28,082 bases of DNA from the IMG/VR virus record IMGVR_UViG_3300028384_001069, positions 1 through 28,082 of that record; one strand, 5' to 3'. The notes beneath the pieces were generated by a model that was not told the DNA's origin, did no database searches, and worked only from the letters and a program-made list of their open reading frames with translations. The translations under genes and the position numbers were made by a program. This DNA is from a virus. The first letter of the stretch is position 1; every line of letters begins with the position of its first letter. Shown here piece by piece: positions 1 through 28,082 of this stretch.

Positions 1-246
1 ATCATGCCTCACAAAAAGATTACTTAGAGGGGCTTAAGTGACCCTTTTTGCCATTTTTCAGAGAGAGGGAGCTAGGCTTATTGCGACTCTAGCTTGTCGC
101 CCAATACCGGGGGGGGCGATGAGAGCGAAGATCACCTATCCAGTGCCCTCTTTCGCTTCGCTCCGGCTTCCGTTCAACGCCTTTAGCGCCGCCCTCGGTG
201 TCCTTCTGTTGCGTTTCTTTCTCCGTTTTGCAACAGAGCTCTTTCC
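1..246. other. Left-end stretch without a confident gene
   Basis: No gene here is supported. Leftward frame 89-331 is open (80 residues, Lys/Glu/Arg-rich) but overlaps the preceding gene out of phase, starts inside it and has no visible ribosome site. A G8 run lies near 110-117. Weak GGG/CCC pairing with an adjacent T run near 31-51 is too short to call a terminator. This may be the tail of the leftward early transcript or a decayed gene. Confidence 0.4.
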
Positions 247-296
247 GAACAGCCGTAACAAGCAACGCTTTCAGCGCGCTTGTTCCTTGGTGTTCT
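247..296 (-). repeat. Long-class nested hairpin repeat (copy T1)
   Basis: Two nested stems are visible. Outer arms GAACA (247-251) and TGTTC (291-295) enclose inner arms AACAAGC (257-263) and GCTTGTT (278-284), capped by CGCT/AGCG around a 3-nt loop. From AAC to GTT on the minus strand it is 47 nt. The stop codon of the gene at 271-603 lies in the loop, so the repeat supplies its C-terminal residues (ENTKEQAR). It closely resembles the copies at 7096-7146 and 8512-8561. Function is unknown; it could be a recombination site, a transcript-end structure or an inserted palindromic element. Confidence 0.75.
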
Positions 297-603
297 CGGA
301 AGAATTGCGAAGCCACGAAGGCAGGGTGCATCCGATCTCCTCAGTGGGGGTGTCCTCGGCCCACCGCTCGCGCCATTTCATCGCCTCGGCTCGGGCTTGG
401 TCGCGTTCACGCTCAAGCTTCTTGGCGTGTTGGCGCAGAAACATGGCGTGTTCTTTCGTGTAGTCGGGAACCCAAAAGCACAGTTCATCGGTTTCTGGCG
501 TATCGGACAACCGAGAACAATCGGAAGCAGGGAGACCGCTTTCGGTCATGTCCTGCAACCCGTCGAGGCTGTCATAGGCGTGATATTCTGCTTTGTGGCT
601 CAT
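271..603 (-). CDS. Hypothetical early protein with coiled-coil centre
   Basis: A 110-residue protein I do not recognise. Residues about 48-80 are rich in Lys/Arg/Glu with heptad-like spacing (HAKKLERERDQARAEAMKWR), predicting a long charged helix or short coiled coil. The start ATG at 603 lies 6 bases past the stop of the upstream leftward gene, so it is probably the last gene of that operon. Codons near residues 17-27 span a strong hairpin (527-556), and the stop codon sits inside a long-class hairpin repeat. Both ends are therefore built on repeats, as for other early genes here. A DNA-binding or assembly-factor role would be a guess. Confidence 0.7.
   Translation of the reverse strand: MSHKAEYHAYDSLDGLQDMTESGLPASDCSRLSDTPETDELCFWVPDYTKEHAMFLRQHAKKLERERDQARAEAMKWRERWAEDTPTEEIGCTLPSWLRNSSENTKEQAR
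527..556 (-). repeat. Hairpin in the 5' coding part of the 271-603 gene
   Basis: Nested arms GCAGG (527-531)/CCTGC (552-556) and GACCG (534-538)/CGGTC (543-547) leave a 4-nt loop. Just downstream on the minus strand is CCGATTGTTCTCGG, carrying the TTGTTC motif that ends the short-class repeats, read in the same frame as Cys-Ser. It is placed as in the short-class leader repeats but does not fit their 40-nt AAC-GTT length, so I treat it as a relative or remnant. Confidence 0.5.
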
Positions 604-608
604 GGTGG

Positions 609-839
609 TTATCGCGGCTCCTGTTCCTTGGCGTTAGCGGATAAAAATTGCTCAATCCTTAGTTCCAGATCCTCCCATCCTTCGATAGCGGCCATACCCC
701 GTTCCTGTTCAGACAGGTGGGAGAAGTCGTATTGTTTTCGCCCCCTTCGATAGTCCATCACTTCCGCTAACAGGGCGGTGGACTCAACGCTGACCGCGTT
801 GGAGTCTCCCGTGTTTTCAATGTCGTTTGTCGCAGTCAT
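609..839 (-). CDS. Hypothetical small acidic early protein
   Basis: A 76-residue protein, not recognised. The ATG at 839 overlaps the stop of the DnaA-domain gene by ATGA, indicating translational coupling. The N-terminal ~25 residues (NTGDSNAVSVESTALL region) are encoded by a 47-nt nested hairpin (769-815). The remainder (MDYRRGRKQYDFSHLSEQER onward) looks like a compact helical domain with many Glu and Arg. The C-terminal ANAKEQEPR is encoded by sequence matching the left half of the long-class repeat. The body lies between two repeat-derived ends, as expected for a cassette. Confidence 0.7.
   Translation of the reverse strand: MTATNDIENTGDSNAVSVESTALLAEVMDYRRGRKQYDFSHLSEQERGMAAIEGWEDLELRIEQFLSANAKEQEPR
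612..635 (-). repeat. Half copy of the long-class hairpin repeat
   Basis: On the minus strand, AACGCCAAGGAACAGGAGC matches the left half of copy T1 at 16 of 19 positions. The matching right half with TTGTT is missing, and the next gene's start follows directly. It encodes the C-terminal NAKEQEPR, which resembles the ends of genes that carry full copies. It could be the scar of a deletion or recombination between repeats. Confidence 0.45.
769..815 (-). repeat. Long-class nested hairpin repeat (copy T6, 47 nt)
   Basis: From AAC to GTT on the minus strand it is 47 nt, as in copy T1. Inner arms CAACGC and GCGTTG with flanking GACT/AGTC give about 10 bp around a 5-nt loop; outer AACA(C)GGG faces CCCTGTT. 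Unlike most long-class copies it lies in the 5' coding part of its gene and is read through in frame. Confidence 0.6.
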
Positions 840-1297
840 CGTGAGTCATCTTTAGCGTTATAGAATTCATCACCGGATGCGGGAACGATCCCCATCGGCC
901 TGCGGATGGCATCGTGGAATGCTTTTCGGAGTCGTCGGTTCTCGGCCAGCAAGTCACCTTCGCTTCCTCCGTTGAGTTTCCCCGCCAGACCTTCGATAAA
1001 GGCGGCAAGCTTCGGTTCCGTCTCTACTGCATCACGAATGCGCTTGGTGGCATGAAAAACCGTTCCATGGTCGCGTTCAAAGGCGGAGCCAATGGTGTGC
1101 AGGCTCAGATGCAGCCGAGTGCGGCATAGATACATGGCGACGTGGCGGGCGAGTGCAACGCTCTTTTGGCGTTCTCGCCCTGTGATTGCTTTCGGGCTTA
1201 TGCTGTAAGCATCGCTAACGATGCGGATAACGTCGGCAATATTATTGGCGACGGGGATCATTTGAAGGGGTGTCATGATGTGGTTGCTAGTTTCCAT
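836..1297 (-). CDS. Stand-alone DnaA domain IV-like DNA-binding protein
   Basis: Residues about 15-85 match the C-terminal DnaA-box-binding domain of DnaA: a helix beginning IRIVSDAYSIS, the basic-loop signature ITGRERQKSVALARHVAMYL, then SLHTIGSAFERDHGTVFHA, equivalent to the conserved SxxxIGxxFxxRDHxTVxHA helix-turn-helix. No AAA+ ATPase domain is present, so this is a DNA-binding module only; the C-terminal ~60 residues are unassigned. It follows a replisome-organiser-like gene. ATG 1297 has a GAAGA site just upstream; ATG 1276 overlaps the previous stop by ATGA and is an equally good start. Inference: it marks the phage origin for host loaders or competes with host DnaA. Confidence 0.8.
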   Translation of the reverse strand: METSNHIMTPLQMIPVANNIADVIRIVSDAYSISPKAITGRERQKSVALARHVAMYLCRTRLHLSLHTIGSAFERDHGTVFHATKRIRDAVETEPKLAAFIEGLAGKLNGGSEGDLLAENRRLRKAFHDAIRRPMGIVPASGDEFYNAKDDSR

Positions 1298-2190
1298 TCT
1301 TCGCGGCATTTCTCCGTCATCCACGCTATGCGCGGGCCAAGATCCGCCCAAGAGGATTGTTTGTGCCATTCAACGAATGACTCGGGGAGGGGTTTAGATT
1401 TATTCTGTTTGGCTCCAGAATTGATTCTGACGCCCTTCTTCTCTGCCCAGCGCGTCGAGTGCCCTAAAACGTCCGCAAACGACTCCACGAGCTTTGTGCG
1501 CGTTCTAGGCACCCAAAATCCCGCGCCTTGTGGGTGTCGAGCTTGGCAGTAGTCGCTTACGAGCCTCCATTGATCGTCGGTGATGGCGGCGAACATCGGC
1601 ATATCGTCGGTGATCGCTCGCATCTCGGCTGCGGTAAGGTGAGTGGGCACGGAATAGGGCGGAGCAAGGGACATTATGCGCTTGGCTATGGCTCGCCCGT
1701 CTGCCTGTCGTTCGCTGACGTAGTCTGCCGATGAGCGAGAGAGCGGAACCTCTCTCTCTCTCTCTCTCTGTCCTTGTCCTTGTCCTTCTCTCTGCACAAA
1801 GCTGGCAGATTCACGGCAGATTTCCGGCAGCGGGTCGGCAGATTTTTCGGATTCCGTGTCGATCAACCATCCTATATTCCTGCTGGTCAGTAACTTACAA
1901 GCGGCATCCACTCGGCACGTTTCGACGCGAATCCGTGTTGCGATGTCCTGAATGGACAACTTTTCACCGTTCGCCCGGACAAGCTTTCCGCGAAGGTTTT
2001 TCGGCTGGGTTGCCGACCACTGGCAGATTGCCATGAAGATCCCAAAAGCCTCCATGCCACCCTCACTGGAGGCTAGCTCAAGGTAGCCATTTGAATCATT
2101 GCCGGATGGGCAATAGAAGAACTTGAGACGCTGCCGCTTTCGTGTATCGGCGTTCTCGTAAAGTTCGCCCCACTTGGCGATTGTCAACAT
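1273..2190 (-). CDS. Phage replisome-organiser-like replication protein
   Basis: A 305-residue protein. The N-terminal ~110 residues (WGELYENADTRKRQRLKFFY ... GIFMAICQWSA ... LRGKL) resemble the winged-helix start of phage replication initiators of the O/DnaD-like type: a Trp-Tyr core, a one-domain helical fold, then a RGKL turn. A low-complexity linker (REGQGQGQREREREVPLS) separates it from a C-terminal ~130-residue domain of unknown family, perhaps for helicase-loader contact. The start ATG at 2190 has an AAAGGAGG ribosome site. It overlaps the DnaA-domain gene downstream, fitting a two-gene initiation module. Family assignment is by pattern, not by search. Confidence 0.6.
   Translation of the reverse strand: MLTIAKWGELYENADTRKRQRLKFFYCPSGNDSNGYLELASSEGGMEAFGIFMAICQWSATQPKNLRGKLVRANGEKLSIQDIATRIRVETCRVDAACKLLTSRNIGWLIDTESEKSADPLPEICRESASFVQREGQGQGQREREREVPLSRSSADYVSERQADGRAIAKRIMSLAPPYSVPTHLTAAEMRAITDDMPMFAAITDDQWRLVSDYCQARHPQGAGFWVPRTRTKLVESFADVLGHSTRWAEKKGVRINSGAKQNKSKPLPESFVEWHKQSSWADLGPRIAWMTEKCREEWKLATTS
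1751..1794. repeat. TC dinucleotide run followed by TCCTTG hexamers inside the replication gene
   Basis: About 19 nt of perfect TC repeat (1751-1769) is followed by a G and about three imperfect TCCTTG/TCCTTC units. On the coding (minus) strand it encodes alternating Arg-Glu and Gly-Gln. Loss or gain of one TC unit would shift the frame of the replication gene, while a change of three units would only change linker length. Confidence 0.9.
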
Positions 2191-2226
2191 CTCGCCTCCT
2201 TTCTTTGTAAGTTTTTTGGCTTCATA

Positions 2227-2312
2227 TCAAAAAAATAAAAGAACCGAAGTCCCTCTCCGTCCAAAGGTGGAAGTGCCGGTATGACGCGGCAGACGGAAAG
2301 GGGCTTCGGTTC
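2227..2312 (-). terminator. Rho-independent terminator or attenuator before the replication gene
   Basis: Arms 2292-2312 and 2241-2261 pair over 21 positions with one mismatch and one G-U. The loop can form a further TGCCG/CGGCA stem. On the minus strand the 3' arm is followed by TTTTATTTTTTT. This fits an intrinsic terminator for the leftward early transcript between the gene at 2441-2854 and the replication gene at 1273-2190, so it would limit readthrough into initiation genes. Confidence 0.7.
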
Positions 2313-2331
2313 TGTTAATATTGGTTGTCAT
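2227..2331 (-). CDS. Possible 34-codon leader peptide across a terminator hairpin
   Basis: The ATG at 2331 is preceded by AGGTGA at 6 nt. The frame runs 34 codons (starting MTTNINRTEAPF, ending SVLLFF) through both arms of the hairpin at 2241-2312 and its U-rich tract, stopping about 37 bases before the start of the replication gene. There is no recognised domain. Its value would be regulatory: ribosomes translating it would open the hairpin. It may equally be a chance open frame. Confidence 0.35.
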   Translation of the reverse strand: MTTNINRTEAPFRLPRHTGTSTFGRRGTSVLLFF

Positions 2332-2347
2332 ACGCAATCACCTGCTT

Positions 2348-2360
2348 CCACACAGTGTGG
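2348..2360. promoter_or_regulatory. Short perfect palindrome, possible operator
   Basis: CCACAC-A-GTGTGG is a perfect 6-bp inverted repeat with a 1-base centre, in the noncoding stretch 2332-2418. No clear promoter boxes could be assigned around it. It could be a dimeric protein-binding site or the stem of a small RNA hairpin. Confidence 0.35.
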
Positions 2361-2418
2361 CCTTTCGGCGGCTTTGGTTTATACTACTGTTTAGAGTGCG
2401 TCAATTAGTATTTCAGAA

Positions 2419-2466
2419 AGAACAGCCTGATTCGGGAGACCTACGGCTCCCGATCTTTAGTGTTCT
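2419..2466 (-). repeat. Long-class nested hairpin repeat (copy T2)
   Basis: Outer arms AGAACA (2419-2424)/TGTTCT (2461-2466) and inner arms TCGGGAG (2432-2438)/CTCCCGA (2447-2453). The outer arms match the 8512-8561 copy exactly while the inner stem has a different but still paired sequence. The stop codon of the gene at 2441-2854 is in the loop, and the repeat encodes its C-terminal ENTKDREP. No T run follows, so it is not a typical intrinsic terminator. Confidence 0.75.
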
Positions 2467-2854
2467 CCGAAATAGCAGCGAGCAGCGTTTCCATGCTGTT
2501 TCGCTCGCCGGAGTGCTCGGCATACCACTCCATTATTTCGCGCTCCGATTTGCCCGCTAGGGTTTCTCGGTGGTCGCCGCGCACGATAAGGCACTCTCGA
2601 TCATCCCACTTGCCACGAGCATATTTCTTGGGGTCGCTGTCGTCTCTGACAATCACAATCGCGGTCTCCCATTCCCAATAGCCGAACCCCGTCAGGCGAT
2701 GCAGGACGGACACCCAAAATCGTTCAGAGAGTCGGCAGATATGGCGTTCGCCGCCCGATTCCTTATCCCACTTGTCGGACACCTCCTCAAACGGAGAACA
2801 AGTCGGTGGAGCACAACGGCCACCCGCCGCTTGGTTTTCGATAGTCTCATTCAT
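2441..2854 (-). CDS. Hypothetical early protein between two hairpin repeats
   Basis: 137 residues, not recognised. The start at ATG 2854 is chosen because AGAAAGGAAA lies 6-7 nt upstream and it overlaps the end of the RusA-like gene by 8 nt; a longer frame would run into that gene. Residues about 7-19 (NQAAGGRCAPPTC) come from a short-class leader repeat. The body (about 25-125) is Trp- and Arg-rich with FGYWEWETAIVIVRDD and KWDDRECLIVRGDHRETL segments, suggesting a beta-rich fold. The last residues come from a long-class repeat. It sits with the nuclease and resolvase genes, but its role is unknown. Confidence 0.75.
   Translation of the reverse strand: MNETIENQAAGGRCAPPTCSPFEEVSDKWDKESGGERHICRLSERFWVSVLHRLTGFGYWEWETAIVIVRDDSDPKKYARGKWDDRECLIVRGDHRETLAGKSEREIMEWYAEHSGERNSMETLLAAISENTKDREP
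2797..2836 (-). repeat. Short-class leader hairpin repeat (copy L0, 40 nt)
   Basis: Exactly 40 nt from AAC to GTT on the minus strand. The 5' arm AAC-c-AAG-CGG pairs with CCG-a-CTTGTT, leaving an extra unpaired base after AAC. It lies inside the first 20 codons of the gene at 2441-2854 and is read as NQAAGGRCAPPTC, ending TGT-TC (Cys-Ser) like copies L2 and L3. Confidence 0.75.
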
Positions 2855-3437
2855 TGTCGTTTCCTTTCTGGTTGTTCGGGTGGCCGTGGCTCTCCTCGGC
2901 GTTGTCGCAATTATCGGCGGAGCAATCCACTGCTTTTCGGAATTTCGGGACACATTCTAGGTAGTCCTGCCACCGCCATTTATTCCCCCTAGCGTCTCCT
3001 TTGAACATTGGATTCTCGCCACATGCCTCACATATCGCCATTGCCAAGACGGCATCGGAAAACGCGGACAATCCGCCGGAATACGGAGTGATTTCCAGAA
3101 GGATAGCAGGGCCTTGGCTGCGGTCTTTTTTGCACTGGTAAAACCTCGTTTCAGTGATCCATTTTGGCCCGTCGTCATGGAACCATCCGCACGCGACAAG
3201 CGCGTCTTCGATCTCCTTCCAGTTACCTCGCCCGATGCTCGATACGTCCCAGAGACGTTGACCCGGACCAAGCAGGCGCGTTACGGATACAGAGACCGGC
3301 ACGTCGAACGGCTCACGGGTGAGGCCCAACCTTTTGAGGTCGTGCTCGAACTGTTTCCTGAGCTTGGCGCTGGAAAACCATTTGTTACCTCGCCCGTCGT
3401 TTCCGTTGGTGAGTTCAAACGGCAGATTGATGATCAT
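2847..3437 (-). CDS. RusA-like Holliday junction resolvase
   Basis: 196 residues. The central segment 61-115 (RLWDVSSIGRGNWKEIEDAL, then FHDDGPKWI, then a KKDR...ILLEI strand) resembles the RusA pattern of an Asp, a helix with K and D, then a D-D pair. Candidate acidic residues are D64, D78, D88 and D89. The classic D-x-D-N is degenerate, so activity is not assured. The C-terminal part has CEACG and several more Cys. The ATG overlaps the exonuclease stop by ATGA, placing it in a recombination operon where RusA-type resolvases are common. Alternative: a non-catalytic relative. Confidence 0.55.
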   Translation of the reverse strand: MIINLPFELTNGNDGRGNKWFSSAKLRKQFEHDLKRLGLTREPFDVPVSVSVTRLLGPGQRLWDVSSIGRGNWKEIEDALVACGWFHDDGPKWITETRFYQCKKDRSQGPAILLEITPYSGGLSAFSDAVLAMAICEACGENPMFKGDARGNKWRWQDYLECVPKFRKAVDCSADNCDNAEESHGHPNNQKGNDNE

Positions 3438-4297
3438 GCGACCTCCTTTCGCTCAAGATCTTCCTCTTCGTTCATTGCTTGATAGGGCAGGGGACCAAGC
3501 TCGGAAGAGTTCTTTAAATAGCGACTATGGATGCCACGGCGTGCGCAGGTGGCGAAGTCTTCCAATGCTGCGGCAACGGAGCGGCGGCCAAGGTCAAGGT
3601 CGTCTTGAGGTAGTATGACCACACGCACTTCCAACGTGGCGCGGTCTTGGAAGATGAAGCCAAAGCGCTCGCAGTAACGATCCTCTGACGCCTTGTTCCA
3701 CATCGTCCGATAGAAAGCGGCCTGCCAGTGATATTTCCATTGGCCAATCGTCCGGCGGATCGACTCGTCATCGAGACCTTCGGTGGTCTTGTAGTCCCAC
3801 AAGACTTCGTCCCATGCCTCTTCCTTCGGCACGATGTCGAGCAGGCACTTGGCGGGAGTTCCGCCGATCTCGCTGACGATGCCAACTTGGTAGTCAGCAG
3901 CGGCGACGATAGGGCCGGCGACGGGATGCTCTCGGACTTTCTCAGCAGCGTTTCGGGCGTGCGTCAGGCTTTCCTCGGTGACGATCAGGTCGCCGCTCTC
4001 AAGGATGCTATCGCGCCATTCACGAGCTTCCTTCTTTTTGAAGTCAGGATAAGGGGAAAGGTGGCACTGAGCCTCTAGCAAGTTAGGTTCAGTCAGCGCG
4101 TAGTCGAAGAGTGAACCGGCGCGCATGGCCGATGTCGTTTTCTTCTCGGGACCAAATCTCCATGCGAAGGGGTTCGGAGCGAAGGACTTGAGCATTGAGC
4201 AGGAGATTGGGCCGTTGATAAGTTTAGACTTGTCCAACTCCCAAGCGTGATAATCACGCGAGCTGATGCCGTAGTGTATGCCAGGAGAGGTCACCAT
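3434..4297 (-). CDS. PD-(D/E)XK exonuclease, RecE/YqaJ-like recombination nuclease
   Basis: 287 residues. An N-terminal SxLK-type helix (ISCSMLKSFAPNPFAWRFGP, 31-50) and GSLFDYALTEP (61-71) are typical of phage exonucleases of the RecE C-terminal/DUF3799 kind. The catalytic core is visible as CLLDIVP (D154), then VLWDYKTTEG (D168, K170), then a Gln-containing helix WQAAFYRTMW (Q192). Such enzymes degrade one strand of duplex DNA for annealing-type recombination. The upstream neighbour is a small OB-like protein and the downstream one a RusA-like resolvase, forming a recombination set. No RecT/Erf annealase is seen; the SSB-like protein at 7296 might substitute (inference). Confidence 0.8.
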   Translation of the reverse strand: MVTSPGIHYGISSRDYHAWELDKSKLINGPISCSMLKSFAPNPFAWRFGPEKKTTSAMRAGSLFDYALTEPNLLEAQCHLSPYPDFKKKEAREWRDSILESGDLIVTEESLTHARNAAEKVREHPVAGPIVAAADYQVGIVSEIGGTPAKCLLDIVPKEEAWDEVLWDYKTTEGLDDESIRRTIGQWKYHWQAAFYRTMWNKASEDRYCERFGFIFQDRATLEVRVVILPQDDLDLGRRSVAAALEDFATCARRGIHSRYLKNSSELGPLPYQAMNEEEDLERKEVA

Positions 4298-4710
4298 GAC
4301 TCAGGCATCCTTCCTGTGTTAGGGTCAATCAGAAGCACGCGAACGCATGGACCTTGCTTCCCGCCGAGATCTGGGCGGCGGTCGTTTTCCAGTCCGAGAG
4401 CGATTTTCTTGCCGTGCCATCCTTCGCCAATCGTTCCATGCAGCGAGATCAGTCGTTTAATGTTCGTCTTGGCGAGCTTCAGGGGCTTGTCGCTTCCTTT
4501 GAAGTGGAGAAGGTAGCACTCCCGATCAGTGCTTCCGTTTTCGTATTTTAGGACTTGGTGAAAATCCACGAAGTCAATTTCGACGGTGATGTGGTCCGCG
4601 CCTTTCTTCTCCAGTGCGCCTTGAAGGACGATGGCATTGAGGAAGCGCGAATCCAGCGCTTTGGTCATATCCCCATCACAGGGTTCTCCTTTGGGTATTG
4701 GTTTGCTCAT
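4291..4710 (-). CDS. Phage early protein with likely OB-like fold
   Basis: 139 residues. The sequence shows a pattern familiar from small phage proteins beside recombination nucleases: a strand pair VTVEIDFVDFHQ, then YLLHFKGSDKPLKLAKTNIK, then GEGWHGKKIALGLE, then GPCVRVLLID near the end. This reads like a beta-barrel with a K-T-N motif and a W-x-G-K-x-I motif. I know of no firm function; nucleic-acid binding is a guess. It is the first gene of the leftward early operon and overlaps the nuclease start by 7 nt. No Shine-Dalgarno sequence precedes the ATG at 4710. Confidence 0.65.
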   Translation of the reverse strand: MSKPIPKGEPCDGDMTKALDSRFLNAIVLQGALEKKGADHITVEIDFVDFHQVLKYENGSTDRECYLLHFKGSDKPLKLAKTNIKRLISLHGTIGEGWHGKKIALGLENDRRPDLGGKQGPCVRVLLIDPNTGRMPESW

Positions 4711-4767
4711 GCTGTAGTTAATTCGTTTTTCATGTATTCGTTTCGTTACGAGCCAGTCAGATCAAGG

Positions 4768-4794
4768 CGTTGGCATAAGTAAACATCGCCAACG
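4768..4794. promoter_or_regulatory. Operator-like inverted repeat in the divergent control region
   Basis: CGTTGGC (4768-4774) and GCCAACG (4788-4794) form a perfect 7-bp inverted repeat around an AT-rich 13-bp spacer. It lies in the 149-bp gap between the leftward and rightward early operons, where one bound dimer could affect both promoters. An AT-rich run (4800-4835) follows towards the rightward genes. Exact -35/-10 boxes are not clear by eye. The small protein encoded at 4860 is a candidate ligand. Confidence 0.5.
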
Positions 4795-4859
4795 AGCAAC
4801 CGCAATAAAAAAGAAACTTTTTCTTTACTGCTGATCATTCCTGTGATTCACTACTTCCG

Positions 4860-5045
4860 ATGAGCGACAAGAAGCGCACTTTAATTGAAACTTCGCCCCA
4901 GATCAAAGACAGGGTGAAGAAGCTGCACGAAAAAACGGATGGCGTAACAATGCCGGTTGTCACCGACGCGGTTCTTGAGGAAGGGCTGAAACCTTTCGAG
5001 AAAGGAACCCTCAAAATTCAAACCATAGTTAAAAAAGCTAAATGA
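4860..5045 (+). CDS. Small ribbon-helix-helix-like protein, possible early regulator
   Basis: 61 residues. The sequence can be read as one beta strand (KRTLIETS), helix A (PQIKDRVKKLHEKTD) and helix B (MPVVTDAVLEEGLKPFE), the order of Arc/MetJ-type ribbon-helix-helix repressors. It is the first gene of the rightward operon, next to the divergent control region and its 7-bp inverted repeat, a usual place for an autoregulator. No Shine-Dalgarno sequence is obvious before the ATG. The last codons overlap the next gene (AAATGA). The assignment rests on predicted secondary structure only. Confidence 0.55.
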   Translation: MSDKKRTLIETSPQIKDRVKKLHEKTDGVTMPVVTDAVLEEGLKPFEKGTLKIQTIVKKAK

Positions 5046-5320
5046 AAACCACGCTATACATTACAAATCAAGGCTTGGAGCTTGAGTGCGACCAGCAGGA
5101 CTGTGACTGCTCGGTGAAGATCCCGATTGAGAAGTTGACACCTCGGGGAGCTATTCCTTGGGAGGACGCTGGCGAGCTGGCCGAGGCTTACGCTGACGAA
5201 CATCACGACTGGTATCAAGGAACCTGCGCCGACTGCTCCGAGCCGATTCGCCGGGATATTGCAGCCGTTGAGCGTGCCGAGATGGAGATCAAGCGCAACA
5301 AAGAGGAGGCTTTCTTATGA
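5042..5320 (+). CDS. Small zinc-ribbon-like early protein
   Basis: 92 residues. Cysteines occur as C-x4-C-x-C near residues 16-22 (CDQQDCDC) and C-x2-C near 60-63 (GTCADCSEPI), enough for one zinc site, with an acidic helical stretch between. The remainder is charged with a Glu/Arg/Lys-rich C-terminal helix. The start codon overlaps the stop of the 4860 gene and its own stop overlaps the next start, so it lies in a tightly coupled operon. No enzymatic motif is seen; a nucleic-acid or host-protein interaction role is possible. Confidence 0.65.
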   Translation: MKTTLYITNQGLELECDQQDCDCSVKIPIEKLTPRGAIPWEDAGELAEAYADEHHDWYQGTCADCSEPIRRDIAAVERAEMEIKRNKEEAFL

Positions 5321-5637
5321 GTGCGACTGGCGAACAACTACGCGACGATGCCTTGTTGGCTATCGAAACGTCTAACGAGGGGCAGATTCAGAAAGCTGTT
5401 GAGCTGATCAAATTTGCGGCTCCGCGCCTGCTGGAATTCACCACTGATGACATCTTTATCGAGCCTGACGACTGGAACTTCACTGACAACAGGGCGATCG
5501 GTCCTGCAATGGTTCGTGCTGCTCGCTTGGGGATCATCAAAGGAACCGACCGAGTGAGGAAGTCAACCCGCGCCAAGTGCCACGCACGGCCCAAGCGAGT
5601 CTGGATCTACACCCCGAAAACGCCATGCAACTCCTAA
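5317..5637 (+). CDS. Winged-helix phage protein
   Basis: 106 residues. The C-terminal half (NRAIGPAMVRAARLGIIKGT, then VRKSTRAKCHARPKRVWIY) matches a pattern seen in many phage early proteins, in which a helix with G-x-A-x2-x-A-x-R-x-G-x-I is followed by a basic wing ending H-x-R-P-x-x-V-W. This suggests a small DNA-binding winged helix. The N-terminal half is helical and acidic. It overlaps the upstream stop by ATGA, and a 24-codon membrane peptide begins inside its 3' end. The exact target is unknown. Confidence 0.7.
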   Translation: MSATGEQLRDDALLAIETSNEGQIQKAVELIKFAAPRLLEFTTDDIFIEPDDWNFTDNRAIGPAMVRAARLGIIKGTDRVRKSTRAKCHARPKRVWIYTPKTPCNS

Positions 5638-5699
5638 TCGCCTTCGCTCTCGTATTGATATCTCTCTTTATCCTCTTTTACTGCTCTGGAAAATCATGA
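5625..5699 (+). CDS. 24-residue single-pass membrane micropeptide
   Basis: The ATG at 5625 lies inside the end of the winged-helix gene in another frame. It encodes 24 residues, starting MQLLIAFALVLISLFILFYC and ending SGKS: almost entirely one hydrophobic helix with a short polar end. The stop codon overlaps the next gene's ATG (ATGA), the coupling seen throughout this operon, which is the main support for it being real. It could be a membrane-acting early peptide (superinfection exclusion, host membrane modulation) or a chance frame. Confidence 0.5.
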   Translation: MQLLIAFALVLISLFILFYCSGKS

Positions 5700-5836
5700 G
5701 ACCTCACAATGATCCATTTAATTTGAAGCGCGACCACTCAGGCCGCGTAAACCGCAGACGCACGCCGAATTTTATCGCCTGGTATCTGGTGTTCGTCGTC
5801 TTCGTGGTCCTTCTTCTTACGTTTACTTGTGTTTAA
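5696..5836 (+). CDS. 46-residue membrane micropeptide
   Basis: Starts in ATGA overlap with the preceding micropeptide. The N-terminal ~25 residues are strongly basic (NLKRDHSGRVNRRRTPN), followed by one hydrophobic segment (FIAWYLVFVVFVVLLLTF) and a short TCV end. The positive N-terminus favours a cytoplasmic N-side by the positive-inside rule. No homolog is recalled. With the 24-residue peptide it forms a coupled pair of membrane proteins in an early operon, a setting where phages carry superinfection-exclusion or anti-defence proteins (inference). Confidence 0.55.
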   Translation: MRPHNDPFNLKRDHSGRVNRRRTPNFIAWYLVFVVFVVLLLTFTCV

Positions 5837-5859
5837 CGCCTAGCTGACGCACCCGAGCC

Positions 5860-6144
5860 ATGAATGAGAACACATCACCACCGATGCCCGACCACCCATC
5901 ACCGCCGATGCCTCAACACGTCACGGGCGAGGGTTGCCCGTCCAGCGATTTGTTGGGCGCTTTGGAGGACGCCTATCTGCACACAGACAAAGCAGACGAC
6001 ATCGTGCAATGGAACGATGCCGCCGACGTGCAACACCTGATAGCCGTTGCGAGGGGATGCCTTCGGAAATCCTTGGAACTCATGAGCGCATTGCCGCCCA
6101 ACGCTGAGCTGAGACGCGCCAGCCGCGACACCGACAACACCTAA
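5860..6144 (+). CDS. Hypothetical early protein with repeat-derived N-terminus
   Basis: 94 residues, not recognised. The first ~20 residues contain two near-identical units (SPPMPDH, SPPMPQH) from a tandem DNA repeat. The next ~13 come from a 40-nt hairpin repeat (5915-5954). The likely folded part starts near LLGALEDAYLH and includes a helical segment VQHLIAVARGCLRKSLELM. It ends 4 bases before the next ATG. A pure helical bundle is predicted; the function is unknown. Confidence 0.65.
   Translation: MNENTSPPMPDHPSPPMPQHVTGEGCPSSDLLGALEDAYLHTDKADDIVQWNDAADVQHLIAVARGCLRKSLELMSALPPNAELRRASRDTDNT
5872..5920 (+). repeat. Two-copy tandem repeat in the 5' end of the 5860 gene
   Basis: Two adjacent ~24-nt units differ at a few positions, each carrying CATCACC(A/G)CCGATGCC. 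They give the peptide units SPPMPDH and SPPMPQH. Length is a multiple of three, so copy-number change would keep frame. Confidence 0.7.
5915..5954 (+). repeat. Short-class leader hairpin repeat (copy L1, 40 nt)
   Basis: Exactly 40 nt from AAC to GTT. Inner arms ACGGGC (5923-5928)/GCCCGT (5936-5941); outer CAACA (5914-5918)/TGTTG (5951-5955). The end reads GTTGGGC, which fits the GTTRRRY core of integron attC sites. It is read in a different frame from the other short-class copies (Leu-Leu rather than Cys-Ser at the end). Confidence 0.65.
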
Positions 6145-6148
6145 GACC

Positions 6149-6535
6149 ATGCCAAACCAATCCGCTCACGAATCCAACACGGCGGCTGATGGGCGTCGAT
6201 CTCCGGCGACTTGTTCGGGATTGCGGGCTGCTCCGACGCTCCCTCAATACCGCCCATCAACGGATAAAGACGACCTAGTGACTGAGTTTATCAAAGCCAA
6301 CCTCTACGCCGAGGATCAAACAGTCAAAGTTGGCCACATCCCAACAATCATTAAAGCCGGGACAACCCTGTTGAGTTTTCGGCAGATTGAAGAGGGAACC
6401 AAGTTGAGCCCCAAGAGCGTCCGATGCGCCATCAAGCGGCTTGTAGAATACGGAGAGGTCACCGCTGAATCGCACGAGAAGCGATACACGGTTTTTGGTC
6501 TCCCGAACGTCAAAGCTGAATCGCGCCATGAGTGA
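6149..6535 (+). CDS. Winged-helix DNA-binding early protein
   Basis: 128 residues. Residues about 42-120 form a plausible winged helix: DDLVTEFIKANLYAE, a linker, TLLSFRQIEEGTKLS, recognition helix PKSVRCAIKRLVEYGEV, then a wing EKRYTVFGLPN. This resembles replication or transcription regulators with MarR/DnaD-like topology. The first ~30 residues (QSAHESNTAADGRRSPATCS) are encoded by a short-class leader repeat and look like an appended leader. It starts 4 bases after the previous stop and overlaps the next gene's start by 8. The binding site is unknown. Confidence 0.65.
   Translation: MPNQSAHESNTAADGRRSPATCSGLRAAPTLPQYRPSTDKDDLVTEFIKANLYAEDQTVKVGHIPTIIKAGTTLLSFRQIEEGTKLSPKSVRCAIKRLVEYGEVTAESHEKRYTVFGLPNVKAESRHE
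6176..6215 (+). repeat. Short-class leader hairpin repeat (copy L2, 40 nt)
   Basis: Exactly 40 nt from AAC to GTT, followed by CGGG. Read as NTAADGRRSPATC-S. Outer AACA/TGTT pairs; the internal stem is weaker than in L3 and L4, with GTCG (6194-6197)/CGAC (6207-6210) the clearest pairing. It is assigned to the family by length, end motifs, position and reading frame. Confidence 0.65.
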
Positions 6536-6776
6536 AAGCAACGAAAACAACAAAGGCGCTGACATGGCGTCGAATCCAGCGCCTTGTTCTGCCTTTCGTG
6601 GTTACAAGAAAATTGATTTTGAGGTCTTTTGGAACCAGAACGACCGGATCACCATTCGCCAAGGATACACAAACATACAGATTCACCCCGGCGCTATCGG
6701 CTACCTTTACGGTATGTTAAAAGATGTGCGCGATGAAATGGAGGACCAAGACCTTGAGTGGAGGGAAGTTGATTAG
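6528..6776 (+). CDS. Hypothetical small early protein with repeat leader
   Basis: 82 residues, not recognised. ATG 6528 is chosen over an upstream in-frame codon because it is overlapped by the previous stop and matches the MSE-type starts of sibling genes. Residues about 6-20 (NNKGADMASNPAPCS) come from a leader repeat. The body YKKIDFEVFWNQNDRITIRQ ... IHPGAIGYLYGMLKDVRDEM looks like a small alpha/beta domain with a helix carrying G-Y-L-Y-G. It ends in acidic residues. There is no clear ribosome site; coupling to the upstream gene is likely. Confidence 0.65.
   Translation: MSESNENNKGADMASNPAPCSAFRGYKKIDFEVFWNQNDRITIRQGYTNIQIHPGAIGYLYGMLKDVRDEMEDQDLEWREVD
6549..6588 (+). repeat. Short-class leader hairpin repeat (copy L3, 40 nt)
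   Basis: Best-paired short-class copy. AAC-a-AAGGCGCTG faces CAGCGCCTTGTT, giving 12 bp with one extra unpaired A after AAC. It is read as NKGADMASNPAPC-S and followed by CTGCC. The extrahelical base at the same place as in L0 and L4 is a shared structural feature. Confidence 0.8.
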
Positions 6777-6848
6777 GCAGAACGAAAGAGTCATGGCGAC
6801 CCCGGCGAGCAACGGCGGCGGTCCCGAAACTGAAACCAAGTCCAAGCA

Positions 6849-7130
6849 ATGAGTGAGAAATCCAACAAAGCCGCTGATAGGGGTCGCCCATCGACGGCTT
6901 GTTATCGGCTTTCTTTGTTCCACCCCACGACGCGGACTAAGTTCGGTGATGATAACTGCCTGAAAATCTATGACATCGTAATAGCCAACAAGTCCCGCCA
7001 TCGTGATGAGATTGTAAAAATACTAAAGGAAGATGGGTTGATAGCTAAAACTACCGCATCAATCGACGTGCACTTTATACGGAAAATTCTTTCCGATAAC
7101 AAAGAGAACAAGCGCGGCGATAGCCGTTGA
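6849..7130 (+). CDS. Hypothetical early protein bounded by hairpin repeats
   Basis: 93 residues, not recognised. The leader MSEKSNKAADRGRPSTACYR comes from a short-class repeat and the C-terminal DNKENKRGDSR from a long-class repeat, whose 3' arm holds the stop codon. The core (about 25-82) includes KIYDIVIANKSRHRDEIVKI and KEDGLIAKTTASIDVHFIRK, which resembles a helix-turn-helix-like helical unit. It lies 72 bases after the previous gene. The core has lower GC than its neighbours by eye, suggesting a separate origin. Confidence 0.65.
   Translation: MSEKSNKAADRGRPSTACYRLSLFHPTTRTKFGDDNCLKIYDIVIANKSRHRDEIVKILKEDGLIAKTTASIDVHFIRKILSDNKENKRGDSR
6864..6903 (+). repeat. Short-class leader hairpin repeat (copy L4, 40 nt)
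   Basis: AAC-a-AAGCCG pairs with CGGCTTGTT, again leaving one unpaired base after AAC. Exactly 40 nt. It is read as NKAADRGRPSTAC-Y and lies 15 bases after the ATG of its gene. Confidence 0.8.
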
Positions 7131-7146
7131 TTGTTCGGACTGTTCT
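7096..7146 (+). repeat. Long-class nested hairpin repeat (copy T3)
   Basis: Outer ATAACA (7096-7101)/TGTTCT (7141-7146, one mismatch); inner GAACAA (7106-7111)/TTGTTC (7131-7136) and GGC (7116-7118)/GCC (7123-7125). Its flanks are nearly identical to the copy at 8512-8561 (14 nt on the left, about 22 nt on the right), while the loop-proximal stem differs but still pairs. The stop codon of the 6849 gene is at 7128-7130. Confidence 0.8.
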
Positions 7147-7166
7147 GACCCACTATGAAAACTTTT

Positions 7167-7276
7167 GGCGCCAGCGTAGATTTAACGGATGAGTAGAACC
7201 CTCTAAAGAGGCGAACACTGCATCGAGGTCGGGAGGACGAAAGGTCCGCAACCTTGGAAACCCGGACGCTGGCGTC
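7167..7276 (+). ncRNA. Candidate structured RNA of unknown class
   Basis: The 165 bases between genes hold a compact set of stems. The closing stem GGCGCCAGCGT (7167-7177)/ACGCTGGCGTC (7266-7276) has 11 bp with one G-U. Inside are CCTC-TAAA-GAGG (about 7200-7211) and a two-part arm AGGT (7226-7229)/ACCT (7251-7254) enclosing GGAC-GAAAG-GTCC (7235-7247). I compared it by eye with hammerhead, twister, HDV, pistol, group II domain V and common riboswitches and found no convincing match. It lies just upstream of the SSB-like gene, so a cis-regulatory role or a free RNA are both possible. Confidence 0.5.
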
Positions 7277-7295
7277 AATTAAACCAACAACGAAT

Positions 7296-7616
7296 ATGCA
7301 AAACCAATCAGCAGGAATCCTGCGAATAAATATAGACGTTACCAAGATCGACAAAAGCCGACTCTTCAAAGGAAAGAAAGGCACTTACTTGGACATCTCC
7401 GTCTTGCTCAAAAACGAACCCGACCAATACGACAACGACGGCATGGCCGTTCAGGATCTTGGCAAGGAAGCGCGAGACCGGGGTGAGAAAGGAGAAATCC
7501 TCGGCAACGCGAAATGGGCTGTAAGACCGTACAACCAACCCAGCCAACCGAGAGCGCAGCACAATAAAGAGGACGCGCACGTTGAGTATGTGGACGAAGA
7601 CGAGATGCCCTTTTAG
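7296..7616 (+). CDS. SSB-like single-stranded DNA-binding protein
   Basis: 106 residues from ATG 7296; an in-frame upstream extension would run through the structured noncoding stretch and is unlikely. The N-terminal part GILRINIDVTKIDKSRLFKG, then GTYLDISVLLKNEPDQYDND, then a GEKGEILGNAKWAV strand reads like a small OB fold. After a Gln/Pro/Asn-rich linker it ends VDEDEMPF, the acidic tip typical of bacterial SSB proteins (DDDIPF) that recruits partner enzymes. Role: coating of ssDNA during phage replication and recombination. Shorter than E. coli SSB. The family is inferred from tip and topology. Confidence 0.65.
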   Translation: MQNQSAGILRINIDVTKIDKSRLFKGKKGTYLDISVLLKNEPDQYDNDGMAVQDLGKEARDRGEKGEILGNAKWAVRPYNQPSQPRAQHNKEDAHVEYVDEDEMPF

Positions 7617-7619
7617 ACC

Positions 7620-7847
7620 ATGACCACACCAAACACCTTGCCCAACGACATCGCTCGATGCGACGGTGTCGGCAGCGATGACCCAGAGGAAGGATGGCGC
7701 GATGGCTGTGAGACCTGCTTACGTCGAACATCGACACGGGCGGAAAGGTCCATCATAATGGAGCCACCGCCGATCATTGCGTTTGAGTGCGAATTCCTCA
7801 TCGAGCCAGAGAACGCCGAGTCCAGTCACGCGAGGAACGAGCGTTGA
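7620..7847 (+). CDS. Hypothetical cysteine-containing early protein
   Basis: 75 residues. The segment NDIARCDGVGSDDPEEGWRDGCETCLRRTS carries C-x15-17-C-x2-C, a spacing that could bind zinc and recalls small phage proteins of the 'RCxG ... CxxCLRRT' type with no known function. The remainder (IIMEPPPIIAFECEFLIEPE) is hydrophobic-acidic. It starts 3 bases after the SSB-like stop. Its stop lies in a weak hairpin related to the long-class repeats. Confidence 0.65.
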   Translation: MTTPNTLPNDIARCDGVGSDDPEEGWRDGCETCLRRTSTRAERSIIMEPPPIIAFECEFLIEPENAESSHARNER

Positions 7848-7864
7848 TCTGCGACGTTTTGTTC
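7835..7864 (+). repeat. Weak relative of the hairpin repeats (copy T5)
   Basis: GAAC-gag-CGT (7835-7844) faces ACG-tttt-GTTC (7854-7864), with TGTTCTGC at the end as in copy L3. It straddles the stop of the 7620 gene and lies just before the GP88-family gene. Pairing is poorer than in other copies, so membership is tentative. Confidence 0.4.
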
Positions 7865-7880
7865 TGCAATCCGATTTTTT

Positions 7881-8588
7881 ATGAAGCCGGCATTCACAAA
7901 AGTAAACCGATACATCTTCGACCCTAAAGCGTGGTCATGGTCTATCCCGTCGGGAACAACCTGTCCCGGCGCGGAGCAGTGCCTCGCCAAAGTGGACAGG
8001 GAAACGGGACAAATGATAAACGGCCCGAAGCAGGAATTCAAGTGCTACGCTGCGGTAAGTGAACGGTATCCATCCGTCCGCAAACGCTACTGGACAAACT
8101 TCGATGCTGTCCGCGGGAAAACGTGCGATGAAGTGGCGGGTGTGTTAAGTGATTGCTTCCCTAAAAACGCGAAGCGAGTCCGAGTGCATACCGCTGGAGA
8201 CTTCTTCTCGGAGGAATACTTCAAGGGGTGGATGCAATTCGCAGCGTCGAAACCGGACGTTCAATTCTGGGCGTTTACCAAGTCGATCCCGTTCTGGGTT
8301 CGCAACATGGAAACGGTTCCGTCCAACATGGAACTGCAAGCGTCCTACGGGGGCAGATGGGACGGCATGATTAAGGAACACGGCTTGAAGTATGCCAGGG
8401 TAGTATGGTCGCCAGAGGAAGCGGCATCGCTAGGGCTAGAGATCGACACCGACGATAAACTAGCTGCATTCCCCGGCCCGTCCTTCGCTCTAGTCGAAAA
8501 TTTTACCAAGCAGAACAAAGAGAACAATCACGCTGAAAGCGTTGATTGTTCGGACTGTTCTAACCCACGAGGAATACTCGGCAGTTGA
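7881..8588 (+). CDS. GP88-family phage protein
   Basis: 235 residues. The pattern TCPGAEQCLAKVDRETGQM, GPKQEFKCYAAVSERYPSVR, RVRVHTAGDFFSEEYFKGW, FWAFTKSIPFW and LQASYGGRWDGMI, followed by an ALGLEIDTDDK-like stretch, matches the 'Gene product 88' family found in actinophages and others. The three conserved Cys (CPG, QCL, KCY) may bind metal or a cluster. Function is not established. The last ~20 residues (QNKENNHAESVDCSDCSNPR) are encoded by a long-class hairpin repeat read straight through, so this C-terminus is probably not part of the ancestral protein. It starts 33 bases after the 7620 gene. Confidence 0.8.
   Translation: MKPAFTKVNRYIFDPKAWSWSIPSGTTCPGAEQCLAKVDRETGQMINGPKQEFKCYAAVSERYPSVRKRYWTNFDAVRGKTCDEVAGVLSDCFPKNAKRVRVHTAGDFFSEEYFKGWMQFAASKPDVQFWAFTKSIPFWVRNMETVPSNMELQASYGGRWDGMIKEHGLKYARVVWSPEEAASLGLEIDTDDKLAAFPGPSFALVENFTKQNKENNHAESVDCSDCSNPRGILGS
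8512..8561 (+). repeat. Long-class nested hairpin repeat (copy T4, best folded)
   Basis: Outer AGAACA (8512-8517)/TGTTCT (8556-8561); inner GAACAATCA (8522-8530)/TGATTGTTC (8543-8551) and CGCT (8531-8534)/AGCG (8538-8541), GAA loop, one bulged T at 8542. This is 19 base pairs in about 50 nt. It is the long-class copy with the best pairing and the clearest match to 7096-7146. It lies inside the C-terminal codons of the GP88-family gene. Confidence 0.9.
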
Positions 8589-8603
8589 TCAACCGTCAAC
8601 CCA

Positions 8604-8795
8604 ATGAACGAAGAGCCAGAGACATGCCCCCACGATTTCGACCACCCCGAGAGGTTAGGTCGTGCACACTACCGTTGCCGGTTGTGCGGCGAAGATATAT
8701 CAATGATGGTGCTGCTCATCGGCATGGCGGAACTCGATAGAGAGTGCCCAAAAGGTCGCTATTTTAGCCAGATAAGCGATCTGCCCCCGCGTTAG
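8604..8795 (+). CDS. Small cysteine/histidine-containing hypothetical protein
   Basis: 63 residues. CPHDFDHPERLGRAHYRCRLCG shows C-x-H ... H ... C-x2-C, enough ligands for a small zinc finger; a helical hydrophobic stretch MMVLLIGMAELDRE follows. It starts 15 bases after the GP88-family stop and is the last gene of the rightward operon. Its stop faces the end of the leftward late/lysis operon only 12 bases away, without a visible terminator between. Nucleic-acid or protein binding is possible. Confidence 0.6.
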   Translation: MNEEPETCPHDFDHPERLGRAHYRCRLCGEDISMMVLLIGMAELDRECPKGRYFSQISDLPPR

Positions 8796-8807
8796 TCAAT
8801 ATAGCAA

Positions 8808-9035
8808 CTACACGAGCCGGTAGAGATACTTTTTCCCCTTCTTCCGCCTCGTCACCGTCCCCTCCTTCATGCGGTCATAGATCAACTTCTGCGCTTGACT
8901 CCGTGACATTTTCGCACGCTCCGCGATTTCCTCCATCGTAAATTCATCTTCAGACTGGTCTTTCGCTTCCTCGATCCCTGCGGATTTCAAAAACGAATCG
9001 AGAGCTTTCAGAGTGTTCCCATTGGACTGATCCAT
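8808..9035 (-). CDS. Small winged-helix protein at the end of the late operon
   Basis: 75 residues from ATG 9035, chosen for the perfect AAGGAGG site 4 nt upstream; it overlaps the phosphoesterase gene by 28 nt. DEFTMEEIAERAKMSRSQAQKLIYDRMKEGTVTRRKKGKKYLYRLV is a textbook winged helix: helix, turn, recognition helix with S-R-S-Q-A-Q-K, then a basic wing with a beta hairpin ending in Tyr/Leu. It probably binds DNA, perhaps as a late or lysis-gene regulator (inference from position). Confidence 0.7.
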   Translation of the reverse strand: MDQSNGNTLKALDSFLKSAGIEEAKDQSEDEFTMEEIAERAKMSRSQAQKLIYDRMKEGTVTRRKKGKKYLYRLV

Positions 9036-9745
9036 GTGCCTCCTTCCTTGATGACTTGCCATGCCTTCCAATTACCCGTCTTAGTGTGGATCATCCCGTA
9101 TAGCCACCCGTTCCGCCAGCCGAGTTTAGCGGGCGTATGGTCGGCGTATGACAGCTTTCTCAGGTCGGCCAGCGTGCCAACCGAAAACGACTCACCTCCC
9201 TCCACATGCCTCGCAGTGTAGTGGTCGGGCTTATGAACGTGACCGTGAAGACACGGCCCCCAGTTCTCGAAATGCGCTTTCGCCGGATACATCGTCGAGC
9301 GGAAACCATGAATCAACCTCGGCCCACCCTCCGGCATCCTCAAATACGCATCCACCTTGTATTCGCACCACTGAATCCGCCGCTTTCGCAGATCGTCCTC
9401 GGCCTCCATCGCCTGCCTACGGCAAAGGTCTGCTAGCACCCCCTCGCTCGTCTCTTGCGCTGCCCTCCACAGACGGAAATCATGGTTGCCAAGCGTCAGG
9501 TATTGGGGCTTGAACTTGTCGAGAAACAGCAACCCCTCGTTGTAGTCATTCAGCAGACCGTCCGCCTTTTCCTCCGCGCTCGCCTTCTTTCTCAGTGGTC
9601 CGAAATCCCACAAGTCGCCCAAGTGGATCCTGTAGTGCGGCTTCCAGTCATTAGCGAAACTCAGGAACTTCTCACAAGCCTCACGGTCAACGTGCAGCCC
9701 GTGGTTGTCTGCCGCCACAATGAACCGTTTGAATCCGCTAGGCAT
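9008..9745 (-). CDS. Calcineurin-like metallophosphoesterase
   Basis: 245 residues with the full set of metallophosphoesterase motifs: DxH (D13, H15 in VAADNHG), GD (residues 43-44 in HLGDLWD), GNHD (86-89), H146 in LIHG, and GHVH (168-171). Such enzymes hydrolyse phosphodi- or monoesters with two metal ions; phage members can act on nucleotides, RNA ends or cyclic nucleotide signals, and the substrate cannot be read from sequence. It lies downstream of the lysis cassette and upstream of the winged-helix gene. An anti-defence role against cyclic-oligonucleotide signalling is possible but unproven. Confidence 0.85.
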   Translation of the reverse strand: MPSGFKRFIVAADNHGLHVDREACEKFLSFANDWKPHYRIHLGDLWDFGPLRKKASAEEKADGLLNDYNEGLLFLDKFKPQYLTLGNHDFRLWRAAQETSEGVLADLCRRQAMEAEDDLRKRRIQWCEYKVDAYLRMPEGGPRLIHGFRSTMYPAKAHFENWGPCLHGHVHKPDHYTARHVEGGESFSVGTLADLRKLSYADHTPAKLGWRNGWLYGMIHTKTGNWKAWQVIKEGGTWISPMGTL

Positions 9746-9756
9746 GTTGAAGAGGG

Positions 9757-10104
9757 TTAGTTCTCTCTGAGTTTTTCCAACGCTTCCGTGTTCGCCTCAA
9801 TCACCCTTAGATTTCGCTCTGCCATCACCGCATGATCCGTCATCAACTTCATGATCGCCGCTTGCCTTTCTTCTTGATCTTTCCGCGCCTGATCCTCCAC
9901 CTGCTTGAGCCTCACCGCCAGCCATCGCACCGCAAACACCATCCCGACCAGAGCACCAAGCGGCCCTAGCAAATATCGGGACCAGTCAGGAAATGCCTCG
10001 CTTCCTGCCTCCGCGATTGCCATGCCGAGCTTGTTGCCGCCAAAAGCAAACATGCACGCACAGAACGAGCCAAGAAGCCCTAAAATACTATTAAAAGGAC
10101 TCAT
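9757..10104 (-). CDS. Membrane protein with two helices and coiled-coil tail, holin-like
   Basis: 115 residues from ATG 10104 (ATGA overlap with the amidase stop). Hydrophobic segments at about 5-25 (SILGLLGSFCACMFAFGG) and 45-65 (YLLGPLGALVGMVFAVRWLA) are followed by a charged helix RLKQVEDQARKDQEERQAAI rich in Gln/Glu/Arg, typical of a coiled coil. Size, two membrane helices and position directly after the endolysin suggest a second holin, antiholin or a regulator of lysis timing. No sequence family is recalled. Confidence 0.6.
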   Translation of the reverse strand: MSPFNSILGLLGSFCACMFAFGGNKLGMAIAEAGSEAFPDWSRYLLGPLGALVGMVFAVRWLAVRLKQVEDQARKDQEERQAAIMKLMTDHAVMAERNLRVIEANTEALEKLREN

Positions 10105-10784
10105 GTGAATTGAGCTTCGATCTTGTCGCACTGCCAACGAATGGCAGCCACGCTCGCCAGTATATCTTCTTTGAGCGCGTCCCCGTCAGTTTCCGAAGCA
10201 GGCTCAGGCCCGACCAGCGACACCCCTAGAAATGCCGTCAGCGCCCGCGCATATACCCCTGCTAGTTTTGTCATCGAGTCCCCGCTAGAGTAGTTTTTCC
10301 ACTCTCTTTCGTTCGACCCAAAAAACGGTTCGCAGATCGCCGCTGGGCAGTGAGTCTTGGAAAGGAAGCCTGCGCCCCGGTCGCTTCCCGTCTTAGGCTT
10401 CGCTCCTCGGTTGGATTGCCATGGAAAAGCCTTGGCTTGTTCATCCACAAGTAACGACGCTAACCGTTTTCCCTCCTGTGAGGTTGACCAGTAAAGATGT
10501 TCAAAACCTTGGGCCGATGCCGATGCGGAATTGAAGTGAAGCTCAACGGCAACGTCAGCGCCAAAAGCTTTGATTTGGTCCGCCGCGTCACTCATAGCGG
10601 AACTGTATGACTCTCCGGCATAGTCAGAAATCACCTTTGCAGATACGCCACTAGAATTTCCGACAATCCAATCCTGGACTAGCGCGGCGAGCTTCACGTT
10701 GTAATCCCACTCGGACATGCCACCGACTGAAATGGCTCCTTTGTCTCCGCTCCTGCTGTGGCCAACTGCTATTGCTATTTTCAT
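10101..10784 (-). CDS. Endolysin: N-acetylmuramoyl-L-alanine amidase (Amidase_3)
   Basis: 227 residues. Zinc ligands are seen as H9 (IAVGHS), E25 (SEWDYN) and H83 (VELHFNS), and the catalytic Glu as E152 (AICEPFFGSN), in the right order for Amidase_3. The fold ends near residue 185; the C-terminal ~40 residues (GDALKEDILASVAAIRWQCD region) form a helix that may aid oligomerisation or binding. No signal peptide is seen, so release needs a holin. It is preceded by spanin and holin genes and followed by another membrane protein: a complete lysis cassette for a Gram-negative host. Confidence 0.9.
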   Translation of the reverse strand: MKIAIAVGHSRSGDKGAISVGGMSEWDYNVKLAALVQDWIVGNSSGVSAKVISDYAGESYSSAMSDAADQIKAFGADVAVELHFNSASASAQGFEHLYWSTSQEGKRLASLLVDEQAKAFPWQSNRGAKPKTGSDRGAGFLSKTHCPAAICEPFFGSNEREWKNYSSGDSMTKLAGVYARALTAFLGVSLVGPEPASETDGDALKEDILASVAAIRWQCDKIEAQFT

Positions 10785-11020
10785 GGTGCTAATAATTTGC
10801 GTTCAAGCTCTCTAAAACGTTTATCTGAGTGCCAAACCTCATCAGTCTGAGGTGTGTAAATCCCGTCATCCGTCGCCACCGCCTCCCCCTCGGGAAGCCT
10901 CAGCACGTCGGGCGCGTAGATGTTCAATTTGCCCGGTGAGGTCGGCTGCCACCAAGCGCAACCCGTCAGCACGCTGCTGAGAGTGAGGATCGCCAAGGCT
11001 CCTGAAACGGTCGATCTCAT
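10781..11020 (-). CDS. Outer-membrane lipoprotein, Rz1-like spanin subunit
   Basis: 79 residues from ATG 11020 (not the upstream in-frame start). It begins with a lipoprotein signal MRSTVSGALAILTLSSVLTGC, where LTGC is a good signal-peptidase II box, followed by a short soluble part (AWWQPTSPGKLN) and a helical charged end. It starts inside the coiled-coil Rz-like gene in another frame (about 155 bases shared). A nested lipoprotein beside an endolysin is the hallmark of o-spanins. Longer than many Rz1 proteins and only modestly Pro-rich, so the type is inferred mainly from architecture. Confidence 0.7.
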   Translation of the reverse strand: MRSTVSGALAILTLSSVLTGCAWWQPTSPGKLNIYAPDVLRLPEGEAVATDDGIYTPQTDEVWHSDKRFRELERKLLAP

Positions 11021-11138
11021 CGGTGTGTCTTTGGAGTTCTCGCAGCAACTTGTCTTCACGGTCGTCGAGATAGGAAAGCGATTTCAGCTCGTAATATGCG
11101 GATAACGCACGAAACAAAGCTGTAAGCGCGGCTATCAT
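10866..11138 (-). CDS. Rz-like spanin partner (i-spanin candidate)
   Basis: 90 residues. A short N-terminal hydrophobic segment (MIAALTALFRALSAYYELKS) could anchor the protein, followed by a heptad-like charged helix (LDDREDKLLRELQRHTDEID ... LRLVAADLTGQIEHLRARRA) ending in a glycine-rich tail. It overlaps the lipoprotein gene in a different frame and the holin stop by ATGA. In lambda the equivalent pair Rz/Rz1 forms the spanin complex that fuses inner and outer membranes. The anchor here is short and contains Arg, so membrane insertion is uncertain. Confidence 0.6.
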   Translation of the reverse strand: MIAALTALFRALSAYYELKSLSYLDDREDKLLRELQRHTDEIDRFRSLGDPHSQQRADGLRLVAADLTGQIEHLRARRAEASRGGGGGDG

Positions 11139-11332
11139 TTGTCTTTAGCCTTAAATACATTTAAGGCCAACCAATCGACAACCTTGTAAGCTTTCGCAGC
11201 CCATCCGTCATCCTTCGGTGTTGGCGTGATGGCCGCAATCGCTGAGAACAAAGCAACCAACAGCGTGAAGACGCTGAAAAGCCCGCCCGAGTTTTCGTTG
11301 AGGAACGTAATGATGTCTTGAATCGTGTTCAT
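11135..11332 (-). CDS. Small holin candidate
   Basis: 65 residues from ATG 11332. One clear hydrophobic segment (GGLFSVFTLLVALFSAIAAI) is followed by a conserved-looking TPTPKDDGWAAKAYKVVDWL and a short basic end. I recall similar TPTPxDD...Y...DxLALN proteins in phages, usually annotated as hypothetical or holin. Position between the fibre gene and spanins/endolysin supports a holin. No strong ribosome site; in-frame upstream codons overlap the fibre gene end. Confidence 0.65.
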   Translation of the reverse strand: MNTIQDIITFLNENSGGLFSVFTLLVALFSAIAAITPTPKDDGWAAKAYKVVDWLALNVFKAKDK

Positions 11333-11375
11333 GGTTTGGTTTGTTTTTGTTTTTAGCAGATTACTTGATAGCACT

Positions 11376-13352
11376 TTAGAAAACCTGAAGGACGTAATCA
11401 CGGATTAGGAAGAACTCAATTCGATCAGCGTTGTGAAAATTCCCCGAACCCTCCGGCGTGGATGTCCTGACAACAAACGCCAAATCTTCACCCCCGTTAA
11501 TGATGTAGGGTGTTGGATACATGAACCCCGAACGGTCGCTCTCGTCGTTGTCTTCGGGAACGCTCGAAATCAACATAACTTCTTGAAATGTAGCAGCGTT
11601 GTCGGTGGACTTGCTGATAACCAAGCGAGTCCTCCGATTCTGCGTGTTGGAGTTATGCAGGAGCAATAGTTTTTCTTGTGTGTGATGCCCGATGGCTTGA
11701 ATCCAGAATTTAGAATCCTCAACCGGCATTGTTAAGAATCTAGCGTTGCTGCACGCATTAGTGCCGAATGAATAATCTATCAATAATGCTTTGTCCTTGT
11801 AGCTCGATCCCTTAACACGATAAATTAGTTTGTAGCTCACCGTCCCACCGTTATTTACCTTGAACGCATTGCCTTCAAGGACACCAAGCCCGCTTTCGAC
11901 GGTATCTAAATCAATCTCATTCGATGCCGTCCAGCTCGCAGAATCCGTCAATACACTCCCAACAGTGGCTTGTAACGCAAATGCGTATCTCGCGGGGTGT
12001 GATCCGGTGTCGGTTCTTTCAAATGCTGCAAAAATTCTGTTGTTAGACTCATCAACAAAGACGCTTGTGGCTCCCCCGCTAACGTAAGTTCCAGCCAATA
12101 TCTGTCCGCTTGTCCATGTCCTGCCAGAATCCACAGAACGGAAAACGACAATGTTTCCCCACTGCTCGTCGATGCCGATGACATGCAGCTCACCGCTCAC
12201 TTTGAATGGTTTCCCAGCCCATAGCCCGTCGAGCACTTGGTCAAAATTCCATGTTCTGCCGAAATCAAACGACCGATATAAGTGAGTGCGAGACGGAGTC
12301 GCTGGTCGCCCGACTTGAACACCGCATATCAAGTCCCCATTCTCAGCCTCCAGAAGCCAAGGCGAGTCAAAATATGAATCCGTAGCGTCAATACGAGCAA
12401 CCTCGCTCATTGGTATCATGCCTGACCGCGTGGGTTTAGGAATCGTCCTCTTCAGGGTTTCGGCAACATGCAGCAACTCCGATTCCTCAAGCCCGTCTGT
12501 TACCACTAATGCCGCAACGCGCGCATTGGGCGAAGTGTAATTGCCGCTGTCGTCCCTGCAGAGTCTAAAGTCCGTTTGCAGTAGGCTAATGCCTGATTTT
12601 ACATGGTTGTCAACTGCCTTACCGTTAATCAACAAAGCGAAAGCATCACCCTTTCGAGAGACCTGCAAAGTGAGCCAGCCGCACGAATCAATCCAGTCTT
12701 GATAATAAATATCGTGATGCATAGCGAAGCCGTCACACACAAATTTAATCCGCTTCTCGTCACTGTTTTTGTCCTGTATAGACAGCCTCCATCGGTCTGA
12801 TATACCCGCTGTGAATTGACTAACAATAAAGTGTTCATTCGACCACGATCTTTCATCAATGGTCAACAAAACAGACAGACTAAAATCATCTGTTTCAGGA
12901 ATCAGCGGTCCGCTAAACACTCCACCAGCAGTGTCATCAGCCCCTGTCCTTAACCCTAAATCCCCCAGCGTGGCAGTGTGGCTGAATGACGGGAGGGTGA
13001 AAAAACCTCCCTCCTGCACGATCTCGCCACCAGACAAGTCTTCAGGCAGAAATGAAACGAAAACATATCTGGACAAATCCAGCTCCAACCTCTTATTGGT
13101 GTTTTGCTTGTGCTCAGTTAGTTCGCTCTGAACGTTTTCTATGTCTGCTTCTGCATTCGCCGCTACGGTCGCATCTGCTGCCGCCTGAGCGGTGCTTACA
13201 GGCTTGTCCGCGTCGCTTGTGTTGTCTACATTCCCTAGCCCGATGTCTTCCGCCGTTGGAGTATCCCCCTTTGGCCCTCTCGGTCCGCGACCCTCCGCCA
13301 CCGTGAATCTAACGGGCAAACCGCCTTGTGTAATCGTGATTTGAACGCTCAT
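11376..13352 (-). CDS. Tail fibre/receptor-binding protein with sialidase-like propeller
   Basis: 658 residues. Residues 1-20 form a beta-rich virion-attachment start; 21-30 (GRGPRGPKGD) is a short collagen-like stretch; 33-60 (AEDIGLGNVDNTSDADKPVS) is a motif common in phage tail fibres; 65-92 is a coiled coil. About 105-290 looks like a LamG/concanavalin-type lectin domain. About 315-650 is a BNR/Asp-box propeller with SFDFGRTW (361-368) and SVDSGRTW (406-413), plus a degenerate STDNAATF. It probably recognises or trims host surface glycans. Canonical sialidase catalytic Arg triad and Tyr were not confirmed, so it may bind only. Confidence 0.75.
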   Translation of the reverse strand: MSVQITITQGGLPVRFTVAEGRGPRGPKGDTPTAEDIGLGNVDNTSDADKPVSTAQAAADATVAANAEADIENVQSELTEHKQNTNKRLELDLSRYVFVSFLPEDLSGGEIVQEGGFFTLPSFSHTATLGDLGLRTGADDTAGGVFSGPLIPETDDFSLSVLLTIDERSWSNEHFIVSQFTAGISDRWRLSIQDKNSDEKRIKFVCDGFAMHHDIYYQDWIDSCGWLTLQVSRKGDAFALLINGKAVDNHVKSGISLLQTDFRLCRDDSGNYTSPNARVAALVVTDGLEESELLHVAETLKRTIPKPTRSGMIPMSEVARIDATDSYFDSPWLLEAENGDLICGVQVGRPATPSRTHLYRSFDFGRTWNFDQVLDGLWAGKPFKVSGELHVIGIDEQWGNIVVFRSVDSGRTWTSGQILAGTYVSGGATSVFVDESNNRIFAAFERTDTGSHPARYAFALQATVGSVLTDSASWTASNEIDLDTVESGLGVLEGNAFKVNNGGTVSYKLIYRVKGSSYKDKALLIDYSFGTNACSNARFLTMPVEDSKFWIQAIGHHTQEKLLLLHNSNTQNRRTRLVISKSTDNAATFQEVMLISSVPEDNDESDRSGFMYPTPYIINGGEDLAFVVRTSTPEGSGNFHNADRIEFFLIRDYVLQVF

Positions 13353-13358
13353 CGTAAA

Positions 13359-13709
13359 TCAGGCCGTGAAGCCTTTCAGAATTTGCCATTGCCCTTGAAG
13401 CCAAGTCCGCACCACACCATCTGAATCCGTCGTTTCGAGGTCGTAGGCATATTCTCCCGCCGCCAGTGTCAGGTTGACGATCTGATCAAGGTCGAAATCC
13501 CATCCCCCGGATGTCGCGTCCGTGATCGTCATTCCGCTCGTATCCGAATCCAACACCAACGATTCCGTAGCCTCGCCAGCCGGTTTTACCGTCACCCTCG
13601 CCCGCGTCAGGTCCGCCTCGGTTCCCTCCATTAGAAAGTTGATTGCCGGGAGAGTGTCACCTGTGACCATCGTCGGCAGGTCGTAGCGGATTGGTCTTAA
13701 ATCAAGCAT
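13359..13709 (-). CDS. Baseplate/tail-tip accessory protein (BppU-like N-domain)
   Basis: 116 residues. The pattern of alternating strands MVTGDTLPAINFLMEGTEAD, RARVTVKPAGEATESLVLDS, a GWDFDLDQI turn, then AAGEYAYDLETTDSDGVVRT and GQWQILKG resembles the immunoglobulin-like domain found in phage baseplate upper proteins and in small proteins preceding fibres. It starts 4 bases after the 13714 gene. Probably a virion component linking tail tip and fibre; no enzymatic site. Confidence 0.55.
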   Translation of the reverse strand: MLDLRPIRYDLPTMVTGDTLPAINFLMEGTEADLTRARVTVKPAGEATESLVLDSDTSGMTITDATSGGWDFDLDQIVNLTLAAGEYAYDLETTDSDGVVRTWLQGQWQILKGFTA

Positions 13710-13713
13710 GGTA

Positions 13714-14214
13714 TCAGGTAGTTTGAGCTAGAACCGTAACAGTAACCGTGTCTCCGATCGCGGCGAAAGTAAGATCGAGATGGCCGTTCACCTTGTAGCG
13801 TGAGAACGTCGCCACGGCGTCAAAGTCGGAACCGGCGATTAGTTTTCCGGTCGGGTTGTCCGTATCTGAGCTAGTGTAAGTCAGTGTCCCCGAGTTATCC
13901 GAAGGGGCGGACAGATATACCATGCAATGCCCTGTTGCGGTGCCGAGCGTCGCGCCTTCAAAATCTTTGCCGTCGCCATCCTCGATCGTCGGCCCGCCAT
14001 CCTCTTGCGTAACCACTCCTGTGCTAAGAGTGAGACGTGCTCGATCCGCTGCACCCGTTGCTGTAACTTTGAAACTGTAAGCAATATCAGCACTCTGGTA
14101 ATTCAACACATCGCGATTTTTCCCAATCGTGACGCTGCCGCTAATATTGGTCCCTTCAGCCGTGCCTGTCGCCACGAGGCCGAGAAAAGCGCTAGCATTG
14201 CTGATCTGTGCCAT
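13714..14214 (-). CDS. Hypothetical virion protein, beta-rich
   Basis: 166 residues from ATG 14214 (an in-frame GTG at 14229 is less likely). Ser/Thr/Gly/Asp-rich with alternating hydrophobic strands (FKVTATGAADRARLTLSTGV, HLDLTFAAIGDTVTVTVLAQ), typical of tail-tip or decoration proteins. No domain is recognised. Sequence upstream offers TTGCAA and GATACT 16 bases apart and a near DnaA-box GTATCCACA, but so close to the ATG that a leaderless transcript would be needed. Confidence 0.6.
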   Translation of the reverse strand: MAQISNASAFLGLVATGTAEGTNISGSVTIGKNRDVLNYQSADIAYSFKVTATGAADRARLTLSTGVVTQEDGGPTIEDGDGKDFEGATLGTATGHCMVYLSAPSDNSGTLTYTSSDTDNPTGKLIAGSDFDAVATFSRYKVNGHLDLTFAAIGDTVTVTVLAQTT

Positions 14215-14322
14215 GCATGCAGTATCCACAATCGCAAGAAACTTGCAATAGCCAGATTGGCAAAAATGACGTTTTTTGGTCTTTTTAGAGATTATAGATG
14301 ACTTTTTTAGTCGATTCCGCCG

Positions 14323-14490
14323 CTACTTCCCGCAGCTTTTACACGCTCGCACCACCTTCTGGCCTTGATACACTGGCCCGTCTTTTTGCCCTTTTAACCG
14401 CATTCTGACGCGTGCCGTTCGCGGTTTCTTCTTTACTCTGGCGATGGTCTCGCCGCCATTCTCGGCGGGTTGATAGGGATCAAGGCTCAT
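14323..14490 (-). CDS. 55-residue basic protein with CxxC
   Basis: The ATG at 14490 overlaps the stop of the 453-residue upstream gene by 11 nt, as in other coupled pairs here. Product begins MSLDPYQPAENGGETIARVK, is strongly basic in the middle (KKKPRTARVRMRLKGQKDG) and ends KVVRACKSCGK, a C-x2-C pair. A nucleic-acid or assembly factor is possible. No homolog is recalled. About 110 bases to the next gene hold only a small AT-rich palindrome (GACT-AAAAA-AGTC near 14306-14318). Confidence 0.6.
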   Translation of the reverse strand: MSLDPYQPAENGGETIARVKKKPRTARVRMRLKGQKDGPVYQGQKVVRACKSCGK

Positions 14491-15841
14491 AAGTTTCCCC
14501 CATCGTCTCGGGTTTCTCGCCCCACGGTGTCCGGGCGCACAAAAAACGGATGTTTCGCAGTTCGACTGTTCCTAGCTCGCCCTCCGGCACCTTCACTTCT
14601 AGGCTCCAGTCTCCCACTTTATCGCCTCCTGTCCATTCCCATGACTTCGGCGTCACCGTTGGCGCAATGCCGCCCGGTTCGCCCCATCCTTCAGGGAAAA
14701 ACACCTCATCCCACTCGATCTTGTAATATGTTCCGGCATGGCTGGCGGGAACAGTGAATCGGTAGCGAAATCTCTTTTCCAAGAATGAGTATTGAAGGCT
14801 ATCTCCTCCCGTCATGCCGTCCCCTTGCTGCGGCCAACTAGTTGATTTCTCCGCGAGAGCATCTGAGCCTGACGAGAAAACCAGCAATGAGCAATCGCCA
14901 TCATAAGACCCGCCCCCAACAATTATATCATCCCACGCTTCGTTGAGAAACGCTTCGCCATCAGCTATGGAATCTGACTTTGTGAAGTCTTCCGAAAGGG
15001 TCCAAGTTCTGCGCGTTGTGGTGACTCTGGTGAACGATCCTGAATTGGTTCCGCTGTTCAAATACCAACTTCCATACCAACCCGAGGGCACTGCTTCACT
15101 ACCTGATCCTGATTCGGTGACGGTGCTGCCTTCTATCTTGATGGTGTCGGTTGTGCTGTCCAGATCGACGACAACCGTGCTTCCCGTCGCCGGTTGGTGC
15201 TCAAGGGTCTTGGTCGGCAGTTCTCCGCTTGCTCCTAAAGCGGAGTCTAGTTCGCAACCTCCGTTTCCATCGCTTTGATACGTGTGAGTCCGGGAGTGGT
15301 CTTCAGACTCGTTAGTTGTGTTTCCATTTCTGTCAGTCTCTTCAAAAGTGAACTCGCTGGTAAAGATATTGGTTGTTACTGATCCTGTATCATTACAATC
15401 GCCCTTGTCTACATCACAACCAAATGGTGAAGATCTCTCATCTTTATCATACAAGGGAGGAATGGTCCTTTGAGGGATGTAATGATTGCCAGTCGGAGGA
15501 GCCTGAGATTCATCGCTGAATTCACGGTTGATTACAGATGATGAATTAACAGAAGACTCTTCGCCATCAACATATATCCTCCAGTTTCGAGTTTCGCTTT
15601 CCTCTGACTCGCCCACATCGCTATATTCAAATTCAAACGTCTCCGCTAAATACAAATTAGGCACATCGCCTCCAGACTCATTATCTGGGTCATAAGTATA
15701 AGGAGCGAAAGCAGAAACCGTCCGAGAGCCATCAAGACTCTCGGCCTCAAGAATAGGAGCTGGACAGGCAGGCATCTCACAACACCCGCAAGCGTCGAGG
15801 CGAGCATTCCAGTCGGAAAGCGTTTCGATCTCGTCAGGCAT
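14480..15841 (-). CDS. Hypothetical large acidic virion (tail-tip) protein
   Basis: 453 residues. Acidic, rich in Ser, Thr, Glu, Gly and Asp, with Cys clusters at the start (CGCCEMPACPAP) and CDVDKGDCND in the middle. A short basic run (RTHTYQSDGN) and repeated strand-like segments (FTRVTTTRRTWTLSEDFTKS, GTYYKIEWDEVFFPEGWGEP) suggest several beta domains. Its position after the tape measure and two other hypotheticals and before the fibre suggests a tail-tip or baseplate hub component. It overlaps upstream and downstream genes, indicating coupled translation. Confidence 0.65.
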   Translation of the reverse strand: MPDEIETLSDWNARLDACGCCEMPACPAPILEAESLDGSRTVSAFAPYTYDPDNESGGDVPNLYLAETFEFEYSDVGESEESETRNWRIYVDGEESSVNSSSVINREFSDESQAPPTGNHYIPQRTIPPLYDKDERSSPFGCDVDKGDCNDTGSVTTNIFTSEFTFEETDRNGNTTNESEDHSRTHTYQSDGNGGCELDSALGASGELPTKTLEHQPATGSTVVVDLDSTTDTIKIEGSTVTESGSGSEAVPSGWYGSWYLNSGTNSGSFTRVTTTRRTWTLSEDFTKSDSIADGEAFLNEAWDDIIVGGGSYDGDCSLLVFSSGSDALAEKSTSWPQQGDGMTGGDSLQYSFLEKRFRYRFTVPASHAGTYYKIEWDEVFFPEGWGEPGGIAPTVTPKSWEWTGGDKVGDWSLEVKVPEGELGTVELRNIRFLCARTPWGEKPETMGETYEP

Positions 15842-16385
15842 AACTCAGCGTTCCGGGGCAGTGATTCAGTTGAACAGGCGAGCATGGACCGGTGTGCGTG
15901 TAGGTCGGCACGCCGGATTCCACCACCAGCGTTCCAAGTGGAATAATTTGCGTTCCCGCGGGCGTGTCGATGGTCGGTAATGTCTGGTCCGGGTAGCTCG
16001 CTCCCGTCTCAAAGCTCGGCGCGCTGCTCGTCTCTAACCCCGGCAAAAGAACGTTGTCTTGCTCGTTGGCCGTGACCGAGATCGATAGCCAAACGACATG
16101 ATCAAAATCAGAAGCCACGCTGAAAGCCTTGTCGTTCACCTGGTGCACCGAGTCTCCACCGGTGACGCTGCCGCCTCGGATGAACCAGTCGTCGTTGTCG
16201 TCTTGGTAGATTTTATGGAAGCCTTTACAGAAGCCGCTCCCGCCTCCGCCCTGCTTGGACGGCGGTATGATGTAAACCCTATCCCGTAACTGCTGGATCG
16301 CCTTGTTGACTTGCGGTGCCCACTTGGCGAACTTACCACTGCTAGGCGGCAGATTTACTGTTCCTCTTGCTTTGGCGACCCTCAT
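15834..16385 (-). CDS. Hypothetical virion protein with basic N-terminus
   Basis: 183 residues. The start is basic and helical (AKWAPQVNKAIQQLRDRVYI), then a glycine stretch (KQGGGGSGFCKG), then beta-rich Ser/Thr/Pro sequence with paired Cys near the C-terminus (GPCSPVQLNHCPGTL). It overlaps the 453-residue gene by 8 nt and the gene before it by ATGA. Likely a tail-tip component by position; no recognised family. Confidence 0.6.
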   Translation of the reverse strand: MRVAKARGTVNLPPSSGKFAKWAPQVNKAIQQLRDRVYIIPPSKQGGGGSGFCKGFHKIYQDDNDDWFIRGGSVTGGDSVHQVNDKAFSVASDFDHVVWLSISVTANEQDNVLLPGLETSSAPSFETGASYPDQTLPTIDTPAGTQIIPLGTLVVESGVPTYTHTGPCSPVQLNHCPGTLSYA

Positions 16386-17230
16386 GTCTGATAAAGAAAT
16401 GAATCATGCCCCTCGCGCTCAGATAGTAACCAGTCGCGATGCTTCGTGATCGTTGCGTTCTTCGTTCCTGTTTGAGTCGAGCTGGCGCTGATCAACATCC
16501 AGTTTCGGTTTCCAGTCGGCGTTGGCGGATTGCCTGCTGGTTCGTCGATCTTTCCGAGGCTGTTTACTTTGCTGCTGCTCAACGGAAAAATTCCCACCAC
16601 CGTCTCACTCCAGATGAATGAAGGACGCTTGTAAGTGTAGACCCCTTTGGCAATCCGGTTTGCTGCTTCTATTGCGTCGGGTGAGGTGATCCTTTGTTTT
16701 TGTTCTTCCCATGGGGTAAGTTCACCGGTATCTGGATCTTCTTTGCAAATTTTTGAGTCTTCGATGTTCCAGATGGCACGACCCTCTACCAATGCATTCA
16801 AAAGCGCTACCTCTACCCCATCTAACTCTGTGATTTTCGGGTGCTCAAGAATTGAAGCCTCTTCGAGAGTCCCGTTAAGTGAATACGTTGTCGAGGTCTC
16901 ACTGCTCTCCTCGCTCTCCTCGCTGCTCGATTCTGCCGACCAGTAGCCGGTGAAATTGACCGTGATTACAGAAACCCCGCCCTCTTCGCGGCGCAAATCC
17001 CAGTTTTGAAGACGCAAGAAACTCCAAAAGCTCGGGATTGAATTGTCGAGCGCCGTGCATTGAGTGCCTGCCCTTAATTGCGTATAAGCTGCACCGCCGT
17101 TAAGGTAATCCGTGCTCACCTTGTAGTCCTGCGATGCAGTCCAAGCAAAGTTATCATTGCTCCGCGCACTAAAATTCGCCTGCGGAACAAACATAGTGCT
17201 GTCAATATTGTATTTTGTAGCTTGGTCCAT
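16382..17230 (-). CDS. Hypothetical tail-tip protein with acidic Ser/Glu run
   Basis: 282 residues, starting 4 bases after the tape-measure stop. Beta-rich with aromatic residues (NFAWTASQDYKVSTDY, FWSFLRLQNWDL) and a low-complexity acidic run SAESSSEESEESSETSTTYS (about 99-118) that may be a flexible linker. Its place directly after the tape measure is that of distal-tail or tip-assembly proteins. No known fold is identified with confidence. Confidence 0.6.
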   Translation of the reverse strand: MDQATKYNIDSTMFVPQANFSARSNDNFAWTASQDYKVSTDYLNGGAAYTQLRAGTQCTALDNSIPSFWSFLRLQNWDLRREEGGVSVITVNFTGYWSAESSSEESEESSETSTTYSLNGTLEEASILEHPKITELDGVEVALLNALVEGRAIWNIEDSKICKEDPDTGELTPWEEQKQRITSPDAIEAANRIAKGVYTYKRPSFIWSETVVGIFPLSSSKVNSLGKIDEPAGNPPTPTGNRNWMLISASSTQTGTKNATITKHRDWLLSEREGHDSFLYQT

Positions 17231-17234
17231 CGAT

Positions 17235-18542
17235 TTAAAATCCGGGTTGTGGGTCTGGTTTTCTTAGAATTGCCTCGGTCGCTTCAGCAATCCGCTCGTT
17301 ACTCATCCCGGTCTTGCGCCACCACTCCTGACGCGCCTCAAGTTCTGCAATTCGTTGATACCGACTAAAAGCCGCTGTTTGACTCGGCACGTTGAACGCT
17401 GCGCTGTTCTTGCTCATGAGTTCAGAGAAATCAGGAGTGGTTCCGCTCATAAAGGCATTATCCCAAGTTGAAGGAGCTCCCTCAGAAGGAACTCCAACCC
17501 TGCCGTATAGCCCTCCCCCCCCTGCGTTCAAAACCCCATACCCAAAAGCCTGGAGCTTCTTCTTGCGTTCTGAGTCACTCTTGATTTTCTTGCCAATGTC
17601 GGTTTTTCCAAAAGCTGAGAGCATCTTCAATATGGCATACTCAAGTGCTGACGCAATGAAAGCGGCGAACTTCGATCCTGCCAACTTGAGCGAATCCCAA
17701 ACAAGCTCACCAAACACTCCGTTCTCGAAAGACGCTTGAACGGTCTTGATGAAGCTGCCAAAACTCTCCCCCAAGGAAGTCAGATCAAGCTGATTAAGCA
17801 AGTCCGCCATCTTCTCCAGAGAGGGAAGAATCTCCGAGGCCATCCCGGCAAAGAACTGATCAGACTTTAAGCCGATCGACCCGAGCGCGTCGGAAATTTT
17901 ATCGAAACGGTCGGCCATTTGGTCCATATTGGAACCCAGCTCACCCACGCTCTGACGCGATATTCGCATCACGTTGGCAAAGTCCTTGAATGTGTTGACC
18001 AACTTGAATCCGTCATCACCGAAAAGCTTCATGGCTACGTCCGCTTGCAACGACTCATCACCAAGCTCATTCATGGCCTGCCCTATCTTCACGAACCTTT
18101 GAGGCAAGGATAAATCAAGAAGTTCTTTGTTCCTTAAACCAAGAACATTCAGCGCGTCGGCATACTCGCCGGTCTCTTTCTGAACGCCGATCAACGTCCG
18201 GCGGCCCATCCGTTGAAGCACGGTTCCCACCTTGTCTCCCTCAATGCCGGTTCGCCGGAATATCTCTTTGAGCATGACCATCTGCTTGACCGTGCCGCCC
18301 ACTTTTGCCGCCATGTCGCTGAGTTCGCCACCCATGTCGATAACGCCCTTGAGCCCCTTGCCCATGCCCGCGACTCCCATGATCGGCGCAAGCAACGCCA
18401 TGAGTTTGACAAACGGTGCCAACATGGTCCGCCCAACAGCGGCCATCCCTTTGCCCAGCGTATTGAATCCCGCGCTGACCTTGGCGAATCCTCGTGTAAC
18501 GGCGGTGCCGTCAAACCCTAGCTTTACGGTGCTCCCAATCAT
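17235..18542 (-). CDS. Tail tape measure protein (short)
   Basis: 435 residues. The N-terminal ~60 residues carry a typical tape-measure start (GFDGTAVTRGFAKVSAGFNT) with a hydrophobic segment (MLAPFVKLMALLAPIMGVAG) and Gly/Ala-rich helices. The rest is long alpha-helix with few Cys or Pro (GELSDMAAKVGGTVKQMVML, MDQMADRFDKISDALGSIGL) and two more hydrophobic segments near 285-315. It follows the frameshifted chaperone genes, the usual order. If length scales as in other siphophages (about 0.15 nm per residue), the tail would be near 65 nm. That is short, but still a siphovirus-like tail. Confidence 0.85.
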   Translation of the reverse strand: MIGSTVKLGFDGTAVTRGFAKVSAGFNTLGKGMAAVGRTMLAPFVKLMALLAPIMGVAGMGKGLKGVIDMGGELSDMAAKVGGTVKQMVMLKEIFRRTGIEGDKVGTVLQRMGRRTLIGVQKETGEYADALNVLGLRNKELLDLSLPQRFVKIGQAMNELGDESLQADVAMKLFGDDGFKLVNTFKDFANVMRISRQSVGELGSNMDQMADRFDKISDALGSIGLKSDQFFAGMASEILPSLEKMADLLNQLDLTSLGESFGSFIKTVQASFENGVFGELVWDSLKLAGSKFAAFIASALEYAILKMLSAFGKTDIGKKIKSDSERKKKLQAFGYGVLNAGGGGLYGRVGVPSEGAPSTWDNAFMSGTTPDFSELMSKNSAAFNVPSQTAAFSRYQRIAELEARQEWWRKTGMSNERIAEATEAILRKPDPQPGF

Positions 18543-18759
18543 CTTTTAATCGTTCAAAAGCTTTAGTGATTTCAGTGTCGGCAGTGGTGTCGTAGTGCGC
18601 CCAGTCAAGCCCCACGCCTTTCGTGTAGAGATGCGCGTGCATGATCTGGTGGATCTCATAAACCGGCGTCTCATATTTGACTTGGTGCGGGGTGTATCCG
18701 CAGCGGCCTAGAATGTAGACCGCCATGGCCACAAAACTGGGCGTCACTGTCAGCGTCAC
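18511..18759 (-). CDS. Tail assembly chaperone, frameshift extension (T-like part)
   Basis: 82 codons counted from the GTG at 18759, but the frame is open upstream to the slippery site at 18771-18777 and is probably reached by -1 frameshifting from the preceding gene rather than by its own start; no ribosome site is seen. The product (VAMAVYILGRCGYTPHQVKY ... HQIMHAHLYTKGVGLDWAHY) is helical. It overlaps the tape-measure start by about 32 nt. In lambda the equivalent T domain, fused to G as gpGT, binds the tape measure and tail tube subunits. Confidence 0.75.
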   Translation of the reverse strand: MTLTVTPSFVAMAVYILGRCGYTPHQVKYETPVYEIHQIMHAHLYTKGVGLDWAHYDTTADTEITKAFERLKDDWEHRKARV

Positions 18760-19121
18760 CCCCCCTTCGGCTTTCCCGGCGCACTCGTTGTTTGGCTGGC
18801 GTTCATGCGCTTAACCTCGTTTTCGCAATGCCCTTGAATCGTCTCAACTTGATCTGGTGTTAGCTTCGCGGCAAATCGCAAGACCTCCTTCTTCCAAGCG
18901 TCTTCCTCGATGTTGAGCAAGTCCTCGATGTCCGTGCACATAACAAACATCAACTCGTTGACCTCGCCCATCTTAGGCTTGATCGTCTTTCCTGTAGCAA
19001 ACCGGTTCCCTTTCTCTTCGAGGATCTGCCCGATCGCCAGCGTGAAGGGTTGCAGGCGCAGCCCGTCCCTCTTTTCTTCCGTGGCGAACATGCCGCCCTT
19101 GTTCGTTTCATCTCTTTCCAT
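18756..19121 (-). CDS. Tail assembly chaperone (G-like)
   Basis: 121 residues between the tail tube/unknown genes and the tape measure, the fixed place of tail chaperones. The body is helical (KMGEVNELMFVMCTDIEDLL, EDAWKKEVLRFAAKLTPDQV). The last codons read CCG GGA AAG CCG AAG GGG GGG TGA, containing a lambda-type slippery heptamer in the correct phase. Most ribosomes would end here and give the short form; a minority would slip -1 and make a fusion with the 18511 frame. Both forms are needed for tail assembly in lambda-like phages. Confidence 0.8.
   Translation of the reverse strand: MERDETNKGGMFATEEKRDGLRLQPFTLAIGQILEEKGNRFATGKTIKPKMGEVNELMFVMCTDIEDLLNIEEDAWKKEVLRFAAKLTPDQVETIQGHCENEVKRMNASQTTSAPGKPKGG
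18771..18777 (-). other. Programmed -1 frameshift site GGGAAAG
   Basis: On the minus strand the heptamer is G GGA AAG in the zero frame, identical to the lambda G/GT slippery sequence. After a -1 slip the frame continues GCC GAA GGG GGG GTG into the 18511-18759 frame with no stop. The zero-frame stop lies 13 bases downstream of the heptamer. A G7 run just 3' (18759-18765) could also slip. Confidence 0.85.
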
Positions 19122-19127
19122 AAGTCT

Positions 19128-19712
19128 TCATCCTTTCATTCTCGCCATGAGTTCACGGCTCCGCTTCTCGTCGAGCGCCGTGGAAATTTTCAACACCGAT
19201 TGCCCCGAGGCCATCAGCACGTCAGGCTTGGCCGCGCGATACTCTTCGAAGCACATCTCACGGTTGTAAACGACCGCCAGCACATGCGCCGCCACGCTCT
19301 CCGCGTGCCGCTCTACAAACCCCGGCACATCGATCAACCGCAGCGGCATGCCGGGAAGATCCAAATTGCGACGCCTCAACCACCCGTGCGCGTATTCCAT
19401 CCAATCCGCTCCCGACTTGCAGTCGCTCGGATGTTCTCGGATAAACGTCATGATCGCTTGAAAATTTACGATGGAGCACCGCTCAGGCTGACTCCACCAT
19501 GTCATGAGGTCTTTCGTCGAGTGCTTGCCGTCTGATGTCACCGCGAGCAGGTGAAAGGAACCATAATCAGGCTTACCCTCACGCAGCGTCACGCTCGCTG
19601 GTTGGTGCGGATCAAGCGGCACGCCCATGCTCATGCACGCGCTAGCCAGATTTATGTCGCCCGTGATGTGTGCCCGCTTGCCGAGGTAAGGGTTGGTTTT
19701 CATGTCTTTCAT
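19128..19712 (-). CDS. Hypothetical protein between tail tube and tail chaperone
   Basis: 194 residues, mixed alpha/beta, with no recognised motif. The N-terminal half (YGSFHLLAVTSDGKHSTKDL) and central ADWMEYAHGWLRRRNLDLPG suggest a globular helical protein; the C-terminal part (KISTALDEKRSRELMARMKG) is a charged helix. Its position suggests a tail assembly or minor tail role. The start at ATG 19712 or 19703 is undecided; both lie close after the tube gene stop. Confidence 0.6.
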   Translation of the reverse strand: MKDMKTNPYLGKRAHITGDINLASACMSMGVPLDPHQPASVTLREGKPDYGSFHLLAVTSDGKHSTKDLMTWWSQPERCSIVNFQAIMTFIREHPSDCKSGADWMEYAHGWLRRRNLDLPGMPLRLIDVPGFVERHAESVAAHVLAVVYNREMCFEEYRAAKPDVLMASGQSVLKISTALDEKRSRELMARMKG

Positions 19713-19722
19713 TCAGGGTTCC

Positions 19723-20130
19723 TTAGCTGGTGGCCACGAGCGGGTAAAATACGAGCGTTAGAGAGCCGGTCTCAAACTCGGTATTACTCCGCGTGATGCC
19801 ACCGCCTGTACAGATCGGTGCGGCGGTCCCGACCGAAGTGCTCATCAGTGCGCCGTCGTTGAGTGCGTCGCCGTCGTCGCTTTCATTGAGAAGCGTTACT
19901 GTGTCGCCAATCGACGCCACAAGGCCGCTTCCCTTCGTTTTGACCACGCCGTCGGCGCTGATCTCGGTGCGGTCATCATAGACTGACAAGCCTACGGTGA
20001 ACCCTTCGTGATCCTTCACCATGCCTTGCTCGCTGGAGTAAGAGTAAGACAGGGAGGCGATATAAAGACCCGTTGCTGTGCTGTCATCGACGACGCCGAA
20101 ACGGGCGGTGCTGTGAACTGTAGCTGCCAT
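19723..20130 (-). CDS. Major tail tube protein candidate
   Basis: 135 residues, beta-rich with few charged helices: HSTARFGVVDDSTATGLYIA, SYSYSSEQGMVKDHEGFTVG, LSVYDDRTEISADGVVKTKG, GDTVTLLNESDDGDALNDGA and a C-terminal strand FETGSLTLVFYPLV. Size, composition and position between the tail terminator and chaperone genes fit a tail tube subunit. It would be the most abundant tail protein. Confidence 0.65.
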   Translation of the reverse strand: MAATVHSTARFGVVDDSTATGLYIASLSYSYSSEQGMVKDHEGFTVGLSVYDDRTEISADGVVKTKGSGLVASIGDTVTLLNESDDGDALNDGALMSTSVGTAAPICTGGGITRSNTEFETGSLTLVFYPLVATS

Positions 20131-20142
20131 AATTTCTATTGG

Positions 20143-20586
20143 TTATTGGTTTGAACAAATGATTCTAAGTGTAAATTCCGTGACTCTCCGGCCATCATCC
20201 TCCCGCGTGACTCCCTCGCTGCCGTCGATCTCCCACACGCGCGGCCCGAAGGCGTCATCATTCATGAAGGCGACCGCTGCCGAGTCTGCTAGGATCTGAT
20301 AAAGGGCGGCGGTGTAGACCCGATGAGTATCGATGGTCGTGGCACTGGCGGTTTCTCCGCCCGCGTGCGGAACGGTGGTCAGCGAGACCGATACACTCAG
20401 CGGGTTCATTACCCCTTTGAGCACCGGGTGTTCTTGCGCGTCCTCTTCGTTGATCGTCACCAGCGGGTAGGACTTCACCTCATCCGAATCGCGTTGCGCG
20501 ATCGTCCAGGTGTCTACCACAGGATACTCGCCGTTCTTCGACTCGATCCATGATTCAAGCGCTGATAACACCTTATCCGCCGTCAT
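20143..20586 (-). CDS. Tail terminator/tail completion protein (gpU-like)
   Basis: 147 residues from ATG 20586, which overlaps the preceding stop by ATGA; the longer in-frame extension is unlikely. The sequence starts with a helix (ADKVLSALESWIESKNGEYP), has central strands PLSVSVSLTTVPHAGGETAS and a C-terminal RRVTEFTLRIICS. It resembles tail terminators that cap the tube, and lies immediately before the tube gene, as in lambda (U then V). The assignment is by order and topology. Confidence 0.6.
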   Translation of the reverse strand: MTADKVLSALESWIESKNGEYPVVDTWTIAQRDSDEVKSYPLVTINEEDAQEHPVLKGVMNPLSVSVSLTTVPHAGGETASATTIDTHRVYTAALYQILADSAAVAFMNDDAFGPRVWEIDGSEGVTREDDGRRVTEFTLRIICSNQ

Positions 20587-21320
20587 GCCTTGTCGAGTGA
20601 TTGTTTGGCGGCCTTGCGATACCAAGTCGCCGTCTTCCTTCCCCCCCACGCAATCGCCTCGCGGATGGCGCCGTCTTTCAAAACGTAAGTATCGCCCACG
20701 TGCTTGGAACGGTTGATCAAAAGTGCTTGAGTCGTCATCGCCGCCCGTGGAGCGCGAGCAGTCCCCCGCCTAGCATGCTTCCATGCGAAGCGCATGGAGC
20801 TTTTCGATAAAGTTACTTTGCCGCTGCCCTTTTGGTAGCGTCCGATCGCTTCACCTGCTCCCAGCCATGGCCCCTTCGCGGCTCCGGCTCGCTTGTTACG
20901 CAGCGTCCGCGCCCGCTTAAATATCGGCATTGAGCACACCCCGCGTTGCGCGATAGGTAGCTTTCGGGTGCGGCCTCTTAGCCCGCGATGGCGCTCGATG
21001 AACTGGTTTACCTCTACTTCATCTTTAAGTAGGCGGGTTTTCGGGAAGCTCGCCAGCTTACCCATCCAGATTCCCTTCACAGTCGCCTTCGTGCGCTTCA
21101 TGCTCGTAAGCGGCACAACCACCATGTTCATGCCCGCCTCGATCGCAGCGCGTTGCTCTTTACTGCTACGCCCGTACGCCTGTGTCTGAACTGCCAGTTC
21201 GCGACAGGTGCTCACCCCCCACCGTATCACCGCTTGCGCGTTGGATTCTCCGAATCCCTTCGCCGCCCTCTTTAAAGAGGCTTCCATCTTCTTCTGGTTA
21301 GTGTCGATGGTCAGCCTCAT
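20583..21320 (-). CDS. Head-tail/minor tail protein, HK97 gp10-like position
   Basis: 245 residues from ATG 21320 (ATGA overlap with the connector gene). Very basic, rich in Lys, Arg and Ala (RLLKDEVEVNQFIERHRGLR, FKRARTLRNKRAGAAKGPWL, SSMRFAWKHARRGTARAPRA). The start RLTIDTNQKKMEASLKRAAK resembles the helical N-terminus of gp10/gpZ-type tail completion proteins. Position between connector and tail terminator agrees. The strong positive charge suggests contact with DNA at the neck. Confidence 0.55.
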   Translation of the reverse strand: MRLTIDTNQKKMEASLKRAAKGFGESNAQAVIRWGVSTCRELAVQTQAYGRSSKEQRAAIEAGMNMVVVPLTSMKRTKATVKGIWMGKLASFPKTRLLKDEVEVNQFIERHRGLRGRTRKLPIAQRGVCSMPIFKRARTLRNKRAGAAKGPWLGAGEAIGRYQKGSGKVTLSKSSMRFAWKHARRGTARAPRAAMTTQALLINRSKHVGDTYVLKDGAIREAIAWGGRKTATWYRKAAKQSLDKA

Positions 21321-21652
21321 GCCGAATCCTCCTTGCTGCTTAGGATGAGATCCGTCGTCGCGTCTCCCGCGATGATCTGCTGAATCCTCCAGGTATCGCC
21401 ATCCACCACGCACGTCAGCCCGAGGTAGTTGGCAGGCGTGAGCGGGTAGGCCGCGACAAACTCGGCACTCTGTGCCGTCGCGGTCAGGCTCTCCGCGTCG
21501 CCATACCCGCCAATCTCGTAATCCCGCTCAAACCGCGCCTCGTTAAGCACCACCTCTACCCCCGTGCCGCCACTTATTGACATGATTTTGGTTCCAATCA
21601 CTTTACGCGCTTGGAAAAAGCTGTCTTTGGCGAAATCACTTAAAAGGGACAT
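21317..21652 (-). CDS. Head-tail connector/stopper protein
   Basis: 111 residues, beta-rich: KVIGTKIMSISGGTGVEVVL, then ARFERDYEIGGYGDAESLTA, then LGLTCVVDGDTWRIQQIIAG. The pattern of a strand-rich barrel with a DGDTWRI motif fits small stopper proteins (lambda FII / SPP1 gp16 type). It is the first gene after the intrinsic terminator at 21661-21693 and is coupled to the next gene. Confidence 0.6.
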   Translation of the reverse strand: MSLLSDFAKDSFFQARKVIGTKIMSISGGTGVEVVLNEARFERDYEIGGYGDAESLTATAQSAEFVAAYPLTPANYLGLTCVVDGDTWRIQQIIAGDATTDLILSSKEDSA

Positions 21653-21660
21653 GATAGAAA

Positions 21661-21693
21661 AGAAAAAAGCCCACCCGCATGAAACGGGCGGGC
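21661..21693 (-). terminator. Rho-independent terminator between head and tail genes
   Basis: Reading leftward, GCCCGCCCG and CGGGTGGGC form a 9-bp stem with one mismatch and a 7-nt TTTCATG loop (21669-21693), followed by TTTTTTCTTTTC. This is a strong intrinsic terminator for transcripts coming from the capsid genes. It would keep head mRNA high relative to tail mRNA unless read through or antiterminated. Confidence 0.85.
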
Positions 21694-21726
21694 TTGGATG
21701 CGCTTACTAGGACACGGAAAATCAAT

Positions 21727-21960
21727 TCACTTGCTCGATGTTTTTTTTGCCGCCTTTTTGGCTGCATTCTTGGCTGCATTCTTTGCAACCTTCTTTGCGG
21801 ATTTCAGTTTGAGCGCAAGTGCCTTGTTCGCGTTGAGCACTTCGATCCGTTCAAGTCGGAAAAGGACAGCCTTAGTGCCAGCCGCGAGACGTTTCGCGTC
21901 TGCGCGACTCGGCACCAAGACCACGCCATCTTTACCCGAAAGTTGGACCGCAAGAGCCAT
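21727..21960 (-). CDS. Small protein with Lys/Ala-rich histone-like tail
   Basis: 77 residues. The N-terminal ~50 (MALAVQLSGKDGVVLVPSRA ... FRLERIEVLNANK) form a small folded domain. The last ~27 (KSAKKVAKNAAKNAAKKAAK) are a Lys/Ala repeat like the tails of histone H1-type proteins, encoded by near-identical 12-nt units. It overlaps the capsid stop by one base (TAATG) and precedes the terminator. It could be a packaged DNA-binding protein, a capsid accessory or a head completion factor; the function is inferred from charge only. Confidence 0.6.
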   Translation of the reverse strand: MALAVQLSGKDGVVLVPSRADAKRLAAGTKAVLFRLERIEVLNANKALALKLKSAKKVAKNAAKNAAKKAAKKTSSK

Positions 21961-22823
21961 TACGGAGTGAGCACAAGGAGTTTTAGTGCGCTGGTGTCGC
22001 CTTCGGCAGCGCCGAACATGACATCATAGGAGCACCACAGGGCGCGCGAGCTGCGCGAGATCCACATATTCGCTTGCACGGTCAGCCCGAGGTCATCGAT
22101 CGCGATGTTCTCTTGCTCAACCATGTCGGCGTCTGCGGGCGATGCGGTCGGCACACCGGATGCCACTGCAATCGCTTGTGGAGTGCAGGCGAAACCGTTG
22201 ATGGTCGCACCGGCACCGCTCCAGCGGTTGTTGTAGTAAAAGCCGTCGAACCCATGAATGCCGGAGGTGCGGCCATTGGTGTCGAGCGTGAAACCGTCAA
22301 GATTGGAAGGGAGGAACTGCGCGTAGATCGCACCATCAAGCACCACGTTGCGGGTGTCGCCGTCCTTCAGCGCGGCCCACAGGGTCTTGAGTTCAGATGC
22401 TCCCACATCAGACGCGGCGTCCACGTCCACCACGGCAGAACCGAAGTTGGCGGTGGTCACTGGAGCAAGCGCCACATCGATCACCTTATTGGCAAGCGCG
22501 CGGGCGTTGATCTTAGCGATGTTCTCGATGCGATGCCCCGAGTTGATCTGATCGTTGGTTAGGTGGAAGGGCTGCGAATACTGGTTCACTGCCACTTCGA
22601 CATTGCCGAGCGTGCTGTCACCGCTTTCAAAGTCTGCTGGGTTGGTCAGAGTGGTCGAGCCTGCGGTTGCAATAGGCACTTGGACAGTCTTGCGAGGAGC
22701 AAGTTGATCTGCGCTGAAGTCTTGAGAGAAGGAGTTCAGCGGCGCGAGCCTGCTTTGCAGGGTGGTAATGGCCTGATCGCGGAGAACATCCACGACCAAG
22801 GCGGAATCGAATGTGTTTGCCAT
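21960..22823 (-). CDS. Major capsid protein
   Basis: 287 residues directly after the protease-scaffold gene. The pattern NSFSQDFSADQLAPRKTVQV, DFESGDSTLGNVEVAVNQYS, a helix ENIAKINARALANKVIDVAL, then strands NRWSGAGATINGFACTPQAI and a C-terminal QANMWISRSSRALWCSYDVM fits HK97/P22-type coat proteins as annotated in many phages. No long N-terminal delta domain is seen, matching a scaffold supplied separately by the upstream gene. It would be among the most abundant products of the window. Confidence 0.75.
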   Translation of the reverse strand: MANTFDSALVVDVLRDQAITTLQSRLAPLNSFSQDFSADQLAPRKTVQVPIATAGSTTLTNPADFESGDSTLGNVEVAVNQYSQPFHLTNDQINSGHRIENIAKINARALANKVIDVALAPVTTANFGSAVVDVDAASDVGASELKTLWAALKDGDTRNVVLDGAIYAQFLPSNLDGFTLDTNGRTSGIHGFDGFYYNNRWSGAGATINGFACTPQAIAVASGVPTASPADADMVEQENIAIDDLGLTVQANMWISRSSRALWCSYDVMFGAAEGDTSALKLLVLTP

Positions 22824-22828
22824 AACTT

Positions 22829-23254
22829 TTAGTTAGTTGATTCGTTGATAAGGGACGCCCAGTGCTTCTTGCGGAACTCCGCTTTTACTGCTGGGTCGGT
22901 GATTGCTTCGTATTGATCGCGGATCGACTGCTCGGCGTCGTCCTCGTCAGTGAACTCGATGCCCGGATGCCCAGCCTCGGCCAGCTTCGCGGTCACCAGT
23001 GCGTTGATCGCTTCGTCCGTGGTCTTCGCCTTCTCGGCTTCTAGATCGCTTTCGAGACCTTCGATCTTCACGGATTGCGCGGTGATCTCTTCTTTCGCCG
23101 CGCTGAAGTCGTCTCGGACTTCGGCCAGCTCTTGAGCTTGGGCAGTCGCGTCAGCCACTTTGGCCTCGCTCGCCTCCAGTTCGCTTTCCAAGCGGGTCAA
23201 GTCTGCTTCCGCAGTCTCCAGCTTGGCCTTTAAATCTTTTCGTGATTCAAACAT
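22829..23254 (-). CDS. Possible in-frame scaffold protein nested in the protease gene
   Basis: ATG 23254 (residue 230 of the protease protein) would yield 141 residues starting MFESRKDLKAKLETAEADLT: a long coiled coil (to about residue 90), then a C-terminal helical part with a basic FRKKHWASL end, the usual capsid-binding site of scaffolds. In lambda, Nu3 is made the same way inside gene C. No strong ribosome site precedes this ATG, so translation from here is uncertain; processing of the full protein could give the same part. Confidence 0.45.
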   Translation of the reverse strand: MFESRKDLKAKLETAEADLTRLESELEASEAKVADATAQAQELAEVRDDFSAAKEEITAQSVKIEGLESDLEAEKAKTTDEAINALVTAKLAEAGHPGIEFTDEDDAEQSIRDQYEAITDPAVKAEFRKKHWASLINESTN

Positions 23255-23923
23255 GTTTTCAGTTTGGTTGAGGTCATTGTCACTATTTGCCACTTTTTTG
23301 CAAGTGCAACTTTTTTGCATTTGTGAATTTTCTTCGCCTGATCCGGTGACGATCTCGTCAATAAAGCCGATTTCCAAGGCTTCTGGGCCGCTCATCCAGC
23401 GGTCTTCGGCCATCAGGTCGCGCATGTCCTCGGCGTCACTTCCTGTCACTTTTGCGTAAATCTCCGCGATCTCTGCGCTCATCTGCTCAAGTGAGTCCGC
23501 CGCGTTTCGGTGGTCCTTGGCGGTTCCCATCGTCACCGTGCTCGCGTCGTGCACCAGCATCAAGCTTCCCTTGGTCAACCGTCGCACATCCGCAGCCATG
23601 GCGATCACCGTGGCCATCGAGGCCGCACGGCCATTGATCAAGGCTTCCACCCGCACACCGCGCGCTTTCATCGCCTCCAGTTCGTGGAAAATCCGGTAGC
23701 CGTCCGTCACCGAGCCTCCAGGGCTGTTGATCTCCAAATGCACGGTTTCCAGTGCGTCGTCCTCGACCGCTACGAAGCCGCCGACTTCCATCGCTTTCTC
23801 TACCGCTGTCTGCCCGTAGAGCTTCTGCAACTCTTCGATCAGGTCATCTGCGCTCCACGGGTCAACCGCGTCGTTTAGCTTCACTTTGCCCTTTCGGGCC
23901 TCAATCTTGATTAGGTTCTTCAT
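22829..23923 (-). CDS. ClpP-like head maturation protease fused to scaffold domain
   Basis: 364 residues from ATG 23923 (GAAGAG just upstream). Residue numbers are counted from an alternative ATG 6 codons earlier. NSPGGSVTDGYRIFHEL is the ClpP/S14 oxyanion region; catalytic Ser108 is in GRAASMA and His131 in LVHDAS. Residues ~200-228 form a Cys-bearing linker (MQKSCTCKKVAN), then a coiled-coil scaffold domain from residue 230. The protease would cut scaffold, portal and itself during prohead maturation. It overlaps the portal gene by 23 nt and is followed by the capsid gene, the lambda B-C-Nu3-E order. Confidence 0.85.
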   Translation of the reverse strand: MKNLIKIEARKGKVKLNDAVDPWSADDLIEELQKLYGQTAVEKAMEVGGFVAVEDDALETVHLEINSPGGSVTDGYRIFHELEAMKARGVRVEALINGRAASMATVIAMAADVRRLTKGSLMLVHDASTVTMGTAKDHRNAADSLEQMSAEIAEIYAKVTGSDAEDMRDLMAEDRWMSGPEALEIGFIDEIVTGSGEENSQMQKSCTCKKVANSDNDLNQTENMFESRKDLKAKLETAEADLTRLESELEASEAKVADATAQAQELAEVRDDFSAAKEEITAQSVKIEGLESDLEAEKAKTTDEAINALVTAKLAEAGHPGIEFTDEDDAEQSIRDQYEAITDPAVKAEFRKKHWASLINESTN

Positions 23924-25364
23924 GCTCTTCGGCAGGTTCATTGGCTGTTAGCATCACCATTTCGCGCTCGTCGATCTGAACGCCGGGGTGCGCCGCTTCT
24001 GCTTCGGCAATCGCCAGCTTGCGCTTCACGATCTCGTCGATGCGGGCCGCGTAATGGCCCTCTAAAGTTTTTCCATCAGCTTCCAACAGGTCGCGTAGGT
24101 TGGTGCGCCCGAGCCGGTAAGCTTCGTTCATCGCCTTGGCCTCGCGTCCATCATCCACCGACAAGCGGGGAGGTCGCGTGAATCGCCACGAAAGCGGAGC
24201 TTGCAACCTGTCCACCGCTCCTTGCTCAATGGCGTAACTCAGGGCATAGGTCACCGCCCGCTTGGCTAAGTGGTCAAGGATCTTCTGCCGCGATTCGATC
24301 GCGCGGCGGGCTCGCAGGATCTCGCCACGTTCGGCGGTTCCTTGCCCTGCAGGCTTCCACGCCAGCGAATATGACCAGCCCACGCCCGCGATAGCCTCGC
24401 GGATCATTCGGTCATGGAAAGATTCCCACACCTCGCCGGGGGAATCATGCTTGATTTGCTCCAGCTTCTCGCCAGCGTTGGCCGTCAGGTAGTAGATCCC
24501 GTTGGTGTTTTCGTAGGCCTCGACAGTTCCGTTGTCCATTCCATCGCCAAGGGTCACTGAGGGGTCCGATAGGTCCGGCCCGCCCATTTCGTTTGAAACG
24601 ATTAAGCCAAGACCTGAAAGAATCCCTTGCCTTCGTCGCTCATCCTCGGTCGATTGCAGGCAGTGCTTCAGATCATCAAGCGCATGCGTAAAAGACGGAA
24701 GTCCGCGTCCTTGCTCTTGATACGATGGGTTGAAAACATGGATGATCTGCGCCGCTGGGATGTCCCTGAATTTGTCTTGGCCGGAATACACTCGATACGC
24801 AATCACGCGCTCGCGCTTGTTCTTGATCAGACCGTCATGGATTCGCGCTCCTTTAAAGGAACCGCTCTCCACCACGTCTTCGCGCGCATTGCTCCGCACG
24901 CGGTGGCTGGCAATTTGCTGGATCAACGGAAAGCCCTTTTCCTGAGTCTCGGTCAATAGCCAAAATGCTTCTCCCTCACGATCGATCGCCCGTGAGGAGA
25001 TCAATAGCAGTTGGTTGAAATCAAACACCCCGCCGCGCACGTCGCAGTTGGGAAACCAGACGTTCTGTAGCCACTGTTCAGCACGGTCGCCGGGCTCCAC
25101 GTCGCTTCCCAGATATTCCGGCAAGTAAGCATTGCCGATCGAGTATTCTGCCTTCTGGTCGATGCAGGCTCGCAATACCCCTTTGTTGGTGTAGAGCCGC
25201 TGCGATAGACTAACAAGCGTTTGACGGTCGCTCGGCGGAATCAGTTCATCGATCGATGCCCGCCGCGTCGCGTATTGAGGCCCGTGCACCGGGCTGCGGT
25301 CTGCCGCATGGGCAAAGCGGTAAGGCGTCTGATAAGGTCGCCCGAACTCATTAACAATGGCCAT
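23901..25364 (-). CDS. Portal protein (lambda gpB family)
   Basis: 487 residues from ATG 25364; an upstream in-frame start would add 16 residues overlapping the joiner gene. Family signs: ASIDELIPPSDRQTLVSLSQ, the helix YTNKGVLRACIDQKAEYSIG, RDIPAAQIIHVFNPSYQEQG followed by LPSFTHALDDLKHCLQSTED, and the C-terminal SWRFTRPPRLSVDDGREAKA. Together these match lambda-type portals. Twelve copies form the DNA channel at one capsid vertex. It lies between gpW-like and protease genes as expected. Confidence 0.9.
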   Translation of the reverse strand: MAIVNEFGRPYQTPYRFAHAADRSPVHGPQYATRRASIDELIPPSDRQTLVSLSQRLYTNKGVLRACIDQKAEYSIGNAYLPEYLGSDVEPGDRAEQWLQNVWFPNCDVRGGVFDFNQLLLISSRAIDREGEAFWLLTETQEKGFPLIQQIASHRVRSNAREDVVESGSFKGARIHDGLIKNKRERVIAYRVYSGQDKFRDIPAAQIIHVFNPSYQEQGRGLPSFTHALDDLKHCLQSTEDERRRQGILSGLGLIVSNEMGGPDLSDPSVTLGDGMDNGTVEAYENTNGIYYLTANAGEKLEQIKHDSPGEVWESFHDRMIREAIAGVGWSYSLAWKPAGQGTAERGEILRARRAIESRQKILDHLAKRAVTYALSYAIEQGAVDRLQAPLSWRFTRPPRLSVDDGREAKAMNEAYRLGRTNLRDLLEADGKTLEGHYAARIDEIVKRKLAIAEAEAAHPGVQIDEREMVMLTANEPAEEHEEPNQD

Positions 25365-25644
25365 GATTCGCAGAGAGGGGAGTGGTTCGGCTCGACGGCA
25401 CCGCGTTGGCATCCACCATCCGCAGCACGTTGCTCAAAATCCGAAGGCGCTGAACTTTAGTAATCGACCGCGCACCAGCATAACTCTGGCCGTTTACCGT
25501 GGCGCTGGTGAGATCCAGCCCGCCGTTGTCCTCTGTCGCTATTTCTCCGGCCAGCCGCTTCTGTTCTTTGCGAATCTGCGCCACTGAGTCGCTGTCATCC
25601 TTAACCGCCAGATATATGTCCCGCGCCGTGTGCCAATGACCCAT
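25351..25644 (-). CDS. gpW-like head-tail joining protein
   Basis: 97 residues from ATG 25644. The first part is an amphipathic helix (ARDIYLAVKDDSDSVAQIRK EQKRL region). The second part (DLTSATVNGQSYAGARSITK, then VQRLRILSNVLRMVDA) resembles the gpW-type hairpin and helix. It lies between the large terminase and portal genes, exactly where W is in lambda. Slightly longer than gpW (68 residues) with a polar C-terminal tail. Overlaps the portal start by 14 nt. Confidence 0.65.
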   Translation of the reverse strand: MGHWHTARDIYLAVKDDSDSVAQIRKEQKRLAGEIATEDNGGLDLTSATVNGQSYAGARSITKVQRLRILSNVLRMVDANAVPSSRTTPLSANHGHC

Positions 25645-25702
25645 GCGCCCAAAAAACACTAAATGCAATCATTTTGCAATAAGAAAAATGAGCTTTGGTG
25701 AC

Positions 25703-27460
25703 TTATTCTGCCTCTTTGTCGGGTTCTGCTTGGAACAAACTGCACATTTGTGCCGCCGCGATCTGGTAGACTTCGCAGTCGAAAAGGTGGTTGGCTCGGT
25801 CGGTTTGCTCCCAGTAGTTCAGCACTCGCTTCGACCTCCCCACCTGCTTTTCTTTCCGCACCTCAGCTTTCATGTGCCGCGCGTAGGCTTTCGACGCATC
25901 CGGCAGCACCTCCCACCGCAACCCCTGCCCGTTCATCACCCGCCATAGGATGTCCTTGAGCGGGTTGGTCGCAATCCTCACATATCGGCAACGTCCGCCC
26001 CTCGATCCCTTCGCCGCCTGGAACTGCGAAAACAAACGCTCAACCGGTTGCTGCGACTTCACCCCTGCTCTCGATGGAGGTCGATACGTGAAGCTATTAA
26101 CCTCGCCTTCACCCTTGATCCCGATCCAGCCGTTGTCCGCGCAAAGTTGTGCGGATTCCTGCCACTCAAAAGAAATGTCCAAAAAGACATGATTCGACGG
26201 CACGTCGAACTTCTCTTGCAGCTCACGCAAGTGCCGCTCATCGCCGCCCGTCGCCGGGACATACCCTTCATACAGTTGCACGCTCGGCCCACCCCTCGAC
26301 CATGCCCGCACCACCGCCCAAAAGTGGTCGCCGCCCTTGTCGATCGTCATGAAGCGGTGCGTCTCTCCGGGTAACTTCTCGGCAGGGTTCGCCTCAACCG
26401 CCAACTTGTCCCGCGATGCGGTCACGAAGTCGCGCCGCTCAACGCCCATATCGTCTTTCCACGGTAGCGCATCACGCTTCTGGCGTAGCTGCCGCCACCG
26501 AGTCACATCTCCCGCATCAAGCATGGCCCGCGCTGATAGCAGTTCGAGCACGTATTCCGACCACGGCACCCACCACACTGCCAGCGCGTGCACGTGAAAC
26601 CCTCGATAGCCCGCCAAGCCTTCCCGCGTGCCGACATATCGCCCCGAGTTCGTCAGCGTCCGGCGGTTGAGAGGCGTGTCCGCGTGCTCTTTCCCGCACG
26701 ACGGACAAACCACCCGCGCCGTGTCAGCGCTCGCCTGCATGTTGATCGATCCGTCATCGTTCTTGATCTTGTCATATTGGCATTGCTCGCGCCCGTAAGC
26801 CTGCACCGATCCGCACTCGCACTCCCAAGACCAATCTGCGCCATCCGTCTTCCGCCACTCCAGATCAAGGTCGTCTCCCTCCTCACCGCCTTGGCTGACC
26901 AGATAAAACCGCCGGTTCCAGCGGTTATGATGCCTAGCCAAAAACTCCCGCACCAGCCCCGGCTTCCACGCCCAGACCTCGTCACCGTATCCCCATCGGA
27001 TCGACTTCTCTTGAAAGTTCGACTTGTTCGCACCTCCGAACACCATCGGCATGTGCGGCCAGATGATTTCCGTCTTCCGGCTCTTGCTGTTGTCCTTCGG
27101 CCAGAGATGGTTGAGTTCCTGACAATTCTTCATCGCAGGCAATGCCCTTGACTCCACCCAGAACTTCGCGTCGGAATCCGTCTGACTCGCGTAGAGAAAC
27201 GGGCCGGGATCTTCGCTCACGATGTAAGGGCAAAGCCCTTCCGCGATTGTCGATTTGCCCGAACCGGTCGGTGCCATCACCACCACCTCATGCACCGAGT
27301 TGTCCGCTGCCAGTTCCAGCGGCTCACGCCACCAAGGCGTCTGATCAATATCAAAGTTGGCCGACCGTTCCGAGTTCTGAATCCTCACATTCGCGCTCAT
27401 CCACTCCGGCGGCGTCAAATTGCTCGGCGGTCGAATCGCCGTCCTGAAATCCACACTCAT
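25703..27460 (-). CDS. Large terminase subunit (GpA family)
   Basis: 585 residues. Walker A is VVMAPTGSGKST (about 60-71); Walker B is IRWGYGDEV with D160 and E161. A zinc-ribbon region has C214, C216, C227 and C252-x2-C255 (WECECG ... VVCPSCGKEH). The nuclease domain begins RFMTIDKGGDHFW with D374. This order is typical of GpA terminases that cut concatemers and power packaging. Start ATG 27460 overlaps the small-subunit stop by ATGA. GpA types commonly package cos-type genomes, so cohesive ends are likely, but no cos site was identified. Confidence 0.92.
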   Translation of the reverse strand: MSVDFRTAIRPPSNLTPPEWMSANVRIQNSERSANFDIDQTPWWREPLELAADNSVHEVVVMAPTGSGKSTIAEGLCPYIVSEDPGPFLYASQTDSDAKFWVESRALPAMKNCQELNHLWPKDNSKSRKTEIIWPHMPMVFGGANKSNFQEKSIRWGYGDEVWAWKPGLVREFLARHHNRWNRRFYLVSQGGEEGDDLDLEWRKTDGADWSWECECGSVQAYGREQCQYDKIKNDDGSINMQASADTARVVCPSCGKEHADTPLNRRTLTNSGRYVGTREGLAGYRGFHVHALAVWWVPWSEYVLELLSARAMLDAGDVTRWRQLRQKRDALPWKDDMGVERRDFVTASRDKLAVEANPAEKLPGETHRFMTIDKGGDHFWAVVRAWSRGGPSVQLYEGYVPATGGDERHLRELQEKFDVPSNHVFLDISFEWQESAQLCADNGWIGIKGEGEVNSFTYRPPSRAGVKSQQPVERLFSQFQAAKGSRGGRCRYVRIATNPLKDILWRVMNGQGLRWEVLPDASKAYARHMKAEVRKEKQVGRSKRVLNYWEQTDRANHLFDCEVYQIAAAQMCSLFQAEPDKEAE

Positions 27461-27987
27461 GACTTCCCTTTCCAGAACTCGCTTTGATCGTCCGCCAGCA
27501 TTTCAAGGATCTCCCGTAGGATCGGACGGTAGGCCTTTTGCATCTTCGCCTCATCCAAACCCACCCCTTTCGGCGGTAAGTCGTTCTCAAGCTTGATCAC
27601 CGCCGACCGCACCGCGTTTGCTATCCTAGTATCCCTCTCCCTAACCTCATCCACATGAATCAGCTCTGACCGTTCCACCCGAACCTTGATTGCCTCCCTT
27701 AAGCCTGAAATCTGAATTTTACGCATCTGAGCGATCTGCGGCGAAACCGCACTCGCAAGTTCCCTCTCCAGATCCTCCAACGTCAGCACCTCGCCCCCCA
27801 CTGGCCCCGCATCCGCTTGCGCTGCTTCACTCGGACATTTCGAATCCGACTTCACCCGCCGGTTCTTCACCGCCTCCGCCATCGCCTCGTCGTCCCATAC
27901 ATTCACCCCCTGACTCCTCAAATACTCCAGCGTCTTCCGCGTGATCCCATGGATCCCGCAAACATCCTTTAGCGTCTTTCTCGGCAT
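27457..27987 (-). CDS. Small terminase subunit (Nu1-like)
   Basis: 176 residues from ATG 27987; an in-frame ATG at 28023 would add 12 residues. Neither has a well-spaced ribosome site (AAGGAG lies only 2 nt before 27987). The N-terminal KTLKDVCGIHGITRKTLEYL RSQGVNVWDDE region is the winged-helix/excisionase-like DNA-binding part seen in Nu1-type subunits. The middle is a charged helix for assembly. It recognises the packaging site and recruits the large subunit. First gene of the late operon. Confidence 0.8.
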   Translation of the reverse strand: MPRKTLKDVCGIHGITRKTLEYLRSQGVNVWDDEAMAEAVKNRRVKSDSKCPSEAAQADAGPVGGEVLTLEDLERELASAVSPQIAQMRKIQISGLREAIKVRVERSELIHVDEVRERDTRIANAVRSAVIKLENDLPPKGVGLDEAKMQKAYRPILREILEMLADDQSEFWKGKS

Positions 27988-28023
27988 ACTCCTTTTGTTG
28001 CTGTTTCCCGACCAAAGTGCCAT

Positions 28024-28082
28024 TGATGCAATTTGCTTGCAATTACAAATACCCCCTTATTGAGACAACCGTGCACAAAAAT
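28024..28082. promoter_or_regulatory. Right-end region upstream of the late operon
   Basis: Reading leftward, TTGTCT and TAATTG lie 17 bases apart upstream of the terminase start, giving a weak promoter candidate. TTGCAA-type words recur (CTTGCAATTA, GCAATTTGC). A late promoter or packaging site could lie here, but the window ends after 59 bases. Confidence 0.3.

Follow-up and report, generated by a model that had tools for sequence, protein, structure and literature searches.

Why should the early genes of a phage be studded with short inverted repeats, and what could such repeats be for? The question is raised by a single IMG/VR virus record, IMGVR_UViG_3300028384_001069, with 28,082 bases; the whole record was analysed and we call it the window. 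Early genes are organized in two divergent arms which start at about 4.8 kb: the left arm is on the minus strand, the right arm is on the plus strand and extends to about 8.8 kb. Late genes are found beyond this position. The closest named phage by terminase and portal is Verrucomicrobia phage P8625 (22–29% identity), whose gene order resembles that of the window, and the host is probably a bacterium of the Verrucomicrobia/Verrucomicrobiota. A search with the capsid alignment gave no prophages in bacterial genomes, and GC skew did not place the replication origin of the phage. The original prediction described a family of hairpins confined to the early arms, similar to integron attC sites, which might turn early genes into movable cassettes.

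The predicted hairpins are all present. A scan for AACA-spacer-stem-spacer-TGTT gave seven distinct sites, all of them early and none in the late region of about 19.5 kb, as had been proposed; three control tetranucleotides gave 0–2 sites per strand. Five elements, starting at 2797, 5915, 6176, 6549 and 6864, have the same AAC-to-GTT length of exactly 40 nt and give a good alignment. A looser scan for any AAC..GTT hairpin, compared with 64 triplets, gave a count which is ordinary for the base composition, so that the weight of the argument rests on conserved sequence and layout. The simple pattern AACAA..TTGTTC is not enriched in relatives, and the matches of a loose hairpin pattern in IMG/VR are at chance level.

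Three covariance models were used to identify the repeats. Model R1 was built from three short phage elements (a1, a10 and a12 in Table 1) and recovers a fourth one, a4. Model R2 was built from the five 40-nt phage hairpins only, which correspond to the R''L'' half of a site. For model R3 the training set was 18 bacterial attC sites, of which about half lie beside intI and about half were found with R2. Genomes of likely hosts were picked with a Verrucomicrobia 16S probe, which gave 20 Verrucomicrobiota genomes; nine of them have a true IntI, above the TIGR02249 cut-off. Several of their integron integrases (L314–L327) are found at contig ends, perhaps because the arrays break the assembly.

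In 638 kb of integron loci and phage relatives, the best three matches of R2 and two of the next five fall in cassette arrays upstream of intI. Over the 20 genomes, about 15 of the 28 fetched matches are complete attC sites by manual reading, mostly of about 125–130 nt and with complementary second halves. R2 matches the reverse complement of the R''L'' half of attC; thus the phage elements are R''L'' halves of longer sites, opposed to the genes. The extents first given were too short: 2797–2836, 5915–5954, 6176–6215, 6549–6588 and 6864–6903 are only the R''L'' halves of sites of 91–131 nt. The weaker relatives do belong to the family, but not as separate elements: 527–556 and 612–635 are two parts of one probable site (512–639), and 7835–7864 is part of 7808–7867.

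Beside intI, R3 recognizes sites on which it was not trained in four loci (L317, L318, L326 and L327). In the phage it finds six sites with E values from 1.5e-11 to 0.002; a1, a2, a6 and a12 are weak matches, and altogether six of the 12 sites are weak with this model (E>1 or not listed). Nothing credible appears in the late region, where the best match is a 20-nt stretch with E=0.91, nor in 756 kb of other phages related by capsid, terminase or GP88 (best E=0.28). The phages closest by capsid are without attC sites, and R3 matches neither P8625 nor the CALIN (a cluster of attC sites without integrase) of phage TJE1. The model is partly circular in its R''L'' part, as about half of its training sites came through R2; the L'R' half and the sites adjacent to intI are free of this circularity, and the L'R' half, absent from R2, is matched by R3 in the phage sites too. 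A short pattern for the 3' end of attC was no better than its control in the genomes. As for the paired stems in which covariation had been expected, it is not significant within the phage copies alone but strong in the bacterial attC set used for R3.

Judged by their sequence, the phage repeats are integron attC sites of the Verrucomicrobiota kind: the reciprocal searches with R2 and R3 agree on this identity. The lack of a visible integron integrase is also confirmed, since the record encodes no tyrosine recombinase (PF00589). We count 12 putative attC sites, six of them well supported (a3, a5, a7, a8, a9 and a11) and six probable. Three sites lie within 6096–6907 in a record with no intI, which makes them a CALIN by the usual definition (at least two close attC, no integrase).

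Table 1. Putative attC sites and neighbouring early genes in the window
Feature	Position	Strand	Evidence and remarks
attC a1, short, probable	244–298	+	Antisense to gene 271–603(−); R1 training member; R3 E=1.3 (weak)
attC a2, probable	512–639	+	R3 E=1.8 only; R' CCTTGGCGTTAGC; gene stop/start inside
attC a3	765–863	+	R3 E=1.1e-4; holds stop/start of genes 836–1369 and 609–839
attC a4, short, probable	2415–2467	+	R1 match on gene strand (−), outside R1 training set, E=0.0014
attC a5	2793–2907	+	R3 E=4.8e-9
attC a6, probable	5831–5958	−	R3 E=2.9 (weak); R''L'' half is an R2 training member
attC a7	6096–6219	−	R3 E=2.1e-8; exact match to attC 5'-half pattern
attC a8	6502–6592	−	R3 E=1.7e-9
attC a9	6777–6907	−	R3 E=1.5e-11; exact match to attC 5'-half pattern
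attC a10, short, probable	7092–7149	−	R1 training member; layout; gene 6849–7130 ends inside with DNKENKRGDSR and stop
attC a11	7808–7867	−	R3 E=0.0021
attC a12, short, probable	8510–8563	−	R1 training member; weak R3 match; DNA fold z about −6
Gene between a1 and a2	271–603	−	ORF, no family match
Gene between a2 and a3	609–839	−	Relative in phage G052 (L391 484–651), adjoining attC 627–758
Two genes between a3 and a4	836–2190	−	One with DnaA C-terminal domain, PF08299 E=1.5e-22
Gene between a4 and a5, no assigned function	2441–2953	−	ORF
Four small genes, one each in intervals a6-a7-a8-a9-a10	5860–7130	+	ORFs; stop/start mostly within attC loop
Two genes between a10 and a11	7254–7847	+	Relatives in other phages, some with attC, some without
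GP88 family gene between a11 and a12	7881–8588	+	PF17338 E=1.3e-34; relative at 79% identity

The sites have the layout R''-spacer-L''-loop-L'-spacer-R', with two pairs of boxes (R''/R', which contain AAC/GTT, and L''/L') and unpaired spacers. This layout is clear in a5, a8, a9 and a12 and weaker in a2, a7 and a10; in a4 it reads AACA-7-stem-7-TGTT. In a5, a8, a9 and a12 none of 200 shuffles pairs L'' with L' as well as the real sequence, and in a6 one of 200 does; a2 (16 of 200 shuffles are equally good), a4 and a10 show weak pairing, and that of a7, taken alone, is no better than shuffles. A motif C[AG]AC, 15–18 nt after AAC, provides the extra-helical base in L'' in ten of the 12 sites, as read from the alignments; a6 has it as CAAC. 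Most sites with this motif show a gap of L'' against L', as in bacterial attC sites, and the stem of a1 has its bulge on the L'' side. Of the box consensus (RYYYAAC for R'' and GTTRRRY for R'), AAC/GTT is kept, but many R' boxes start with GTTC; the same is found in Verrucomicrobiota attC sites.

Are the early genes movable, as was proposed? Homology does end at site borders and other phages differ at such sites, but the signs of exchange are indirect. The homology of the GP88 gene to L213/L214 covers 7882–8503 of the window, just inside the sites which end at 7867 and start at 8510. That of gene 7620–7847 to G012/G004 stops at residue 64–65, at the start of attC a11. Ordinary mosaicism at gene borders could be the cause in both cases. 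The cassette genes of the window have no match in 289 Verrucomicrobiota genomes, and chimeric queries gave no IMG/VR relatives of the small early genes.

An exact pattern matching two window sites led to eight IMG/VR contigs. R3 has matches in seven of them, five of which have five to 18 sites; none of the eight has IntI. G050 and G052, two related attC-bearing phages of 38–40 kb, have one attC in common, 89% identical over 141 nt; the rest is mostly 65–79% identical. This attC is found at non-matching places in the two phages, which suggests recent movement. At one spot in the late region G050 has a 199-bp interval, G052 has one attC and a third phage, G051, has two; the border is near a GTT on one side only.

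The orientation of the sites is a peculiarity of this phage. They had been predicted to follow transcription in both arms: their relation to it is indeed constant, but the attC direction itself is opposite to transcription, plus in the left arm and minus in the right arm. There is mostly one gene per attC interval, but every gene runs against attC, so none reads toward its own R'' as a gene does in an integron cassette. On the gene strand the crossover in R' is AAC, an in-frame Asn codon in all ten upstream genes with at least 60 aa; the exceptions are genes which are short or end ahead of the site (a6, a9). Upstream genes run into attC with AAC in frame, and the C-terminal tail of each gene is thus written in the next site. 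Such tails, each followed by a stop codon, are SENTKEQAR (in gene 271–603(−), which reads through a1 and ends SSENTKEQAR), YNAKDDSR, PNVKAESRHE and ENAESSHARNER. Where a site is long, its L''-L' loop mostly holds both the stop codon of a gene and the start codon of the following one.

In other attC-bearing phages the same phase is found in 10 of 12 genes (G050 5/6, G052 4/5, G051 1/1). The naive probability of this bias is <1e-6, a value in which sites common to several phages are not independent. The bias may be partly passive, since the antisense frame in this phase is open in 17 of 18 bacterial attC sites, slightly more often than the frames in the other two phases (12 and 13). Folding of attC is favoured on the lagging-strand template (PMC5371416). 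Given the attC direction in the window, the recombinogenic bottom strand coincides with the coding strand; this would be the lagging-strand template if replication started at the divergent centre, an assumed position of the origin, and proceeded outward. Alternatively, the direction may belong to the cassettes themselves, since the sites of G051 and G052 at the late-region spot run with the late genes.

We consider it quite probable, with a chance of about four in five, that the window contains Verrucomicrobiota-type attC sites in two integrase-less clusters, with which a host IntI would swap early genes of a phage probably infecting that phylum. The host integron integrase would act in trans during infection and recombine the folded bottom strand of the phage sites; early genes would be gained, lost or swapped in this way. 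Since nearly all genes read the crossover AAC in one and the same phase, a swap should leave the upstream gene open, and a stop codon in the incoming attC would then end it. More tentatively, at rather less than even odds, we propose that these sites define a distinct class of phage cassettes with inverted, coding-embedded and phase-fixed attC: the incoming attC would give the previous gene its tail and stop and the next gene its start, so that the host integrase would serve as an exchanger of early-gene modules.

The sites might also be domesticated: derived from integrons but no longer recombining, they would be kept as stop/start and translational coupling signals between early genes. The ATGA stop/start pairs inside long sites and the fixed frame fit this idea, as do the degradation of some R' boxes and stems and the lack of an integrase in the phage; however, related arrays of other phages show less degradation and the attC common to G050 and G052, at different places in the two, suggests recent movement, so that we find it unlikely. 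RNA hairpins at the junctions of early transcripts, for RNase III processing or nut-like or translational control, would explain the confinement to the early arms, the constant relation to transcription and the junction position, but they leave the likeness to bacterial integron attC unexplained. Nut and RNase III sites were rejected; there is no Rfam match at the sites either, and we give this explanation very little credit, while a secondary RNA role alongside attC is possible. Terminators were also considered and rejected as the identity of the repeats. In-frame palindromic mobile elements inserted into early genes, like the palindromes read in frame within protein genes of Rickettsia, have in common with the phage sites a constant reading frame and the overlap with gene ends, but they are hardly credible here since they are contradicted by the reciprocal model searches: homology links the phage sites to full-length attC adjacent to intI, their layout is that of attC with its two boxes, and they are found at gene borders, not inside domains.

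If the sites are attC in exchange with a host integrase, how do they compare with known systems? CALINs have been described in virulent phages, and for some of them IntI1 was shown to mediate recombination with attI1 (Qi et al. 2023, PMC9892861). An attC cluster without integrase is common to those phages and to ours. The cluster of TJE1 has three attC sites and the structure of a typical integron array (PMC9892861), whereas in the window about 12 sites are spread over both divergent early arms, antisense to the genes without exception, overlapping with coding sequence and in a fixed phase. The chromosomal integrons of Verrucomicrobiota (G026–G045) belong to the same attC family, with the R''/L''/L'/R' layout and C[AG]AC with its extra-helical base. 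They differ by the presence of an integrase, which the phage lacks, and by the direction of their genes: these run with attC in the arrays inspected, against it in the phage. What seems to be new is the Verrucomicrobiota type, the number of sites, their inversion in the left and right early arms alike and the fixed-phase coding through the sites; we found no description of a fixed-phase, inverted attC layout in the open-access literature searched. Verrucomicrobiota is not among the 11 taxon attC models of Ghaly et al. 2021 (PMC8352920). Their attC sites being outside the published models, phages of this kind may have escaped notice: a single specific pattern has already brought up seven further viral contigs with these sites. 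If our reading is true, the integron, a familiar vehicle of resistance genes, would reshuffle the early genes of phages as well, and a testable route is available by which genes become cassettes.

Some other features deserve to be mentioned. The viral contig G046 (L393, L394), of 166 kb, has two clusters with 18 attC sites altogether and no integrase; among its ORFs there are several which run with the attC direction, opposite to the window. G053 (L395), a 197-kb viral contig, has five attC sites at its start, one of which is 88% identical to a site of G046. In the attC array of G050 (L389), the genes at 15380–16255 and 17418–18248 are similar to a family related to RNA ligases and to a Mom-like protein of DNA modification. 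Two viral contigs of 7.4 and 6.1 kb (L105 6133–6192 and L109 1491–1550) have a hairpin like the short phage elements (R1 E=0.013), which may be due to chance. In the window, the sole Pfam match of gene 836–1369(−) is the DnaA C-terminal DNA-binding domain (PF08299), with no ATPase domain reported. After gene 2441–2953, at 2227–2322(−), there is a long hairpin followed by a T run, similar to a terminator; this region also gives a match to mraW RNA below threshold (E=0.0015). Finally, the interval that follows a10 contains, at 7165–7275(+) and ahead of the next gene, a multibranched RNA fold (about 110 nt, z −3.05) closed by the outer stem GCGCCAGCGT/ACGCTGGCGT; it has no Rfam match and is possibly a structured RNA of a new type.
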